Part shown: piece after piece, positions 1 to 64,000 of the stretch
How positions within the stretch are numbered: position 1 is the stretch's first letter
Layout of the letters: each line of letters opens with the position of its first letter
NCBI RefSeq assembly: GCF_035610345.1
Contig: NZ_CP141214.1
Location: forward strand, 124,001 to 188,000
Origin: Sinorhizobium meliloti
Lineage (GTDB): Bacteria > Pseudomonadota > Alphaproteobacteria > Rhizobiales > Rhizobiaceae
Direction: 5' to 3'
Length of the DNA: 64,000 nt
The notes under the pieces: generated by a model
The model's database searches: none
Seen by the model: only the letters and a program-made list of their open reading frames with translations
What the model was told of the DNA's origin: nothing
Program-made: the position numbers and the translations under genes

Positions 1-91
1 CAAAGGCCGCGACTTCCGGAAGCTTTGCGGATACCGGCCGTGCAATAGATGCGTGGGCATCGGTTTGAAACATCCTGACGCTGCTCAGCAA

Positions 92-1309
92 TCACATGGT
101 CCATAGAATGGACAAGGGCGCTGCCTGCAATTTTTCTCCGAAAGGCGTCACGCGGTCATGATCGTGCAAGACCAGTCCACGCACGAAACGACCGCCAACC
201 GCTTCCTGCAACTGACGCAATCCCCTGAAATCCTCAGTCTTCACCGTCGCTGATGCCTTGACCTCTATTCCGACGATCCGACCACGGCGATCCTCGATGA
301 CGACATCGACCTCGTCCTGATCTTTGGTCCTGTAATGCGAAAACGAAAAGCGCCGGTCAGACCAGGAGGCAAGCTTCAAAAGCTCGGAAACAACGAAGCT
401 TTCAAGCAACGCTCCATACCGTGTTCTGTTTTCACGCAGCGCTTCGGATACGTCCTCCCGCAAGCTCGCCAGCAGTCCCGTATCGAGAAAGTGCAGTTTG
501 GGCGTTTTTATCAGCCGGCTTAACCGGTTGTTCGACCATGGCGCCAGCGTTCTGATCAGAAAAAGCCGCTCGAGAATGGCTACATCTTTTTGCGCGGTGA
601 CGCTCGACAGTCCCAATGCGGCACCGAAACTGCTGTGGTTCACCAGTTGGCCGGCATGTTCCGCAAGAACATCCAGCAACCGCGGCAGTCGATCGAGTTG
701 ATCGATGTTGGCGATGTCGCGAACGTCCCGATCGAGAATCAGGGCCACGTAGTCTTCCAACCAGGCGACCCGCCGGGCAGGCGTCGCTCTGCGCAAGACC
801 TCCGGATAGCCACCGCGCAGCACGGTTTCCAGAAGATCATCACCAAATATAGCGTCCTCGCCGGTCGCGGGTTCCTCACCAGCGAATAGACGATCCAGCA
901 AATCACCCGGGGTCGAACGGATTTCGGACTGGGCGAAAGGCAGGAGCGGGACCACGGCCATGCGCCCGGCAAGGGAGTCCGCAATCGCGGGCACAGTTGC
1001 CAGATTGGCCGAACCTGTGAGTAGAAATCGGCCCGGGGCGTCGTCGCGGTCAACGCTTTCCTTAATTGCCAGTATCAGTTCGGGCGCCCGCTGAACTTCA
1101 TCGATCACGCTCCTGTTAAGGCCCCGGACAAAACCGACCGGATCAGCCTTGGCAGCACTGAGCGCGCCGGCGTCGTCGAGGGTGATATAGGCGCGATCAG
1201 GGCCTGAGAATTGCCGCGCAAGAGTTGTCTTTCCAGCTTGCCTTGGGCCGGCTATCAGGACGACACGAGTGTCGGCAAGCGCAGTCTCGACTATCGGACG
1301 AGCCTCCGT
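92..1309 (-). CDS. AAA_14/DUF4143 ATPase, start codon unresolved
   Basis: This is an ATPase of the AAA_14 plus DUF4143 family, whose cellular role is generally unknown. The open frame extends beyond the first GTG at 1108 up to the traH stop codon. It then encodes a Walker A loop (AGPRQAGKTT) near 1250, Walker B (SVIDEVQRAP) near 1100 and the sensor segment LLTGSAN. The DUF4143 part follows (KLHFLDTGLLAS), with a C-terminal nuclease-like signature DEVDVVIE...GIEVKAS. The protein is therefore close to 400 residues and nearly complete. No ATG lies between the TAG of traH at 1310-1312 and Walker A; only weak alternatives such as CTG or ATA exist. The gene may have lost its own start at a junction, or it may use a rare start or be translated after traH. 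Family identity is secure; the start and activity are not. Confidence 0.8.
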   Translation of the reverse strand, partial: TEARPIVETALADTRVVLIAGPRQAGKTTLARQFSGPDRAYITLDDAGALSAAKADPVGFVRGLNRSVIDEVQRAPELILAIKESVDRDDAPGRFLLTGSANLATVPAIADSLAGRMAVVPLLPFAQSEIRSTPGDLLDRLFAGEEPATGEDAIFGDDLLETVLRGGYPEVLRRATPARRVAWLEDYVALILDRDVRDIANIDQLDRLPRLLDVLAEHAGQLVNHSSFGAALGLSSVTAQKDVAILERLFLIRTLAPWSNNRLSRLIKTPKLHFLDTGLLASLREDVSEALRENRTRYGALLESFVVSELLKLASWSDRRFSFSHYRTKDQDEVDVVIEDRRGRIVGIEVKASATVKTEDFRGLRQLQEAVGGRFVRGLVLHDHDRVTPFGEKLQAAPLSILWTM

Positions 1310-2008
1310 CTATTTTAAAGTCATTTCCCAACCAATTTTAATCGCGCAGCCGTCTATATCTGACTTGGCAGCGAACGAAGGTCTCAAATTTCCAGTCGTA
1401 TATTTCCCACCGATCCGGGAAAGGTCGATTCGCATCTCCGCCGATCCAACGCTGCGGCTTTTCCCCGGACTTTCAGTGGCCGCATCCTCAGGAGAGCTGT
1501 CGGTGGCGTCCGCGTCTGAGGATGACGCACTGTCTGTCGTCGCGCTCCCTCCCGGATCAGGAGCCTGAAACACACGCACGCCTTCGAATTCGCCGGTCTT
1601 CCAAGCGTAGATCGCATCGTCGAAAATGTGCGGAAAGACCTCGTCGCTCCAAGGGTTGCCGTACCACTTGGCCACAATCCGAAGCACCTTGGCGAACATC
1701 GCAGTTCCCTTGCGAAGGTTCTCGCAGGCGTCGACCAGATCGGGCTGCAGATCGGAAGCATCCTTGACTCCGACGCCCGCCGGAAACTGCGTCAGGCCGA
1801 CACGCACCACCGCTTGGCCGACATACTGCCGGACGATCGCGATGGCTTCGTCCGGCGTCGTCGCCTTCGGGATGAGGATCAATCGGCCACCTGATTTGAC
1901 GGTGACGGCAAGTGGATCATTTGCGCCCGCGGCGGTCACGAACTGCTCGACGATCGGGGGCTTCAACGAGGGGTCTGCGCATTGTTGAATCAGGGCAGCG
2001 TCGAGCAT
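1310..2008 (-). CDS. traH: Conjugal transfer protein TraH
   Basis: TraH is the last gene of the traA-F-B-H transfer operon of Ti and Sym plasmids; its precise role is not established. The start is ATG at 2008, preceded by AAGGAG with a 6-nt spacer. The protein is 232 residues and has the conserved N-terminal half seen in rhizobial TraH (ADPSLKPPIVEQFV, GGRLILIPK, VRVGLTQFPAG, KWYGNPWSDEVFPHIF). A low-complexity Ser/Asp/Glu linker follows, then the motif SAEMRIDLSRIGG. The last 30 or so residues after that motif do not look like the family end and may be a new tail made by a DNA junction. The gene begins 17 nt downstream of the traB stop, so it should be co-transcribed with traA-F-B. Confidence 0.88.
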   Translation of the reverse strand: MLDAALIQQCADPSLKPPIVEQFVTAAGANDPLAVTVKSGGRLILIPKATTPDEAIAIVRQYVGQAVVRVGLTQFPAGVGVKDASDLQPDLVDACENLRKGTAMFAKVLRIVAKWYGNPWSDEVFPHIFDDAIYAWKTGEFEGVRVFQAPDPGGSATTDSASSSDADATDSSPEDAATESPGKSRSVGSAEMRIDLSRIGGKYTTGNLRPSFAAKSDIDGCAIKIGWEMTLK

Positions 2009-2025
2009 GGCGGGCTCCTTGGCAT

Positions 2026-3189
2026 TCAGATGTTGAAGGAAAGAACGAGGGGTTTCGCGAACAAGCGCGCCCAGGCTTGAGTGCTGGCGCGCTGGATGGC
2101 GACGATCGATGTCCCCTTGGTCCACCAGCCATTGCCGAAAGCGACGATGAAGTCCGGCTCCTGCAGCAGGGACTGCAGGACGGGCCAGACGATCAGTTGC
2201 TCGTAGCAGATCAGCGGTGCGATCCGAGCGTCGACGGCGGTCACAAGCGGGTTGGCGAAGAAATGCGCCCGCGCGCTGCCGCTCTGACCCAGCAGGGCGC
2301 GCCAAGGCTGCCACATCGAGCCCGGAACAGGCATACGTTCGCGATAGACGATTTGAGCGCCGTCGCCTGAAATCGCGACCAGAACATTGTCGTATCCGTT
2401 CGCATCGATGATGGCGGCGCCGGCAATGACGGTGGCGTCACTTTCCTGCAGTGCTTTTACCCAAAGCCGCTCGACGGTGGGCGTCCAGAAGCCCAGAGAA
2501 CTTTCGGGAAGAACAACGGTGCGGGTGCCGCCGGATGCCTGACCCTTCATCGTGGCAATCAGATCACGGTGACGCGCAATGCTGACGTCGCGACCGAGCG
2601 AAGCTCCGAACTGGAGATCGACGCCCCGCCAGCCCTCCGGTAGTTTCGGTGGGTCCCAGGTTGCGGCGGACCATGCCCAAAACCCAATGAGGACGATCGG
2701 GACAGCCGGCCACATGCGGGTAACGAGGCCCATGAGGCCGGCTGTCGTGGCAACCAGCCCCCACCATCCCCACCCTGGAAACAGCACGCCCGCGGCGGTG
2801 ATCGGATGCGCCCAACCGGTGATGCCAAATGGGGGGATAGCCATGAGCGCGGCCGCCACCAGATAGCAAATCGGACGAATGGCAGAATGCCTTGTCCAGA
2901 GGATCGCGTGGACCGCGACAAAGCTCAAAGATGCGCAGAGCCATAGAGCCAAGCCAGGCCACAGGTCGAACGCGTAAAAGGCCGCCACGCCTTGTGGCAG
3001 ACCGCGTGATGCAGCGAGAAAATAGCCGGCCGAGACACACGCAGCCGTCAGCCTCTTTCGCGCAAGCGCCCAGAGGGTCGGAAACGTGCATGCGAGCGGA
3101 AGGAGAAGGACGTTCCCGCTCCAAGCAACCGTTCCGGCAATGATTGAAGCGGTAATCAACAGGACCGGCCGAACGTGCTCACAGTGCAT
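2026..3189 (-). CDS. traB: Conjugal transfer protein TraB, nitrilase-like membrane protein
   Basis: TraB of rhizobial plasmids improves conjugation efficiency and has a carbon-nitrogen hydrolase domain behind several membrane segments. The N-terminal half (about residues 5-190) is strongly hydrophobic. The C-terminal half carries the nitrilase residues: Glu in [11 protein letters not shown], a basic position in YRERMPVPG, and the nucleophile Cys in [14 protein letters not shown] chose ATG at 3189 ([11 protein letters not shown]) because it overlaps the end of traF by 11 nt and gives 387 residues, the normal size. The longer frame from 3258 lies inside traF. The overlap implies translational coupling to traF. 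The call rests on sequence and on gene order. Confidence 0.9.
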
Positions 3190-3745
3190 TGGTGAGCACC
3201 GGTTGCGCCAGGCCGAGGATGCCCGCGACGGGAAGGGGTCCGAAGTAGCGGGAGTCATAGGAGCTCCTCAACGGTGAGTGCAGGAAGACGCTTTCTGCCG
3301 GCACGACGCCGCCGGAATAAGGCACCATCGGCCGACCCTCGCCGTCGCGCTGAGCCAGATCGGAGAAAGGGATCGCATGCCCGTCGATCGTGACGCCCGC
3401 ACCGATTTCGACATGCTGCCCGGGAACCCCGATGACCGTCTTGATGAGCGGCGCGACCCCGCCCGGGCACGTTCCGAAGCGGAGATAGCCACGCGCTCTG
3501 GCCTCTCGCATGACAGGCGTTTGCGGAGGACAAATGAAGACGAGATCGCCTGTCGACACCACTCGATTGAGCGCCGAGATGCGCCAGAGGCCAAGGGGTT
3601 CGCTCGGTGTCAGATTGATGCGGTAGCCGCCGATGATGGCCGCAGCAACACTGCCGGCAAGGGTGGTTGCTGCCACCAGCAAAAGCACGACGGCATTCGA
3701 TCTTTGCGTAGGTCCCATCCGAGGTGCAGACACTTGCGCCGTCAT
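3179..3745 (-). CDS. traF: TraF, S26-type signal peptidase of conjugal transfer
   Basis: TraF is a membrane-anchored serine protease of the S26C family that processes the conjugative pilin in Ti and RP4 systems. There is one N-terminal membrane segment (about residues 13-38). The catalytic Ser is in TPSEPLGLW and the catalytic Lys in [12 protein letters not shown], followed by the box [13 protein letters not shown]. The ATG at 3745 overlaps the traA TGA as ATGA, giving 188 residues and translational coupling; this is preferred to the upstream start at 3778 inside traA. The C-terminus overlaps traB. No trb mating-pair genes are present in this window, so the pilin substrate would be encoded elsewhere. 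Confidence 0.92.
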
Positions 3746-6700
3746 TTCAAGGAGATCCCCTGGCTCTTTTTCTGGCACAGGCTTTCTGCCTGCTTCAACG
3801 CCTCGGTCGTGCGCTCATGCGCGGCCAGCTGCTGCACCGTCCGCATCGAATTCCACGCCGATTGCACTTCGGCCTTCTGCCCGGCCGTCATTGCACCCGT
3901 GATCGCATTGAAGGTCTGTCCGCTGGAGTCCTTGGCAGCCAGAGGAAGGAAGGTCCGTTCGCCGAAACGCTCCGCTACAGCCTTGGCGAAACCCTCGAAC
4001 TCGGCCTTCACTTGTCTGTCGGCAAGCGCATATTCGAGACCGGCCGGCAGGTCGTTCCGGTCGATCGCATCGCGCACACGTTCGAGGGTCTCCTTTGCGT
4101 TTGCCGAGAGCGCCGGAATATCGATCGACATCTTCAGACGAACGGCGCGTTCCTCGACCTCAAACTTCCGTTCGGCTTCCGCCCGTTGGCGCAGATAGCG
4201 TTCCAGATTTCGGGCAAGAGCCGGCGCGTTGGTCAGCGCCGTTGACCGCGCCTGCTTGTCTGTGCCGCTTGCCAGTAGACCGGTCTTGCCTTTCAACGCG
4301 CCGAAGCTTTCCGGTTGGTCGCGGATCCTGCTGATGGTGGCATCCGCCACCGCTCCATCCTTCAGCAGGGCGTCGACATTGATTGCTTTAAACGCCCTTT
4401 CCGGCTGCGCATAGACGAGGTGGAAACGGGTCGAAACCTCCTCCCACTGCTTCTTCAAGCCGCGATCGGCTGCGACCTTGTCCTCGACCGCCTGGTCGAC
4501 TGACTTTGCGAAGGTGGTAATGCCGGAAACCATAGGTTTTACCTTCCTGACAGTGTCCTGGAGTGGAGATTTCACAGAGCTGATGATGAGCCCGAGCTTG
4601 GCGGCAACCGCGGCGAGGCGCGCACCAAGATCGATGAGCTTTTGCTTTTGCCCGACCGTCCATTCCAGCCGATCGCGAAGGAGCGTCCGGGCCACGTTGA
4701 CGAGATTGAGGCCGCGAGCTTCGGCGAAGCAAAGGGTTTGCCGGGAAAAACTGCCTTTCTCGTAGTCGAGCGTCGTTTCCTTGGTGTTCCTGCGCGAGAG
4801 GACTGGGATCAAGCCGCCGGCTTTAGCGAAGGATCTTCGGCCGTAATAGACGGCCAGGTCCTCACGATGACGAGTCATGGCGACATAGGTGAGGTGGCGA
4901 TCAAGAGAAAGAGAACCCAGCACCTTGACCCGATCCACTGTGGCGCCCTGGCTCTTGTGGATCGTCGTGGCATAGCCATAATCGAGGTTGTTGTAGAAGC
5001 GCTGTTCGACCAGCACCTGGCGCGCAAGCTCGCCATCGCCGACCTTCGCTATGATGCGGCCCGGCCCGGTCTCAACGACCTTGGCCAACATGCCATTCTT
5101 GACACCGAGTGAGCCCTCGTTCTTGAGGAACACGATCTGGTCGCCGATCGCGAAGTTGCGATCGCCATCCGCCGTCTTGAACACGGTTCCTTCATCGAGA
5201 ACGCCGCGTTCGATGAGCTTGATGCGCGCCATCTGGTTCAGCATGCGAACGTCCCTGCGCAAATGGGCAAGGATCAGGGACGTCTTCGCCGGATCGTAAT
5301 CGCGGTCCCAGGCGGCGATGAGGTTGTCGACGGCGTCGGCCTTCAGATCCCATCCGATCACCTTGCCATTGGTACGGTAGGCGGCGACTGCCCTGCCGAC
5401 GTTGCCACGCGCCAGATCAAGCGAGGCATCGCGCATCCATTGCTGGCGCTGGCGATAGATGGTTTCGAGTTCGGCATAGCCGATGCGATCGGCAATCGCG
5501 CGAAACGCGGCGCCTGCTTCGATGGGTTGAAGCTGTTCGGGATCGCCGATGAGAACGAGCTTGGCACCGGCCTTCGTTACGGCTTCGACGAACAGCGCCA
5601 TCTGCCGCGACGACACCATGCCGGCTTCGTCCAGGACGAAGACCGTCTTGCTATCGAGCTGGTTACGCCCCCCGTGCCAGCGCAGTTCCCAGGACGACAG
5701 CGTGCGAGAGACGATCCCGGCTTCCTTCTCAAGGCCCTCGGCCGCCTTGCCGGCAAGTGCGCCGCCGACAACCCGGTAGCCTGCCGCCTCCCAGGCTTCG
5801 CGCGCAGCCTTCATCATCGTCGTCTTGCCGGCGCCGGCGCGGCCGATCACCGCGGCAATCCGCTCGGATCCCGATGCATGCTCGATCGCCGTTTTCTGCT
5901 CGTCCGAAAGACGCTCATGACGCGCAAATGTCGCCGCCAGCACCGCGTCGCGAACGCCATGCGAAGTCCGCTGAGACAGCCAGACCGCTCGATTGGCCAT
6001 CTCGGCTTCGAGACGAATCATGTCGCGGGACGTGTACTTGACCGGCACTCGGATACCGGTGGCAAAGTCGATCCGCTCGCGCTCCAGGCGGAGCGTGTCG
6101 GGATGCAGGATGATCCGAACCATAAGGCTTTGGAACAGGGCGGAATCGTCGATGTAACGATGCAAGACCTTGGCGACATCACGCTCGTCGAACACGCTTT
6201 TCTCACGGGTGATCAGGTCGATGACGAGCTTCGGATTGCGGTCGATCCGTCTCGCATTTTCCGCTTTACGCGCATCCTGCAGTTCGATGAGCTCGAGCTC
6301 GACCGGCTTCGTGGCAACATCGGTTTTCCGCTCGATCGCCCTGGTGCCGACGCCAAGGTGGATGGTCGGTTCGAGATCGATCCCTTGCTTTTCGAAGGAC
6401 CGTCCATCGACGCGAAGGTCGAGACCGGCCAGCGCCAGATGCCGGTTCTGGCAAGCAAACCATCCGTCGCGAAACGCGTTGAAATCGTCGATACCTCCAG
6501 CCCAGAGCTTATAGACGATCTTGCCTGCATCGTTGCGGATCGGATTGCCGTCCGGCCCGAGCACGGCAACCTTCTTGGCGCCGAAACCGTCTTCGGTCAG
6601 CGGCCGCAACGTCGTCATCAAATGAACGTGCGGATTGCCAGGGGCGTCGTGATAGACCCAGTCGACCACCATGCCCTTCGATGTAATGTGGCGCTCGACA

Positions 6701-7053
6701 AAATCCCGTACGAGCGCAATGTTCTGCTGAGCGCTCAGTTCGATCGGCAGTTCGATCGTGACGTCCTTGGCAAGCTGGGCATCGGAGCGCTTCTCGAAAT
6801 CTTCGACCTTGTTCCAGAAGGCTTCGGAGGCGCCGGCGACCGAACGATCCGCGATCATTGCACGCAGCCATTCCGGGGCATCGGCAGGAATAACGAACTC
6901 TTCATGCAGCAATCCCTGCTTGCGAGTGTAGTCGATCGTTCGAGCCTCGCGCTCGTAGTCCATCTTGGCGCAGTGCCGATAGGCCGCCGACAGGACGGCG
7001 CTGCGGCCGGAGCCGCGGGCGACGACGCTGACGGAGAAGTGAGGGACGGCCAC
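3742..7053 (-). CDS. traA: Conjugal transfer relaxase/helicase TraA
   Basis: TraA nicks oriT, stays bound to the 5' end and unwinds plasmid DNA for transfer. The N-terminal MobA/MobL relaxase domain (about residues 1-220) starts [15 protein letters not shown], has the Tyr in SAAYRHC and the metal-binding histidines in [13 protein letters not shown]. The TraI/RecD-like helicase follows, with Walker [13 protein letters not shown] and Walker [14 protein letters not shown], then [17 protein letters not shown] near residue 715. The C-terminal 350 residues are helical and charged. I chose GTG at 7053 from the family N-terminus (VAVPHFSVS); a GTG at 7113 in frame is the alternative. The length, about 1103 residues, is normal for rhizobial plasmids. 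The gene is transcribed away from oriT, leading traA-F-B-H. Confidence 0.95.
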
Positions 7054-7120
7054 GGCGAATTCTTTCCCGGTTGCGAACGAAATCAACAGGTTCGTCGAGA
7101 GCGGCGGGGCCACCAGGCCT

Positions 7121-7166
7121 CCAGCAAGGGCGTCGCGTTAGCGACGTATAATTGCGCCCTTGGAAG
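7121..7166. other. oriT: Origin of transfer (oriT), RSF1010/Ti type
   Basis: The traA-traC intergenic region holds two nested inverted repeats. The outer arms are CAAGGGCG at 7125-7132 and CGCCCTTG at 7155-7162. The inner stem is CGTCGC (7131-7136) against GCGACG (7141-7146) with loop GTTA. The core TATAATTGCGCCCTTGG at 7147-7163 matches, from memory, the conserved nick region of Ti-plasmid and IncQ origins. Its place between the divergent traA and traC-D-G operons is the standard one. The exact nick position is not assigned here. Confidence 0.88.
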
Positions 7167-7233
7167 CCGCTCCTTCGGAACGGCCGGGATGATCCACCAA
7201 AGGATCGCCCTCTGCGATTGTAGGATTCACAGT

Positions 7234-7248
7234 AGTGCGTTCCGCACT
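7234..7248. promoter_or_regulatory. Palindrome, possible tra-box-like regulator site
   Basis: There is a perfect 6-bp inverted repeat, AGTGCG-TTC-CGCACT, 58 nt before the traC start and between oriT and traC. In Ti and related plasmids a LuxR-type regulator (TraR) binds an 18-bp dyad in this intergenic region. The half-site here shares the GTGC core with known tra boxes but is not identical to the Ti box. Assignment to a regulator is inference, and no traR or traI gene is in the window. Confidence 0.45.
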
Positions 7249-7305
7249 CACTTCCCTGAAACTGGGTTCGAAAGACAAGCTTTCTCACTCAGGGAGACGA
7301 ACGGA

Positions 7306-7602
7306 ATGAAGAAGCCATCCTTCAAAATCCGAGCCGAAATCGCGCAGCTGCAGGAGCAACTCAAGGCCGCTGAAACGCGTGAGGCGGAGCGCATCGGTCG
7401 GATTGCCCTCAAGGCCGGTCTCGGCGAGATCGAGGTCGACGAGACACAGCTACAGGCGGCTTTTGAGGACCTTGCGAAGCGGTTTCGGGGAGGCGAGGTT
7501 CGCACGACCGGAGGGAAGAGGGGAGCTGGCGTCGGCGAAAGCAGCGCACCGTCTGCGCAGAACGCGGCTGGCGCGGCTGCGGGCGGGACTGCTGAGGCTT
7601 AA
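7306..7602 (+). CDS. traC: Conjugal transfer protein TraC
   Basis: TraC is a small accessory protein of the relaxosome in rhizobial plasmids, thought to act with TraA at oriT. The ATG at 7306 follows AGGGAG (7291-7296). The 98-residue product begins [19 protein letters not shown], has a coiled-coil-like N-terminal half with heptad Leu/Ile, then [16 protein letters not shown] and an Ala/Gly-rich tail. It starts the traC-D-G operon; traD begins 4 nt after its stop. The frame is open far upstream through traA sequence, but that extension is antisense to traA and is not real. Confidence 0.9.
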
Positions 7603-7606
7603 GCGG

Positions 7607-7822
7607 ATGGCGCGCACAACCACATCCGACGCCCGAAAGAAGGACACGCGGGAAAAGATCGAGCTCGGCGGCCTGATCGTCAAAGCGGGTCTTCGCTACG
7701 AGAAACGCGCGCTTCTGCTGGGCGCGCTCATCGATTTGAGCCAGCGCTTGAAAAGCAACGACACCGAACGCTCGCGACTAATGGCGATCGGCGCGGAGGC
7801 CTTTGGCAATTGCGATGAATAG
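7607..7822 (+). CDS. traD: Conjugal transfer protein TraD
   Basis: TraD is a short conserved protein always found between traC and traG in Ti-type transfer operons; it is required for, or supports, relaxosome function. The 71-residue product contains [28 protein letters not shown] in pieces typical of the family ([23 protein letters not shown]). The start at 7607 lies 4 nt behind traC. Its stop overlaps the traG start (ATGAATAG at 7815), so the three genes are translationally coupled. Confidence 0.9.
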
Positions 7823-9791
7823 GATCATCCTTTTCATCGCGCCTGTCGCGCTGATGTTCCTCGTCACGATCGGATTGACCGGGATCGAACACTGGCTTTC
7901 GGGGTTTGGAAAGTCGGAGGCTGCTCGGCAGACGCTCGGCCGGGCGGGCATTGCCCTGCCTTATGTCTCAGCGGCCGCCATCGGCATCGTTCTCCTGTTC
8001 GCGAGCGCCGGCGCGATCAGGATCAAGACGGCCGGATGGGGCGTCGTTGCCGGTGGTATAGCGACGATCGCTGTCGCCATCGCTCGCGAGGCGATCAGGC
8101 TGTCGACATTCGGCAACCAGGTTCCGGTCGGCAAGTCCATCCTCTCCTATGTCGATCCCGCGACGCTGATGGGAGCGGCGGCGGCGGCGATATCTGCCTG
8201 CTTCGCCCTACGTGTCGCGCTCGTCGGCAATGCGGCCTTCGCCAGCGCCGAGCCGAAGCGCATTCGCGGCAAGCGGGCGCTGCATGGCGAGGCCGACTGG
8301 ATGAAAATGCAGGACGCGGAAAAACTCTTTGCTGACAAGGGCGGCATCGTCATTGGCGAGCGCTACCGTGTCGACAGGGACAGCACAGCGGGGCGCTCGT
8401 TCCGTGCCGATGACCCGGAAACGTGGGGCGCTGGCGGCAAGTCGCCGCTACTGTGTTTCGACGGTTCGTTCGGATCGACGCACGGTATCGTCTTCGCCGG
8501 ATCGGGCGGCTTCAAGACGACATCGGTGACGATCCCGACGGCACTCAAATGGAGTGGATCCCTTATCGTTCTCGATCCGTCGAACGAGCTGGCGCCGATG
8601 GTTTCAGCCCACAGAACGGGCTCGAACCGAGACTTGTTCGTCCTCGACCCGAAGAGGCCGGAGACTGGCTTCAATGCGCTCGACTGGATCGGACAATTCG
8701 GCGGCACCAAGGAAGAGGATATCGCCTCCGTCGCTTCATGGATCATGAGCGACAGCGGCGGCGCGCGTGGTGTTCGCGACGACTTCTTCCGCGCCTCGGC
8801 CTTGCAATTGCTGACGGCGATGATCGCTGACGTTTGTCTCTCCGGCCATACGGAGAAAGAGAGCCAGACGCTTCGCCAAGTTCGCGCCAATCTCTCCGAA
8901 CCGGAGCCGCAGTTGCGCCAACGCCTGCAGGAAATCTACGACAATTCGGATTCGGATTTCGTCAAGGAAAACGTCGCGGCTTTCGTGAACATGACACCCG
9001 AAACATTCTCCGGCGTCTACGCCAATGCGATCAAGGAAACCCATTGGCTGTCCTATCCGAACTATGCCGCGCTTGTTTCGGGCAAGACGTTTTCGACGGG
9101 GGATCTTGCCGAGGGAAACACCGACGCGTTCATCAACATCGATCTCAAGACCTTGGAGACGCATGCGGGCTTGGCCCGCGTCATCATCGGCTCGTTTCTC
9201 AACGGAATTTACAATCGCGATGGCTCGATGAAGGGCAGAGCACTCTTCCTTCTCGATGAGGTAGCGCGGCTTGGCTATATGAGGATCCTGGAAACCGCGC
9301 GCGATGCCGGTCGCAAATATGGCATCACGCTCGTCATGATCTACCAATCGATCGGGCAGATGCGCGAAACCTATGGCGGTCGCGACGCCGCCAGCAAATG
9401 ATTCGAGAGTACGAGCTGGATCTCGTTTGCGGCGATCAACGATCCGGAAACGGCGGACTATATCTCACGCCGTTGCGGCATGACGACAGTCGAGATCGAC
9501 CAGGTCAGCCGCAGTTCGCAAATGAAGGGATCATCGCGGACGCGATCGAAACAGTTGGCCGCACGACCGTTGATCCAGCCGCACGAGGTGCTTCGCATGC
9601 GCGCCGATGAGCAGATCGTCTTCACGGCCGGGAACGCGCCGCTCAGATGCGGGCGCGCGATCTGGTTTCGGCGTGACGACATGAAAGCCTGCATCGGAAC
9701 GAACAGGTTTCATACGCTCGGAAACCCACCCGATGCACTTCGGGTCGAGCCGGCGCGCAGCGCAGCGAGCAAGGCTGAACCAGAACAATGA
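7815..9791 (+). pseudogene. traG: Coupling protein traG interrupted by an in-frame TGA
   Basis: TraG is the VirD4-like ATPase that couples the relaxosome to the type IV secretion channel. The frame from ATG 7815 encodes membrane segments in the first 140 residues, then Walker A (GSGGFKTTS) and Walker B (ALFLLDEVARLGYM), and reaches a TGA at 9399-9401 after GGRDAASK. The same frame continues without a shift as FESTSWISFAAINDPETADY and on through the normal TraG C-terminus (DQVSRS, ARPLIQPHEVLRMRADEQIVF, CGRAIWFRRDDMK) to the stop at 9789-9791. The TGA sits where I recall family members having Trp (SKWFES), so a single TGG to TGA change or a sequencing error explains it. Uninterrupted, the protein would be 658 residues, the usual length. 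As read, the product is 528 residues and lacks a conserved part of the ATPase domain. Confidence 0.9.
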
Positions 9792-10334
9792 AGAGTATCG
9801 GAGAAATCAGCGTGAGCGCCGCCCAAAGGGGGGGATTTCGGGAATTCTCGTCGTGCGAGGGCGGGAACAGCGCAGCCGCAGGAGCTTCAACATAGTGGCC
9901 CGAAGGGGAGGCGGGACCGACTGCGCCCCGCATCTCGCACTCCGCCTAAAGCGCCTTGTTCGTAAACGCAGATGAAACCGAAGCCGAGGTAGGTTGAGGC
10001 GAACAGGAGAGGACCGAGCCGCCTGCGCAATCACTGACCGCGCGATCCTCTGCGCCGTGATCATCATTGCTACGGGAGGCTCGCTTGCCCTCGGGGGCGC
10101 TGGCAACCTCTCCGGAACTGCTAACTGCGGCTAGGACACCGACACCAGACTCGTTATCGACCGTGTTTTTGATCTGCGGCGCCGATCGCCATGTGAACTG
10201 CGCCCCGACGGCCATACGTCTGGTTTGGTGGGGAGAAAATCGCGGATATCGGTCAGACATTTCCGGTCCTGTACGGCACCAGAAGAGCCGGAAGCGGCTC
10301 GATGCCCGCTTGCGGTTTCTCAATTCGGCCGGTT
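9792..10334. other. Gap without a recognised gene
   Basis: No frame in this 540-base stretch gives a protein-like sequence. The minus-strand frames over 9807-10106 and 9946-10767 are Arg/Pro/Ser-rich in the way of GC-rich shadows. The area lies at the edge of the transfer block, where plasmids often hold decayed DNA. Confidence 0.4.
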
Positions 10335-10356
10335 GGCCCCGCCTCCCGGCGGGGCC
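10335..10356 (-). terminator. Hairpin after the DUF736 gene
   Basis: A perfect 9-bp stem, GGCCCCGCC-TCCC-GGCGGGGCC, lies 12 nt beyond the DUF736 stop codon. There is no clear T-run on the minus strand, so it may act as a weak or Rho-aided terminator or as a 3' RNA stabiliser. Confidence 0.5.
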
Positions 10357-10367
10357 TCGCCCGGATC

Positions 10368-10676
10368 TCAGTCCCGGTTGGGGCGCGACCAGATCAGTTG
10401 GTAGCCGTCCTCGCCTTCGACTTCGGTGAGGGTTGCGTAGATCGGCGCGGGGAAGCTCGGGTCGTCTAGCTTGACCGAGAAGTAGTCGCGGTCCTGCTCG
10501 GACCGCTTCTGCCAAGCTGCACCGAGCTCGACGTTGCCGGCGTAGATGCGGAAGTGCGGGCCTTTGTCGGAGGGGTTTTCGATGCGGGCGATGCGAGCCT
10601 TGACGTTGAGGGCGAGCGTGCGGATCGAGCCGTTGAAGCCGCTTTCGGTGGAGTTGAAGGTGCCGATGGTTGCCAT
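10368..10676 (-). CDS. DUF736 family protein
   Basis: The 102-residue product belongs to the DUF736 family, common on rhizobial plasmids and integrative elements close to transfer genes; its function is not known. It starts [18 protein letters not shown], contains [24 protein letters not shown] and [13 protein letters not shown], and ends [11 protein letters not shown]. All of these are family hallmarks. ATG at 10676 has AAGGAA 7 nt upstream. It stands alone on the minus strand and ends in a strong hairpin. The association with tra genes suggests a maintenance or antirestriction-like accessory role, but this is inference. Confidence 0.88.
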
Positions 10677-11130
10677 TGTGGTGTTCCTTTCGTTGGTTTC
10701 GGACCGCGCCCTTCGCGGCCTCGATGGCTGTCACAAGGATCGGGGACGATTGGGCCGCACCTGACAAGGCCGGAATGGAATGGAGGACGGCCGGGAGAAA
10801 CTTTGTTGTTTCGGGAGGAATGAGCGCCTGAGCGCTCAGGGGAAGAAAGTTTTGTATGGCCGTTGCGGGAAGACGATCGAGGCGAAGCCGCTCTCCGATC
10901 AGACATGCCTCATCGAGCCCGAGGAGGACGTGGCCAATGCCGACGGATCAGAGGAACGCGGTGATGGCAACGTGCCACGGACTCGGCCAAGCGGGACATA
11001 GCATGTGGTCAAACCGTTGCTCTATTCCTATGTCCGGGCGCTGGTTCGGTGGCGACGGACCTGCCGGCTGGAGTTGCCTTCAACAATCAACCCGGTCTCG
11101 AGTGCTCGCGATTCGTCGCCTGGAGGATTC
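10677..11130. other. Gap without a recognised gene
   Basis: This 450-base stretch has open frames (for example 10780-11001 on the plus strand) but none resembles a known protein or has a convincing ribosome site. The DUF736 promoter should lie at its left end. Confidence 0.35.
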
Positions 11131-11307
11131 ATGCGTCAGCAGACAAAGCCGTTTACCGTAGAAATCAAGCACTCCCGAAAGCTCAAACCGACTGACCGCA
11201 AAACCTCGATCTGGGGCAAGCTGGACCTAACGCCAGATCAGGGCACGCTCACGGATAGAGAGCAGAGAGAGGTGTCGGCCGTTGGCGGCGACAACGACCG
11301 ACTCTAA
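11131..11307 (+). CDS. Small basic unknown protein, 58 residues
   Basis: ATG at 11131 follows GGAGG (11122-11126) with a 4-nt spacer, which is a good ribosome site. The product begins MRQQTKPFTVEIKHSRKLK and continues with a TSIWGKLDL segment. From memory this pattern (KPF-VEIK-SR-K...SIWG) recurs in small rhizobial plasmid proteins, sometimes labelled SyrB-like regulators, but I cannot confirm the name. The gene is followed by the convergent pepT. It may be a complete small protein or the N-terminal remnant of a longer one. Confidence 0.5.
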   Translation: MRQQTKPFTVEIKHSRKLKPTDRKTSIWGKLDLTPDQGTLTDREQREVSAVGGDNDRL

Positions 11308-11331
11308 GATTTAGGCCGCGACTTTCTCATC

Positions 11332-12567
11332 TCAGCTACTCGCCGACAGTTGGCAAATCTTGAACGCAACTTCCAACGACTTTTCGAAGGCTGGTATCGG
11401 CAGAAATTCGTAGCGCGAATGGAAGTTGTAGGCGCCGGTGAAGAAGTTCGGTGTCGGTATTCCTCTGGCCGAGAGGACCGCGCCGTCGGTGCCGCCGCGC
11501 ATCGGGATCACCTTCTTCTCGATCCCGAGTTTTTCCATTGCCTTAAATAGCAGAGCGACGGCACGATCGTCACGAGCGAGGCTCGTGGAGATGTTTCGAT
11601 AGGTGTCGGTGACCTGATACCGGACATTCCCGGGAGGATAGCGCGATCTCATTGCTTCCGCCGCCTCGGCGATCCGACGTTTGCGCCGATTGAAGCCATC
11701 GGTATCGAAATCCCGGATCAATGCGGTCAATATTGCCTCGCTGTCGTTGGCGATGAGGTCCTTGAACCAGAAAAATCCCTGGCGTCCTTCGGTGGATTCA
11801 GGCGTCTCCTCGCGGTGGAAGTGGGAGATGAAGTCCATCGCCATCAGCAGCGGATTGACGAGCGTTCCCTTCGCGGACATCGGGTGCGCACTGACGCCGG
11901 TGAGGACGATCTCGCAGGATGCGGCGTTGAATGTCTCCAGGACCACCTCGCCAAGTTCGCAGCAGTCGATCGTGTAAGCAAAATCACAAGGGAAGCGGGA
12001 GAGGTCCATCGCCTTGGCGCCGCGCATTCCGATTTCCTCGTCCGGGACGAAGGCGACAAAGATATCGCCGTGGCCAACCTGCTGATCAAGCCGGGCAAGC
12101 AGCGTCATGATGACGGCGATGGCGGCCTTGTTGTCCGCGCCGAGGACACTGGTGCCGTCACCAGTGATGATGTCATTCCCCTCCCACCCAAGAACTTCCG
12201 GATGTTCGGCGACCCTGAGCCAGATGTCTTCCTGGCGATTGAGGCAAAGGTCTTTGCCTTCGAAGCGGAGGATTTGCGGGCGGACGAAGGGCGAGAGGCC
12301 GACATCGACGGTGTCGAGATGCGCGATGAAGCCGATCGGTGGGACCTCAGGCCTGTTGCCACGTTTGACTCCCGTCACGATGGCATGCTCGTCGACCAGC
12401 ACGTCGTTCAGCCCAATTGCGCGCATCTCGTCGGCGAGCAGGGCAGCGAGTGCTGCTTGTCCGGGCGAGGACGGCAAGGATTGGGAGCGGCCGTTGCTTT
12501 GACTCTCGATCGCGGAATAGCGAAAAAAGCGGCTGATGAGTTCTTCCCTAACTTCCATGTTGTCCAT
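11332..12567 (-). CDS. pepT: Peptidase T (tripeptide aminopeptidase)
   Basis: Peptidase T is a cytoplasmic zinc aminopeptidase of the M20B family that removes the N-terminal residue of tripeptides. The 411-residue length is normal. Metal and catalytic residues are visible: His/Asp in GFIAHLDTVDV, Asp in VLGADNKAAIAV, Glu-Glu in FVPDEEIGMRG and the late His in YNFHSRYEFLP. The usual VDGGELGE segment reads IDCCELGEV, an unusual pair of cysteines. MEVREE at 12558 is an alternative start with a better-spaced GAGG. The gene is the last of a minus-strand series that begins with a peptide ABC transporter, so imported peptides would be hydrolysed here. Confidence 0.92.
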   Translation of the reverse strand: MDNMEVREELISRFFRYSAIESQSNGRSQSLPSSPGQAALAALLADEMRAIGLNDVLVDEHAIVTGVKRGNRPEVPPIGFIAHLDTVDVGLSPFVRPQILRFEGKDLCLNRQEDIWLRVAEHPEVLGWEGNDIITGDGTSVLGADNKAAIAVIMTLLARLDQQVGHGDIFVAFVPDEEIGMRGAKAMDLSRFPCDFAYTIDCCELGEVVLETFNAASCEIVLTGVSAHPMSAKGTLVNPLLMAMDFISHFHREETPESTEGRQGFFWFKDLIANDSEAILTALIRDFDTDGFNRRKRRIAEAAEAMRSRYPPGNVRYQVTDTYRNISTSLARDDRAVALLFKAMEKLGIEKKVIPMRGGTDGAVLSARGIPTPNFFTGAYNFHSRYEFLPIPAFEKSLEVAFKICQLSASS

Positions 12568-12699
12568 CCTCGTCCTGAAGAGATTCCCGCTCTTGTCGTC
12601 GGCGTTTTTTGGCTGAGATGGGTCGGCCCGCTCCGCTGCCCGCTGTCGTGGTGGACTGCGGAGTTAACCAGCAAGCCCTTTGGTACGGCGCTCTACAGG

Positions 12700-13935
12700 C
12701 TAAAACCTGATGACACCGACCCCGCCGGAAATCTCGACGTCGACGCCGAATCTCGTCGATTGTTCGGAAAATCGGCGCAATATCCGTTCGGCGCTTTCGC
12801 CTGCTGCTAGATGCGGCGCCAGGCGATGCTCCAGCACCCCATCAGCCAGCGCTTCATCGCCTCCGATGATGACGGGGTGAAGCGTGATCTCGATTAGGCC
12901 GTTATCATCGCCGAACGAGCAAAGGCCGATGACGCTCTCCCAGACTTCGGGTGCCGTCCAGGTCGACTTCTCGGAACGCACGTGGAAAATGAAATTCCCG
13001 AGGCTGTAGAAGATCGGCCGGCCCCGGTAGATCTCCATCGGCTGGAGGACGGGCGCACCGTGGCTCACGAACATATGAGCACCCGCATCGATGCATCGTT
13101 TGGCAACGCCACTCACCCAGTCGGGAACCTGATACCAGTCGGACGCCCAATGGTGATGGTGGAGATAGGCGATCACCAGAGATCCGTCCGCGGCCGTAGC
13201 CGCGATCGCGGCGAGATTCCTGGCGAGATCGGCCTCATCGATCTTGACGCTGCGTCCGAACCTTTTCGATCGCGTGAAGACCGCACGCGAGATGCCGATT
13301 TCGGATTCCGGGGCGAGGCGCGGCGGATCGTCCGGCTGACTGTCGTTGGTGAGATCGATAGCGGTGTACCCAACCTTGTCGCGGATAGCCCGGATTTGAT
13401 CGAACGCGGTCTCGTCGACCTCGATGACCTGGGACAGCCGAAGCCGATTGACCCCCGGGCGTCCTGGGCGATTGTCCTCGGCGTCGGCCGCGTACATGAA
13501 ATTCGGACCGGGGCCGCCATCCATCGCCACGATCGCGACGCGCCGTCCACCGATCATTCCGGTGCCTGCCCGTGAGGCTTGCGCGTGGTCACGGCCGAGG
13601 CCGGCATGGAGGAAGGCTCGCTTCTCCACCTCCTCGAGCGTCGAGAGCACGCCGGATGGGCCGAGGTCGAACGCATGGTTGTTCGAAAGGGAAAGCGCGC
13701 GAAACCCGACCGCACGAAGGCTGTCGAGAACGGCTGGATCGCTGCAGCCGAAGAAGGATCCCTTAAGGGGCCACCCGCCGTGGCTCCCAAGGATGGTCCC
13801 TTCGAAGTTGGTGAACGCGAGATCCGCCTTACGAAGGAGAGACTGAACCTCACGGAAGGCCGGGGCAGGGATGTCGCGGATGTCGTGCTTGATGAGCGAT
13901 TGGCCAGTCACGGCCAATGTGAACCTGTGATTCAT
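12700..13935 (-). CDS. CapA/PgsA-type metallophosphatase-fold protein
   Basis: The 411-residue product belongs to the CapA family (PF09587), named for poly-gamma-glutamate capsule synthesis but also found in peptide and opine operons. Visible features are LTVTGQSLIKHD-like start, FTNFEGTILGS, LSLSNNHAFDLG, YLHHHHWASDWYQVP, MFVSHGAPVLQPMEIY and FYSLGNFIFH; these Asn/His/Glu motifs form the dinuclear metal site of the calcineurin-like fold. The start ATG at 13935 has GAGGGTG upstream. No signal peptide is seen. It lies between the ABC ATPase (88 nt) and pepT (132 nt), so a role in handling an imported gamma-linked or unusual peptide is plausible but unproven. Confidence 0.82.
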   Translation of the reverse strand: MNHRFTLAVTGQSLIKHDIRDIPAPAFREVQSLLRKADLAFTNFEGTILGSHGGWPLKGSFFGCSDPAVLDSLRAVGFRALSLSNNHAFDLGPSGVLSTLEEVEKRAFLHAGLGRDHAQASRAGTGMIGGRRVAIVAMDGGPGPNFMYAADAEDNRPGRPGVNRLRLSQVIEVDETAFDQIRAIRDKVGYTAIDLTNDSQPDDPPRLAPESEIGISRAVFTRSKRFGRSVKIDEADLARNLAAIAATAADGSLVIAYLHHHHWASDWYQVPDWVSGVAKRCIDAGAHMFVSHGAPVLQPMEIYRGRPIFYSLGNFIFHVRSEKSTWTAPEVWESVIGLCSFGDDNGLIEITLHPVIIGGDEALADGVLEHRLAPHLAAGESAERILRRFSEQSTRFGVDVEISGGVGVIRF

Positions 13936-14023
13936 GGAGTCACCCTCTATGGCGATACGTGCCACGCGTTTCGAGAAATTGGTGGTTCGGAGCCGGGCCC
14001 ATTCGTTGAGACGCCGGCACAGC

Positions 14024-15697
14024 TCAGCATCTGAAGCGGTGCGGTCGGGCGTTGATTAGCGTGCGCGTGTAGGGATTGTCGGATCGTGAGAAGATGAAAT
14101 CGGATGGTCCAAAATCCTCGACCCGGCCGTCCTTGAAGATGTAGACCGAACTGCACATCTCCTGGACGATGGCGAGGTCGTGGGAGATGAAGATCATCGT
14201 CATCTCCCGCTCGGCGATGGTGTCCTTCAGAAGTTGGATGATCTCGGCCTGCACCGATACGTCGAGTGCCGATGTCGGTTCGTCCGCGACGATGATCTCA
14301 GGCGCCGCGAGCAGGGCCCGCGCGATGCAGACGCGCTGCCTCTGACCGCCGGAGAGCTGGTGCGGATAGCGGGCGAGCAGGCTGCGAGCGAGCCCCAACC
14401 GATCCATCATCGCCGCCGCGTCCGTCGGTTCTTCCCCGGCGGCGAGCTTCGCGCCGAAGCGGATGCTTTCGTCGAGCGTCTCGGCGATGGTCATGCGGGG
14501 GTTCAAGGATGCGGAAGGATCCTGGAAGATCATCTGCACCCGGCCGAGGAGGCCGTTGCGACGACCGCCTCTGGAAACGTCGAATTCGCTGGCACCGATC
14601 CGGATCCTGCCCGCAAGCGCCGTATCAAGGCCGGCGATGATACGGCCGAAGGTCGTCTTGCCGCTTCCGCTCTCGCCGACAACGCCGGTGATCGTGCCGC
14701 GTGGCAGTTGGAGGCCGACGTCATGCAAGCCGAACTTTGGCTTGCTTCGGCCAAAGCCCCACGCAAAACCCTGCTGCGCGAATTGTTTCGACACGCCGTC
14801 GGCGACGAGAAACATCGGCGCCTTGTCGTCTCCGATCGAGGAAACACTTCGGCCGCATCCGTCGTCCGCGCTGGTTGCCCAAGCGGTGACCCGGAGCCTC
14901 GGAACGGCGGCGAGCAGTTTGCGTGTGTACTCGTGGCTGGGCTGATCGAGAATGGTGGGCGTGCGGTCCGCTTCCACCACCTGTCCTTTGCGCATCACCA
15001 GGACCCGGTCGGTGATCTCGGAGATCACGCCCATGTCGTGAGTTACGAGGATGATGGAAACGCCCGTTTCGTCTACAAAGTTTCGAAGTAGTCCGAGGAT
15101 CTGCTTCTGAACGGTCGCATCGAGCGCCGAGGTCGGCTCGTCGGCGATGATGATGTCGGGAGAGCCGGCAAGAGCAATCGCTATGACGATGCGCTGCCTT
15201 TGTCCTCCGGAGAACTGGTGCGGGTAGTTGCGGTATCGTCGCTCCGGCTCCGGAATTCCGACACGGGCAAGGAGATCGAGGGTGCGGGCCCGCGCCTCAC
15301 GCCTGGAAAGTGAGCCATCGACCACAAGGCAGGTTTCCTCCACCTGGGCACCGATGCTCATCAGCGGATCGAGGGAGGCGGTGTGGTCTTGGAAGATCGC
15401 TGATATCCGACGCCCTCGAAGCGCCTCGCGCTCATCGGGCGTCATGGTGTGGATCGCCTGACCATTGAACTCGATCGTCCCGGACGTCTGCTGGAGCTCG
15501 GGCGAAAGCAGGCCGAGCACGGCATTGCCGAGCGTCGACTTTCCGGCTCCCGACTCGCCGATGATGCCGAGGATCTCGCCGTGTCCGAGTTCCAAACTCA
15601 CGTCAGAGAGGATTGTCGTCAAGCCGTCACCCGAAGCGTGGCGAAGGCCAAGGTTCTCAACCCGCAACAGGGGTGTCGTCACGTGTTCCACTGTCAT
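14024..15697 (-). CDS. Peptide ABC transporter, double ATP-binding protein
   Basis: This 557-residue protein fuses two Opp/Dpp-type ATPases (DppD-DppF order). Domain 1 has Walker A GESGAGKST, signature FSGGQRQR and Walker B IIIADEPTSALD. Domain 2 starts near residue 290 and has GESGSGKTT, LSGGQRQR and IIVADEPTSALD. Both domains look catalytically intact. The start overlaps the permease stop as ATGA at 15694-15697. It energises the importer encoded by the three upstream genes. Confidence 0.93.
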   Translation of the reverse strand: MTVEHVTTPLLRVENLGLRHASGDGLTTILSDVSLELGHGEILGIIGESGAGKSTLGNAVLGLLSPELQQTSGTIEFNGQAIHTMTPDEREALRGRRISAIFQDHTASLDPLMSIGAQVEETCLVVDGSLSRREARARTLDLLARVGIPEPERRYRNYPHQFSGGQRQRIVIAIALAGSPDIIIADEPTSALDATVQKQILGLLRNFVDETGVSIILVTHDMGVISEITDRVLVMRKGQVVEADRTPTILDQPSHEYTRKLLAAVPRLRVTAWATSADDGCGRSVSSIGDDKAPMFLVADGVSKQFAQQGFAWGFGRSKPKFGLHDVGLQLPRGTITGVVGESGSGKTTFGRIIAGLDTALAGRIRIGASEFDVSRGGRRNGLLGRVQMIFQDPSASLNPRMTIAETLDESIRFGAKLAAGEEPTDAAAMMDRLGLARSLLARYPHQLSGGQRQRVCIARALLAAPEIIVADEPTSALDVSVQAEIIQLLKDTIAEREMTMIFISHDLAIVQEMCSSVYIFKDGRVEDFGPSDFIFSRSDNPYTRTLINARPHRFRC

Positions 15698-16569
15698 AGC
15701 GAATGGTTCCTTGGATCGAGGCTGCGTCGAACGTCTTCACCGACGAGATTGATGCTTGCGATCAGACCGAAGAGGGCGAGCCCCGGGAACAGGCTGATCC
15801 AGTATTGACCGGTGAGAAGATACTGGAACCCGTTTGCGACCGCGGAGCCGAGCGAGGGCTTGTCGATCGGAACGCCCAAACCCAGGAAGGAGAGGGTCGC
15901 CTCGAGTGCGACGGCATGGCCGACCTCGATCGGGATCAAGGTAACGGCCGGCGCGATGCTGTTCGGAAGCAAGTGGCGGAAGATGATCCGCGACGTCGGC
16001 AGCCGCATCAATCGGGTCGCATCCATGTAGGGTTTGTTCGCCTCGCTCAAGGCAACGCCGCGCGCGATCCGCGCATAGGTCGCCCATTGCGCAATGATCA
16101 ACGCCAGAATGATCCGGTCCACGCCCGGGCCGAGCGTGACGATGGCGATGAGCGCGATCAGGATCGTCGGCAGGCTGAGCTGCAGGTCGACGAGCCGCAT
16201 GATCGCGACATCGACCCACTTGCCGAAATATGCGGCGCTGACACCGGCCGTCAGCCCGACCAGCGCGGCGATCGCCGCGCTGGTGATCGACACCACCAAG
16301 CTGATGCGCAGGCCATAGAGAATGGTACTGACGATGTCGCGGCCGAGCCCGTCCGTCCCGAGCAGGTATAGATAGCCGCCGCTACCGAGCGTGCCCGGCG
16401 GCGTAGATGCCTCCCATCCGTAGATCTGCAACGGATCGTAGGGATTTTGTGGTGCGATTGCCGGTGCCGCGATAGCAAGCAAAATGTAGCTCGCAAGCAG
16501 CACCTTGGACGCGGTCAGGACCGGTCCATGCGGACGCTTTCGGAGCGCCCTCAAAATTTGAGCTTTCAT
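15694..16569 (-). CDS. Peptide ABC transporter permease (DppC-like)
   Basis: The 291-residue product is an inner-membrane permease of the Opp/Dpp family. It has an N-terminal membrane segment, the family box GTDGLGRDIVSTILYGLRIS, several hydrophobic helices and the cytoplasmic EAA loop (EANKPYMDATRLMRLP followed by HLLPN). The ATG at 16569 has AAGGTG upstream. It pairs with the neighbouring DppB-like permease 13 nt away. Confidence 0.93.
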   Translation of the reverse strand: MKAQILRALRKRPHGPVLTASKVLLASYILLAIAAPAIAPQNPYDPLQIYGWEASTPPGTLGSGGYLYLLGTDGLGRDIVSTILYGLRISLVVSITSAAIAALVGLTAGVSAAYFGKWVDVAIMRLVDLQLSLPTILIALIAIVTLGPGVDRIILALIIAQWATYARIARGVALSEANKPYMDATRLMRLPTSRIIFRHLLPNSIAPAVTLIPIEVGHAVALEATLSFLGLGVPIDKPSLGSAVANGFQYLLTGQYWISLFPGLALFGLIASINLVGEDVRRSLDPRNHSL

Positions 16570-16582
16570 GAGGGGTCACCTT

Positions 16583-17560
16583 TCACGAAGATAGGCGCAC
16601 GCGCGGATCGAGCACGGCATAGAAGAGGTCGACCAGGGCATTCAGCGTGACGAACGCGACCGAGATGAAGGTCAGTGTTGCCATCACCACCGGGCGGTCG
16701 AGGAGCTGAATGGAGTCGATCAAGAGCTTGCCGACGCCAGGCCACGAGAAGATCGACTCCACCACCACGGCAAAGGCGAGCATGCCGCCGAACTGCAGGC
16801 CGATAATCGTAACAATCGGCACGCTGATGTTCGGGAGGGTGTGCCGGAACAGAATTCTCTGCGGGGAAAGCCCTTTGGCGCGGCAAAACCGAGTATAGTC
16901 CAGGCTTTCGACTTCAATCGTTCCCGATCGTGAAAGACGGGCGATGAGCGCGATGTTCGGTATCGCCAGCGCCAATGCGGGAAGCACGAGGTGCCACAGT
17001 CCGTCGCCGGTGAAGACACTCCATTCCTGCCCCAGGAAACTTGCGGTCGAGCCTCTGCCACCGGATGGGAACCAGCCTGTCAGGATGGCGCCGACGAGGA
17101 TCAGCATCATCGCCAGCCAGAAGGAGGGGATGCTCAGCGCCGACACGCTCGCCTTGAGCACGGCCCGATCAAACAGGGTTCCGCTCCGTCGGCCGGCAAC
17201 GAGGCCGAGCCCCGTTCCAAGCGGTGCCGCTATAAGCATGGCGACAGACGCGAGTTCCAGCGTCGCCGGCAACTTGCTCATCACCAGCTCGAAGGCCGGC
17301 AGATGATAGATGTAGGAGGTGCCGAAGTTTCCGCTGACCACATTGTCGATAAAGACGAGATATTGCCTCCAAATCGGTTGATCCAGTCCGAGCGCGATTG
17401 TCGCCTGCCTGATATCTTCTGGCGTGGCGGTTTCGATGTTGACCACGTTGAAGACCGGATTGCCGACGCTGTGGATGCCGATAAATCCGATCAACGACAT
17501 GACGATGAGGAGCAGGAAGGCTTGCGACAGCCTTCCCAATGCAACTGAAATCATGCCCAT
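16583..17560 (-). CDS. Peptide ABC transporter permease (DppB-like)
   Basis: The 325-residue product is the other permease half. It starts with a hydrophobic helix (LLLIVMSLIGFIGIHSVG), contains the DppB-typical segment LGLDQPIWRQYLVFI and the EAA loop (SLDYTRFCRAKGLSPQRILF), and ends VLDPRVRLSS. The start is preceded by GGAG in the end of the binding-protein gene. It is co-transcribed with the binding protein 6 nt upstream. Confidence 0.93.
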   Translation of the reverse strand: MGMISVALGRLSQAFLLLIVMSLIGFIGIHSVGNPVFNVVNIETATPEDIRQATIALGLDQPIWRQYLVFIDNVVSGNFGTSYIYHLPAFELVMSKLPATLELASVAMLIAAPLGTGLGLVAGRRSGTLFDRAVLKASVSALSIPSFWLAMMLILVGAILTGWFPSGGRGSTASFLGQEWSVFTGDGLWHLVLPALALAIPNIALIARLSRSGTIEVESLDYTRFCRAKGLSPQRILFRHTLPNISVPIVTIIGLQFGGMLAFAVVVESIFSWPGVGKLLIDSIQLLDRPVVMATLTFISVAFVTLNALVDLFYAVLDPRVRLSS

Positions 17561-17566
17561 GATCGC

Positions 17567-19168
17567 TTACTCCACTGCCGCAAGCGTCTGCATCGCGGTC
17601 GTCCAGCCGCGGGGATGCATCACATAGGAGCCGACCCGTGGGCCGTAACCGACGATGTGATGGAAATGGTAGAGCGGTATGATCGGCTGGTCGGCCATAA
17701 CGAGTTCCGTGGCTTGCGCCAGCGCTTGGTACCGCTCCGGCCCCACCTCAATGCTCTCCGCCTTTGCGAGCATCGCGTCGAAGGCATCGTTTTGATAGTT
17801 CCCGAAGTTCAGGGCACCGGTTCCGCGCTCGCGGTTCGGGGATGCCAGCAGGGTATGGAGGATGACATCGACCGCCTCGCCGGACGTGCCGCCGTACCAG
17901 ACGGCGTAGTCGCCGGCGGCACGTTTGGTATTGAAGACCGAGAACGGAGCGGCTGATGGCTGGGCGTTTACGCCGATGCGGGCCCAGCTTTGGGCGATTG
18001 CTTGAAGGCTCTCGGCGTCACCGGGGTAGCGTCCGGCGGGCCCTGCAAGAACGAGGTTGAAGCCGTTCGGAAGGCCTGCTTTCGCAAGAAGGGATTTTGC
18101 CTCGTCATAGTTGGGCGTCCCTGGCACCAAATTTGCCGAGGTGCCCGGCAGGCCATTCGGAAAGACCTGAGCCGCAGCCGTGCCATAGCCCGCGAGGATC
18201 TTGTCGACCAAAATGCCCCGATCCGTCGCCATCGCAAGCGCAAGGCGAACCAGAGGGTTCTTGAATGGATTGTCGATTGGTTCGCCCGATTTGCCAGTCA
18301 CGCCCGGAAGTATCTCTCGCGATACGTCGAATTGCACAAAGTTGACGCGCGCGGCACCCACGCTTGCAATCTTGGCGCCGCGCTCCTTCAACGAGGCGAC
18401 GTCGCGTGCCGGAATGGCATCCGCCACATCAATCTCACCTGTGCTGAGCGCCGCAACTCGGGCGGCCGGGCTCTCGATGACCCGGAACATCACATCGCGC
18501 CAGGCGGGCTTGCCGCCCCAATAGTCGTCGTTCCGAACAAGTCTCAGGCTCTCGCCGGAACGCCAGCTCTCGAACCGGTAGGGCCCGGTACCGACGGGAG
18601 AGTGGCCGGCGTTGAGATCCTCCGTTGTCTCGAACCCCTCAGAGGGTCGGTTCATCACAAAAATGGAGGAGAAGAAGAGTGGCAGATTGGGGACGGGGCC
18701 ATTGGTCTCGATGAGGACGGTGAGGGAATCGGAGGCCGAGGCCGACTTGATGCCGCTCACATAGGACCGAAAGCCGCCGCTTGGCGGTTTGAGGAAATCG
18801 CGGATGCGCTCGATCGTGTATACGACGTCGTCCGCCGTGAAGTCTGAACCGTCATGAAAGTGGACGTTATCGCGGAGCTTGAACTCCCATTGCGTGTCGG
18901 ACAGTGGCCGCCAGGAGGTGGCAAGGCCAGGTTTCAGCTCGAGATTCTCGTCCTGATAGACCAGCCGCTCGTAGATGTGAGAGAGCAGCGAGGTGTTCTC
19001 GTTGAGATTGGCATAGTGCGGATCGAGCGTCATCAGCTTGTAGGACGTGGCGATCCGAAGCTCCCCGGTTTCCTGTGCCTGCGCCGACGTCGACGGAGCA
19101 CTCCCGAGCAAGATTGAGATCAGAAGCGCGGAAAGCAGGCGTGGATGAAATTGGCTTCCCAGTTTCAT
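17567..19168 (-). CDS. Peptide ABC transporter substrate-binding protein (SBP_bac_5)
   Basis: The 533-residue product is a periplasmic family 5 binding protein (dipeptide/oligopeptide/nickel type). It has a signal peptide (residues about 1-31, hydrophobic LLSALLISILLGSA, then SAQAQE). The family pattern follows: LMTLDPHYANLNENTS, WRPLSDTQWEFKLRDNVHFHDG and FTADDVVYTIERI. AAGGAA lies 6 nt before the ATG. It is the first gene of the minus-strand operon to pepT, and its promoter should lie at 19170-19300. The substrate cannot be read from sequence, but the downstream PepT and CapA point to small peptides. Confidence 0.93.
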   Translation of the reverse strand: MKLGSQFHPRLLSALLISILLGSAPSTSAQAQETGELRIATSYKLMTLDPHYANLNENTSLLSHIYERLVYQDENLELKPGLATSWRPLSDTQWEFKLRDNVHFHDGSDFTADDVVYTIERIRDFLKPPSGGFRSYVSGIKSASASDSLTVLIETNGPVPNLPLFFSSIFVMNRPSEGFETTEDLNAGHSPVGTGPYRFESWRSGESLRLVRNDDYWGGKPAWRDVMFRVIESPAARVAALSTGEIDVADAIPARDVASLKERGAKIASVGAARVNFVQFDVSREILPGVTGKSGEPIDNPFKNPLVRLALAMATDRGILVDKILAGYGTAAAQVFPNGLPGTSANLVPGTPNYDEAKSLLAKAGLPNGFNLVLAGPAGRYPGDAESLQAIAQSWARIGVNAQPSAAPFSVFNTKRAAGDYAVWYGGTSGEAVDVILHTLLASPNRERGTGALNFGNYQNDAFDAMLAKAESIEVGPERYQALAQATELVMADQPIIPLYHFHHIVGYGPRVGSYVMHPRGWTTAMQTLAAVE

Positions 19169-19304
19169 TTGAAGTTCCTTGTTTTTCGTTTTTGGAAGAG
19201 TCGGAATGCCGCGTTGGGGCAGGCTCTAACGCGTGATTTCCAGGGCGAAATGCTCGCAAAGAGCGCGGTGCGAATGTCTTGTTAGCTCGCCCGCGAGCCC
19301 GGGA

Positions 19305-19874
19305 TCACGCGCGTGGTTGGACCATCCCCGGAGACTCGGGTTGGAATTCGGGCGCGGACAGGCGATTACGTGCGCTCGCAACAGAGGCGATATCGATCTT
19401 CAGGAGGTCGGCAATGACGGAGCGGATTTGCGGCCAGGGATCTTCTTCGCTTGTGGGGGAGGGTTGCCACTTGGTGATGGCAGCGTGGAGCTTTGCCGTT
19501 GCCCCCGTAATCGATTGCGCCGGTGTTCTCCACAGGGCTTCCGCCGCCTCGTCCTCCGCAACGGATGCACGATCTTCAGCTTCGAGGGCATCGTCGTAGG
19601 CTCGCGAACCTGCGGCTTGCTCAAGCGGCGGCAAAACAGCCGAAAAGAGCGCTCTTTCGAGCTGCTGCTGGCGCAAACTCGATTCGCTCAAATGCTGCCA
19701 AGCGCTGCACCATTGTTGCCAAACCGCTAGCGCGGGATCGTCGTTGCACCGATCCGAAGGCAGGGCCTTCGTCGTGGCAAAGTCGGGAATTGTGGGTAAC
19801 GAGGCGGCTACGAAGGAAAGAATTTCTCCCCGGGTGACCGTAGACAAAGTTCTGCTATTGTCGGAATCAGCCAT
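19305..19874 (-). CDS. Unknown protein, about 189 residues
   Basis: I do not recognise the family. From ATG at 19874 (GGGAG 9 nt upstream) the protein is hydrophilic and helical, with a central Ala/Glu-rich segment (YDDALEAEDRASVAEDEAAEALW) that could be coiled coil, and several Trp residues (AVWQQWCSAWQHL). There is no membrane segment and no signal peptide. It is divergent from the XRE regulator at 20001. Similar Trp-rich anonymous proteins occur beside small XRE genes in rhizobial accessory regions, from memory. An upstream start at 19937 is possible but has no good ribosome site. Confidence 0.6.
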   Translation of the reverse strand: MADSDNSRTLSTVTRGEILSFVAASLPTIPDFATTKALPSDRCNDDPALAVWQQWCSAWQHLSESSLRQQQLERALFSAVLPPLEQAAGSRAYDDALEAEDRASVAEDEAAEALWRTPAQSITGATAKLHAAITKWQPSPTSEEDPWPQIRSVIADLLKIDIASVASARNRLSAPEFQPESPGMVQPRA

Positions 19875-20000
19875 GATCCGAGCTCCCGTAAGCTTGGTTG
19901 TGGTCAGGCTGTGTTCGGTGTTGCGAGCACCGAGCACGGCCGAGTTGAAACTTTAAGTGCCACATGAACGAAAAAAGTTCAACCGGGAATACCGAAATTT

Positions 20001-20240
20001 ATGAATGAAATAACGGGAGCTCAAATTCGCGCGGCCAGGGCGTTGGTACGATGGACCGCTGAAGAGTTAGCAAATACAGCTAGTGTAGGTCTCTCGACGA
20101 TACGACGGGCGGAGGCGGAAGATGGGCCACCAACAATTACGCCGGCGAATCTAAGGCTGATCCGAATTGCTCTTGAAAGCGCCGGTATTGAGTTCATCGC
20201 CGAAAATGGCGGCGGCGTGGGTGTTCGTTTCAAGAAGTAG
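20001..20240 (+). CDS. Small XRE-family DNA-binding protein
   Basis: The 79-residue product is essentially one helix-turn-helix domain: QIRAARALVRWTAEELANTA gives the first helices and ASVGLSTIRRAEA the recognition helix. The C-terminal part (IRIALESAGIEFIAENGGGVGVRF) is typical of short rhizobial XRE regulators. It is divergent from the unknown gene at 19874, with about 125 nt between them, and could regulate it. No partner toxin is recognised. Confidence 0.82.
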   Translation: MNEITGAQIRAARALVRWTAEELANTASVGLSTIRRAEAEDGPPTITPANLRLIRIALESAGIEFIAENGGGVGVRFKK

Positions 20241-20667
20241 CCGCCCGCTGGGCTATCCATGGTCCAACGGGGTCACCGCTCTTCGAAATCCGACCACGTC
20301 GGCAGCACGCTAGGGTCCCTTGATCAACCAACTGACTCCTGCGCTACCGGTTCTCCTTACCCGCGCCGTGCACAACTGGTGCCGTGCACAACGTTTGTCA
20401 TCAATACCCCGTCTTTGAAGACGAACGCTCGGACCGCAAGCCTCGCGAGGGGAGGTCCTTTTTCTATTGGAATAAGATCGAGAGCTGCATGTGTCGGCTG
20501 CGGCTCGGAGCCAACTAATGGTGAAAAATTGGCGCTTAGGACCTGGCACAAACTCCCGCTTTGGGTGGTGAGCGGAATTAGGCGCCCAAAGCGCTGAATG
20601 GCGGCGTTGCAGACAAGAGCCGTCATTGCGCACTACCGGTTCACGGTGTTCCCGGCAGGAGATGAGT
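20241..20667. other. Gap, one doubtful minus-strand ORF
   Basis: The only frame of interest is 20357-20626 on the minus strand, encoding 89 residues (LARLAVRAFVFKDGVLMTNV near its end). It has no family I recognise and no clear ribosome site, so it is not called as a gene. Confidence 0.3.
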
Positions 20668-20727
20668 TCAGGCTATCGATACGCCTACCAGCCCGCCGCC
20701 GATGACGATTACGTCGTAATCCGCTAG
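20668..20727 (-). pseudogene. Remnant of an FAD/NAD-binding oxidoreductase N-terminus
   Basis: The minus strand encodes DYDVIVIGGGLVGVSIA between two in-frame stops. This is a textbook Rossmann GxGxxG dinucleotide-binding start of an FAD-dependent oxidoreductase. Nothing of the rest of the enzyme remains. It lies just beyond the end of an intact FAD oxidoreductase, whose own motif is different (DVVVIGGGIIGATAA), so it is the trace of a second, lost enzyme gene. Confidence 0.55.
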
Positions 20728-20775
20728 CTAACCTCGGCGCGTATCCCACCGCCTTCTCCGGATCTGGCCTCGCGA

Positions 20776-22098
20776 TCAGATTGCGCCGACCTTGACTTTC
20801 GAACCATCAAGGAGGCGCGACAGGCGGAAGGGGGTGGGGTCAACACAGGGTGTATCATTGGCAACCAGGTCGGCCGCCAGGCGTCCGATACCCGGTCCAA
20901 GGCCGAAGCCGTGGCCGGAGCCGCCCGCGGCCAGGTAAAGGCCCTTCACACCATCGGCCGGCGAGATGACCGGCACCGCGTCCGGCGTGAAATCCACGTA
21001 GGCTCCCCAACTGTCGGCGACTTCGACTCCCGCCAATGCAGGAAACTGCTCGGTGACCCGTTTCAAAATAGCCGCGATGGTGCGGCGGCTCGGCGGCGGG
21101 TCGAGAACGCGCATCCGCTCCAAGGCCGTCGGCTTGCTCTTGTTCAAGCTTCCCAATGCCTCCGGACCCTGGAGGAAGGATTTGCCGATGCCGAACTGTA
21201 CCGCTTTCAGACGCTTCATGAACATCGGCATGAACCAGCGGGCGTAGCGAATGCCTTGCGGGGTGATGTCGAGCATCGCCCTGCCGCTGATCGCAAGCGT
21301 GTAGCTGCCATCCAACCGGCGGGTCAACGCACACTCCGGCGTATAGATCGCCTCACCCAGATTCGCTGTTGGCCGCGTACGGAGCGCTGTCTGGCGCACG
21401 CTCGCCTGCGGAAACAGGACTCCATTCTGGCGACAAAACATGGACGTCCAGGCACCGCCGGCGCAGAGAACGGCTTGTGTCCGGATGAGCCCCTTTTCGG
21501 TGATCACCCCCGCCACCGCTCCATTTACCAGATCAAGGCCCCGGGCAGCGCACTCCTGGTGGATCGTCGCCCCAAATTTGCGAGCGCCGTTCGCGATCGT
21601 CGGCGCGGCGATAGCAGGCTCGCCCTTGCCGTCATCAATCGAATGCACTCCGCCCAGCCATCGGCGGCCGTTCGCGGGAATCGTGGCAGCCGCGTCTTTG
21701 GCGCTCAGCATCTTCGTATTGACATTGAACTGCCGGGCCGTATCACGCCATGCTTCCCATTCCGCCAGTTGCCGGCAATTGTCCGTAGCGTAAAGCAGAC
21801 CGCATCGACGGAAGCCGACGTCCTCTCCGATTTTGGACTCAAACTCACCCCATAGCCGCAGGGCGACACCCGATAGCGGCAGCTCGCGCTCATCCCGGTT
21901 CTGTTGGCGGCACCATCCCCAGTTGCGGCTCGACTGCTCGCAGCCGACATGGCCCTTTTCGACCAGAGCTACGGACAGTCCCCGCTCGGCGAGAAAGAAA
22001 GCTGCCGTTGCACCAATAATGCCGCCGCCGATGACGACGACATCCGCCTTGGCGGGAAGCTTTTGATCGCTTTGTATGCGCTTGACGATTGGAGACAT
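20776..22098 (-). CDS. FAD-dependent amino-acid/opine oxidase family protein (DAO)
   Basis: The protein of about 440 residues is a DadA/SoxB-type flavoprotein. It starts with an FAD-binding motif (ADVVVIGGGIIGATAAFFLAERG) and has NWGWCRQQNRDERELPL next to the flavin site. It ends with the typical VDFTPDAVPVISP...LYLAAGGSGHGFGLGPGIGRL. Such enzymes oxidise the C-N bond of amino acids, opines or N-methyl amino acids. ATG at 22098 (MSPIVKRIQ) fits the family better than 22140. The neighbouring racemase-like gene fits amino-acid metabolism. The substrate is not determinable here. Confidence 0.88.
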   Translation of the reverse strand: MSPIVKRIQSDQKLPAKADVVVIGGGIIGATAAFFLAERGLSVALVEKGHVGCEQSSRNWGWCRQQNRDERELPLSGVALRLWGEFESKIGEDVGFRRCGLLYATDNCRQLAEWEAWRDTARQFNVNTKMLSAKDAAATIPANGRRWLGGVHSIDDGKGEPAIAAPTIANGARKFGATIHQECAARGLDLVNGAVAGVITEKGLIRTQAVLCAGGAWTSMFCRQNGVLFPQASVRQTALRTRPTANLGEAIYTPECALTRRLDGSYTLAISGRAMLDITPQGIRYARWFMPMFMKRLKAVQFGIGKSFLQGPEALGSLNKSKPTALERMRVLDPPPSRRTIAAILKRVTEQFPALAGVEVADSWGAYVDFTPDAVPVISPADGVKGLYLAAGGSGHGFGLGPGIGRLAADLVANDTPCVDPTPFRLSRLLDGSKVKVGAI

Positions 22099-22502
22099 GG
22101 AGGCTGACCTGGAATTATTTGGCGGCTGATCTATCGGCACTATTTTCTGCCCCTTCGACAGCGCACTCCCTCGCCGATGAAATTCCCCGACGGGCAGGGG
22201 GAGACTGTCTCAAAGCTTGTCGTCGCGCGTCCTCGAAGTGAGCTCATAAGAGGCTACCGGAGGAAGGCGAGCAGCATGTATCGACTGGAGATAGACAGAC
22301 AGCCGAAAATTCCGTTTTCGGGCGACACGACGGTCAAATCTGCGGCCGTCGCGCGGGTAAGCTACAGAGCATCGTCAGACGACAGTGGTTTTGAATCGAC
22401 TTCCGGTCGAGCACGACAGATGCCGCGCTCGGGTTCATGTCGCCCCCGCTGCTGCAGGCTCGAATTGAAGAGCGTGCACAATCAAGAACAGAGATGTAAG
22501 CC
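22099..22502. promoter_or_regulatory. Divergent intergenic region, FAD oxidase / racemase-like gene
   Basis: This 400-base stretch separates two divergent genes and should carry both promoters. Open frames inside it (22177-22506 plus, 22334-22516 minus) are Arg/Ser-rich and not protein-like. No operator was recognised by eye. Confidence 0.4.
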
Positions 22503-23207
22503 ATGACTACAGGCACTCACGAGTCCCCTGCGCTTGCCATGATCCATACGGTCCCCGGGATCATCCCCGCGTTCAACGAACTCGTTGGCCGCCATCTGCC
22601 CGGTTGGCGCCCGTTCAACATGCTGGATGAGAGCCTGCTGGGGAACACGGTCCGTGAGGGCACGCTGTCACGTCAGACCATGCGGCGGCTCGCGACACAC
22701 ATTTGGTCGGCGGTGGACGCGGGGGCTTCGGCGGTCCTCGTCACCTGTTCCTCGCTCGGCCCTGCAGTGGATGCGGCAGTGCCACTCTGCCCCGTCCCCC
22801 TCTTCCGTATAGATGATGGGATGGCGATTGAGGCGATCCAACGCGGGGACCGAATTGGCGTCCTTGCAACTCTGCCTACAACAATGAACCCTACAACCCG
22901 CCTAATTGAACGCCATGCTCAAAGAATGGGTCATGACGTTTCCGTTACCGGTCGTCTTTGTGAAGGAGCCTTTGAAAAATTACGAAACGGGGACAGGGCG
23001 GCGCATGATGCGATGATACGCGAAGGCCTCGAGTCCCTTGTCGGCAGTGTCGACGTGGTTGTTCTTGCTCAAGCATCAATGGCAAATGCTCTAAATGAGA
23101 TGAGCGAGACATCGGTGCCGGTACTTACCAGCCCTGAACTTGGTGTCCTGCACATGTCCTCCGCATTGAAGGGGCGCTCTCGCGTTCAGGAAAGTGATGA
23201 AAGTTAG
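22503..23207 (+). CDS. Asp/Glu racemase superfamily protein
   Basis: The 234-residue product resembles the Asp/Glu/hydantoin racemase superfamily. It has the first-half cysteine in AVLVTCSSLGPAVDA and the matching second-half segment VDVVVLAQASMANAL, where Ala replaces the usual second catalytic Cys. It therefore may not be a classical two-base racemase; members of this type occur beside DUF1537 (OtnK) sugar-acid kinases. Here an otnK fragment does follow 160 nt downstream. The start ATG is at 22503. Confidence 0.8.
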   Translation: MTTGTHESPALAMIHTVPGIIPAFNELVGRHLPGWRPFNMLDESLLGNTVREGTLSRQTMRRLATHIWSAVDAGASAVLVTCSSLGPAVDAAVPLCPVPLFRIDDGMAIEAIQRGDRIGVLATLPTTMNPTTRLIERHAQRMGHDVSVTGRLCEGAFEKLRNGDRAAHDAMIREGLESLVGSVDVVVLAQASMANALNEMSETSVPVLTSPELGVLHMSSALKGRSRVQESDES

Positions 23208-23369
23208 GCAGCGTCTGCCGGCTTTCAGCAGTCTCGGGCAGTCTCGAAGCCGCCCGATCCGATCGCGCAGTTGGTACCAAAGAAGGCATCAGGCATCGCG
23301 GCTCGGCTGATAGAGGCAGTTTGCTGCAAGCCGCCCTCGGGTGTGTTCGCGGCGGAGGAAGGAAAAGAA

Positions 23370-23599
23370 GTGCTTTTGGGAGTGATCGCCGACGATTTTA
23401 CCGGCGCAAGCGATATTGCAAACACTATTGCAAAGGGCATGGCCCGTCACGGAGGATTGCGCACTGCGCAGTTTCTCGGCGTACCGAAAACCGCTGCATC
23501 TGCCGACGTCGAGGCCGGTGTGATTGCCCTGAAAAGCCGAACTATTGCAGCTCGGGGGCCGAGAGCAGCTTGGCAGCTTTAGTTAAGGTATATCGATAG
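23370..23599 (+). pseudogene. otnK: Truncated and frameshifted four-carbon acid sugar kinase
   Basis: GTG at 23370 begins a frame reading LLGVIADDFTGASDIANTIA, the exact N-terminal signature of OtnK/DUF1537 kinases. It continues to VIALKSRTIAA near 23550. There the reading shifts: the first frame ends in RGPRAAWQL, while the next frame carries GAESSLAAL, which matches the expected family continuation, and then stops at 23599. About 60-75 of some 420 residues remain. The gene is dead, and it documents a former sugar-acid kinase operon with the racemase-like gene. Confidence 0.75.
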
Positions 23600-23682
23600 C
23601 GGCCGGAAGCCCAGCAGCTTTAGATCGTGCAAAAAGCGCTTTTGCCACCTTGTCCGCTTTCGGATTGGCCTGGCAAGTGAGC

Positions 23683-24582
23683 CTAATCCAGCATCACCAT
23701 GTGAGAGGCGACTTGCTCCTCGAAGAATTTCGAGAACGAGGCGATACGCGGCGGCAATGCTTGGTAAGGCGGATAGTAGAGGGTCAGCCAGAGGTCAGGC
23801 GGCGCCCATCCCTTGAAGACGTGGACGAGACGTCCGCTACGGATATGCTCCGCGATGTTGAAACCGGGAAGCAAGGCGACGCCTGCTCCATCCGCGGCCA
23901 TATCGGCCAGCACCTCGCCACTATTGGCACTGAATGCCCGCCCAGCAGAAATCGCGATGCTTGACCCACCGTCCGACAGGACCCAGTTCTCCCGCCGGCT
24001 TTCCCCGCTATAGGCAAGGCAGTCGTCCGGCGTCAGCTCATGAGGATGCGACATGTCGACGAAGCGGCTGCCGGGCGCTGCAACCAGGATGCGCGGCACG
24101 ACACGGATCTTTCTCCAGATCGTGAACTTGTCGGATGGCTGGGATGAGATGCGGATTGCGAGGTCGTAGTCGTCGTCGACGATGTTCACCAGGCCGTCCG
24201 AAAGGGAGATCTCGAAGCACATCTTCGGATACTTCTCCTTGAAGCCGGACAGGATCGGCGGCAGCACGACCTTTCCGAACCAGGTCGGCGCGCTAATCCT
24301 GAGGCGTCCCTCCTCGGCCTTATGGGCGTTCATCACCTCGCGGCGCGCATCCTCAAGTGTCTTCACTGCCGGCTGGATCTGCGCCGCGAAGATCGCGCCG
24401 TCGGTGGTCAGGGACACCTGCCGCGTCGTGCGAACGAAAAGCTGCAGACCCAGTTCCGCCTCGAGCGCAGCGATGGCGCGGGTTACGGCCGCGGGCGTCA
24501 TGTCGAGTTCGCGAGCCACCTGAGCGAAATTGCGCTTCTCCGCAGCAAGGAGGAAGGTGCGAAGAGCCTTATAATCGTTCAT
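23683..24582 (-). CDS. LysR-family transcriptional regulator
   Basis: The 299-residue product has the N-terminal winged HTH (RTFLLAAEKRNFAQVARELDMTPAAVTRAIAALEAELG) and a LysR effector domain with SLSDGLVNIVDDDYDLAIRI, typical of the CrgA/DmlR-like group. It is divergent from the dioxygenase gene at 24700, the standard arrangement for a LysR activator and its target. The 117-nt intergenic region holds a 12-bp direct repeat. Similar boxes precede later genes of the cluster, so it probably controls the whole set. An aromatic or quinone effector is a guess from the targets. Confidence 0.93.
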   Translation of the reverse strand: MNDYKALRTFLLAAEKRNFAQVARELDMTPAAVTRAIAALEAELGLQLFVRTTRQVSLTTDGAIFAAQIQPAVKTLEDARREVMNAHKAEEGRLRISAPTWFGKVVLPPILSGFKEKYPKMCFEISLSDGLVNIVDDDYDLAIRISSQPSDKFTIWRKIRVVPRILVAAPGSRFVDMSHPHELTPDDCLAYSGESRRENWVLSDGGSSIAISAGRAFSANSGEVLADMAADGAGVALLPGFNIAEHIRSGRLVHVFKGWAPPDLWLTLYYPPYQALPPRIASFSKFFEEQVASHMVMLD

Positions 24583-24588
24583 TTTATT

Positions 24589-24634
24589 ATTTCACTTTCT
24601 GCAATTCTGTCAAAAGAAGTATTGCAATTCTGTC
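24589..24634. promoter_or_regulatory. Direct repeat operator between LysR and dioxygenase genes
   Basis: The 12-mer TGCAATTCTGTC occurs at 24600-24611 and 24623-24634, 23 bp apart, which is close to two helical turns. The second copy also forms the palindrome ATTGCAAT. The left copy is preceded by TATTTCACTTTC, a string that recurs before the isochorismatase gene. This fits a LysR-type binding region. Confidence 0.65.
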
Positions 24635-24699
24635 GCTTGATCAATCGGCCTACATTCAGTTCACGCAACAAAAACAAGCGCTGATTGAAAGGCATTGAC

Positions 24700-25635
24700 A
24701 TGATCAAGGACATCAAGGGACTGCACCACGTGACGTCGATGGCGTCGGACGCGCGCCAGAACAACCGCTTTTTCACCGAGACGCTTGGCCTGCGCCGCGT
24801 CAAGCAGACCGTGAACTTTGACGATCCCAGCGTCTATCACCTTTACTACGGGGACGAGACAGGATCTGCGGGGACGGTGATGACCTACTTCCCGTTCCAG
24901 AACATGATGCTCGGACGTCCGGGCGTCGGCGAGGTCGGCGAGACGCAGTTTTCCGTGCCCAAGGGTTCGCTCAAGTTCTGGCGGGACCGCCTCTCGTCCC
25001 AGGGTGTCGACGGACTGGAAACAGAAACCGTCTTCGGGGCCAGCCGGCTGCGGTTCATGGGACCGGACGGCGACAGCCTCGCGCTGATCGAGTCGGCTGA
25101 CGATCGCCGCTCGGCACCCTGGCTGGGCGGCGGCATTCCCGACGACGTGGCCATTCGCGGTTTTGCAGGAGCTCGCTTCAGCCTTCATGACACGGCTGCG
25201 ACCGAGGAACTACTGGGCTTCATGGGCTACCAGCGAGCGGAGAAGGTGGGCGACGTGACGCGCTTCGTCATTCCAAACGGAAACGGTGCCGACACAATCG
25301 ATCTTCAGCTCCTCCCAAAGACGCCCTTCGCCCGGCAGGGCGCGGGTTCGGTCCACCATATCGCCTTCGCGGTTGAAAACCGGGAAAAGCAGTTGGAAGT
25401 GCGCAAGGCTCTGATGGATACGGGCTATCAGGTCACGCCGGTGATCGACCGGGATTACTTCTGGGCGATCTACTTCCGCACACCGGGCGGTGTATTGTTC
25501 GAGATCGCCACCAACGAGCCGGGATTTGATCGCGACGAGGACACCGCCCATCTCGGGGAGGCACTCAAGCTGCCGAGCCGATACGAGCAGTTCCGGGACG
25601 AAATCGAGGCAAACCTCGTCCCCCTGACTGCATAG
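24700..25635 (+). CDS. VOC-family ring-cleaving dioxygenase (MhqO/MhqA-like)
   Basis: The 311-residue product has two glyoxalase/VOC modules. The first opens with IKGLHHVTSMASDARQNNRF, including the metal His, and the second with VAIRGFAGARFSLHD. Conserved GSVHHIAFAVENREKQ and TPGGVLFEIATNEPGF supply the second His and the final Glu. This two-module layout and the start GLHHVT match ring-cleaving dioxygenases of the MhqO group, linked to hydroquinone and quinone detoxification. ATG at 24700 has AAAGG 8 nt upstream. It is divergent from the LysR gene and ends with a strong terminator. Confidence 0.88.
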   Translation: MIKDIKGLHHVTSMASDARQNNRFFTETLGLRRVKQTVNFDDPSVYHLYYGDETGSAGTVMTYFPFQNMMLGRPGVGEVGETQFSVPKGSLKFWRDRLSSQGVDGLETETVFGASRLRFMGPDGDSLALIESADDRRSAPWLGGGIPDDVAIRGFAGARFSLHDTAATEELLGFMGYQRAEKVGDVTRFVIPNGNGADTIDLQLLPKTPFARQGAGSVHHIAFAVENREKQLEVRKALMDTGYQVTPVIDRDYFWAIYFRTPGGVLFEIATNEPGFDRDEDTAHLGEALKLPSRYEQFRDEIEANLVPLTA

Positions 25636-25660
25636 CCGCACTCCTTTCCTAACGACAGAG

Positions 25661-25696
25661 GAAGGGCCGCGATCCGGAAGGGTTGCGGCCCTTCTT
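25661..25696 (+). terminator. Intrinsic terminator after the dioxygenase gene
   Basis: A perfect 10-bp stem, GAAGGGCCGC at 25661-25670 and GCGGCCCTTC at 25685-25694, lies 25 nt after the stop codon and is followed by TT. It separates the dioxygenase transcript from the next unit. Confidence 0.7.
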
Positions 25697-25724
25697 GCCA
25701 TGCGGCCGCAGAACTTCACCAGGA

Positions 25725-25755
25725 ACTATTTCACTTTCAGCAATTCATTCGACAT
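25725..25755 (+). promoter_or_regulatory. Box before the isochorismatase-type gene
   Basis: The string CTATTTCACTTTCAGCAATTC at about 25727-25747 nearly repeats the sequence TATTTCACTTTCTGCAATTC in front of the dioxygenase gene (one substitution over 20 bases). It lies about 160 nt before the isochorismatase-type start and probably binds the same LysR regulator. Confidence 0.55.
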
Positions 25756-25907
25756 TTTTATTGCCATTCCACGCTGGCGCAATCGGCGATAGGTTTGATT
25801 TCAGCAGCCAAGACGGTGGGCAAAACGGTCAAGCAGGCCAGGAAACTCCCGACAGCAGCTATACATTTTGGCACCCTTCGCGGACCGTAACCTAGAGGAA
25901 GAGAACC

Positions 25908-26597
25908 ATGTCCAAGCTCGAAGTCCTGACACCGGCAAACAGCCAGCTCATTTTCATCGATCAGCAGCCGCAGATGGCTTTCGGCGTCCAGTCGATCGAC
26001 CGGCAGACGCTGAAGAACAACGTCGTCGGCCTCGCCAAGGCAGCCAAAATCTTCGATATCCCCACCACCATTACCACGGTCGAGACACTGTCCTTCTCAG
26101 GCAATACTTATCCCGAGCTGCTGGCAGTTTTCCCCGAGAACGACATCCTTGAACGTACATCGATGAACTCCTGGGACGACCAGAACGTCCGCGACGCCTT
26201 GGCGAAGAATGCAGCCAATGGCCGCAAGAAGATTGTTGTCTCCGGTCTATGGACAGAAGTCTGCAACACGACGTTTGCCCTCTCCGCTCTCAACGACGTT
26301 TCCGACTACGAGATCTACATGGTGGCCGACGCCTCCGGTGGCACCTCGCTGGAGGCCCACAACCGCGCCATGGATCGCATGGTGCAGGCGGGCGTGATCC
26401 CGGTCACCTGGCAGCAGGTCCTGCTCGAATGGCAGCGCGACTGGGCACGCAAGGAGACATACGACGCGGTCACCACGCTGGTGAAGGAGCATTCGGGCGC
26501 CTACGGCATGGGCATCGACTATGCCTACACGATGGTCCATGGCGCGGAAGAACGTGTCAAGCATGGCAAGCGCATCGGCCCGAACCCGGCAAAGTAA
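25908..26597 (+). CDS. Isochorismatase-family cysteine hydrolase (YcaC-like)
   Basis: The 229-residue product belongs to the isochorismatase-like hydrolases. The catalytic Asp is in QLIFIDQQPQMAFG and the nucleophile Cys in VVSGLWTEVCNTTFALSAL. The YcaC-type motif SGGTSLEAHNRAMDRMVQAG follows, and the C-terminal extension (TTLVKEHSGAYGMGIDYAY) is common in this subgroup. AGAGGAAG lies just before the start. YcaC-type enzymes have no agreed substrate; amides of aromatic or small acids are candidates in this context. A 9-bp hairpin follows the gene. Confidence 0.88.
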   Translation: MSKLEVLTPANSQLIFIDQQPQMAFGVQSIDRQTLKNNVVGLAKAAKIFDIPTTITTVETLSFSGNTYPELLAVFPENDILERTSMNSWDDQNVRDALAKNAANGRKKIVVSGLWTEVCNTTFALSALNDVSDYEIYMVADASGGTSLEAHNRAMDRMVQAGVIPVTWQQVLLEWQRDWARKETYDAVTTLVKEHSGAYGMGIDYAYTMVHGAEERVKHGKRIGPNPAK

Positions 26598-26607
26598 TGA
26601 TCTCCCC

Positions 26608-26634
26608 GCCGCTCCGGCAGCCCGTCGGAGCGGC
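26608..26634 (+). terminator. Hairpin between the isochorismatase-type and xapX-like genes
   Basis: A perfect stem, GCCGCTCCG (26608-26616) with CGGAGCGGC (26626-26634) and a 9-nt loop, begins 11 nt after the stop codon. No strong T-run follows, so read-through into the next genes is likely and the element may only lower their expression. Confidence 0.5.
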
Positions 26635-26655
26635 TTCAAATCGGATAGGTGTTTC

Positions 26656-26946
26656 ATGAAAATGTATCTCATGTCGCTCGGAGCCGGTCTGCTCGTCGGG
26701 ATCGTCTACAGCCTACTGAATGTTCGCTCGCCTGCCCCGCCGGTGATCGCCCTCGTCGGCCTGCTCGGCATTTTGGTCGGCGAGCAGCTTGTTCCCTTCG
26801 CCAGGACGCTGCTGGCGCAGGAACCGGCGGCTGTCTCGTGGATGAACCAGATCAGGCCGCACATGTTCGGTCACCTCCCCAAGGGCGCCGACCGCACCGA
26901 GGTTACCCACAGGGCGACGACGGATATAGAGGAGCGAAGTTCATGA
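26656..26946 (+). CDS. XapX-domain small membrane protein
   Basis: The 96-residue product starts MKMYLMSLGAGLLVGIVYSLL, one membrane helix, followed by RSPAPPVIALVGLLGILVGEQ, a second. This pair is the XapX domain (short two-helix proteins of unknown function, often near xanthosine or aromatic catabolism genes). The C-terminal tail has HMFGHLPKGADRTEVTHRA and is hydrophilic. Its TGA overlaps the amidohydrolase ATG (ATGA), so the two are co-translated. Confidence 0.8.
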   Translation: MKMYLMSLGAGLLVGIVYSLLNVRSPAPPVIALVGLLGILVGEQLVPFARTLLAQEPAAVSWMNQIRPHMFGHLPKGADRTEVTHRATTDIEERSS

Positions 26947-28925
26947 CGACGCGTCGATCCTTTCTTGGCGGGGCGTCCAGTCTGGCCTTCTCTAACCTCT
27001 TCTCCCCGGCGAAAGCCGCCGATCTCAACCAGACCGGAGTAGACAACATGCATCCCGACCTGATCCTTCGCAACGGCCGCGTGACCACGCTCGACCGCAC
27101 AAATCCGAACGCAACCGCAATCGCAATCAAGGACGGTCTGTTTCTGGGAGTTGGCTCCGATAGCGAAATCATGGCACTCGCCGGATCCACCACAAAGATC
27201 GTTGATCTCAAGGGCAAGCGCGTTTTGCCGGGCCTGATCGACAACCACACCCATGTCGTCCGTGGCGGCCTGAACTATAACATGGAACTCCGCTGGGATG
27301 GCATTCGATCACTGGCCGACGCGATGGACATGCTCAAGCGCCAGGTGGCGATCACTCCGGCACCGCAATGGGTGCGCGTCGTCGGCGGGTTCACCGAGAA
27401 CCAGTTCGCCGAGAAGCGCCTGCCGACGATCGAGGAGATCAATGCGGTAGCGCCCGATACGCCGGTTTTCCTGCTGCATCTCTATGATAGGGCGCTGCTG
27501 AACGGTGCCGCGCTGCGCGCCGTGGGGTACACGCGCGACACGCCGAACCCGCCGGGCGGCGAGATCACCCGTGATGCCAACGGCAACCCCACGGGGATGC
27601 TGCTTGCTAAGCCGAACGCCGGCATCCTCTACTCGACGCTTGCCAAGGGTCCAAAGCTGCCTTTCGACTACCAGGTCAATTCCACCCGCCACTTCATGCG
27701 CGAACTCAATCGCCTCGGCGTGACGGGCGTCATCGATGCGGGCGGCGGCAACCAGAACTATCCGGATGATTACGAGGTCATCCAGAAGCTGTCCGACGAG
27801 AATCAGCTCACCGTTCGCCTCGCCTATAACCTCTTCACGCAGAAGCCGAAGCAGGAGAAAGAAGACTTCCTCAACTGGACGTCCTCGGTAAAATACAAGC
27901 AGGGCAACGACTACTTCCGCCATAACGGTGCTGGCGAGATGCTGGTCTTCTCCGCCGCCGACTTCGAAGATTTTCGCCAGCCGCGTCCGGAGATGGCTCC
28001 GGAGATGGAAGGCGAACTGGAAGAGGTCGTTCGTGTCCTGGCGGAAAACCGCTGGCCATGGCGGATGCATGCCACCTATGACGAAACCATCTCGCGCTCG
28101 CTCGACGTCTTCGAGAAGGTCAACAAGGATATTCCACTCGAGGGCCTTAACTGGTTCTTCGACCACGCCGAGACGATCTCTGATCGATCCATCGACCGAA
28201 TCGCGGCCCTTGGCGGCGGCATCGCCACGCAGCACCGCATGGCCTATCAGGGCGAATATTTCGTCGAGCATTATGGTCATGGGGTTGCCGAAGCCACGCC
28301 GCCGATCAAGCGTATGCTCGACAAGGGCGTCAACGTTTCGGCCGGCACCGATGCCACCCGCGTCGCCTCCTACAATCCGTGGGTCTCGCTCTCCTGGATG
28401 GTGACCGGCAAGACAGTCGGCGGAATGCAGCTCTACCCGCGTGCCAACTGCCTCGATCGCGAGACGGCGCTGCGCATGTGGACCGAAAAGGTCACATGGT
28501 TCTCGAACGAAGAGGGTAAGAAGGGCCGTATCGAGAAGGGCCAGTTTGCCGACCTCGTGGTGCCGGACAAGGACTTCTTCTCCTGCGCCGAGGACGAGAT
28601 TTCGTTCCTCACCTCGGAACTGACCATGGTCGGCGGCAAGATCGTCTATGGCGCGGGCGACTTCAAGACGCTCGACGAGAACGACATCCCGCCTGCGATG
28701 CCCGACTGGTCTCCCGTACGCAAGTTCGGCGGTTACGCGGCCTGGGGCGAACCGGAAGGCGCAGGCGCTCGCTCATTGCGCCGCACGGCGATCTCGACCT
28801 GCGGATGCGCCAACGATTGCGGCGTGCATGGCCATGACCATGCTGGAGCTTGGACATCCAAGCTTCCGATCGCCGACCTCAAGGGATTCTTCGGCGCTCT
28901 CGGCTGCTCCTGCTGGGCGGTCTAA
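26943..28925 (+). CDS. Tat-exported amidohydrolase (YtcJ-like) with Cys/His-rich tail
   Basis: The 660-residue product is an amidohydrolase of the YtcJ/LAF3 type. A twin-arginine signal (TTRRSFLGGASSLAFSN...AKA) predicts export to the periplasm. The metal-dependent fold shows the usual VLPGLIDNHTHVV motif, WRMHATYDETISR, GLNWFFDHAE, AGTDATRVASYNPW and FADLVVPDKDFF. The last 45 residues are unusual: a C-G-C-A-N-D-C cluster, then HGHDH, then GCSCW at the end, suggesting a metal-binding appendix. The start overlaps the xapX stop. The substrate is unknown; amides, carbamates or formamides of aromatic compounds are family candidates. Confidence 0.88.
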   Translation: MTTRRSFLGGASSLAFSNLFSPAKAADLNQTGVDNMHPDLILRNGRVTTLDRTNPNATAIAIKDGLFLGVGSDSEIMALAGSTTKIVDLKGKRVLPGLIDNHTHVVRGGLNYNMELRWDGIRSLADAMDMLKRQVAITPAPQWVRVVGGFTENQFAEKRLPTIEEINAVAPDTPVFLLHLYDRALLNGAALRAVGYTRDTPNPPGGEITRDANGNPTGMLLAKPNAGILYSTLAKGPKLPFDYQVNSTRHFMRELNRLGVTGVIDAGGGNQNYPDDYEVIQKLSDENQLTVRLAYNLFTQKPKQEKEDFLNWTSSVKYKQGNDYFRHNGAGEMLVFSAADFEDFRQPRPEMAPEMEGELEEVVRVLAENRWPWRMHATYDETISRSLDVFEKVNKDIPLEGLNWFFDHAETISDRSIDRIAALGGGIATQHRMAYQGEYFVEHYGHGVAEATPPIKRMLDKGVNVSAGTDATRVASYNPWVSLSWMVTGKTVGGMQLYPRANCLDRETALRMWTEKVTWFSNEEGKKGRIEKGQFADLVVPDKDFFSCAEDEISFLTSELTMVGGKIVYGAGDFKTLDENDIPPAMPDWSPVRKFGGYAAWGEPEGAGARSLRRTAISTCGCANDCGVHGHDHAGAWTSKLPIADLKGFFGALGCSCWAV

Positions 28926-28936
28926 ACTCAGCTTTG

Positions 28937-28965
28937 CGCTCGGCGGCCACGCCGCCGCCCGAGCG
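28937..28965 (+). terminator. GC-rich hairpin after the amidohydrolase gene
   Basis: Arms CGCTCGG (28937-28943) and CCGAGCG (28959-28965) enclose a second small GGCGGC/GCCGCC dyad. It starts 11 nt after the stop. There is no T-run, so the terminator call is moderate. Confidence 0.45.
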
Positions 28966-28971
28966 ACCCGT

Positions 28972-29023
28972 CGGATAATTTCAAAAACCGCAAGTAAATC
29001 GAAACGATTGCTGCAATTGTTGG
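28972..29023 (+). promoter_or_regulatory. Regulatory box before the doxX-MFS operon
   Basis: This AT-rich segment of about 51 bases is nearly repeated at 31167-31217. It begins CGGATAATTT and ends with the 11-bp palindrome ATTGCTGCAAT followed by TGTTG. It lies about 76 nt before the doxX start. The TGCAATT core also occurs in the LysR-dioxygenase intergenic region. It is probably an operator/promoter of the cluster regulator. Confidence 0.65.
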
Positions 29024-29098
29024 TAAGACGGTAACCAGCCAATATCGCTCCATCAAACGCAGCCGCTCGATCAGATCGGCGAACATGCAGGAGCAGAT

Positions 29099-29542
29099 AT
29101 GACCCACCAATCCCATATGTCGAATCCAGTCCGGAGCAGTCTGGCACGCATCGTCGCCTCTCCGGTCACGCGAACCGTGTCGCTGCTTGCGCTCTGCGCC
29201 GCCTACATCCAGGGTCCGCTCACCAAGATCTTCGATTTCAACGGCGCACTGGCCGAAATGGACCACTTCGGTCTCCACCCAGCCGCCTTCTTCGCAGTCG
29301 CCGTCATCGTGTTCGAACTCGCGGCTTCAGCCATGGTGGTCTCGGGCTTCCTGCGTTGGGCAGGCGCCCTGGCGCTGGCTGGCTTCACACTTCTCGCCAC
29401 CTTCATCGCTCTCCGCTTCTGGGAGATGGCTCCCGGCATGGACCGCATGATGGCGACCAACGCCTTCTTTGAACATCTTGGCCTCGCTGGCGCATTCCTC
29501 TTCGTCGCCGCATTCGACCTCACCAAGGGAGCAGGCAAATGA
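29099..29542 (+). CDS. DoxX-family membrane protein
   Basis: The 147-residue product has four predicted membrane helices and the DoxX pattern (YIQGPLTKIFDFNGALAEMDHFGLHP, then FFAVAVIVFELAASAMVVSGF). DoxX-like proteins often accompany redox or detoxification genes in rhizobia. GGAG precedes the start by 8 nt. The stop overlaps the MFS start (ATGA at 29539), so it forms an operon with that gene. Confidence 0.85.
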   Translation: MTHQSHMSNPVRSSLARIVASPVTRTVSLLALCAAYIQGPLTKIFDFNGALAEMDHFGLHPAAFFAVAVIVFELAASAMVVSGFLRWAGALALAGFTLLATFIALRFWEMAPGMDRMMATNAFFEHLGLAGAFLFVAAFDLTKGAGK

Positions 29543-31137
29543 GCGCGGCAAAAGCATCCGGCGGAACCTTCGCGCCACTCGCACAGCCTGTGTTTGCGGT
29601 TCTCTGGATCGCCACCGTCCTTGGCAATACCGGAAGCTTCATGCGCGACGTCGCAAGCTCCTGGCTGATGACGGATCTTTCGGCATCGCCGGCCGCGGTC
29701 GCCATGGTCCAGGCCGCCGGAACCCTGCCGATCTTCCTGCTCGCCATTCCTGCGGGCGTTCTCACCGACATCCTCGACCGCCGCAAGTTCCTGATCGCCG
29801 TCCAGCTCCTGCTGGCATCCGTCAGCATCTCCCTGATGGTCCTTTCGCAGATCGGCATGCTTTCGGTCAGCGCACTTATCGGCCTAACCTTTCTAGGCGG
29901 CATTGGGGCGGCGCTGATGGGCCCGACCTGGCAAGCGATCGTGCCGGAACTGGTAAAGCGGGAAGACGTGAAAAGCGCTGTCGCCCTTAACTCGCTTGGC
30001 ATCAACATCGCCCGGTCCATAGGACCGGCCGCTGGCGGTCTGCTTCTCGCCGCCTTTGGAGCAGGGATTACCTACGGGGCGGACGTTGCGAGCTACATCG
30101 TGGTCATCGCCGCTCTGCTTTGGTGGCCGCGCGCCAAGAACGCCAGCGACGCGCTTCAGGAGAACTTCTTCGGTGCCTTCCGAGCAGGACTTCGATACAC
30201 CCGTTCCAGCAGGCCGCTGCATGTGGTTCTCCTCCGTGCGACGATCTTCTTCGCCTTTGCCAGCGCGGTTTGGGCGCTCCTTCCTCTGGTTGCCCGGCAA
30301 CTGCTCGGTGGTGATGCCAGCTTCTACGGGATCCTGCTTGGCGCGGTCGGCGCTGGTGCAATCGGGGGAGCACTCGTGATGCCAAAGCTGCGTCAACGCC
30401 TGAACTCCGACGGCCTGCTTCTCGGCGCCGCCATCATCACCGCGGTCGCCATGGTTGTGCTTGCACTTGCACCGCCGAAGATCGTCGCCATCACTGTCCT
30501 CCTCTTCCTCGGCGCCGCCTGGATTACCGCCCTGACAACGCTGAACGGCACAGCGCAGTCGGTGCTGCCAAACTGGGTTCGCGGTCGCGGACTCGCCGTC
30601 TACCTGACCGTCTTCAACGGCGCGATGACTGCGGGCAGCCTCGGCTGGGGTGCAATCGGCGAGGCCGTCGGCATCCAGTCTACCCTGCTCATTGGCGCGG
30701 CAGGTCTGCTTGTCGCAGGGTTCGTCATGCACCGCATCAAACTCCCGGCGGGCGAAGCCGACCTGGTGCCGTCGAACCACTGGCCCGAGCCGCTTGCCGC
30801 CGAACCGGTCGCCCAGGACCGCGGCCCGGTTCTGATCCTGATCGAATACCAGGTGGAGAAGCATCACCGTAGTGCCTTTCTGCACGCGGTCGACCAGCTC
30901 TCCCAGGAACGTCGCCGCGATGGGGCCTATGGCTGGGGCGTCACCGAAGACTCAGCCGACCCTGAGAAGATCGTCGAATGGTTCATGGTCGAGTCCTGGG
31001 CCGAGCATCTTCGTCAGCACAAGCGGGTATCGAACGCCGACGCCGACCTGCAAGGCAAGGTTCTCGCCTTCCATGCCGGAGCAGAAAAGCCTGTCGTTCG
31101 CCACTTCCTGACAATCAACCGACCGGGCACTGCCTGA
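29539..31137 (+). CDS. MFS exporter with C-terminal soluble domain (EntS/MFS_3 type)
   Basis: The 532-residue product has 12 membrane segments of the enterobactin-exporter-like MFS_3 group: WIATVLGNTGSFMRDVASSW at the start, PAGVLTDILDRRKFL as the signature loop and GPTWQAIVPELVKRED after helix 4. The last 110 residues (from VLILIEYQVEKHHRSAF) are a soluble ferredoxin-fold, antibiotic-monooxygenase-like tail that is usual in this subgroup. Export of a toxic substrate or product of the neighbouring enzymes is the likely role. It is translationally coupled to doxX. Confidence 0.88.
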   Translation: MSAAKASGGTFAPLAQPVFAVLWIATVLGNTGSFMRDVASSWLMTDLSASPAAVAMVQAAGTLPIFLLAIPAGVLTDILDRRKFLIAVQLLLASVSISLMVLSQIGMLSVSALIGLTFLGGIGAALMGPTWQAIVPELVKREDVKSAVALNSLGINIARSIGPAAGGLLLAAFGAGITYGADVASYIVVIAALLWWPRAKNASDALQENFFGAFRAGLRYTRSSRPLHVVLLRATIFFAFASAVWALLPLVARQLLGGDASFYGILLGAVGAGAIGGALVMPKLRQRLNSDGLLLGAAIITAVAMVVLALAPPKIVAITVLLFLGAAWITALTTLNGTAQSVLPNWVRGRGLAVYLTVFNGAMTAGSLGWGAIGEAVGIQSTLLIGAAGLLVAGFVMHRIKLPAGEADLVPSNHWPEPLAAEPVAQDRGPVLILIEYQVEKHHRSAFLHAVDQLSQERRRDGAYGWGVTEDSADPEKIVEWFMVESWAEHLRQHKRVSNADADLQGKVLAFHAGAEKPVVRHFLTINRPGTA

Positions 31138-31166
31138 CGGGGTAACAGCGGGGTGACCTCCGCCTT

Positions 31167-31217
31167 CGGATAATTTCCAAAATCGCAATAAACTCGAAAC
31201 TATTGCTGCAATTGTTG
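31167..31217 (+). promoter_or_regulatory. Second copy of the cluster box, before the hydrolase gene
   Basis: About 44 of 51 bases match the element at 28972, including CGGATAATTT, the central TCGAAAC and the palindrome ATTGCTGCAAT plus TGTTG. It lies about 95 nt before the alpha/beta hydrolase ATG. Confidence 0.65.
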
Positions 31218-31311
31218 ATCGGGCGACTTCCGCTAGATTGAAAGCGTCAGACAACGGCAGCTCACCGAACGCTCAACGCGTGCTGCATTATAAAACAAAG
31301 GAGCTACTACA

Positions 31312-32148
31312 ATGGCATACATCACGACTAACGACGGCGTCGAAATCTTCTACAAGGACTGGGGTCCGAAGGACGCGCAGCCGATCGTCTTCCACCACGG
31401 CTGGCCGCTGTCCTCGGACGACTGGGACGCGCAGATGCTGTTCTTCCTCCGCCACGGCTATCGGGTCGTCGCCCATGACCGCCGCGGCCACGGCCGTTCC
31501 GCCCAGATCTCTGAGGGGCACGACATGGACCATTATGCCGCCGACGCCTTTGCGGTCGCCGAAGCTCTTGATCTCAAGAACGCCGTCCATATCGGCCACT
31601 CCACCGGCGGCGGCGAAGTTGCCCGTTATGTTGCCAAACACGGGGAGCCTGCAGGCCGCGTTGCTAAGGCCGTTTTGGTTTCCGCCGTTCCGCCGCTGAT
31701 GCTGAAGACCGAAAGCAATCCGGAAGGCCTGCCGATGGAAGTCTTCGACGGTTTCCGCTCGGCACTCACCGCCAACCGCGCGCAGTTCTTCCGCGACGTT
31801 CCCGCTGGCCCATTCTACGGCTTCAATCGCGACGGCGCGACCATTCAGGAAGGCGTAATCCAGAATTGGTGGCGGCAGGGCATGATGGGCAGCGCCAAGG
31901 CTCATTACGACGGCATCAAGGCCTTCTCCGAGACCGATCAGACGGAAGACCTCAAGGCAATCAGTGTGCCGACACTCGTGCTGCATGGCGAAGACGACCA
32001 GATTGTGCCGATCGCCGATTCGGCACTCAAGTCGATCCAGCTTCTGAAGAATGGTACGCTCAAGACCTATCCCGGCTTCTCGCACGGCATGCTTACCGTC
32101 AATGCCGATGTTCTCAACGCCGACCTGCTGGCCTTCGTCCAGGCTTGA
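31312..32148 (+). CDS. Alpha/beta hydrolase, non-heme chloroperoxidase/arylesterase type
   Basis: The 278-residue product starts MAYITTNDGVEIFYKDWGP, the usual opening of cofactor-free haloperoxidase/arylesterase hydrolases. The nucleophile elbow is HIGHSTGGGEVARY (Ser), the Asp is in LVLHGEDDQIVPI and the His in GFSHGMLTV. These enzymes hydrolyse aryl esters and lactones and can show perhydrolase activity. It has its own upstream box copied from the doxX promoter. CAAAGGAG precedes the start. Confidence 0.92.
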   Translation: MAYITTNDGVEIFYKDWGPKDAQPIVFHHGWPLSSDDWDAQMLFFLRHGYRVVAHDRRGHGRSAQISEGHDMDHYAADAFAVAEALDLKNAVHIGHSTGGGEVARYVAKHGEPAGRVAKAVLVSAVPPLMLKTESNPEGLPMEVFDGFRSALTANRAQFFRDVPAGPFYGFNRDGATIQEGVIQNWWRQGMMGSAKAHYDGIKAFSETDQTEDLKAISVPTLVLHGEDDQIVPIADSALKSIQLLKNGTLKTYPGFSHGMLTVNADVLNADLLAFVQA

Positions 32149-32240
32149 TCAGAGCCTGCGGCGGGAGCGGCCTCTAGCACATCCGCCGCCTCGAACAGCC
32201 CGAGAAAGACCTAATCACGACCCTCTCCAAGGAGACGACT

Positions 32241-32699
32241 ATGCCCACCAACAAATCCGCAAAGAAGATCGCCAACCACGGCGTTGTCTGGGAGCAGGCC
32301 TTCGGTTACGTCCAGGCCGTGCAGGTCAAGGACACCATCTACATCTCCGGGCAGTTGAGCCACGGTGATGACGGCAAGCTCGTTGCTCCAGCGGAGCTCG
32401 ATGATAACGGTCGTCCCTCCGACTTCTCGCAGATGGAAGCGCAAATTCGTCAGACTTACGTCAATACCAAGAAGCTGCTTGCGGAGTTTGGCGCCACTCT
32501 CGACGATGTCGTTGAAGAGACGCTTTACGTCCTGGATGTTCCGAGCGCTTTTGAAGCCGGATCAAAGATCCGCAAGGAGATGTACGGAACGGACATACCC
32601 CAGTGCGCCAGCAATCTGATCGGCGTCACTGCATTGGCGTTTCCGGAACAGATCGTTGAGATCACATTCCGAGCCGTTATCGATCGTCCCGCTGACTGA
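32241..32699 (+). CDS. RidA/YjgF/UK114-family protein
   Basis: The 152-residue product is a Rid-family protein: VVWEQAFGYVQAVQVKDTIYISGQLSHGDDG, then TYVNTKKLLAEFGATLDDVVEETLYV, then PEQIVEITFRAVI at the end. Rid proteins hydrolyse reactive enamines/imines or act in aromatic catabolism (for example the 2-aminomuconate deaminase group). CAAGGAG precedes the ATG at 32241. It is probably in the same transcript as the hydrolase 90 nt upstream. Confidence 0.88.
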   Translation: MPTNKSAKKIANHGVVWEQAFGYVQAVQVKDTIYISGQLSHGDDGKLVAPAELDDNGRPSDFSQMEAQIRQTYVNTKKLLAEFGATLDDVVEETLYVLDVPSAFEAGSKIRKEMYGTDIPQCASNLIGVTALAFPEQIVEITFRAVIDRPAD

Positions 32700-32765
32700 C
32701 TGCTCAAAGTCCACGTCATTAACCGCCGGACACGACCGAGCTTCGGCGGCCATCTCCTCAGAACG

Positions 32766-33575
32766 GTGACCAAGATGGAAAGAAGACCTGCCAACAAGAC
32801 ACGTGCCCCAATTGCTCTGCAATTGACGCCTGATCTTGTTGCCAGAACGCTCAAGGTTGTCGAAGATGAAGGCCCGGAGCCCAATTGGACGCCGATTTCA
32901 TCTCAGCAACTCGAAGAGCTCATGAAGCGGGTAGAGGAGGAGGTCGCGGACGAGGATATATGGGTATTCGCCTACGGATCCCTGATGTGGAATCCTGGTT
33001 TTGAGCCTTCTGCACGCGAAGCTGCCGTCGTCCATGGATGGCACAGGGCGTTCTCGCTTCGGATTGAACGCCTTAGGGCGACCACTGATGCGCCCGGCCT
33101 CATGCTAGCACTTAGACCTGGAGGAAGCTGCTCTGGTGTCGCTTTGAAGATGTCCCGAAGCCAAAGGCAACAGGACATTCGCCGCCTTCTCGCACGAGAG
33201 ATCCGCTATGCGGAGGTCTGCGAGATGATCCGCTGGGTGTCTGCTCGGACTCCTTCGGGCCCCCGGCGTGCGCTCACCTTCTGGGCAAGTCCAAAAACCT
33301 CGCTGTTGACCGAGAAGATTGCGCTTGACGAAGCCGCTGGGCTCATTGCCCAGGCATGCGGACCGGCGGGATCCTGCGCAGAATATCTGTACCGCGCCGT
33401 TTCCTACCTCGCAGACAGGCGCGTCTACGATCGCAACTTATGGCGGCTTCAGGCGCTGGTGGCAGCAAAGATTGAGAATTTCAACGGGGGACAGCTTTCT
33501 CCTCTTTCGGATCTGGATCGAGCGGTATCGCTCGCACTTGGCTCTGGTTTCAAGGCCGCAATAGGCGGACGTTAA
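32766..33575 (+). CDS. Gamma-glutamylcyclotransferase, ChaC-like
   Basis: The 269-residue product carries the ChaC signature WVFAYGSLMWNPGF at about residue 60, then VVHGWHRAFSLRIERLRAT and GSCSGVALKM, and REIRYAEVCEMIRWV around the expected catalytic region. ChaC enzymes split glutathione or gamma-glutamyl peptides to 5-oxoproline. An N-terminal extension of about 55 residues contains ALQLTPDLVARTLKVVEDEGP, as in rhizobial members. The start is GTG at 32766 or ATG at 32775. Its place at the end of the detoxification cluster suggests turnover of glutathione adducts, which is inference. Confidence 0.87.
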   Translation: MTKMERRPANKTRAPIALQLTPDLVARTLKVVEDEGPEPNWTPISSQQLEELMKRVEEEVADEDIWVFAYGSLMWNPGFEPSAREAAVVHGWHRAFSLRIERLRATTDAPGLMLALRPGGSCSGVALKMSRSQRQQDIRRLLAREIRYAEVCEMIRWVSARTPSGPRRALTFWASPKTSLLTEKIALDEAAGLIAQACGPAGSCAEYLYRAVSYLADRRVYDRNLWRLQALVAAKIENFNGGQLSPLSDLDRAVSLALGSGFKAAIGGR

Positions 33576-34126
33576 CGCGCTGCCCACAACCCAATGTCCT
33601 CTTTCAGAAGTGCCACTACTTGCATCGATGATGGATATCGAGAGCATAACTGCCGCCGGTATAATGGCGGCGTAATCACCTCAGGAGGTCCAAGAACGGA
33701 AATAATTGCCGCTCGCCCGTCCTGTTGACTGATGCCCAAAGCCAGGGCACAAGGGTGGCATCTACGGTCGCTCGCGACGGGTAAAGACAAGGGAAACAAA
33801 GACGAATTCGCTAAGTCGTTGCAATCATGTGAGAATCCAAGGTCACAAGGCAAGCCGTTTGTGGACGCATTCCCTCAGTTCCGTAGCCGCATTTCCCCAG
33901 TAGAAAAAGCGATGTCTTCGCAGCTACTTGCGTGATCTGACCGCGACAATCCTACGGGGTTCCGGCGGATACTGCAGTATCCTCACGAGGTGGCTGGGGA
34001 CCCGTGGGCAATGACCGCAACGGGCCGGTGGCGGTCTGTCCGCTCTTGGTTCCCGCTTCTCGAAAGCAGACATCGGCGTGCGGTGCGTCGACGGCTCATT
34101 TGTGACGGCAAGCGGTGACCAAATAG
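33576..34126. other. Gap without a confident gene
   Basis: The minus-strand frame 33572-33853 (93 residues, ending QVVALLKEDIGLWAAR) and the plus-strand frame 33732-33935 overlap each other. Neither has a known family or a clear ribosome site, and the first may be debris of a regulator. No repeat or hairpin stood out. Confidence 0.35.
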
Positions 34127-34600
34127 TCAGAGCCAGCGGCGAACCTCGGCCTTGTAGCGGCGGTAGTCGTCGCCGAACTTCGCTTCGAGATAGCGCTCCT
34201 CGCGGGCAATCACCTGCGTCTGGATCGCGATCAGCACCAACGGGAGCAATGCGAAGGCGATCGGCCCGTCGAAGCCGATCGCAAGACCGGCATAGATAAG
34301 CGCCATGCCGAGATACATCGGATTGCGGGTCCACCGATAAGGACCGGTTGTTGCGATGAGGGTCGTTGGCTGCGACGGCGGAACGTTGGTGCCCAGCCGC
34401 CGGAACAGCCCCGCCGCCGCAAGCATCATCGCCGCGCCGGCAACGAACAGAAGCGCGCCCGTCGCGACAAGCAACCGCCAGTCGATGCCGAACGAGCGCA
34501 GGGTGACGAACCGCTCCGCCGCCAGCCCCAACAGCAGCGCTCCCAGATAGACGAAGGGCGGAGGGAAGCGCACACCCGCGCTGTCCGGTTCGACGGCCAT
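34127..34600 (-). CDS. Isoprenylcysteine carboxyl methyltransferase-family membrane protein
   Basis: The protein of about 157 residues has four hydrophobic helices and the ICMT/PEMT-like signature TTGPYRWTRNPMYLGMALIY. The C-terminal box EERYLEAKFGDDYRRYKAEVRRWL follows; it binds S-adenosylmethionine in characterised relatives. The substrate in bacteria is generally unknown. ATG at 34600 is placed 6 nt after GGAG; two in-frame alternatives lie at 34606 and 34612. The gene is 21 nt after the flavoprotein gene and should be in one operon with it. Confidence 0.88.
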   Translation of the reverse strand: MAVEPDSAGVRFPPPFVYLGALLLGLAAERFVTLRSFGIDWRLLVATGALLFVAGAAMMLAAAGLFRRLGTNVPPSQPTTLIATTGPYRWTRNPMYLGMALIYAGLAIGFDGPIAFALLPLVLIAIQTQVIAREERYLEAKFGDDYRRYKAEVRRWL

Positions 34601-34621
34601 ACTCATCTCCAATCTGTGATC

Positions 34622-35515
34622 TCAAACCAGCATCGACTGCTGGGCGGAGATACCCGCCGTCGCGCCCTGCGATATTGCCGTGGTGACCGAGGCCATGGCT
34701 GGGTTTGCAAGATCGCCGGCGGCATAAATGCCGGGTATGCTGGTTTCGCGACGCTCGTCGACCTTGAGGGCGATGCCAAAGGGTGTATCGACCGTGGCGA
34801 GGCCCAGTGATTCATACAGGCTTGCGGACGGTTTGTTGCGCGGATGCGCGAACAAGATATCGACTGCGACATCGGGGGCGGTATCGAGCTTGACGGTGGC
34901 ACTATGGCCCCTGTGACGGGCGATTTCGGTGATCCGGCCATCAACGACAGGTATGTGGCGGCTCGCCAGATCGGCCCGGATATCGGGTGCAATGTCGTGA
35001 CCATCTGCGAAGACCGTCAACGTGTCGGTCCAATCCTGGTACAGCCTGACATAATTATGCGACGGCGGGCCGGACCAGACAAGGCCCCAATGCTGAGTGG
35101 CGACTTCAAAGCCATCGCAATAGGGGCAGGGCACGATGGATGTGCCCCAGCTTTCGGCAAAGCCTGGAACAGCAGGCATCTGGTCGACGACGCCATAGCT
35201 CAGGATCAGGCGGCGCGCCCCATGGCTTTCGCCATCGCCAGTAAGGACGGAGAAATTGTCGATGGTGCCGGAGACGCTGTCGGCCCGGGCATTGACCAGC
35301 CTGATCGTGGGATAACGCGTCAGCTGCTGCCGCGCCTCGGCCAGGATGTCCAGCGGTGGCTTGTGATCGTGGCCGAGCAGACCATGCGAGTGGCTGGCGA
35401 AGCGGTTGCGCGGCAGGCCGGTATCGAGAACGGTGACCTTGCGGCGGGCACGGCCGAGCTGCAGGGCGGCGGCGAGGCCGGCAAAGCTGCCGCCGATGAT
35501 GATGACGTTATCCAT
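34622..35515 (-). CDS. Thioredoxin-reductase-like FAD/NAD(P) oxidoreductase
   Basis: The 297-residue product has the FAD motif VIIIGGSFAGLAAALQLGRA, the redox-active CPYC pair in SIVPCPYCDGFEVA and the C-terminal FAD motif IPGIYAAGDLANPAMASV. The second, NADPH-binding site is altered: LVWSGPPSHNYVRLY replaces the usual GxGxxA, so it may not use NADPH in the normal way. The length and layout match the small thioredoxin-reductase-like flavoproteins linked to TetR regulators. ATG at 35515. It is divergent from tetR at 35688. Confidence 0.88.
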   Translation of the reverse strand: MDNVIIIGGSFAGLAAALQLGRARRKVTVLDTGLPRNRFASHSHGLLGHDHKPPLDILAEARQQLTRYPTIRLVNARADSVSGTIDNFSVLTGDGESHGARRLILSYGVVDQMPAVPGFAESWGTSIVPCPYCDGFEVATQHWGLVWSGPPSHNYVRLYQDWTDTLTVFADGHDIAPDIRADLASRHIPVVDGRITEIARHRGHSATVKLDTAPDVAVDILFAHPRNKPSASLYESLGLATVDTPFGIALKVDERRETSIPGIYAAGDLANPAMASVTTAISQGATAGISAQQSMLV

Positions 35516-35630
35516 AGTGATGCGCTCCGTTTGACGGGTGGAGGGGCTGGGCTGTCCTTGGCGCGAAAGCGGCCGCAGGAAACTTATTTTGGAGGACAGG
35601 GCAAATCCAACCTTTGGCTTGCTTATTTCG

Positions 35631-35667
35631 GATACTATATGGTATCGTAATTCATGAATAACGATAC
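35631..35667. promoter_or_regulatory. TetR operator region, palindromes
   Basis: Two interlocking dyads occupy the divergent intergenic region. GATAC-TATATG-GTATC lies at 35631-35646. GTATCGT (35642-35648) pairs with ACGATAC (35661-35667) across 12 nt. The position, between the flavoprotein and tetR starts, and the AT-rich content fit an operator overlapping both promoters. Confidence 0.72.
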
Positions 35668-35687
35668 TGTCAAGGACTGGAATTGTC

Positions 35688-36335
35688 GTGAGCGAAAATA
35701 ATCGGGGCCGGCGCGGCCGGCCCGCCAACGAGGCGCTTGGCCAAACAATTGTGGACGCAGCGGGCGAACTCTTTGCTGAACTGGGGTTTCAGGGGACGAC
35801 ATTGGACAAGGTCGCCCAGCGGGCAAAGATATCCAAGCTCAGTATCTACAGGCACTTCGAGAACAAAGAGGCGCTGTTCGGCGCTGCCTTCACGGCCCGC
35901 TGCCAGCAGTTTGTACCAGAGACCCTTTTTGAAGGTGTCGACGGTTCGGCCGAAGCTCAGCTCATGGCTGTGGGATCATCGCTGCTCCGCACGCTGTTGC
36001 GCCCGGACGTCCGCAGTGTCGAAGCCATGGTCATGGCCGACACGCCGAATCAAAAGTCCCTGAGTAAGGTCCATTACGAAGCCGGCCCCGCCCATGTGAT
36101 CGCCCAAATCGAGGCCCTTTTGCGTCAGTTGCACGCAAAGGCGGTTCTGAACGTCCCCCATCCTCTCCGGTCCGCCCGCTTGTTTGCCGCGCTTTTCAAA
36201 GGATCCGATCTTCTAATAATCGCACGCTTCGATGAGGCGAGAGCAGAGGACGATAACGAAATCGAATCCTATTGCCGGTCGGCCGTCGCCATGTTCATCG
36301 CCGCGCACGGTGGCAGCGACCACGCAGGCGGATAG
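35688..36335 (+). CDS. TetR-family transcriptional repressor
   Basis: The 215-residue product has the TetR N-terminal HTH (GQTIVDAAGELFAELGFQGTTLDKVAQRAKISKLSIYRHFENKEALFGAAF) and a C-terminal ligand-binding domain (AefR-like in tone). The start is GTG at 35688. It faces the flavoprotein-methyltransferase pair and the palindromes between them, so it probably represses that pair and itself. The effector is unknown. Confidence 0.92.
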   Translation: MSENNRGRRGRPANEALGQTIVDAAGELFAELGFQGTTLDKVAQRAKISKLSIYRHFENKEALFGAAFTARCQQFVPETLFEGVDGSAEAQLMAVGSSLLRTLLRPDVRSVEAMVMADTPNQKSLSKVHYEAGPAHVIAQIEALLRQLHAKAVLNVPHPLRSARLFAALFKGSDLLIIARFDEARAEDDNEIESYCRSAVAMFIAAHGGSDHAGG

Positions 36336-37154
36336 CCTAGACGAGACCGCGAAGGAGTATATGCTTGATGTTTTGGATGCCCGCATTGCCATCAACGCCT
36401 TGCGCGGTGTTCCAGGACCTGTGACAGGCGGCGTACTACCACCCCATTAGTGCCGGCTTAGCAGACCGCCAGCTTTCGGGAAACTGCAACGGTGGTCTGA
36501 ATGGCGGAAATGGGGCGCAAACGGCCAATCACGACTCCGCTTTTGAGGGTCCGCAACGGGTGGACAGCGGAAGTTCCTTGGGATGGCGCTGAGTGACCGC
36601 TTTACGCCAAGTTGTGTATGTTGGCGCTCGACCAACAATCGTACAACCCAGATGCGACTGGAACTGCTTGGACTGACTGGAGGTCCAGTCATGGTGATCG
36701 AAAACGCGTATCGACGCGCTGATCAGCGCTGAGCCGCGTTGCCAGACGGCTTGCAGCGGCAAAGCTCGCTCGTGTGTCAGGTCGCGGCTCATCAGTGCGG
36801 GAGCAGGCTGGCGGCCAAAACGCCTGCTGCTAACTGTCGAGCTGGTCGCAATCAAATGGCAATTCCCGCGCTACTTCATGTGGTGTCTTCGCGAGAAGAG
36901 CGACCGGCCACATAGCGCCAAAATACATGCGCGCGGCCAAAGAGACCGACCAGCAGGAGCGACTTTTCCGGATCTGCCAGATTGCTCCCGTCCTTTCTCG
37001 ATTGAGACCCTAGCGGGTCCAGCTTTTGCCGCGGTTAATGATACTGCAACCACTCCGGTGAAATTTTTCAACATATACAGTTTACGCGAGTACTGAACGC
37101 TGATGATATGTCATCTGTAGGGCATCTGTCCAAAAGTTGCTGTTGAGGTTGCGC
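36336..37154. other. Long gap with no recognised gene
   Basis: This 800-base stretch contains no convincing protein. A 29-codon frame at 36361-36450 does have GAAGGAG just before its ATG (product begins MLDVLDARIAINALRG) but resembles nothing known. The minus-strand frames 36447-36692 and 36529-36855 have shadow-like composition. It marks the border to the collar-protein cluster. Confidence 0.35.
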
Positions 37155-37448
37155 ATGGATGTCGTGAGCTTGGATCACTTTGCGCCGTGTGTCGGAGAGG
37201 GATTTGATGTCGACATGGGCACGGGGTCGCTGGCGCTGACTTTGGCCGAGGCTAGCCCGCTGCCGGGTCACAATCTTTCATGGCTCCGGCGCGCCCCCTT
37301 TTCGCTGTTGTTCCGCAGCGGCTCGCCCATCGTGCTGCCCCAACGGACATACCGGCTGAAACATGCCCGGCTCGGATCGATCGAGGTGTTTCTTGTGCCG
37401 ATTGCTCGCGACCGGAGCGGAATCCTCTATCAGGCGATCTACAATTGA
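37155..37448 (+). CDS. DUF6916-like small protein
   Basis: The 97-residue product starts MDVVSLDHFAPCVGEGFDV and has LALTLAEASPLPGH, RAPFSLLFRSGS, LPQRTYRLKHARLGSIEVFLVPIARD and YQAIYN. I recall this as the DUF6916 pattern, encoded beside Mdp-type tail-collar genes. ATG at 37155 follows GAGG by 6 nt. It is convergent with the GNAT gene; the two stop codons overlap (37439-37448). Confidence 0.72.
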   Translation: MDVVSLDHFAPCVGEGFDVDMGTGSLALTLAEASPLPGHNLSWLRRAPFSLLFRSGSPIVLPQRTYRLKHARLGSIEVFLVPIARDRSGILYQAIYN

Positions 37449-38005
37449 TCCGCACGCCCGCCTGAACCCTCGATGCGCCAGCGCATGCGAAAGTGCGTCT
37501 CGCTTTCCCCGTCCTCGATAAAACCCAAGCGACGATAGAGCCGCCGCCCCCCAGAATTGTCACGGGCGACATGGAGCGAGATGCGGGATGCGCGCGTCTC
37601 GCTGGCATTCGACTGCAGCCTCGTCAGGAGAGCCGTGGCAATGCCCCGGTTTCTGAAGGATGGCAGCAGGCTGATGTCGAGAATGTGCCAGGTGTCGATG
37701 TTTCGATCGATATAAAGGCGACCGGCCGGCGCAAGGCCTTCCTGAATCAGGAGAAAATCCGCCCTGGGGAAGGCGGCGAGATAATGGCGGTGCTGGAGAT
37801 CGAACTGGCTGTCCAGGAACTCCTGCCGTTCATCCGAAGTCCAGGGAATCGCGGCCAGTTCATCGAGCCTAAGCGTTCGATAAAGCTCTCTCAGGAAAGG
37901 AATGTCGGAAGACGAGGCGGGGCGCACCCCCATTTGCGCCAATGCTTCCTTCCCCCAGTCGCTGGCTGGGAAATCCGGGAGAGGGAAGCCCCTGCCCATC
38001 GTCAT
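37439..38005 (-). CDS. GNAT-family N-acetyltransferase
   Basis: The 188-residue product has the acetyl-CoA-binding motif DISLLPSFRNRGIATALLTRL (motif A) and LHVARDNSGGRRLYRRLGF (motif B). This is a single-domain GNAT. Its start at 38005 overlaps the end of the first collar gene (38002), so it belongs to that operon. It may modify a cluster product or a cell component; the target is unknown. Confidence 0.88.
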   Translation of the reverse strand: MTMGRGFPLPDFPASDWGKEALAQMGVRPASSSDIPFLRELYRTLRLDELAAIPWTSDERQEFLDSQFDLQHRHYLAAFPRADFLLIQEGLAPAGRLYIDRNIDTWHILDISLLPSFRNRGIATALLTRLQSNASETRASRISLHVARDNSGGRRLYRRLGFIEDGESETHFRMRWRIEGSGGRADQL

Positions 38006-38538
38006 CCGCCAAACGAAGGGTACTCGCCTGCAAGCGCGATGCTGAAGTTGACGGCAAGGTAGGGCTGCTGGTTCTCGTGGGCCTGGCTGCCGCCCGCCGG
38101 CCCGATCATGGCGGGCGCGAATTGCGCGTCCGGTTCCGCGCCGCTCGCAAATGGCGAGCTCGACGTCGGCGAAGCGAGCGAATTACCCGTGCTTGGCGAG
38201 GCGGCCCGTTTGCTCGGGTCATTCTGGTTATAGACCGTGAAGGCATGTGTGTGGGACGGCATCTGCGTCAGGGTCAGCGTGACGGCTGCCTCTCCGAAGG
38301 TGTCACCTGCGACACGCGGGGTCAGCCCGATGCCGGTGCCCTGGCTGCAGGCGGCGCGTGCGGCGAAGTTCGGAAATTGGAAGGTCGTGTGGCCGTCGCC
38401 GCCGTACTCCGTTCCGAGCAAGCTGAACAGTGCCGAGTTCTGCTGAATCGGCAACAACGCGCCATTGCAGAAGGCCCAGCCGCGCGGCGCGAAATTAAAG
38501 CCGAAAAGCTGGATTTCGCCGATGAATGGTGTGGTCAT
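38002..38538 (-). CDS. Phage tail-collar / Mdp-type protein 1
   Basis: The 178-residue product has the tail-collar domain (PF07484) of microcystin-dependent-protein type: FIGEIQLFGFNFAPRGWAFC, LFSLLGTEYGGDGHTTFQFPN, then TLTQMPSHTHAF and the end QPYLAVNFSIALAGEYPS. No signal peptide and no other tail genes are near. It is the last of three different collar genes in one minus-strand operon, followed by GNAT. Confidence 0.9.
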   Translation of the reverse strand: MTTPFIGEIQLFGFNFAPRGWAFCNGALLPIQQNSALFSLLGTEYGGDGHTTFQFPNFAARAACSQGTGIGLTPRVAGDTFGEAAVTLTLTQMPSHTHAFTVYNQNDPSKRAASPSTGNSLASPTSSSPFASGAEPDAQFAPAMIGPAGGSQAHENQQPYLAVNFSIALAGEYPSFGG

Positions 38539-38589
38539 TATCGTGTCCTCGCAAGGAGTAGGGCAGGGGTGCGGTGGACCGTCGCCCGG

Positions 38590-39120
38590 TCAACTCGGGC
38601 TTGGGTAAATCCCGGCCCAGGCGATACAGAATTGCGCGGCAAGCGTCGGCATCGTGTTATCATGCGGAGAGGTATAGCCGGCCGCGCCCGTCGAGGCGGG
38701 CGAGGTGACGAACGGAGACGATCCGCTGGTATCGGTGACGTAGAGCGTGTCGCCCGTAAGCGCGCCGAGCTCGACCGACGTCGAGATCGAGGATTCGGTT
38801 GCCGGCGATGTCGTCGCATTCATGGAGTGCTCATGCGAAGGTATCTGGCTTGGCAGCAGCGTGACGTTTTCCGAGCCGCCGATCTCGCCGATCATTCGCT
38901 CGGTCAGACCCGGCCCAGTACCGTAGTGCAAGGGCACGCGCCCGGCGAGATTGGGGACGGCAAAGGTTGTCACGCCGTCGCCGCCGTAAATGGTTCCGAT
39001 GAGCGTAAACAGGTCCTCGTAGACCGAGATCGACCACTTGGATCCATCGCAAGGCAGCCAGCCATTGGGGACCTTTGGGAAGCCGAACAGACGGATTTCT
39101 CCGACGAAGGGTTCACTCAT
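38590..39120 (-). CDS. Phage tail-collar / Mdp-type protein 2
   Basis: From ATG at 39120 the 176-residue product reads FVGEIRLFGFPKVPNGWLPC, LIGTIYGGDGVTTFAVPNLAGR, then LPSQIPSHEHSM and MPTLAAQFCIAWAGIYPSPS. The family is the same as its neighbours but the sequence is clearly different, so the three are paralogues rather than a recent duplication. AGGAGAAG lies 6 nt before the start. The frame is open upstream to 39792, but that part is a shadow of collar gene 3. Confidence 0.88.
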   Translation of the reverse strand: MSEPFVGEIRLFGFPKVPNGWLPCDGSKWSISVYEDLFTLIGTIYGGDGVTTFAVPNLAGRVPLHYGTGPGLTERMIGEIGGSENVTLLPSQIPSHEHSMNATTSPATESSISTSVELGALTGDTLYVTDTSGSSPFVTSPASTGAAGYTSPHDNTMPTLAAQFCIAWAGIYPSPS

Positions 39121-39239
39121 CACCGCTTCTCCTGTTGCCAGAGCGCAATGCGCTCCCATCCGTTCGCGCCACCGCTCTACCTGTTTGTCTTCGCCGCATT
39201 TGTGCGACCACAGGTGATTCCACCTGACTGCAAAATGCT

Positions 39240-39776
39240 TTAGCCTCGCGACGGAAAGATGCCGGCAATCGCGACGCAGAAGTTGATGACGCCATAGGGC
39301 TGCATGTTCGCGTGGGGCTGCCCTCCGCCCGTTGGAGCCACCGTATTGCCGGAAAGCATCACTTGCGGCCCGCTCGCGGGGCCGTAAATATCGGCGGAAT
39401 TCGTGCCGAAGAGATCGTCCGTCGGATTGCGTCCGGTGCCGTTGGCGGATGTGCCGTTTGCCTGATGCGCATGCGTCGGCAGTTGGTCGAGCGAGAGCGT
39501 AACGCTCTCGGATCCGCCGAAATCGCCCAGAACAAAGGGTGTCGGATTCCAGCTCGAATCGGCGGAGGTGCCGATGCCGACGGGGGTGCGCCCCTGCAGG
39601 TTCGGCAATGCGAAACTGGTTGTCCCATTGCCGCCATAGGCGGTTCCAAACAGCGAGAAGAGGGCGCTGTTCTGGCTGATGGGTAGCAAGCCGCCGTTTG
39701 CCAGTGCAAAGCCGCGTGGCGCGAATTCGAATCCTGCCATCATGATCTGCCCCAGAAAAACCTCGGCCATGGTCAT
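39240..39776 (-). CDS. Phage tail-collar / Mdp-type protein 3
   Basis: The 178-residue product has FLGQIMMAGFEFAPRGFALA, LFSLFGTAYGGNGTTSFALPNLQGR, LDQLPTHAHQANG and MQPYGVINFCVAIAGIFPS. It is the first gene of the collar operon, with its promoter in 39780-40010, divergent from the giant autotransporter. Mdp-type proteins were described as fibre-like or surface proteins; the cellular role is open. Confidence 0.9.
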   Translation of the reverse strand: MTMAEVFLGQIMMAGFEFAPRGFALANGGLLPISQNSALFSLFGTAYGGNGTTSFALPNLQGRTPVGIGTSADSSWNPTPFVLGDFGGSESVTLSLDQLPTHAHQANGTSANGTGRNPTDDLFGTNSADIYGPASGPQVMLSGNTVAPTGGGQPHANMQPYGVINFCVAIAGIFPSRG

Positions 39777-40013
39777 GCCTCCGAACCGTCATGTATTCCA
39801 GGTTGTCTAGTTGCGTGCATCTTCTCCTGTTGGATGCGTTCTTTCAAGCCGTGCTCCTCGGCCTTGGTAAAAAACTCTTAAGCGGCGTCTCACTTCCGGA
39901 TTCATCCAGGAGTGCTATTGCGCAAATCAACGCACGTCATTATAGCTCCAAATACATGTTTCGGTTGTGAATATTTATTTAAGCGCACGCTGAGATAGCT
40001 GGCGGGGGAAAAG

Positions 40014-43000
40014 ATGCATCACACCGGCTTGCCGCACCGGGCCACCGGACGCCGCATGATCGTCGCCGTCTGGACGGCACTTCTGGTCTTGGGGTTCATC
40101 GTCTTTCTGGCTCACGGGCCCGCCGCGGCTGCGCCATCGCCGAACTGCGGTCCGTTCAATGTCAGCGTCACCCATGGCGGTTCGGTCGTCATCGATGCCA
40201 GCATGTGTGACGGGCCGGACGATTTTGGGATCGGTCTCTTGAAGACCCCTCCTTCTCACGGCACGGTCACGATAGACACGATAGCGACGCAATCGGTCAC
40301 CTATACGCATTTCGGCGGCAGCGACACGGCGACGAGCGACAGCTTCGTCTTCGACGACGGCCTAGGAAATGACGTTCAAGTCAACGTCACAATCGGCGCC
40401 GCCCCGACGATCACCATCAGCCCGCCGACGCTCCCATCAGCGACGGTGGCCAGTGCCTATAGCGAGACGATTTCTGCCAGCGGCGGCACGGCGCCCTATA
40501 CCTTCGCGGTTACTGCCGGAGCGCTTCCCTCTGGCCTGAGCCTGTCCTCGGCCGGCATCTTAACCGGTACGCCGACGGCGGGTGGAACGTTCAACTTTAC
40601 GGTGACCGCGGCGGATGCCGGGTCCGTTTCCGGAGCGCAGGCCTACACGCTGACGGTCGCTCCGCCAGCGATGACATTGCCGGCAACGGCCCTTGCAGAC
40701 GGAACCGTAGGAACCGCCTATTCCGGATCGCTCAATTCTGCCACGGGGGGGGCCGCGCCCTATACTTATGCGCTGACGAGCGGAGCGCTGCCGACCGGAT
40801 TGGCGCTTGGCGCCGCCAACGGACAAATCACCGGCACGCCGACCTCGCCGGGAACGTTCAACTTCACCGTCACGGCAACGGACAGCAGCACGGGCACGGG
40901 GCCGTACACGGCTTCCAACGCCTATGCGATTACCATCGCCGATGCGATCCCCGTAGCAAATCCGGTCTTTGCGATCGTTGCCTATGGCAGCGGCGCTAAC
41001 CCGATCACCCTCAACATAACCGGGGGCACGGCGACATCCGTGTCCATCGCCACGGCACCTCTACACGGCACGGCGATCGCCTCGGGGACCAGCATCACCT
41101 ATCAGCCCGAAGCGGGCTATGGCGGAGCAGACAGCTTTACCTATACAGCGAGCAACGGCACCGGAACCTCGGCGCCGGCAACGGTCAGCATCACGGTTTC
41201 CGACCCGACCCTTTTGATCACCGCCGGCGGCTCGTTAACCGCCCAGATCGGCACGGCTTACAGCCAGACATTCAGCGCTTCCGGTGGGGCGGCACCCTAC
41301 AGCATTGGCGTCACCGGCTTGCCAGCCGGCCTGGCGGTAACGGGAACCTCCACCACGAGCGTCACGGTCTCCGGCACGCCGAGCGAGAGCGGCAGCTTTG
41401 GCCTGACCGTGACCGCCACCGACAGCAGTACGGGAACCGGCCCGTTCAGCGCGGCGCAGCCATTTACCCTCACAGTTTCTGCCCCGACGATCGCCATCTC
41501 GCCATCCTCGGGCACCCTGAACCTCGCTTATGCGACGACGTTCACCCAGACCTTTGGCGCCAACGGCGGTACCGCTCCCTACAGATTCTCGCTGACCGGC
41601 ACTCTGCCCACCGGCCTGTCCTTCGACACAGCGACGGCGACGCTTAGCGGCACGCCGGTCCAGACAGGTACCTTTTCTATTTCGGTGACGGCCGAAGACA
41701 GCTCATCCGGAACCGGTGGGCCGTTCTCGGATACCGCGAACTACGTGCTGCAGGTCGGTGCGCCAACGATCGCCATCGATCCTGCGACGCTGCCGAATGC
41801 GACCGCGGGCACCGCTTACAGCGCGACATTGTCGGCATCCGGCGGCGTCGGACCCTACGGTTTCGCGCCGACGGCAGGGACATTGCCGGCCGGGCTGTCG
41901 CTCTCTTCGGCCGGCGTGCTCTCAGGCGTGCCGACGGAGTCGGGAACATTCGGCCTTACCGTGACGGCAACCGACGCGAATGGACAAACGGGGGCGAGAG
42001 CCTACAGCCTGACGGTCGGCACCGGCGGGCTCAGCATTTCGCCGACGACGCTGCCCGCGGCCACTGCGGGTGTTGCCTATAGCCAGGCGCTGACGGCGAG
42101 CGGCGGTGTCGCGCCCTATAGCTTCAGCGTCACCGGCGGCGCCCTGCCGGCAGGCGTGAGCCTGAGCGCCTCCGGCCTGCTCTCGGGAACCCCTACGTCC
42201 GCAGGGTCCTTCAACTTCGACGTGACCCTAACAGACGCGACCGGCGGCACGCCGTCGACGACGACGGCATCCTATACGCTCGCGGTCTCCAGTCCGACCA
42301 TCACCATTACACCCGCGACGATCGCGAACGGCGTCGCCGGCCACTCCTACAGCCAGTCGCTGACGGCGAGCGGCGGCACTGCACCCTACACCCTCAGCAT
42401 CGGCGCCGGGGCCTTGCCCGCGGGGCTATCTCTGGCGGCTGGCGGGGAGATATCCGGAACGCCGACAACGGCGGGTAGCTACAGCTTCACTGTCGTTGCG
42501 ACGGACGCGCAGAATTTCACCGGGTCGGCCGCCTACAGCGTAACCGTCGCCGATGCAGTACCGGTTGCCAATCCCGACTCGGCAACCGCCGTCGCAGGTC
42601 AATCGGCGACGATCGATGTAACCGCCAATGACGTGGGGGCGATCTCGTCCATCGAGATCGTCCAGGATCCGGCGAATGGCAGCGCCGCCTTGAGCGGCAA
42701 TTCGATCGTCTATACCTCGGAGGCGTCGTTCGGCGGGACGGATACGCTCACCTACCGGGCGCTTGGGCCAGCGGGCAGTTCGTCGGCCGCGACCGTCACG
42801 ATCGAGGTCAATCCGCGTCCGATTCCGCTATCGCGGCGCATCGATGTCGTGATGGGCAGTACGGTCACCATCGATCTTGCGGCCGGTGCCAGCGGAGGGC
42901 CGTTCACCGGCGCCTCGTTGATTTCCCTGTCACCGCCGGATGCCGGAAGCGCGTCGCTATCCGGTCAGCAATTGACCTTTACCGCCGACCCGGAATTCGA

Positions 43001-44231
43001 GGGCGCGGCAACGGCGACATTCACGCTCAGCAATGCCTTCGCAACGTCCGAGCCGACGGCAATCTATCTCGATGTGTCCGCCAGGCCCGATCCGACGCTC
43101 GATGCCGAGGTGATGGGCATATTGAACGCGCAAACGGCGGCGACGCGCCGCTTTGCAACGACGCAGATCGCAAATTTCCATCAGCGGCTCGAGGCGCTGC
43201 ACGAAGCCGGCGGGCGAGGGGGTGAACCTGCGGACGGCGTCAGCTTCTTCCAGGGCATTGCCCTTTCCTTCGCGGATGCCTGCCGTGGTCGTGGAACTAC
43301 ACTCAGGCCCGAAGAATGCGGAGGAGGGCAGGTGACGCCGGGGAACGCTCTGTTCCAGGCCGCGCTCGCCGATGAGGCGGCCGGTGGATCTGCGCAGCCA
43401 AAAGCAACGAAGGTGACGATCTGGACCGGCGGTTCGATCAATGTCGGTGATCGTGATGGCGGGGATGGCTTCGAGTTCGAGACGACGGGTTTGAGCGGCG
43501 GCGTCGATTACCGGTTTAATCGCGATCTGGCGATCGGCGTCGGCCTCGGCTATGGCCATGACGACAGCGACGTCGGCAACAACGGAAGCCGCAGCAAGGG
43601 GGACAGCTACACCGCTGCGATCTACGGCAGCTACCTGCCCGCAGAGAACTTCTTCATCGATGGCTTGCTTGGATATCAGTGGCTGTCATTCGACTCCAAG
43701 AGATATGTGACATCGACCGGGGACTTCGCATTTGGAGAGCGGGATGGCAAGCAATGGTTCGCCTCGGTTTCGGCCGGCGGGCTTTTCGACGTCCAGGCTC
43801 TGCACCTTTCGCCCTATGCCCGGCTCGACGTCGCACGCGCCACGCTCGACGCCTTTACCGAAAGGGGAGATCCCTCGACGGCCCTCCGTTATGGCGAACA
43901 GGACATCACCACAACGACAGGCAGTCTGGGAGTGACGATGCGTTACGACCAGCCGACGAGCTTCGGCATCGTCTCGCCGGAACTCCGTCTCGAGTACCAG
44001 CATGACTTCGGGGGGGACAGCGCGGTCACGATGAACTACGCCGATATCTTCAGCGGTCCCACTTACCGCAGTTTCATCGATGGTCTCGATCGCGACCGCT
44101 TCATCGTCGGCGTGGGCGCCAACATTAAAACCTTGCAGGACTTCGCGATCCGCGTCGAATATCGGGGCATGCTCGGTATCGAAGGCGATACAGACCACGG
44201 TGTGCTTCTCAACGTGTCGAAGCAGTACTGA
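40014..44231 (+). CDS. Giant Ig-repeat autotransporter, 1405 residues
   Basis: The product has an N-terminal membrane/signal segment (about residues 15-40, ending GPAAAAPSP), then an extracellular passenger. I count about seven He_PIG/Ig-like repeats between residues 140 and 840, recognisable by SGGTAPY...GALPSGLSL...GTPT.GTF.FTVTATD. Cadherin-like modules (PVANP...YGGADSFTYTASN) stand before, between and after them. From about residue 1050 a linker helix leads to an autotransporter barrel (VDYRFNRDLAIGVGLGYGHDDSD through VGANIKTLQDFAIRVEYRG). The last residue is Tyr. A role as a surface adhesin is likely. GGGGGAAAAG precedes the start. It is divergent from the collar operon. Confidence 0.9.
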   Translation: MHHTGLPHRATGRRMIVAVWTALLVLGFIVFLAHGPAAAAPSPNCGPFNVSVTHGGSVVIDASMCDGPDDFGIGLLKTPPSHGTVTIDTIATQSVTYTHFGGSDTATSDSFVFDDGLGNDVQVNVTIGAAPTITISPPTLPSATVASAYSETISASGGTAPYTFAVTAGALPSGLSLSSAGILTGTPTAGGTFNFTVTAADAGSVSGAQAYTLTVAPPAMTLPATALADGTVGTAYSGSLNSATGGAAPYTYALTSGALPTGLALGAANGQITGTPTSPGTFNFTVTATDSSTGTGPYTASNAYAITIADAIPVANPVFAIVAYGSGANPITLNITGGTATSVSIATAPLHGTAIASGTSITYQPEAGYGGADSFTYTASNGTGTSAPATVSITVSDPTLLITAGGSLTAQIGTAYSQTFSASGGAAPYSIGVTGLPAGLAVTGTSTTSVTVSGTPSESGSFGLTVTATDSSTGTGPFSAAQPFTLTVSAPTIAISPSSGTLNLAYATTFTQTFGANGGTAPYRFSLTGTLPTGLSFDTATATLSGTPVQTGTFSISVTAEDSSSGTGGPFSDTANYVLQVGAPTIAIDPATLPNATAGTAYSATLSASGGVGPYGFAPTAGTLPAGLSLSSAGVLSGVPTESGTFGLTVTATDANGQTGARAYSLTVGTGGLSISPTTLPAATAGVAYSQALTASGGVAPYSFSVTGGALPAGVSLSASGLLSGTPTSAGSFNFDVTLTDATGGTPSTTTASYTLAVSSPTITITPATIANGVAGHSYSQSLTASGGTAPYTLSIGAGALPAGLSLAAGGEISGTPTTAGSYSFTVVATDAQNFTGSAAYSVTVADAVPVANPDSATAVAGQSATIDVTANDVGAISSIEIVQDPANGSAALSGNSIVYTSEASFGGTDTLTYRALGPAGSSSAATVTIEVNPRPIPLSRRIDVVMGSTVTIDLAAGASGGPFTGASLISLSPPDAGSASLSGQQLTFTADPEFEGAATATFTLSNAFATSEPTAIYLDVSARPDPTLDAEVMGILNAQTAATRRFATTQIANFHQRLEALHEAGGRGGEPADGVSFFQGIALSFADACRGRGTTLRPEECGGGQVTPGNALFQAALADEAAGGSAQPKATKVTIWTGGSINVGDRDGGDGFEFETTGLSGGVDYRFNRDLAIGVGLGYGHDDSDVGNNGSRSKGDSYTAAIYGSYLPAENFFIDGLLGYQWLSFDSKRYVTSTGDFAFGERDGKQWFASVSAGGLFDVQALHLSPYARLDVARATLDAFTERGDPSTALRYGEQDITTTTGSLGVTMRYDQPTSFGIVSPELRLEYQHDFGGDSAVTMNYADIFSGPTYRSFIDGLDRDRFIVGVGANIKTLQDFAIRVEYRGMLGIEGDTDHGVLLNVSKQY

Positions 44232-44234
44232 AAA

Positions 44235-44252
44235 CGCCGGGGCAGGCCGGCG
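44235..44252 (+). terminator. Short hairpin after the autotransporter gene
   Basis: CGCCGG and CCGGCG enclose GGCAGG four bases after the stop codon. The stem is short and there is no T-run, so this is a weak terminator candidate. Confidence 0.35.
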
Positions 44253-44663
44253 CCTTGCCGTGCAGACAGCGGCAACTCAAACGGCCTTCTTGCCTACTGG
44301 GGGCTGTGAGCCCCGTGACATGTCAGATTGAGAAGACCCGGCCTGCGCTTTTGGAAAACTCTCCGAACAAAAATAACAAGGAAAAGCGCTGCAATCCATA
44401 GTTTTGTAGGGATGCGAATTTACTCGACTTGCGGTACTGTCCGCGTGCTGGGCGAATTTAATGCTCCTTAATCGCGAACTCCATTTCCGGTCGTCGACAT
44501 CCATGTCGTGGCCCGTGAACTGCGTATGCGATCACATCTAGATATCGCCAGTAAACATCGCTTGCTCTGCAGTAATCTCAGGGAGGACTGTGGTTGGCTT
44601 AGGCGTGCGACAAGCACCCATGCAGTGTGATTATCATTCTTCATCACCTCAGGGAGGATATCC
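44253..44663. promoter_or_regulatory. Gap, presumed promoter of the 44.7-48 kb gene set
   Basis: This 410-base region is AT-richer than its surroundings and has no protein-like frame. It should contain the promoter of the next gene, whose ribosome site (AGGGAGG) is at its right end. No operator was recognised. Confidence 0.35.
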
Positions 44664-45125
44664 ATGTCTTATAACAGCAGCGCGCAAATCTATGTGACAA
44701 ACAATACCGGCGGAAACGCCATTATCGCGTTTTCGCATGAGTATAGCGACGACGGGCCGCAAATTTGGAATCAACCAAATACCGTTATTGCGCCTGGGCA
44801 GAGTGCCGGCCCGCTTGCGGTCGGCTTTAACACCGGTGTCTTCTATACGGGCCGGGATTACTGGTTCTGCGGGATCCAGGTGCTCGATGGACCGAATGCC
44901 GGCTACTATGCCACCGAAGGGTCCCTGGAGGCTCCCTCGAAACAGTGCATGCTCGAGAGCGAAGACAACGGTGCGACGCTGTACTTTTCCGTCACGACCG
45001 AGACCTTCGTGATGACCGAGAATTCCGGATCGTGCAGCACCGGGATGAATGCGGGAAATGCAACGGCCTTGATTGCGCAGCAGGCCAAGAAGGAAGAAAG
45101 GGCAAAGGAACAGAAGGTTGCCTGA
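44664..45125 (+). CDS. Protein resembling the 'up-regulated in daf-2' domain
   Basis: The 153-residue product reads AQIYVTNNTGGNAIIAFSHEYSDD, then IAPGQSAGPLAVGFNTG and TGRDYWFCGIQVLDGPN. This order (NNTG, H-YSD, G-S-PL-V--NTG, GRDYW) resembles the small domain described in nematode daf-2-regulated proteins and some bacteria. The fold is probably an all-beta sandwich. Four cysteines occur in the C-terminal half, and the tail is Lys/Glu-rich. No signal peptide. The strong AGGGAGG site and a following perfect hairpin suggest high expression. The family call is from memory. Confidence 0.68.
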   Translation: MSYNSSAQIYVTNNTGGNAIIAFSHEYSDDGPQIWNQPNTVIAPGQSAGPLAVGFNTGVFYTGRDYWFCGIQVLDGPNAGYYATEGSLEAPSKQCMLESEDNGATLYFSVTTETFVMTENSGSCSTGMNAGNATALIAQQAKKEERAKEQKVA

Positions 45126-45140
45126 GAGCGGCGGCCGAAG

Positions 45141-45176
45141 CAGGAGCGGAGCCGCCGAATGGCGGCTCCGCTCCTG
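45141..45176 (+). terminator. Perfect 16-bp hairpin after the 44.7-kb gene
   Basis: The arms at 45141-45156 (CAGGAGCGGAGCCGCC) and 45161-45176 are exact reverse complements around a GAAT loop, 15 nt after the stop codon. It is the strongest hairpin seen in the window. No T-run follows directly (GATCGATTTA), so it may stop part of transcription or protect the upstream mRNA and uncouple the first gene from the rest. Confidence 0.75.
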
Positions 45177-45225
45177 GATCGATTTACACCGGCCAAGTTT
45201 CTTGCCGAAGGCCGGATCGGCGCCC

Positions 45226-45981
45226 GTGACCTTCAAACAAGTTAAGCCACTTGCGGAACTGGCTCTCGTGCTGTGGGCGCTAGCGGCCGGACCGGTCAGG
45301 GAAAACGAACGAAGTGCGTGGGTCGGCCGAAGCACAAGAAGTCTCGGGACGGCCATGACGGCCCTTGCTGCCCTCCATCCTTGGACGGCCCACGAGCCGA
45401 AAACGGAATGGCTCATGCTTTTCCCGATTTTCGAGCGAACGACCGGCTGCCGGTTCGCAGATCAAGCCGCTCTTCACAGCGCCTTGGCCGCAAGCGGCAA
45501 CTCGCTCAATATCGCCTTCGCCCGCGACATGGCGGGCCTTGAGGATTGCCGACCTGCGGTTCATCGCGAACTCAGTATGCTGATGAGTAACTGGCAACAA
45601 GGTCTGGGCCAGTCGACACTCTACAGGCTCACGCATCTCGTCTTCTTCGCCACGCATTTCGGCAGGAGGAGTGGGTATTGGCCGGCCGAACAGCAGCGCT
45701 TTCTGGCCGATGTTCTCGCGCCTTGCGCCGAGGCACGTCTGGCACGCGGCGACTATGACATCGCCGTCGAGCTCCTCGTCGCGATGGCATGGACCGGACT
45801 TGCACGAACACCGGCTTTCTCAAGCGGCACTCTGTCATTGGCGGAGTTGGCCTTGGTACAGGGCAGCATTCCGACGGACCGGAGTGTGCCACGGGAAGGG
45901 GGAGCATTCGAGCATCGATATCATGCCACACTCATGACTCTCCTGGCCCTTGCGGAAGCGGCCTCGTTCTCCGGAGACTAG
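45226..45981 (+). CDS. Unknown protein, about 251 residues (possibly DUF6895-like)
   Basis: The protein is mostly helical, with PLAELALVLWALAAGPVRENE near the start, then WLMLFPIFERTTGC, ELSMLMSNWQQGLGQSTLYRLTHLVFFATHFGRRSGYW and HRYHATLMTLLALAEAASF. It has His/Glu-rich helices but no catalytic motif I recognise. The pattern reminds me of DUF6895 proteins, but I am not sure. GTG at 45226 is the best start; the frame is open further upstream into the hairpin region. The phosphoesterase gene begins 4 nt after it, so the two are coupled. Confidence 0.65.
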   Translation: MTFKQVKPLAELALVLWALAAGPVRENERSAWVGRSTRSLGTAMTALAALHPWTAHEPKTEWLMLFPIFERTTGCRFADQAALHSALAASGNSLNIAFARDMAGLEDCRPAVHRELSMLMSNWQQGLGQSTLYRLTHLVFFATHFGRRSGYWPAEQQRFLADVLAPCAEARLARGDYDIAVELLVAMAWTGLARTPAFSSGTLSLAELALVQGSIPTDRSVPREGGAFEHRYHATLMTLLALAEAASFSGD

Positions 45982-45985
45982 AAAG

Positions 45986-47461
45986 ATGACAACAGCAATC
46001 ACCAACGTCTTCGTCCTCATTCTTGAGAATCGGTCGCTCGATCACATGCTGGGCTTTTCCGGCATTGTCGGAATGGATGCGGTGACGGGCGATTCCACCT
46101 CTCTCAACGGCTTGAACGGAACGGAGTCCAACAGCTATCAGGGCCAGACCTATACCGTCACGCAGCCGGCGGACGAGACGATGCCCGTGGACCCGGCCCA
46201 CGAGTTCCCCGACGTTGTTGAGCAGCTTTGCGGGCAGGGTGCCTGCTATCAGCCGGGTGGTTCCTATCCTAAAGTCGAAAACACCGGCTTCGTCAGCAAT
46301 TATGCCGTCTCCTATACCGCCGGAGAGGGAGACGCGCCGAACGACTTTGGCGAGATCATGAAGTGCTTCTCGCCAGACCAGTTGCCGGTACTGAATGCTC
46401 TGGCGCGAGCCTTCGCCGTTTGCGACAATTGGTGCGCTTCCATGCCGGGGCCGACGTGGCCCAATCGTTTTTTCGCCTATGCGGCCTCATCTGGCGGGCT
46501 CGACTATAGTCCACCGCTTAGCCAGATCATCGAATGGGACGTCGGTGGCTTCACCTTTCCGAACGGCTCCCTCTTCGATCTCCTCGACCGCAAGTCCGAC
46601 TTTGGATGTCGCATCTTTGCCGGTGACCACTTCCCTATTGCCAAGGCGGTCAGGAACGTCGGAGAGTCCGGCATTACCTCCTTCGACGAATTTGCCGACG
46701 CGCTCGCGAGCTCCAGCTATCCGTGGCTTTTCACCTTGATCGAGCCGAGCTACGGAAACCTCCTCGACGGCACCTATGAGGGTGGTACATCTCAACATCC
46801 GTTGGACGGCGTGACCGCGGGTGAAGCCCTGATCAAGGCGACCTATGAAGCGATCCGCAATTCGCCGTTTTGGGACAGTAGCCTGCTGATCATCACCTGG
46901 GACGAGCACGGCGGCTTCTACGATCACGTTCCGCCGCCAGCGGCCGTGGCTCCGGACGACACGCTGTCCGGCTCCGAATTCAACAGATATGGCTTCACCT
47001 TCGAACGGTATGGCCCTCGCGTCCCGGCCGTGATCGTGTCACCCCTGATCCCCGAGCGGATCATTGATCATCGGCAGTACGATCACGCTTCAATCCCGGC
47101 AACCGTCGAGGTTCTGTTCGCCTTGCCTCCGCTCACGGAACGCGATGCTCGCGCCAACAATCTTACCTCGCTGCTGTCGCTCTCGACGCCGAGAACGGAC
47201 GCGCCGACGACTTTGCCGGAGCCGGCAGCATCACAAACGAAACCGGTGGCGCGGCCACCCCTGCCACCTGGGTCTCCGCCAGATGGAGGCAATCTGCCGG
47301 GCCAGATCTATGTTGCCATGCGTCGGGACGTAGCGCTCTCACCGCCCGCCGCCGAAGCCGAGATCGTGAACCGTTTGAGGTCGATCAGGACGCGCGCCCA
47401 GGCGGCCCAGTATCTCGAGGAGGTGCGGAACAAGATCGAGGCCAGAAGGGCTGCCCTATGA
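45986..47461 (+). CDS. Phosphoesterase family (phospholipase C / acid phosphatase type)
   Basis: The 491-residue product belongs to PF04185: it opens with VFVLILENRSLDHMLGFSG (the metal/nucleophile region E-N-R-S-D-H). It has WPNRFFAYAASSGG, then LIITWDEHGGFYDHVPPPAAV and YGPRVPAVIVSPLIPE. Family members cleave phospholipids or phosphate monoesters. There is no signal peptide, although most relatives are exported. The C-terminus (from about residue 420) is Pro-rich, then charged and helical. It overlaps the next gene as ATGA. Confidence 0.88.
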   Translation: MTTAITNVFVLILENRSLDHMLGFSGIVGMDAVTGDSTSLNGLNGTESNSYQGQTYTVTQPADETMPVDPAHEFPDVVEQLCGQGACYQPGGSYPKVENTGFVSNYAVSYTAGEGDAPNDFGEIMKCFSPDQLPVLNALARAFAVCDNWCASMPGPTWPNRFFAYAASSGGLDYSPPLSQIIEWDVGGFTFPNGSLFDLLDRKSDFGCRIFAGDHFPIAKAVRNVGESGITSFDEFADALASSSYPWLFTLIEPSYGNLLDGTYEGGTSQHPLDGVTAGEALIKATYEAIRNSPFWDSSLLIITWDEHGGFYDHVPPPAAVAPDDTLSGSEFNRYGFTFERYGPRVPAVIVSPLIPERIIDHRQYDHASIPATVEVLFALPPLTERDARANNLTSLLSLSTPRTDAPTTLPEPAASQTKPVARPPLPPGSPPDGGNLPGQIYVAMRRDVALSPPAAEAEIVNRLRSIRTRAQAAQYLEEVRNKIEARRAAL

Positions 47462-47970
47462 AGGGTAACGCATATGGGCAAGAGGTCGAGAAAGCCGTTT
47501 GCGAGCTGCGGCGGCTGCTCGGAGCCGCGGAGGAAATCTCGGCAGAAGCGTTGCTGGGCACCTTCGCCGATCCAGAGGGCCGCGCGGCGATGTACCAGCG
47601 TCGCTCGCTCGGCGAGTTGAGGGCGCATTTCTCGGAGGCGGCGAAGACCGCGTGTCCCTCCTCTCGGGAGGCTATGGCAGCGGCAATTGGCGCATTCTGG
47701 CGCTGGGCGCGTGACGGCTTTGCCGTCGTCAATATCGAGACGTACGAACGACGCCTGGCGGCTTGCCGGTCATGCGACCACTATGTCGCTGCGCCGAACG
47801 ATCTGCTCCATGCGACCGTGAAGCTCGCTACCGCCGACGCTCGCATATGTGACTGTTGCGGATGCTTCATGGAGAAGAAGGCACGACAGGCCAATGCACG
47901 CTGCCCCGTCCGGCATGAAGCGAACCCGGGGCTTAGCCGCTGGGGAGAGCCATTTTCAACCGAGCCATAG
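47458..47970 (+). CDS. Zinc-ribbon-like protein, 170 residues
   Basis: The protein has a helical N-terminal half (residues 1-95) and a cysteine cluster: CRSCDHYV, then ICDCCGCFMEKKARQANARCP. The pattern C-x2-C...C-x-C-C-x-C...C is typical of short zinc-binding proteins encoded with phage- or secretion-related genes. The start overlaps the phosphoesterase stop (ATGA), so it is translated with it, possibly as a partner or chaperone. The family name is not known to me. Confidence 0.65.
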   Translation: MKGNAYGQEVEKAVCELRRLLGAAEEISAEALLGTFADPEGRAAMYQRRSLGELRAHFSEAAKTACPSSREAMAAAIGAFWRWARDGFAVVNIETYERRLAACRSCDHYVAAPNDLLHATVKLATADARICDCCGCFMEKKARQANARCPVRHEANPGLSRWGEPFSTEP

Positions 47971-48270
47971 CGGGCCGGCGGGGTAATTGGGCTGGGGCCG
48001 CTCGCGTAAGCAAGAATGTCTTCGACGTTCATTTAGCAGAGAAGGATCCAAGCCGAACCTCTCCTCCTATGTCTCTCGCGGCGAGGCGCGGCTCCGAACA
48101 CAAGCGTGCATACGATGCTCAGTTGGCGACTTTCACCGCAGCGTCGACCGGCTAATAGAAGTCCGCTCGGGGCCGTTCGTAGTGTCCGGCGGCAAGGGCC
48201 GCAACGGGTCGAACTTTCGCCTCAGTAGACGAGCGGTCGGCGCTTCGAAGCGAAGCGCCGCCCTTGAGTG
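47971..48270. other. Gap before the recombinase gene
   Basis: Convergent genes face each other here. No protein-like frame, strong hairpin or repeat was seen. Confidence 0.3.
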
Positions 48271-48864
48271 CTACAGTTCCACTTGCTCAGAAATGGCTAA
48301 GGCGTCGTCCACCTCTATACCGAGGTATTGCACGGTGCTCTCCAGCTTTTTGTGGCCGAGCAAGAGCGGGACGGCGCGCAGGTTCCCTGTCTTCTTGTAG
48401 AACTGCGCCGCTTTCGTCCTCATCGAGTGCGTGCCGTAGCGCTTCGGATCAAGTCCGATGCTCGACACCCACCGCTCGACGATCCGACCATATTGCCGCG
48501 TCGAAAGATGCGGCTTTGCGTGCACACGGCTGGGGAACAGATAATCCCTTTCACCGAGCCGGCGAAGTCCAATCCAGGCATCGACAGCATCCCGCGTTTG
48601 ATCGGTCAGTTCGAACTGCACTGGTCGGCCTGTTTTCCGTTGGATGATGATCGCCCGCTCGCGAACCCTTCCGGAGATCGCAACATCGGCAACGGAGATC
48701 GCGACGAGATCACAAGCTCGCAATTTGCTGTCGATCGCGAGGTTGAACAGCGCCAGGTCACGCACCGCGCCCGACATTTGGAGGCGGGTTCGGATGGCCC
48801 AGACCTCCTTTGGCTTCAATGGAGGCTTCTGACCGATGATGCGGCCCGAGTTCCAGCTAGACAT
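48271..48864 (-). CDS. Short tyrosine recombinase/integrase
   Basis: The 197-residue product is essentially a catalytic domain: the first Arg in IDSKLRACDLVAI, a Lys in IIIQRKTGRPVQFEL, the H-x-x-R box as THSMRTKAAQ, the H in LLLGHKKLESTVQYL and the Tyr in TVQYLGIEV. The full set R-K-H-R-H-Y is thus present. It lacks the N-terminal core-binding domain of phage integrases, as in many stand-alone rhizobial recombinases. ATG at 48864 (MSSWNSGRIIGQ). It lies beside the 66-bp repeat and recombination-site-like sequences and may act on or mark a mobile boundary. Confidence 0.88.
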   Translation of the reverse strand: MSSWNSGRIIGQKPPLKPKEVWAIRTRLQMSGAVRDLALFNLAIDSKLRACDLVAISVADVAISGRVRERAIIIQRKTGRPVQFELTDQTRDAVDAWIGLRRLGERDYLFPSRVHAKPHLSTRQYGRIVERWVSSIGLDPKRYGTHSMRTKAAQFYKKTGNLRAVPLLLGHKKLESTVQYLGIEVDDALAISEQVEL

Positions 48865-49033
48865 AGCCTCACTCCCAAGAGCCACCCCCCACACCGCAGC
48901 GCTCAACCTTCAGGCAGGTTGAGCGTACTTCGAGAAGCGACTATTTGGGTGGAAGGCAGCCCTTCGCCTTGCTCATCTGAACGAGCAAGTTGCGCCAGTT
49001 GCCGACGCTTGGGGATACCACGTCGAACGTCGT
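48865..49033. other. Intergenic, recombinase upstream region
   Basis: This stretch should hold the recombinase promoter. No gene is seen. Confidence 0.3.
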
Positions 49034-49040
49034 GAATGGG

Positions 49041-49106
49041 GCCGACTGCGGACTGTCCGGTCCTGGAATATGCCCAGCCGGTAGCTGCCGTTCGGCAAGC
49101 GACCCC
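49041..49106. repeat. 66-bp dispersed repeat, copy 1
   Basis: It begins GCCGACTGCGGACTGTCCGG and ends GCAAGCGACCCC, and matches 61661-61726 at 65 of 66 positions (G49081 against A61701). It contains small dyads (GGAC-TGTCCG-GTCC, GCCGTTCGGC). Direct orientation; the copies are 12,620 bp apart. Confidence 0.9.
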
Positions 49107-49171
49107 TTCCAAGACATTCATTGGACTTGATCGCGCAACTACAAACCGGATATTCTGCACCGAGCAAACCG

Positions 49172-49199
49172 TGTCGCAGGTTTCGGGAATTTTGCGACA
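49172..49199. other. 28-bp inverted-repeat site, resolvase-site-like
   Basis: TGTCGCA at the left end and TGCGACA at the right end frame a 28-bp imperfect dyad with centre TTTCGGGAATT. Serine resolvases of Tn3-family elements bind 28-bp crossover sites of this shape. Related half-sites occur at 50429, 50462 and 62797. No resolvase or transposase gene is intact nearby. Confidence 0.55.
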
Positions 49200-49229
49200 T
49201 GTCGGCAAGCTCTGCGGATAAATTCCGTG

Positions 49230-50048
49230 CTACCCTTGGGCGAGCCGTTTCAGGACAGCCGCTACGATAACCTCGGGCCGATCTTCCTGAACAAGATGCC
49301 CGGAATCCGGTATGGCGATGCACTCGGCATCGGAGATCGCCGTCGCCAGGGCCACGCCTTTCTCGAAGGGTATCCATTCGTCATTTTGGCCCCAAAGGAC
49401 TGTCACCGGGCATTCCATCCGCCCGTAACGTCCTTCGACCTCGTCGGTGTATTTCTGATCCATCTGCGCGATTTGGCGATAGAACGCGGGCTGGCCTACT
49501 GCCCCGAGCCACGGTGCGCTGTAGATTTCCAATGCCTGTTCTGACAGCGGATTATAGGCGGCGGTCTGCAAGTAGGCTCGTAGAATCGCCCGGTGCATAT
49601 AGTCCGGCATCCCCGAGAAGGCAGCTTCATGCTTGCGCACATGCTGGACCAAAGCGGACCCCCAAGGAGCAAGGGCAACGGCGTCGAAGATCGTCAGGGA
49701 ACGATAACGCAAACCGTTCAGGTAATAGGCGCGCAGCGCCGTTGCCCCACCAAAGTCATGAGCCAGCACATCGGGACGGTCGAGGTTCCATTCTGCGAAC
49801 AGAGCGGCGAGGGTCTTGTTCTGGACAGCCAGAGACACGTCTTGCCCCTCGCACATCTCCGATAGCCCGTAGCCGACCAGATCGAAATAGTAGATGGTCC
49901 TGCGGTCGGCGAGCTGCGGCACGATTCTACGCCAGACCTGCGAGGAAAAGGGTGTCCCATGAAGCGCCACCAGCGGCGGCCCGTTCCCGATCTTACCCCA
50001 ATGAACGGCGTTTCCTTCAATGATCGTGGTATGGGGCAGGTCCAGCAC
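49230..50048 (-). CDS. Alpha/beta hydrolase with Asp nucleophile (dehalogenase-like)
   Basis: The 272-residue product has the oxyanion motif LVALHGTPFSSQVW. The nucleophile elbow is LAHDFGGATALR, where Asp replaces the usual Ser as in haloalkane or fluoroacetate dehalogenases. VLWGQNDEWIPFEKG (Asp) and IPDSGHLVQEDRPE (His) complete the triad. An epoxide hydrolase or dehalogenase-type reaction is therefore more likely than esterase action. The substrate is unknown. It is divergent from an ArsR regulator at 50098. Confidence 0.88.
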   Translation of the reverse strand: MLDLPHTTIIEGNAVHWGKIGNGPPLVALHGTPFSSQVWRRIVPQLADRRTIYYFDLVGYGLSEMCEGQDVSLAVQNKTLAALFAEWNLDRPDVLAHDFGGATALRAYYLNGLRYRSLTIFDAVALAPWGSALVQHVRKHEAAFSGMPDYMHRAILRAYLQTAAYNPLSEQALEIYSAPWLGAVGQPAFYRQIAQMDQKYTDEVEGRYGRMECPVTVLWGQNDEWIPFEKGVALATAISDAECIAIPDSGHLVQEDRPEVIVAAVLKRLAQG

Positions 50049-50097
50049 GATGACGACTCACATTGCAACTTAGCTAAATGACAATATGATAAGAGCC
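50049..50097. promoter_or_regulatory. Divergent promoter region, hydrolase / ArsR
   Basis: The 49-nt AT-rich interval contains CATTGCAACTTAGCTAAATG, with a TAGCTA centre and CATT/AATG ends. An ArsR-type operator covering both promoters is expected here. Confidence 0.5.
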
Positions 50098-50409
50098 ATG
50101 GACAGATCAACCCAAATCAAAGCCATGGCGAGCGAGCAGCGCCTAACGGTCCTGCGACTGTTGGCGGAACCGCAAAACCATTTCGGCCACCAATGGTCCG
50201 CCGATCCGGTCGAGTTCGGCGTCTGCATGACATTGATTGCCGAGGCCCTAGCCGTTGCGCAGCCTACGGCAAGTCGGCATCTGGAAATTCTCAAGCAAGC
50301 GGGATTTATCACGGTGCGGAAGCACCTGAAATGGTCGTATTGCAGGCGGGATGAGGCTGCGATCAGAGGCTATCTGGACTGGTTGGCCAGCGAGCTTTCC
50401 TCAACGTGA
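50098..50409 (+). CDS. ArsR-family transcriptional regulator
   Basis: The 103-residue product has the ArsR winged helix: IKAMASEQRLTVLRLLAEP, then EALAVAQPTASRHLEILKQAGFITVRKHLKW. The metal-binding ELCVCDL motif of classical ArsR is absent; only single Cys residues occur, so it is probably a metal-independent member. It should control the divergent hydrolase. The start is ATG at 50098. Confidence 0.88.
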   Translation: MDRSTQIKAMASEQRLTVLRLLAEPQNHFGHQWSADPVEFGVCMTLIAEALAVAQPTASRHLEILKQAGFITVRKHLKWSYCRRDEAAIRGYLDWLASELSST

Positions 50410-50428
50410 TAGCTCTGCCATCTGCCGG

Positions 50429-50482
50429 TGTCGCAGAAATCCTAAAGCTCGCTACGTTATAGGTTTCGGGCTTTTTGCGACA
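50429..50482. other. Resolvase-site-like half-sites
   Basis: TGTCGCAGAAATCCTAA (50429-50445) is identical to the sequence at 62797-62813. AGGTTTCGGG-CT-TTTTGCGACA (50461-50482) matches the right part of the 28-bp site at 49172 at 20 of 22 positions. The two halves face each other. This looks like the scar of a transposon recombination region. Confidence 0.5.
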
Positions 50483-50580
50483 CTCGCCGACCTCTGTCAC
50501 TCCAAGTCAATTTGCAACTTCACAAAACCGGAAGTTCAATTGTCTGGAGCTACAGGCCAATCCCAACATTTAGGCGTTGC

Positions 50581-50733
50581 TCAGCGTCCACCCGTTTCGA
50601 TGAGATAGGCTTGGATCTGCCGGATGATCATGCCGATTTCACCTGATGCGAGGAGGCCTGGCCCGAGAGGACCCGACTGGTTCTCGCCAACTGGAGGGAG
50701 CGACCGAAGTGCGGCTCGCACGTCAGCCGTCAT
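50581..50733 (-). CDS. Doubtful small ORF, 50 residues
   Basis: A frame beginning MTADVRAALRSLPPVGENQ and ending IQAYLIETGGR overlaps the end of the methyltransferase remnant as ATGA. The composition is protein-like but there is no known family. It is probably the tail of a decayed gene. Confidence 0.25.
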   Translation of the reverse strand: MTADVRAALRSLPPVGENQSGPLGPGLLASGEIGMIIRQIQAYLIETGGR

Positions 50734-51098
50734 TTGTGCGAGTTGCCACCTGCTCTCGGTCTCAGCGCTTCCGGACTATACGGAGCCGCCAGACTGCTGC
50801 CTTGACGGCATATGCCGCCGCCCCGAGCGCATGCGCACCCAAATGGCCGAGGCTTGGCGGCTCTAGCTGCGGCCGCTGCCGCGGGTGACTTCATTTCACG
50901 GGCGGCGCTACCACCGCCGAACCGTTTGCGGATTTCCGATGCAGTGTCCAACTCGCCGAGTCCGTTGATGGGCGGCAGCGCGTCAAGGAAAGCCGGGAAC
51001 GTGAAATGGTCCCGGTAAACGTCAAAACCAGCACGAACGTCTCGGGTCCACTGGTCAGCGTTGTCGTTCCAATGCTTTGCGACGTCAACATTGCGCAT
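50730..51098 (-). pseudogene. N-terminal remnant of a SAM-dependent methyltransferase
   Basis: The first 55 or so residues (DVAKHWNDNADQWTRDVRAG, YRDHFTFPAFLDALPPINGL, GELD) match the start of class I methyltransferases of the Methyltransf_11/25 kind. Where the SAM-binding GxGxG loop should follow, the frame reads TASEIRKRFGGGSAAREMK and then Ala/Arg-rich nonsense. The gene has been cut at this point, and the rest of the enzyme is absent. Confidence 0.65.
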
Positions 51099-51316
51099 GT
51101 CAGCTCCGATAACTGGCCCACCGTACTGCCCAAATCATATCGCCATCGCCCGCGATGCAGCAATGTCCGGTGCCGGCGCAAGTCCGACGACGGCCCTTTT
51201 GAGACCTCGGTAGTCAGTGCACCTCTGCCGTTCGCCCTACAGGAAGTTGCCGCGAAAAGGGAACCCTTGAAGGGGCGAGGGGATTACCTACCACATCAGG
51301 ACTGGAGACATTGCAA

Positions 51317-52177
51317 ATGTACATCATTGTTGGCGGGACGGGCCACGTCGGCTCCGCCGTGTCGAAGACGTTGCTCGATGAGGGCGAAGCAGTCACGGTC
51401 ATCACGCGAGACTCTGAGAAGGCGGATGCATGGCGACAGAGAGGCGCAGAGGTCGCCGTCGCCGACGTCCACGACGTGAGGTCGCTCCGTGAGATTTTCC
51501 GCCATGGGAAGCGCGCGTTCCTACTGAACCCGAACGCTGACGTCTCAAGTGATACGGATCGGGCGGAACGCGAAACCGTGCGCTGCCTGCTCGCGGCGAT
51601 TGATGGGTCGGGGTTGGAGAAGGTAGTGGCGGAATCAACCATGGGGGCGCAGCCGGGCGAGGAACTCGGCGATCTCAACGTTCTCTATGAACTGGAAGTG
51701 GGCCTGCGGAACCAGCCGATTCCTGCAAGTGTCGTTCGCGCAGCTTACTACTACAGCAACTGGGACACGATGGTGGAGCCTGTCACAAAGGACGGGGTGC
51801 TTTCGACGATGCTTCCTGCCGACCTCACGCTCCCGATGGTCGCGCCGGAGGATTTGGGACGGGTAGCCGCTCGGCTCCTGCAGGAACCTATCGAACGGTT
51901 CGGCACACACCCTGTCGAGGGGCCGAAACGGTGTTCCCCCAACGATGTCGCCGCGGCTTTCGCCGCTGCGCTCAACCGAGCCGTTCGGGTCGACGTGATC
52001 CCGCGCGAAAAATGGGAAGACGCATATCGCAGTTTAGGCTTCTCCGACGCCGCGGCTCACTCCTATGCACGGATGACGGCCCTTACCGCCGATGGTCCCG
52101 AATATCCCGAGAATTCAATTCGAGGATCGATCCCGCTCCAGACCTACATAGGCGGACTCGTTCGAAACTCCTGCTAA
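51317..52177 (+). CDS. NmrA-like / SDR NAD(P)-binding protein
   Basis: The 286-residue product starts with the Rossmann motif MYIIVGGTGHVGSAVSKTLL (GxxGxxG) and has EAVTVITRDSEKADAW, the atypical-SDR NmrA pattern. It lacks the Y-x3-K catalytic pair of classical reductases. Such proteins act as NADPH-quinone reductases or redox sensors. ATG at 51317 follows GGAG by 9 nt; TTG at 51311 is the alternative. Confidence 0.88.
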   Translation: MYIIVGGTGHVGSAVSKTLLDEGEAVTVITRDSEKADAWRQRGAEVAVADVHDVRSLREIFRHGKRAFLLNPNADVSSDTDRAERETVRCLLAAIDGSGLEKVVAESTMGAQPGEELGDLNVLYELEVGLRNQPIPASVVRAAYYYSNWDTMVEPVTKDGVLSTMLPADLTLPMVAPEDLGRVAARLLQEPIERFGTHPVEGPKRCSPNDVAAAFAAALNRAVRVDVIPREKWEDAYRSLGFSDAAAHSYARMTALTADGPEYPENSIRGSIPLQTYIGGLVRNSC

Positions 52178-52229
52178 CTGCTTCTGAGACTTGAAGTCTC
52201 GGCTCTTGTCGGCCCATTGCGGAAGACAA

Positions 52230-52985
52230 TCAATGAACAGTCGCCACCGGGGCAAACACGCGTGTAAGGAATTCCCGGAGAATGGGAGTGACTTGCTCAC
52301 GGGGAAGGCGATGGCCGCCGTCAAGCGCGTGAAACCGTACAGGAACCCCTGCACGTTCAAGAGCCTCGGAAAGTCGCTGAGCCTGATCGATCGATGCACG
52401 ATCATCATATTTGCCGTGTAGAAGAAGGGTTTCTGATCGGATGCTATGAGCATGATAGAGTGCAGACCGATCCAGAAATGCCTCGTCTGAGAGACCTGCT
52501 TCGGTCTGGATGGCTTGCTGCAAGCCTCGCGAACTGTTCTTGTGCGCATCTCTCAAGTCATAGACGCCCCCAGTCAGGATGATCGCTTTAAGATCTTGCA
52601 CCTTAGTTGCCGCCATGGCGGAGGCGATAGCCCCACGGCTGTTTCCATATAGGACGATACGCTTTGGATCGACCAACGGCTGCCGCTTGAGGAAATCCAC
52701 CGCCGCGACAATCGTTTTTTGGGTGGCCGGTCCACAGAAGTCCGCCGGACCGTCAGATGCACCGAAGCCTGGTTGCGATACGGCGGCCGCTGTTACACCG
52801 AGGCGAGAGGAAAACCTGACAAGCGATCCATCATCGACCGCCTCTCTCCCACCTAAAAGAAGTCCTCCCTGATTACCGTGGACGAACAATATCGCTCCGC
52901 TCTGTCGATCTGACCCACGCGCCTGGAATAGCTGGACACGAGCGCCATCGCCCCGATCGATGGTGTGTTCTGTCACCTCAGACAT
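52230..52985 (-). CDS. Alpha/beta hydrolase, dienelactone-hydrolase/S9-like
   Basis: The 251-residue product has AILFVHGNQGGLLLGG, the nucleophile elbow VLYGNSRGAIASAMAA (Ser), LLLHGKYDDRAS (Asp) and LDGGHRLPREQ (His). It is a single-domain hydrolase of the S9/dienelactone-hydrolase type without signal peptide. ATG at 52985 (MSEVTEHTIDRGDGARV) fits domain borders; the frame continues upstream. It is convergent with the NmrA-like gene. Confidence 0.83.
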   Translation of the reverse strand: MSEVTEHTIDRGDGARVQLFQARGSDRQSGAILFVHGNQGGLLLGGREAVDDGSLVRFSSRLGVTAAAVSQPGFGASDGPADFCGPATQKTIVAAVDFLKRQPLVDPKRIVLYGNSRGAIASAMAATKVQDLKAIILTGGVYDLRDAHKNSSRGLQQAIQTEAGLSDEAFLDRSALYHAHSIRSETLLLHGKYDDRASIDQAQRLSEALERAGVPVRFHALDGGHRLPREQVTPILREFLTRVFAPVATVH

Positions 52986-53327
52986 GGCAGTAATTCCGTT
53001 GCAACTGCTGGTAAGGATACGGTGGCAAGCCCTACTGTCAATGTCTCCTCTTGGCGCATCGTTGCCATCCGAGCTCAGCATGAGCGACGTCCGCTTCGGG
53101 AAGACGCCAGATCAGTCTCAACGACCGGAATGCAGGGGCGCAAAGGGGCCTCACGCGGCTTCGGGAGGCGTATTGCCTTGCGAAGAAGGAGCTAGGCGAT
53201 CGGCCGTTTCACGATCTGCCTGAGGCTTCCCCAGCAGACGCTGCAAGGTTCGGAGGGTGCCGGAAACCTGGAGAAGAGTGCACCGTCAGGTTTTGCCTGT
53301 CTCCGGTGAGTCATCCACAATGGCTGA

Positions 53328-54194
53328 TCAGACCGCGTTTCTACGGCATTCCTCGATATAGAGCTCGCGCAAACGCTTGCCGACCGGCCCGGGTGTACCG
53401 CTCCCGATCTTGCGGCCATCGATTTCTACGACGGGCATGACAAAGGTCGAGGCGCCCGTGACAAAGGCTTCGTCCGCATGCTGCGCTTCCTCTATCGAAA
53501 AATTCCGCTCAATGACGTTGATCTGTGCTTCCCGGGCATAATGTAGCAAGGTGGCACGCGTGATGCCGTGCAGGATGTCGCTGGATAATGCGCGGGTGAC
53601 GATCTGGCCGTTCTTGACGATATAGGCGTTGTTCGCCGTCCCCTCGGTGACGAAGCCATCCTGCACGAACCAGCCGTCATCGGCTCCCGCCTTCTTCGCC
53701 ATCATTTTAGCCATAGAGGGATAGAGCAGTTGGACCGTCTTGATGTCGCGGCGGGACCAACGCAGGTCCGCGATCGAGATCACCTTGATGCCAGCCGATG
53801 CCTTGGGTGCGTCCACGAGATTGGGGACGGATTGGGTAAAGAGAACGACCGTCGGCTGAACGTCATCGGTCGGGAAGATGAAATCGCGGTCGCCTGGATT
53901 CCCGCGGGAAATCTGCATGTAAACTAGACCCTCGACGATTTCGTTCTGCCTCACCAGCTCACGGTGGATGGTCAGCAGCGTATCCCGCGAAAACGGGTTT
54001 CGGATGACCAACTCCCCAAGCGAGCGCTCGAGCCGCGCGGCGTGTCCCTCGAAATCCACCAGCTTGCCGTCGATGACCGATGTTACCTCGTAGACTGCAT
54101 CGGCAAACAGAAAGCCACGGTCGAAGATCGAAACCTTCGCCTCGGTCTCCGACAGATATTCTCCGTTTAGATAAACGATCCGGTCTCTATCCAT
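53328..54194 (-). CDS. dat: D-amino-acid aminotransferase (PLP fold IV)
   Basis: The 288-residue product starts DRIVYLNGEYLSETEAKVSI and has FDRGFLFADAVYEV and the PLP-binding Lys in RRDIKTVQLLYPSM. It then has DDGWFVQDGFVTEGTANNAYIV and SDILHGITRATLL. This is the D-alanine/branched-chain fold IV layout, with the D-amino-acid subtype suggested by FLFADAVYEV. It converts D-amino acids and a keto acid to the L- or D-products. It closes the dpp-like operon after an SxxK hydrolase; ATG at 54218 is an alternative start. Confidence 0.88.
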   Translation of the reverse strand: MDRDRIVYLNGEYLSETEAKVSIFDRGFLFADAVYEVTSVIDGKLVDFEGHAARLERSLGELVIRNPFSRDTLLTIHRELVRQNEIVEGLVYMQISRGNPGDRDFIFPTDDVQPTVVLFTQSVPNLVDAPKASAGIKVISIADLRWSRRDIKTVQLLYPSMAKMMAKKAGADDGWFVQDGFVTEGTANNAYIVKNGQIVTRALSSDILHGITRATLLHYAREAQINVIERNFSIEEAQHADEAFVTGASTFVMPVVEIDGRKIGSGTPGPVGKRLRELYIEECRRNAV

Positions 54195-54231
54195 TGCAGC
54201 GGTTCGCGATTGAGGCATGCAGACGGTTCTG

Positions 54232-55149
54232 TCAGGCAAGAAGGATGTCATAGAATACTTTACCTATTTCTGGCACGGCTTTCGGGTAAACTTCGCAGAT
54301 CTGCTTTCCTTGGGTCATAAGGCAGATGATGATCGACGCGTTACCGGGCATGGCAATCCGAATGAGGTCGTGCTTGTAATAGGATGCGCGCGGATCGCCC
54401 GTCCAGGAATTCTGCCCCGCCTTGCTCCAGATGCGCGCCTCAGCCGGCGCCCCCGCTCCGAGAAAATCAGCAACTTGAAAACGCGGCTGCTTCGCCTCCG
54501 CGCTCTCGCGGTCGCGCAGCAGAATATCCTGCGCCCGGGTACGAGCTACATCGGACAGCGGAACCGTGCCGGCAAAGATCTCATGAAAGAGCCGCGCAGC
54601 GGCAAGCGGTGTCAGAACGTTGAGATACTCACCGGATCGCCCGGAATATTGGGCCTCCCGACCATAGCGAACGTCGTCCATGAGCTTCTGGCTGATGTTG
54701 CAGCCTTCGAATTCGGGCCAGCCCAGGTCGCGGAAGAAGCGGTTCAGCGCCTCGCGTTTATCGCGCCATGCGTCGAAGCTTTCACCCTCCAGGAGCGTGT
54801 CGCCGGTCGTGCCGGTGACCACGTCGATCACATAATTGGTGCCGGTATTGGTCGACCAGAGGATCATGTCCCGCATCGCACGGGACAATTCCTCGTGGTC
54901 CTCGACGCGGCCGGCGTCAATGGCGCTCAGCACATGGACGAGGTGGAAAGCCTTGACCAGGCTGCACGGATAGCACCGCCAGTTACCGCGATAGCTGAAG
55001 CCGTCCGGCGCCTCGCCGAAACCGTTCTCCCGCAATGCGACGAAGCCGAAATTGTCGGGCGTCAATCCCTGATCACTGAATTGCTCGAGAAGGCGGGCCT
55101 TGATGCTTTCGCAGCGACCGGTCCAGTCGGCGTTGGATTTGAAGAACAT
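54232..55149 (-). CDS. Serine hydrolase, class A beta-lactamase/DD-peptidase fold
   Basis: From ATG at 55149 the product is 305 residues. The active-site S-x-x-K is in CYPCSLVKAFHLV, with WSTNTGTNYVIDVV as the S-x-N-like second motif and IWSKAGQN in the K-T/A-G position. This order is that of the beta-lactamase/penicillin-binding fold, so it should act on D-Ala-D-Ala-like or beta-lactam-like bonds. No signal peptide is seen, which points to cytoplasmic hydrolysis of imported D-peptides. It lies 23 nt behind the ABC ATPase gene and before dat. Confidence 0.8.
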   Translation of the reverse strand: MFFKSNADWTGRCESIKARLLEQFSDQGLTPDNFGFVALRENGFGEAPDGFSYRGNWRCYPCSLVKAFHLVHVLSAIDAGRVEDHEELSRAMRDMILWSTNTGTNYVIDVVTGTTGDTLLEGESFDAWRDKREALNRFFRDLGWPEFEGCNISQKLMDDVRYGREAQYSGRSGEYLNVLTPLAAARLFHEIFAGTVPLSDVARTRAQDILLRDRESAEAKQPRFQVADFLGAGAPAEARIWSKAGQNSWTGDPRASYYKHDLIRIAMPGNASIIICLMTQGKQICEVYPKAVPEIGKVFYDILLA

Positions 55150-55172
55150 GGAGAGGATCTTTCTGTAGGGGA

Positions 55173-56138
55173 TTATGTCGGGGCGCCGGCGGCTTTCCAG
55201 CAGCGGACGAAGCCACCCGTGTCGAGCGGCAGCTCCGGCTGAGGCAAGCGACAGGCGGCCTCGGCAAGCGGGCAGCGCGGGACGAAACGGCAGCCGGGCA
55301 GAACGGCAAAGGGATCGGGTATTTCGCCGGCAATCGGCTGCCGCAGCGACTGCGGCTTGCGAACGTCCGGCACCGAGGCAATCAGCGCCTGCGTGTAGGG
55401 GTGGCGTGGAGCGCCAAAGAGGCAGGTGCTCTCTTGCAATTCGACGATCTCGCCGAGATACATCACCGCCACACGGTCGCAGAAATACCGCACGACATTC
55501 ATGTCGTGCGAGATGAAGATGATGGTCAGTCCCTTTTCGCGATTGATCGCCTTCAACAGGTTGATGATCTGCGCCTGCACGGACGCGTCCAGCGCCGAAA
55601 CCGGCTCGTCCGCCACGAGAACCTGCGGATTGGCGCACAGAGCACGCGCGATGGATACCCGCTGGCGCTGCCCGCCGGAGAGCGCGTGGGGGAATTTCAC
55701 CGCCGTCTCGGAAACCAGGCTCACATCATCCAGCACGCGCCGGACCTCGGAGCGCCGATCGGCGCGCGATAGATTGGGCCTGTAATGGGCCACGACCTCT
55801 TCGAGCTGTGCCCCGATAGTCATGCGTGGGTTTAGCGAGGAATAGGGGTCCTGAAACACCATTTGCAGGCGGCCGGCCCGATCCGGCCCGTCAAGCGGCT
55901 TGCCATCGAAGACGACGTGTCCGCCATTGCTGGGCTGGAGCCCGACGCCGATCCGCGCCAGGGTACTCTTGCCGCAACCGGATTCGCCGACGATGCCGAG
56001 GATTTCCCCCTGCTTCACCGACAGATCGACGCCGCGCACCGCATGAAGATAGACCTGATCGCGGTTTGCGAGCACGTCCACAAGGCTGCGCTTCAGGGGA
56101 AAGCGACGCTCGACCTTCTTAAACTCAAGCAGCGACAT
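55173..56138 (-). CDS. Peptide ABC transporter ATPase (DppF/OppF-like)
   Basis: The 321-residue product has Walker [13 protein letters not shown], signature LSGGQRQRVSIARAL, Walker B VLVADEPVSALD, and the C-terminal Opp/Dpp extension with cysteines (CRFVPRCPLAEAACR). It overlaps the preceding ATPase gene by 14 nt. Confidence 0.94.
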   Translation of the reverse strand: MSLLEFKKVERRFPLKRSLVDVLANRDQVYLHAVRGVDLSVKQGEILGIVGESGCGKSTLARIGVGLQPSNGGHVVFDGKPLDGPDRAGRLQMVFQDPYSSLNPRMTIGAQLEEVVAHYRPNLSRADRRSEVRRVLDDVSLVSETAVKFPHALSGGQRQRVSIARALCANPQVLVADEPVSALDASVQAQIINLLKAINREKGLTIIFISHDMNVVRYFCDRVAVMYLGEIVELQESTCLFGAPRHPYTQALIASVPDVRKPQSLRQPIAGEIPDPFAVLPGCRFVPRCPLAEAACRLPQPELPLDTGGFVRCWKAAGAPT

Positions 56139-57120
56139 CGGAAACCTCGCTCAGGATGCAGGCATCGAGATGATCTTCGGCGGCGCCGAGACGGGAGCGC
56201 AGCGCCGGCGCGGGGCCCGTCATGCATTGCGGCCGTCCGAATGCGCAGCGCGCCGAGAAGCGGCAGCCTGGCGGCGGGTCGATCAGGCTGGGCGGCGCTC
56301 CGTTGATCGGCACCAGTTCGCTGTCGCGACTGACATTTCCCGGAAGAGCCGCAAGCAGCGCCCGGGTATAGGGATGCGATGGCGCATCGAGGACCTCGCG
56401 GACCCCGCCGATCTCCACCATGCGGCCCGCATACATGACCGCCATCCGATCGCAGATCTGCGAGACCACGCCCAGGTCGTGGGTAATCAGGATGATCGAG
56501 GTGCCGAGACTGTCCCGTCGCTCCTTCAGCAGGCGCAGGATTTGATCCTGGACCGTCACGTCGAGGGCCGTCGTCGGCTCGTCGGCGATGATGAGGCGCG
56601 GGCGCAGCGCGAGCGCCATGGCGATGACGACGCGCTGCCGCAAACCGCCGGACAATTCGTGCGGATAGGACTCAAGTCTGCGCTCTGGAGAGGTGACGTG
56701 CACGTCGCGCAAGAGCTGCAAGGCTGCCTCACGCGCCTCGGCGCGGGATGCCTTGCGATGGCGGCGGATGACTTCGCTGATCTGCTTGCCGATCCGCATC
56801 GTCGGATTGAGCGCGGTTAACGGGTCCTGAAAGATGAACGCGACATCGCGTCCGCGGATCTGGGAAAGACCGCGCTCGTTCATGGCGGCAAGATCGCCCG
56901 CCCCTTCCAGCAGGATCCGGCCCCCGGCGACCCGGGCGGGCGCCCCTCCGAACAGGCGCAGGATGGACCGGCAGACGGCGGACTTCCCGCAGCCGGATTC
57001 CCCGACGATGCCGAAGATCTCGCCCGGCTGAACGTCAAAGCTGAAGCCATCGACCGCTCTTGCCGTCCCGGAAGGGCTCTGGAATTCGGTCACGAGGTTG
57101 CGAACGGACAAGAGGCTCAT
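56125..57120 (-). CDS. Peptide ABC transporter ATPase (DppD/OppD-like)
   Basis: The 331-residue product has Walker [16 protein letters not shown], where Ala replaces the usual Thr/Ser after GKS, signature [15 protein letters not shown], Walker [13 protein letters not shown], and the Cys-rich C-terminus ([14 protein letters not shown]). It pairs with the DppF-like ATPase. The start is 4 nt after the permease stop. Confidence 0.94.
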
Positions 57121-57124
57121 GGCG

Positions 57125-57946
57125 TCATCCCTTTGGCTTCAGCGCGGTCGCGAGGCCTTCGCCAAGTAGAGAGAAGGCAACCCCGACCCAGACGATGGCG
57201 AGGCCGGGAAATATGGTCATCCACGGCGCTTCCCGCATGTAGTCTATGCTCTCGACGATCAGCAGGCCCCATTCCGGCGCTGGCGGCTGCACGCCCAGTC
57301 CAAAGAAGGACATAGCCGCCACGGCCTGCACAGTCAGCACCACGTCCGACATGGAATAGACCAAAGCGGGGGTCAGGACGTTCGGCAGGACATGGCGCAG
57401 CATCACCTTGGGCTTGCTGAAGCGCAGCACACGCGTCGCCTCGATGAATTCCAGGCGGGAAACCAGCAGCGTCTCTCCGCGGACTATGCGGGCATAGCCG
57501 ATCCAATTCACAATGAAAAAGGCGATGTAGAGATTGGTCTCGCTTGCTCCCAGCACGCCGACGATGGCAAGGATGAGCACATAGAACGGGAATGCCCATA
57601 CTATATCCGTCAGCCGCATCAGAACCGCGTCGGCGGTCCCGCCGAAGAAGCCGGCGATTAGGCCGATCACCACGCCCATGACCATTGGTCCGAACACGCA
57701 GATCAGCGCCAGTCGCAGGTCGAAGACCGCGCCCGCGAGAACACGTGTGAAGATGTCACGGCCAAAATTGTCGGTGCCGAACCAGTGCGCGGCGGAGGGC
57801 GGCTGCATCGCGCCGCCGAAATCCAGCGCAAAGGGATCGTAAGGCGACAGGATCGGGGTCAGGAGCGTCGCTGCGACGGTGACCGCCAGCATGAGCAGGC
57901 CGGTCGCACCTGCGGGGGTGCGAAGCAATTTGCGGAGGAAGGCCAT
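57125..57946 (-). CDS. Peptide ABC transporter permease (DppC-like)
   Basis: The 273-residue product has the DppC pattern WFGTDNFGRDIFTRVLAGAVFD. The EAA loop is VSRLEFIEATRVLRFSKPKVMLRHVLPN, and it has five to six membrane helices. It follows the DppB-like gene with a 3-nt gap. Confidence 0.94.
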   Translation of the reverse strand: MAFLRKLLRTPAGATGLLMLAVTVAATLLTPILSPYDPFALDFGGAMQPPSAAHWFGTDNFGRDIFTRVLAGAVFDLRLALICVFGPMVMGVVIGLIAGFFGGTADAVLMRLTDIVWAFPFYVLILAIVGVLGASETNLYIAFFIVNWIGYARIVRGETLLVSRLEFIEATRVLRFSKPKVMLRHVLPNVLTPALVYSMSDVVLTVQAVAAMSFFGLGVQPPAPEWGLLIVESIDYMREAPWMTIFPGLAIVWVGVAFSLLGEGLATALKPKG

Positions 57947-57949
57947 CGG

Positions 57950-58885
57950 TCACCCCAGCCGGACGCGCGGATCGGCCAGCGCGTAGCAGATGTCGGTGAT
58001 CAGGTTGACCACCACGACCATAATGGCGAAGAAGACCGTCAGGCCTCGGATGATGGGCAGGTCACGCGACACGATCGCGTCGATCAGCAGGCTGCCGAGA
58101 CCGGGGACGGAGAAGATCTTCTCCACCACGACCGTCCCGCCCACGATCCAGCTCACCCGCACGCCGATGATCGAGATCGTCGAGATCAGGCTGTTCGGCA
58201 GCACATGGCGAAGAAAGACCTCGTGGGCGCGCAGGCCTTTGGCACGCGCGGTGTCGATGTAGTCTGCCTTCATCGTGTCGATCAACGCCGCGCGAAGGCT
58301 TTGCTGTATCAGGGCTGCGGTCGAAAGCCCGACCACGAGCGATGGCAGGAACAGGCGGCCCAGATTGGCCACGAAACCGTCGCCCACGCCGCCTGTCGCG
58401 AACCAGCCCATGCGCAGCGCCAGCCAAATGATTAGCACATAGCAGAGCCAGAAAGGGGGCATGGCAATCACCACGACGAAGATCTGCCGGATGACATTGT
58501 CGATCACGCGCCCGCGGTTTGCCGCTGCCAGAATGGCAAAGGGCAAGGCGATGATGACGGCGATTGCGGTCGAATAGCCAACGATGGCGAGCGTGAACGG
58601 TAAGCGCTCCGCCACCAGATTGATGATCGGCTGCTTGTGGAAGATCGAGACACCGAAACTGCCGGTCAGGCAATCGCGCAGGAAATAGAGGTACTGCATC
58701 CAGATTGGCTTATCCAGCCCCCAGAGTTCTCGCATTGTCTGCAGTTCCTCGGCGCTCGCCCGTGTTCCCATCGCGCGGGAGGCAGGATCGCCCGGCATGA
58801 CCTGCAGAAGCAGGAAGCTGATGATCGTAATCCCGAGGAGCACGGGGATCAGCATCAGCAGACGTTTTGAGATTGCAAGTATCAC
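57950..58885 (-). CDS. Peptide ABC transporter permease (DppB-like)
   Basis: The 311-residue product starts with a membrane helix (RLLMLIPVLLGITIISFLLL). It contains LWGLDKPIWMQYLYFLRDC and the EAA loop TMKADYIDTARAKGLRAHEVFLRH, and ends ALADPRVRLG. It is separated from the binding-protein gene by a 64-nt gap that contains a perfect hairpin. Confidence 0.94.
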   Translation of the reverse strand: MILAISKRLLMLIPVLLGITIISFLLLQVMPGDPASRAMGTRASAEELQTMRELWGLDKPIWMQYLYFLRDCLTGSFGVSIFHKQPIINLVAERLPFTLAIVGYSTAIAVIIALPFAILAAANRGRVIDNVIRQIFVVVIAMPPFWLCYVLIIWLALRMGWFATGGVGDGFVANLGRLFLPSLVVGLSTAALIQQSLRAALIDTMKADYIDTARAKGLRAHEVFLRHVLPNSLISTISIIGVRVSWIVGGTVVVEKIFSVPGLGSLLIDAIVSRDLPIIRGLTVFFAIMVVVVNLITDICYALADPRVRLG

Positions 58886-58919
58886 GGAAGTTTACCGCCG
58901 GCTGCCCACAGTTGGAGGA

Positions 58920-58942
58920 GCCTCCGCCCGCAGGGCGGAGGC
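58920..58942 (-). terminator. Perfect 10-bp hairpin between binding-protein and permease genes
   Basis: GCCTCCGCCC-GCA-GGGCGGAGGC lies 8 nt after the binding-protein stop. Such hairpins commonly reduce downstream transcription or protect the upstream mRNA, giving more binding protein than permease. Transcription must read through for the rest of the operon. Confidence 0.7.
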
Positions 58943-58949
58943 GGTCGCA

Positions 58950-60458
58950 TCATTTTTCGAGCTTGACTTCCTCGAGGCGGAAATTCGAGGTCGGAAGGAT
59001 CTCGAAACCCTTGACGTAGTCCCGCACCGCCCAGGCCGACGACGGATGGTAGAGGAAGATGTAAGGCGCACCGTCATGCAGGATCTGGATCATTTCCCTG
59101 AACATGGCGCCGCGCGGCTCGCCGTCCACGGTCTTCCGCTCTTCGGCATAGAGGGCATTCAGACGCTCGTTCTTCCACTGCGTATGATAGGCGTTCGCCC
59201 GCTCAGGGTTGACGGCGACGAAGCCGATGATCTGGTCGGGGTCGATCGTGTCGGAGGTGGTGTAGGACACCGACATGTCATAGTTTCCGTCCTTCGTCGT
59301 TTCCCATTGGGTGCCGCCTTCCAGCATCTGCACCTTCAGCTTCACTTCGACCTGCTGGAGCATCGCCTGCAAGGCTATGGCGGCATTGCGGCTGGTCGCG
59401 GCGCCGGAATCGACGATAAGCTGCGCTTCGAACCCTTCCGCGTAGCCCGCATCGGCCAGCAGTTGCTTGGCCTTCGCCGTGTCATAGGCGTAGGGCAGAA
59501 GATTCGGATCGGCATGGGCCATGACCGGCATGGCCGATGCCGCGGGCTTGCCGGCACCGTAGAGAACGCCCTGCACCAGGGCATTCTTGTCCACCGCATA
59601 GTTCAGGGCCTGCCGGACCCGTTCGTCGTCGAAGGGCTTGCGCGTCGTATTCAACTGCACGAAATCCGCCCGGTAGGGTGTGGTCTGACCCACGGAGATC
59701 CCATCCTTGCCGTCGAGGTTCTTGATCTGGTTCAGCGGCGGATCGAGCGCGACGTCCACCTCGCCGGCTTCCAGCTTGATGGCCCGTGCTGACGGCTCGG
59801 TGACGACCTCGAGCACCGCTTCGTCCACGAAAGGCTTGCCCTCCTGCCAGTAATACGGATTCTTCGTCAGCTCGACCCGCGAGCCGCGGACGCGCGACTT
59901 CAGCATGTACGGGCCGGAACCGACCGGCGCCTCGAAGAACGCATCACCCTTGGCTTCCACCTGCCCCTTGGGCAGGATCGCCGCGGCGAACAGGGCAAGA
60001 TTGTTGAATGCCGGCGTGAACGGTTCCCCCAGTTTCATGGTGATCTCGCGTGGATTGACGATCTCGAAGCTGGTGATCGGACGATAGAAACGTCCCCAGC
60101 CGGACGCCTCGGATGCGGCGCGCTGGATCGAGAATTTGACATCCTCGGCAGTCACCGGCGTACCGTTGGAGAACTTCGCGTCGCGGAGTTTGAAGTTCAG
60201 TGTCAGACCGTCGTCCGAAACGGTCCAGCTTTCGGCCAGTCCCGGTTCCAGCCCCTTTCCTGTCCTGTCCGGGCGGATCAGCGTGTCGAAGATCAGGAGC
60301 TGCGTCCATATCGAGCCATTGTCGCTGCTAGCGATCGGATCGAGGCTGACCGGATCGTAGCCCATTGCGACGCGCAGCGTTTCAGCGTGCGCAGCCATAC
60401 CCGCCAGCGCAAACACGGAGGCGAGAAGCAGTCGTTTCAAATTCGCTCGAGGAAGCAT
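58950..60458 (-). CDS. Peptide ABC transporter substrate-binding protein (DppA-like)
   Basis: The 502-residue product has a signal peptide (LKRLLLASVFALAGMAAHAE) and the SBP_bac_5 pattern: AMGYDPVSLDPIASSDNGS, ESWTVSDDGLTLNFKLRDAKFSNG and VTAEDVKFSIQRA. It is the first gene of the minus-strand operon, divergent from the LysR at 60605. The following enzymes point to D-amino-acid-containing peptides as ligand, but this is inference. Confidence 0.94.
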   Translation of the reverse strand: MLPRANLKRLLLASVFALAGMAAHAETLRVAMGYDPVSLDPIASSDNGSIWTQLLIFDTLIRPDRTGKGLEPGLAESWTVSDDGLTLNFKLRDAKFSNGTPVTAEDVKFSIQRAASEASGWGRFYRPITSFEIVNPREITMKLGEPFTPAFNNLALFAAAILPKGQVEAKGDAFFEAPVGSGPYMLKSRVRGSRVELTKNPYYWQEGKPFVDEAVLEVVTEPSARAIKLEAGEVDVALDPPLNQIKNLDGKDGISVGQTTPYRADFVQLNTTRKPFDDERVRQALNYAVDKNALVQGVLYGAGKPAASAMPVMAHADPNLLPYAYDTAKAKQLLADAGYAEGFEAQLIVDSGAATSRNAAIALQAMLQQVEVKLKVQMLEGGTQWETTKDGNYDMSVSYTTSDTIDPDQIIGFVAVNPERANAYHTQWKNERLNALYAEERKTVDGEPRGAMFREMIQILHDGAPYIFLYHPSSAWAVRDYVKGFEILPTSNFRLEEVKLEK

Positions 60459-60539
60459 GAAGAGGTTCTCCTAAACCTGTCGTGGAACATGTCCTGAACC
60501 GCTGCCGCCGGTCGCGCAGCCACATCGGATGACGGATCA

Positions 60540-60607
60540 TGTTAGACAACGGCTGGGCAGCCGAATAATGATAAATGTGGTAGCGACTATCAGCAGGTTG
60601 ATAAATG
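60540..60607. promoter_or_regulatory. LysR operator region of the dpp-like operon
   Basis: The divergent interval holds the perfect dyad CGGCTG-GG-CAGCCG (60550-60563). The 9-mer TGATAAATG occurs twice, 30 nt apart (60569-60577 and 60599-60607), the second overlapping the lysR start codon. Binding of the adjacent LysR is probable. Confidence 0.5.
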
Positions 60608-61486
60608 GATCTGAGACAAATCGAGCTTTTCGGCACGCTGATGCGGGTTGGAACCACCACCGAAACCGCGAGGCTCCTGGGTATTTCCCAGCCGAGCGTC
60701 AGCGGGCAGTTGAAACGGCTCGAAAGCAGGCTCGGTTTTGCGCTGTTTCACCGCACCGGCAACCGCCTAGAGCCGACGCAGGAGGCGAACGAGCTTTTCG
60801 CGCTCTCGATGACGATCTTCAACACGCACGCGCTGGTTCGCTCCAAGCTGCCCAGCCTGCGCAACCTTGCGTCACGACCGGTGGCGGTATCGGCGACGCC
60901 GGCTCTCGTGGAAACCTTTATCGGGCCGGCCCTGGTTCAAGCCGGATACCGGGATTGGAATAAGCGCATCGTGCTCAGGGTACACTCTCCGGAAGACGAC
61001 CTTCGCACGGGTGATGCCGATGTCGGGCTGCAGATGGCGTTGCCGCCTAAGGCGGAATTTCAGGCATACAAGGTGGGCCAGACTACACTGGTGGCCGTCA
61101 TGCGGGCGGACCATCCGCTCGCCCACTCCCGGGCGCTGACTTGCCCGGAACTGTCGGCGCAGCCCCTGATTTGTTACAATGCCGACTGGTCGCCGATGGG
61201 AGAAGCCATCCGGGGCGCCTTCGCCGCCCAGGGCCTAGCTTACGATCCGGTTTGCATGGTGCCTTTTTGCGCTAATGTCTGCAGCCTGGTGCTCGCCTGT
61301 GGCGGTGTCGGTATCGTTGATGCAATGACTGCACATGAGTATGCAATCCGTGGGCTCGTGCGGTGTCAGATCATCGGCATTCCCCCGATCTCGGTCATTG
61401 CCTTTCACCGGCGGGGCGAGCCGCTCAGGGCGCCGGTGCAGGGATTTCTGAGTGCACTTCGAAAACCAGCCCGTGAATGGGCATAA
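60605..61486 (+). CDS. LysR-family transcriptional regulator
   Basis: The 293-residue product has the LysR HTH (MDLRQIELFGTLMRVGTTTETARLLGISQPSVSGQLKRLESRLGFALF) and an effector domain (LQMALPPKAEFQAYKVGQTTLVAVMRADHPLA). It is divergent from dppA, which places it as the regulator of the peptide operon. The start is ATG at 60605. Confidence 0.93.
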   Translation: MDLRQIELFGTLMRVGTTTETARLLGISQPSVSGQLKRLESRLGFALFHRTGNRLEPTQEANELFALSMTIFNTHALVRSKLPSLRNLASRPVAVSATPALVETFIGPALVQAGYRDWNKRIVLRVHSPEDDLRTGDADVGLQMALPPKAEFQAYKVGQTTLVAVMRADHPLAHSRALTCPELSAQPLICYNADWSPMGEAIRGAFAAQGLAYDPVCMVPFCANVCSLVLACGGVGIVDAMTAHEYAIRGLVRCQIIGIPPISVIAFHRRGEPLRAPVQGFLSALRKPAREWA

Positions 61487-61652
61487 CTTTCCACCGCATA
61501 GCCGTCGTGCCTGCCTGGAGACGGCTATTCGTCCCGAAATTTTCAGATTGGATCCGCCATGCGCGCCTCCGTCGTCCCTGGGCAAGAGGCGGACGAGCAC
61601 TCACTCCGCGTTGCGCCACTAGCGGTCTCATTCAGGTTGATCGCACTAGGCG
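61487..61652. other. Intergenic region before repeat copy 2
   Basis: No gene. A short frame at 61559-61762 runs through the repeat and is not protein-like. Confidence 0.3.
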
Positions 61653-61660
61653 GAATGGGG

Positions 61661-61726
61661 GCCGACTGCGGACTGTCCGGTCCTGGAATATGCCCAGCCG
61701 ATAGCTGCCGTTCGGCAAGCGACCCC
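61661..61726. repeat. 66-bp dispersed repeat, copy 2
   Basis: It is identical to copy 1 (49041-49106) except one base, in the same orientation. The flanks differ apart from the preceding GGAATGGGG-like run. Confidence 0.9.
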
Positions 61727-61874
61727 ATTTCTGCCGTTTATGATGGGAGGCAGGGCGCTTAAAGCGAACCTTGCACGTCGCTGTTATCTTGGATCATTTT
61801 CGCGACACAGTTGACAATTTTTGGGAAAATGCCGCTCTTGTCTTGCCTCTCGCGCTCACATCGGAGGCAAATCC

Positions 61875-62813
61875 ATGAAGCATGTTCCCTATGTCGGCTC
61901 TGGCCCATACTGCTACGCAAATTCGTTCGCGATGATGTTCGGAGGGGATGCGCCGTCAACAGCGGCCATCGAGTTCGCGACCAGCAGCCCCTTCGGTATG
62001 CAGCTCGTGGGTGGCGCGCTGCCGTTCTTCGATCCCTATGGATGGACGCCCGAAGCCGGTTTCAACGACGCCCTCGACGCGATGGGCTGGACTTCGGCCG
62101 TCACCAAGGGCGGCAGCGCGGAGGATGCGCTTGCCCGGCTCAAATCGGCGCTCTCCGACGACCCGGTCTGGGTTGGCCCGGTGGAGATGGGCTATCTTCG
62201 GCACCAGCCCGGCATGGATGGTCCCATAGGAGCGGACCACTATGTTGTCGTGCTTGCCGTTGATAACAGACAGGTGCGGATGCACGACCCGCAAGGCTAT
62301 CCCTTCGCATCCCTGCCGCTGGATGATTTTTTAACCGCGTGGCGGGCGGAAACCCTCGACTATGGCGAGCCCTATACCATGCGGACCCATTTTCGCCGTG
62401 TGCGTGAGGTTGGGGAGAATGACATAATCCGGGCTTCGCTGCCCGCTGCGATGCGGTGGCTGTCGATGGAACACGCGCAGCACGTGCCAGAGGGCACCGT
62501 TGGCAATGATGAGGCCGCCGACCTGCTGGCAAGCATGATCGAGAACGGGTGCAGCGACGATCTACGTGGGCACCTGATCCACTTCGCCGTGCGCGTGGGC
62601 GCAAGGCGGCTTGCCGATGCGGCAAGATGCCTTGCCCGCGTCGGTCGATCTGACGCGGCCCAAATAGCCTCTGACCAAGCCGTTTTGATTGGCTCGCTGC
62701 AATACCCATTGGCGGTTGGGCGTGATGCAGAGGCGGCCGCCATCTTGCGAAAGCTCGCCCCGACGTACCCCCGTTTTCTATCCGCGCTTCAAGGCATGTC
62801 GCAGAAATCCTAA
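61875..62813 (+). CDS. Cysteine-protease-fold protein (C39/BtrH-like), 3' end altered
   Basis: ATG at 61875 follows CGGAGG. The 312-residue product has Cys in GSGPYCYANSFAMMFGG near residue 12. His follows in GADHYVVVLAVDNRQVRMHDP with Asp after it, the order of C39-like papain-fold enzymes such as the BtrH N-terminal acyltransferase/peptidase group. The C-terminal 130 residues are helical (LARVGRSDAAQIASDQAVLIG, AAAILRKLAPTYPRFLSALQ). The final residues MSQKS and the stop codon are encoded by the 17-bp string TGTCGCAGAAATCCTAA that also occurs at 50429, so the original end was probably replaced by a mobile-element remnant. The substrate is unknown. Confidence 0.75.
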   Translation: MKHVPYVGSGPYCYANSFAMMFGGDAPSTAAIEFATSSPFGMQLVGGALPFFDPYGWTPEAGFNDALDAMGWTSAVTKGGSAEDALARLKSALSDDPVWVGPVEMGYLRHQPGMDGPIGADHYVVVLAVDNRQVRMHDPQGYPFASLPLDDFLTAWRAETLDYGEPYTMRTHFRRVREVGENDIIRASLPAAMRWLSMEHAQHVPEGTVGNDEAADLLASMIENGCSDDLRGHLIHFAVRVGARRLADAARCLARVGRSDAAQIASDQAVLIGSLQYPLAVGRDAEAAAILRKLAPTYPRFLSALQGMSQKS

Positions 62814-62905
62814 GTTTCGCGTCAAAATCGCCGGCGAACTCTGAGGAATTTCCGTCGCAAAAGTTAGGTGCCAAATTCGGTCCTGCGTGACCGATTTCTG
62901 CGACA
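62797..62905. other. Resolvase-site-like region with inverted TGTCGCAGAAA
   Basis: TGTCGCAGAAA (62797-62807) and TTTCTGCGACA (62895-62905) are exact inverted repeats, with another CGTCGCAAAAG half-site between them near 62853. The layout of several TGTCGCA half-sites in about 110 bp resembles a Tn3-type res region. Confidence 0.5.
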
Positions 62906-62953
62906 CGGTCATTGCTGCCTGGTACTTAGCGCCCTCGTAAGCCGCCGCTAGCA

Positions 62954-63532
62954 CTACTCGGTAAGACGGTCCAGCAGTTCAGAAACGGCCCGTTCGTAGT
63001 TTCCATAATCCGGATCGATGTCTGCCTGCAGCGCGCTGCCGCTCGTCCCGTTCATCGCCACGGCAAGCGCCGCGCCGTGCGTATAGTCCACCAGAATATG
63101 GACCCATACCAAGGCCTGCGAAGGCGAAAGGCCAAGGTTGCCCAAGAGGCTCGCAAGGTTATCGGTGATCCGTCTAGCGTGTTGAGGGAACACGGCTGGC
63201 CGGTTGAAAATGGCAAGGGTCAAACCCGGATGGCGCACCACCTCCGACCGATATGCCCGCAACAAGCCCTCAATCCGAGATCGGACGGTTCCTCCCGAAG
63301 GTGGAGCAACATCGGCATAGACGGTGTCCGCCAATGCTCGGATCAATCCGTCCCGATCCTGGAAGTGGTGATAGATAGTCATAGGATTGACGCCCGCACG
63401 CAGGGCGACCGCGCGCATGGTGAGACTTTCAACCCCCCCAATGTCCAGCAGAGCCAGCGCCTCCGAAAGGATCTTTGCCGGCGAGACGCTTTCGTTATCG
63501 GCGCGCGGCCTGCCTCGGCTTCGCCTTGTCAT
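62954..63532 (-). CDS. TetR/AcrR-family regulator
   Basis: The 192-residue product has the HTH ILSEALALLDIGGVESLTMRAVALRAGVNPMTIYHHFQDRDGLIRALAD and a TetR_C-like C-terminal domain. The start overlaps the stop of the reductase-like gene (ATGA at 63529-63532). The two are therefore one operon, transcribed to the left, with the promoter outside the window. Confidence 0.9.
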   Translation of the reverse strand: MTRRSRGRPRADNESVSPAKILSEALALLDIGGVESLTMRAVALRAGVNPMTIYHHFQDRDGLIRALADTVYADVAPPSGGTVRSRIEGLLRAYRSEVVRHPGLTLAIFNRPAVFPQHARRITDNLASLLGNLGLSPSQALVWVHILVDYTHGAALAVAMNGTSGSALQADIDPDYGNYERAVSELLDRLTE

Positions 63533-64000
63533 TGCGCAATAGTGTAGGTCGATTGTACCAGCCCGGAAGAAAACGCGCGGGTGCTCACATGAGCGAGACG
63601 AATGTCGCGCGTGAGCGGGCCGAATAAGGGACGGCCGCTACCGAGCAGTATGGGAACGCGCGTGACCACCAGATCGCTGACCAATCCGTCCAAAAGGAAG
63701 GATTGGATGACACGTCCCCCATCGACATAGACACGACGACACCCTTCCGTTTCGAGCATCGCCATGGCTTGCTGTGGCGACTTTCCCGTGAAACGCACCT
63801 TACCTGTAAGATCGTCGGGAACCGACTGGTCCGCCAGGGTGGCTGAAAGGACGAGCACCGGGCGACTATAGAACCACGGTTTCATGTCGCGCACCGCTTC
63901 GAAGGTGCCTCGGCCCATGATTATGGCGTCGATGTCCTTGATGAAATCATTGTAGCCGTGGTCTTCGCCTGAAGCGTCATGCTCAAGCAACCATTCAATG
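63529..64000 (-). CDS. Dihydrofolate-reductase-like (RibD C-terminal) protein, partial
   Basis: The frame continues beyond the window end (IEWLLEHD at the edge). It shows FIKDIDAIIMGRGTFEAV, RPVLVLSATLADQSVP, CRRVYVDGGRVIQSFL and VVTRVPILLGSGRPLFGPL, the RibD_C/YyaP-like reductase pattern. About the first 20-30 residues are missing. It precedes and overlaps the tetR gene. Confidence 0.88.
   Translation of the reverse strand, partial: IEWLLEHDASGEDHGYNDFIKDIDAIIMGRGTFEAVRDMKPWFYSRPVLVLSATLADQSVPDDLTGKVRFTGKSPQQAMAMLETEGCRRVYVDGGRVIQSFLLDGLVSDLVVTRVPILLGSGRPLFGPLTRDIRLAHVSTRAFSSGLVQSTYTIAQ

Follow-up and report, generated by a model that had tools for sequence, protein, structure and literature searches.

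A four-gene unit in Sinorhizobium meliloti links a PUD1_2-family protein to a leaderless phosphoesterase of the non-specific phospholipase C type, together with a DUF6895 protein and a zinc-ribbon protein. The unit lies in the 64,000-nucleotide stretch of contig NZ_CP141214.1 that we analyzed (the window). It is strain-specific, its order is conserved in a distantly related bacterium, and at another locus PUD and phosphoesterase occur as one fused protein. The four genes look like a real working unit. The explanation that we tentatively favor is a mobile, cytoplasmic two-part phospholipase C with PUD as its targeting subunit, which may be used in conflict. PUD is tied to a lipid-cutting enzyme both by a bacterial operon and by a natural fusion, and so gains a function that can be tested directly.

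Layout and conservation of the unit

The first-pass annotation placed a four-gene unit at 44664..47970, and all four frames were found there, with the following features in and around them:

44290..44312, no strand: probable left edge of the strain-specific stretch, where the DNA common to two relatives ends
44664..45125, + strand: gene 1, PUD1_2 beta-sandwich protein, 153 aa (PF18457, 1.1e-11)
45118..45981, + strand: gene 2, DUF6895 protein, 287 aa, probable TTG start (PF21836, 8e-23 for the 251-aa version)
45141..45176, + strand: RNA hairpin predicted by folding, 16-bp perfect stem and 4-nt loop, directly 3' of the gene 1 stop and inside the start of gene 2
45986..47461, + strand: gene 3, leaderless phosphoesterase of the non-specific phospholipase C type, 491 aa (PF04185, 4.6e-55)
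47458..47970, + strand: gene 4, helical and zinc-ribbon protein, 170 aa (invariant residues, AlphaFold2 model)
48271..48906, − strand: tyrosine recombinase gene, the right neighbor of the unit (PF00589, 2.4e-19)

The tight coupling claimed for the last three genes was also confirmed, with a 4-nt gap between genes 2 and 3 followed by an ATGA overlap between genes 3 and 4. If gene 2 starts at the TTG at 45118, its first 8 nt lie within the end of gene 1, and all four genes, gene 1 included, are probably coupled. This start is the probable one because homologue P0012 has an ATG there, because the match to the DUF6895 profile begins at 45169, and because residue 17 is where the alignment of the Indioceanicola protein begins (the homologues used were P0012 and L058).

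The whole unit, with the same order and tight coupling, is present in the distantly related Indioceanicola profundi, where the identities of genes 1 to 4 are 66, 39, 61 and 45%. Because the four-gene order recurs in so distant a genome with similarly tight junctions, the unit is more than a chance arrangement. Azospirillum oryzae has the PUD, phosphoesterase and zinc-ribbon genes with no DUF6895 gene between them. At locus L059, PUD and phosphoesterase are fused in one 645-aa open frame, and the 20-kb stretch that surrounds this fusion yielded neither a zinc ribbon nor DUF6895.

Five independent PUD loci were read (the window, L020, L021, L058 and L059; L037 scores identically to L021 and was merged with it). 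The expectation that the genes would occur together elsewhere held for PUD and the phosphoesterase, which adjoin or are fused in 5/5 loci, and for the zinc ribbon in four of the five, but DUF6895 is present in only two. The locus survey and the fusion therefore point to a core of PUD and phospholipase, with the zinc ribbon as its usual companion and DUF6895 as an optional one.

The phosphoesterase and its PUD partner

The phosphoesterase domain of gene 3 is full-length, with residues 5–381 covering positions 1–356 of the PF04185 profile; the TIGR03397 and PC_PLC models also match, far below their cut-offs. Its best solved relative is plant NPC4 (PDB 8hav, 7e-52), and 8/8 aligned NPC4 catalytic residues are identical in gene 3 (E14, N15, D69, H72, T157, H271, D306 and E307), which places the protein among phosphoesterases of this type. 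Mutation of each of these eight residues lowered NPC4 activity, as stated in the structure paper (PMC9837106). Both proteins also have further sequence after the aligned region, from about residue 414. Unlike NPC4, gene 3 is part of an operon in a bacterium and has a PUD and a zinc-ribbon protein as partners. The final active-site pattern was unmatched in the L059 fusion protein and in a Burkholderia protein.

The first-pass annotation had also claimed that export signals are lacking, and none was visible when we read the N-termini. The catalytic ENRS motif of gene 3 begins at residue 14, and an ENxS motif stands at this residue in 7/9 sequences compared (L037 repeating L021), which therefore leaves no room for an export signal. 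Judged by its sequence, gene 3 should be an enzyme that would cleave membrane lipids from within the cell. The earlier suggestion of phospholipid attack is upheld to the extent that conserved gene order, the fusion and the complete set of NPC4 catalytic residues indicate a real unit with a likely lipid-attacking enzyme.

Gene 1 matches PF18457 above the cut-off, covering only positions 3–67 of the 170-position profile. A profile of 19 sequences, that of gene 1 included, matches the Caenorhabditis elegans PUD-1 and PUD-2 crystal chains (PDB 4jde) at 3.6e-9 and 9.2e-9, the former match spanning positions 7–126, whereas the single sequence reaches only 0.22 in a search of solved structures. This sandwich-domain match identifies gene 1 as a PUD1_2 member, and by profile the likeness extends over nearly the full chain. 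The worm PUDs form a heterodimer of two PUDs, according to the 2013 structure paper, which left PUD function open (PMC3683130); here, a single PUD gene goes with a gene for a phospholipase. Among the papers listed in literature searches, none showed a later assignment of function for PUD. For viral contigs, a PUD pattern returned 309 stretches and no relative.

A ribosome-binding-like AGGGAGGA precedes the start of gene 1, and the predicted hairpin follows its stop. The 70-nt stretch that contains the hairpin folds at −47 kcal/mol (z −5.6) and ranks 1/706 by stability among the 70-nt windows of the operon. Downstream of the PUD stop in L020 and L021, the hairpin ranks 1/546 and 1/536; these two are close relatives and do not count as independent cases, and the corresponding rank in Indioceanicola is only 19/676. 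A hairpin of such stability at this position suggests that PUD may be made in excess, and together with the strong ribosome-binding site it would fit high expression of gene 1. The hairpin has no T tract and is not among the six terminator-like sites found by a terminator scan (3.7, sd 1.8, by chance). A promoter scan found no sigma-70-type site (1.1 expected by chance).

The DUF6895 and zinc-ribbon proteins

Gene 2 belongs to the DUF6895 family: its 251-aa version matches PF21836 with 81.7 bits against a cut-off of 23.8, and it has the family-wide residues YxLTHxxF, D214, E218 and Y268, invariant in 9/9 aligned sequences. Its AlphaFold2 model is all-helical and of low confidence (mean pLDDT 65.7). 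Solved-structure searches with the sequence and with a profile gave nothing usable, and no relatives of DUF6895 were found on plasmids. A DUF6895 family epimerase of lasso peptides has reportedly been described, to go by the title of a 2026 paper (10.1021/acscatal.5c08590). Gene 2 shares its Pfam family with that enzyme and may share its activity, but the gene upstream of it encodes a folded 153-aa protein and no lasso precursor. We considered gene 2 as an immunity protein and dropped this as unsupported, the Azospirillum units being without DUF6895.

Gene 4 matches no Pfam family above the cut-off, and its cysteine-rich end matches PHROG 13558 at 7e-6. Six cysteines (C103, C106, C131, C134, C136 and C149) are invariant in 17/17 aligned sequences, its own included, as are W83, G87, R99, G135, K141 and W162. 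The AlphaFold2 model (mean pLDDT 85.6) has helices from residue 3 to 104 and the ribbon region after them; a solved-structure search with the gene 4 profile returned nothing usable. Scanning genome contigs with the gene 4 sequence alone gave 34 stretches and no relative, and scanning with the alignment gave 4 loci from 74 stretches.

The zinc-ribbon survey comprised 13 loci besides the window, with L037 counted together with L021 and L041 left out of the partner tally. A phosphoesterase lies directly upstream in L020, L021 and L058. The upstream gene has an above-cut-off Pfam match in L043 (Big_5), L044 (Hint_2) and L045 (Peptidase_M48), and only a below-cut-off Big_5 match in L023 and L040. 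No family was found for the upstream gene in L042, L052 and L053, and in L022 that strand carries no partner.

Possible roles and mobility

In the explanation we favor, gene 3 would be a phospholipase C of the NPC4 type known from plants, leaderless and cytoplasmic, in one complex with PUD, which, produced in excess, would probably bind the membrane or target and bring the enzyme there. As an accessory to the enzyme, the zinc-ribbon protein of gene 4 would help it mature, dock it or restrain it, and the optional gene 2 would modify peptides, with PUD as a possible substrate. The cassette could then cleave membrane lipid either in competitors, following release, or in its own cell when phage-infected. 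None of the four proteins, with gene 2 as its 251-aa version, matched a defence model in PADLOC. If this is a conflict system, it adds a class of leaderless NPC-type phospholipase C paired with a zinc-ribbon protein, relatives of which extend into phage and toxin-delivery loci. A further conjecture, in which we place little confidence, is that PUDs serve NPC-type phospholipase C as targeting subunits, that bacteria use the pair as a mobile cytoplasmic weapon against membrane lipid or as an infection-triggered defence, and that the DUF6895 epimerase tunes PUD stereochemistry in some lineages.

The phospholipase might instead be an injected effector, the cargo of a contractile or Tc-like device for which gene 4 is the loading adaptor. 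In Burkholderia pyrrocinia and in Mycetohabitans, gene 4 relatives immediately precede SpvB/TcaC genes; on a plasmid of Streptomyces canus, a relative lies four genes after baseplate J and directly before an AHH-domain gene, and in G486 one is a single gene away from an RHS-repeat gene; by our reading of frames, shorter relatives also occur among phage tail genes. Such positions recall extracellular contractile injection systems (eCIS survey PMC8213781) and Tc-like loci. The S. canus locus is a putative injection system, as Pfam recognized 0/8 of its other neighboring genes above cut-off. The unit in the window has no delivery gene. Unlike those systems, the two four-gene hosts, G000 and G829, yielded nothing in searches for SpvB, Phage_sheath_1 and VipB, so that injection is not supported there; of the 14 control genomes, each search matched at least one and at most three (sheath in G417 and G837, VipB in G417, G418 and G837). 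We consider injection unlikely. The effector part of the effector-immunity system proposed in the first-pass annotation has indirect support from the same neighborhoods of gene 4 relatives and meets the same absence of SpvB, sheath and VipB in the host, and we saw no sign that one gene confers immunity to another.

Recycling of membrane phospholipid under phosphate limitation, with the neighboring genes as regulators, would agree with the wider phosphoesterase family, which includes acid phosphatases, and with the abundance of gene 3 relatives (114 plasmid records). No PUD or zinc ribbon was found near the Bradyrhizobium and Burkholderia relatives (46–62%) in the 11–13 kb read. Related phosphoesterases thus stand alone elsewhere, and therefore the enzyme can act without the unit, a caveat that the earlier annotation had raised itself; phosphate scavenging alone is nevertheless rated less likely. 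Such turnover has no need of a conserved coupled unit or a PUD fusion, and gene 2 (present in 1/33 genomes of the genus) and PUD (in 1/397 of the order) are rare for housekeeping genes, making this explanation quite unlikely. Peptide modification, in which DUF6895 would epimerise part of PUD as the product and the phospholipase would serve release or self-resistance, seems very unlikely to us. In a class search, a short co-directional frame lies directly upstream in 5/5 other above-cut-off DUF6895 loci (a raw count), three of these five frames have repeats such as FSSGL, and PUD occupies this place in the window. However, the Azospirillum unit has no DUF6895, PF21836 was found elsewhere in 0/2 Azospirillum genomes (a search in which no control matched), and Indioceanicola has DUF6895 yet a PUD that is missing the lysine-rich tail.

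The favored explanation also holds that the unit is mobile. The DNA match to G003 (99%) ends at 44289 and that to G018 (90%) at 44312; the G003 break coincides with an apparent transposase gene and therefore may be that element's own edge. An upstream autotransporter was considered as a member of the unit and dropped, as G003 and G018, which lack the unit, retain the DNA up to about position 44290. Since the search turned up no genome in which both flanks enclose an empty insertion site, we infer mobility from the absence of gene 2 in 32 other genomes of the genus and from the adjoining, repeated tyrosine recombinase. The DNA around this recombinase gene (48197–48915) is matched in many places across the genus.

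A coupled four-gene unit with a PUD-phospholipase core

The four genes lie between 44664 and 47970 and all point in the same direction, in a host genome of 6.6 Mb on four contigs. Pfam places gene 1 in PUD1_2 (hereafter PUD), gene 2 in DUF6895 and gene 3 in Phosphoesterase, each above the curated cut-off; the sole family match of gene 4, a helical and zinc-ribbon protein, is PHROG 13558, in the cysteine-rich end. The start of gene 2 is read as TTG 45118, making the gene longer than at first sight: a relative from the protein search (P0012) has an ATG at this position, the DUF6895 profile match begins at 45169, and alignment to the Indioceanicola protein begins at residue 17. The resulting junctions, −8, +4 and −4 nt, mean that all four genes are coupled. 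The first-pass annotation had described the last three as tightly coupled, which the latter two values bear out, and the junction between genes 1 and 2 can be added. A motif, CTCAGGGAGGA, occurs twice upstream of gene 1 (about 44577-44590 and 44647-44660, ~70 bp apart), and only the copy at 44647-44660 is suitably placed for the gene 1 start.

The unit is found in few genomes, and its core is PUD together with a phospholipase C of the NPC type, the two being fused once. All four genes occur in identical order in Indioceanicola profundi (L058; its PUD is P0025, recorded under that species), where genes 1 to 4 are 66, 39, 61 and 45% identical to those of the window and the junctions are +7, −4 and −4 nt. 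Azospirillum oryzae A2P (L020) and COC8 (L021) possess PUD, phosphoesterase and zinc ribbon with no DUF6895 between; a plasmid locus of KACC 14407 (L037) was not counted separately because its profile scores are identical to those of COC8. In genome G837, PUD1_2 and phosphoesterase are joined in-frame as a natural fusion, a single uninterrupted 645-aa frame (L059:8249-10186, minus strand). For the co-occurrence that was to be checked at first pass, PUD adjoins or is fused to the phosphoesterase in all five independent PUD loci read, with the zinc ribbon in four and DUF6895 in two.

The four-gene unit is rare. Among 33 genomes of the genus, only the window's own has gene 2. PUD1_2 occurs in one of 385 genomes sampled from the class; a broad PUD profile matched one of 397 from the order, and a narrower one matched four of 82 in the Azospirillum family. 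The zinc-ribbon profile matched three of 398 from the phylum. One genome per species was sampled for the class, order and phylum. Protein search returned 43 PUD proteins including the window's own, which is present on 58 contigs. The literature searched, which mostly excludes subscription papers, gave no description of a PUD, DUF6895, phosphoesterase and zinc-ribbon unit, and no paper matched for PUD1_2 bore a title on the family.

The phosphoesterase and PUD

Among solved structures, Arabidopsis NPC4 is closest to gene 3 (7e-52). Mutation of E23, N24, D76, H79, T158, H264, D299 or E300 lowers NPC4 activity (PMC9837106). All eight of these active-site residues have conserved counterparts in gene 3 (E14, N15, D69, H72, T157, H271, D306 and E307). 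An ENxS motif stands at residue 14 in seven of nine sequences compared (L037 repeating L021), too close to the N-terminus for an export signal; none is visible, in agreement with the first reading of this protein. The fusion and one Burkholderia protein are the exceptions, and in both the last motif pattern used was also unmatched. Gene 3 relatives abound on plasmids, with 114 records; in Bradyrhizobium and Burkholderia such relatives (46-62%) have no PUD or zinc ribbon within the stretches read. The phosphoesterase of Burkholderia cenocepacia is followed by a separate 93-aa frame (L047:6167-6448) that looks, by eye, like the helical C-terminal tail of gene 3, and in Paraburkholderia sabiae the relative (L048:5001-6346) is split into two frames, 5001-5429 and 5423-6346.

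A profile of 19 PUD sequences, own included and most of them metagenomic, matched the PUD-1/PUD-2 crystal chains at 3.6e-9 and 9.2e-9, as against only 0.22 for gene 1 as a single sequence. By homology, therefore, gene 1 has the beta-sandwich of the worm proteins, whose function was left open when they were described (PMC3683130).

Directly 3' of the PUD stop codon, the RNA is predicted to form a perfect 16-bp stem (z −5.6). The corresponding stretches also fold better than shuffles in L020 (z −3.8), L021 (−4.1) and L058 (−3.9). Among 70-nt windows per operon, the position after PUD comes first in the window (of 706), in L020 (of 546) and in L021 (of 536), the last two being close relatives with non-independent ranks, but only 19th of 676 in Indioceanicola. 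Since the window's stem has no T tract, we read it as a device that may raise PUD above the downstream genes.

Candidate roles of genes 2 and 4

A DUF6895-family epimerase reportedly acts on lasso peptides, to go by the title of a 2026 study cited in PMC13352647. In the class search, all five other DUF6895 loci above cut-off (a raw count; three below-cut-off matches were left out) have a short frame directly upstream on the same strand, at gaps of 14 to 128 nt:

L014:10494-10796, short frame directly upstream of DUF6895
L016:10502-10798, short frame directly upstream of DUF6895
L017:9244-9480, short frame directly upstream of DUF6895
L015:9000-9485, short frame directly upstream of DUF6895
L018:10562-10798, short frame directly upstream of DUF6895

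Three of the five short proteins contain repeats such as LFSSGL, MFTTSC and LFSSGS, which fits DUF6895 as a putative peptide-modifying enzyme. The short frames resemble peptide precursors, possibly of an unrecognised family with a DUF6895 modifying enzyme. Because PUD occupies the peptide's place in the window, PUD may be the substrate of gene 2; a hypothesis built on the PUD tail is weak, given that the Indioceanicola PUD has none. For gene 2, AlphaFold2 gives an all-helical model of low confidence (mean pLDDT 65.7), best at residues about 140-240.

Six cysteines and W83, G87, R99, G135, K141 and W162 are invariant in 17 aligned gene 4 sequences, own included, and an AlphaFold2 model from 12 sequences (mean pLDDT 85.6, pTM 0.72) has helices from residue 3 to 104, then the ribbon. 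In Burkholderia pyrrocinia and Mycetohabitans a relative has an SpvB/TcaC gene on one side and, on the other, the gene for a protein of 569 or 602 aa, and in Paenibacillus one follows a Hint-domain protein. On a Streptomyces canus plasmid a baseplate J gene lies four genes before the relative and an AHH-domain gene comes directly after it; Pfam matched none of the eight other neighbouring genes above cut-off, which counts against a firm injection-system label there. On another S. canus plasmid an M48 peptidase precedes the relative. Genome G486 has an RHS-repeat gene one gene away and G677 a LamG gene three genes upstream, and a cyanobacterial relative (L022) is without such a neighbour.

At loci L023, L040, L043, L044, L045, L052 and L053 the helical zinc-ribbon protein repeatedly comes after a protein of 468-718 aa, and several of these loci also have SpvB/TcaC, RHS or LamG genes. 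The upstream member carries Hint_2, Peptidase_M48 or Big_5 in some; likeness among the rest is by eye. Pfam matches Hint among the upstream proteins of L044 only, and by our own reading those of L023, L040, L043, L052 and L053 also appear to contain it. Shorter gene 4 relatives occur in 13 viral loci, several among what we read as putative tail genes; on viral contigs L025-L036 the small zinc-ribbon proteins have the same cysteine pattern.

Delivery, mobility and a proposed use

SpvB, Phage_sheath_1 and VipB served as markers of Tc-like, contractile-sheath and T6SS delivery. SpvB matched none of five genomes searched, Phage_sheath_1 only G417 and the fusion genome G837, and VipB only G417, G418 and G837; control genomes matched in 1, 3 and 1 of 14, respectively. 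None of the three markers was found in the window's genome or in Indioceanicola, so injection lacks support in the case of the four-gene unit; other routes are possible. A survey of extracellular contractile injection systems (eCIS; PMC8213781) does not mention phospholipase, phosphoesterase, daf-2, PF18457 or PF04185 in its main text.

We infer that the cassette is mobile. Left-flank DNA is common to relatives up to 44289 (G003, 99%) or 44312 (G018, 90%), and the unit is absent there. The break in G003 coincides with a putative transposase gene, by our own reading, and may therefore be that element's own edge; none of the genomes among the matches listed had the two flanks around an empty site. 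The right-hand neighbour of the unit is a tyrosine recombinase gene whose DNA matched at many places across the genus. The first eight plasmid records listed for an upstream stretch are Rhizobium (seven) and Agrobacterium (one); the host is probably rhizobium-like.

Taken together, PUD and the phospholipase would form a complex on membrane lipid, with PUD produced in excess, in a cassette that would move as a whole and be used in conflict, not nutrition; gene 2 would be an optional peptide-modifying enzyme and gene 4 an accessory partner of the phospholipase. We hold this combined reading tentatively, at somewhat less than even chances. The PUD-phospholipase partnership by itself is likelier than the whole, and use in conflict by itself less likely.

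G003 and G018 share conserved DNA from 38000 to about 44290 with the window but lack the four-gene unit. In the window, an autotransporter lies beside phage tail collar-domain genes:

38002-38538 (-), phage tail collar-domain gene
38590-39127 (approximate) (-), phage tail collar-domain gene
39240-39776 (-), phage tail collar-domain gene
40014-44231 (+), 1405-aa autotransporter with putative Ig repeats
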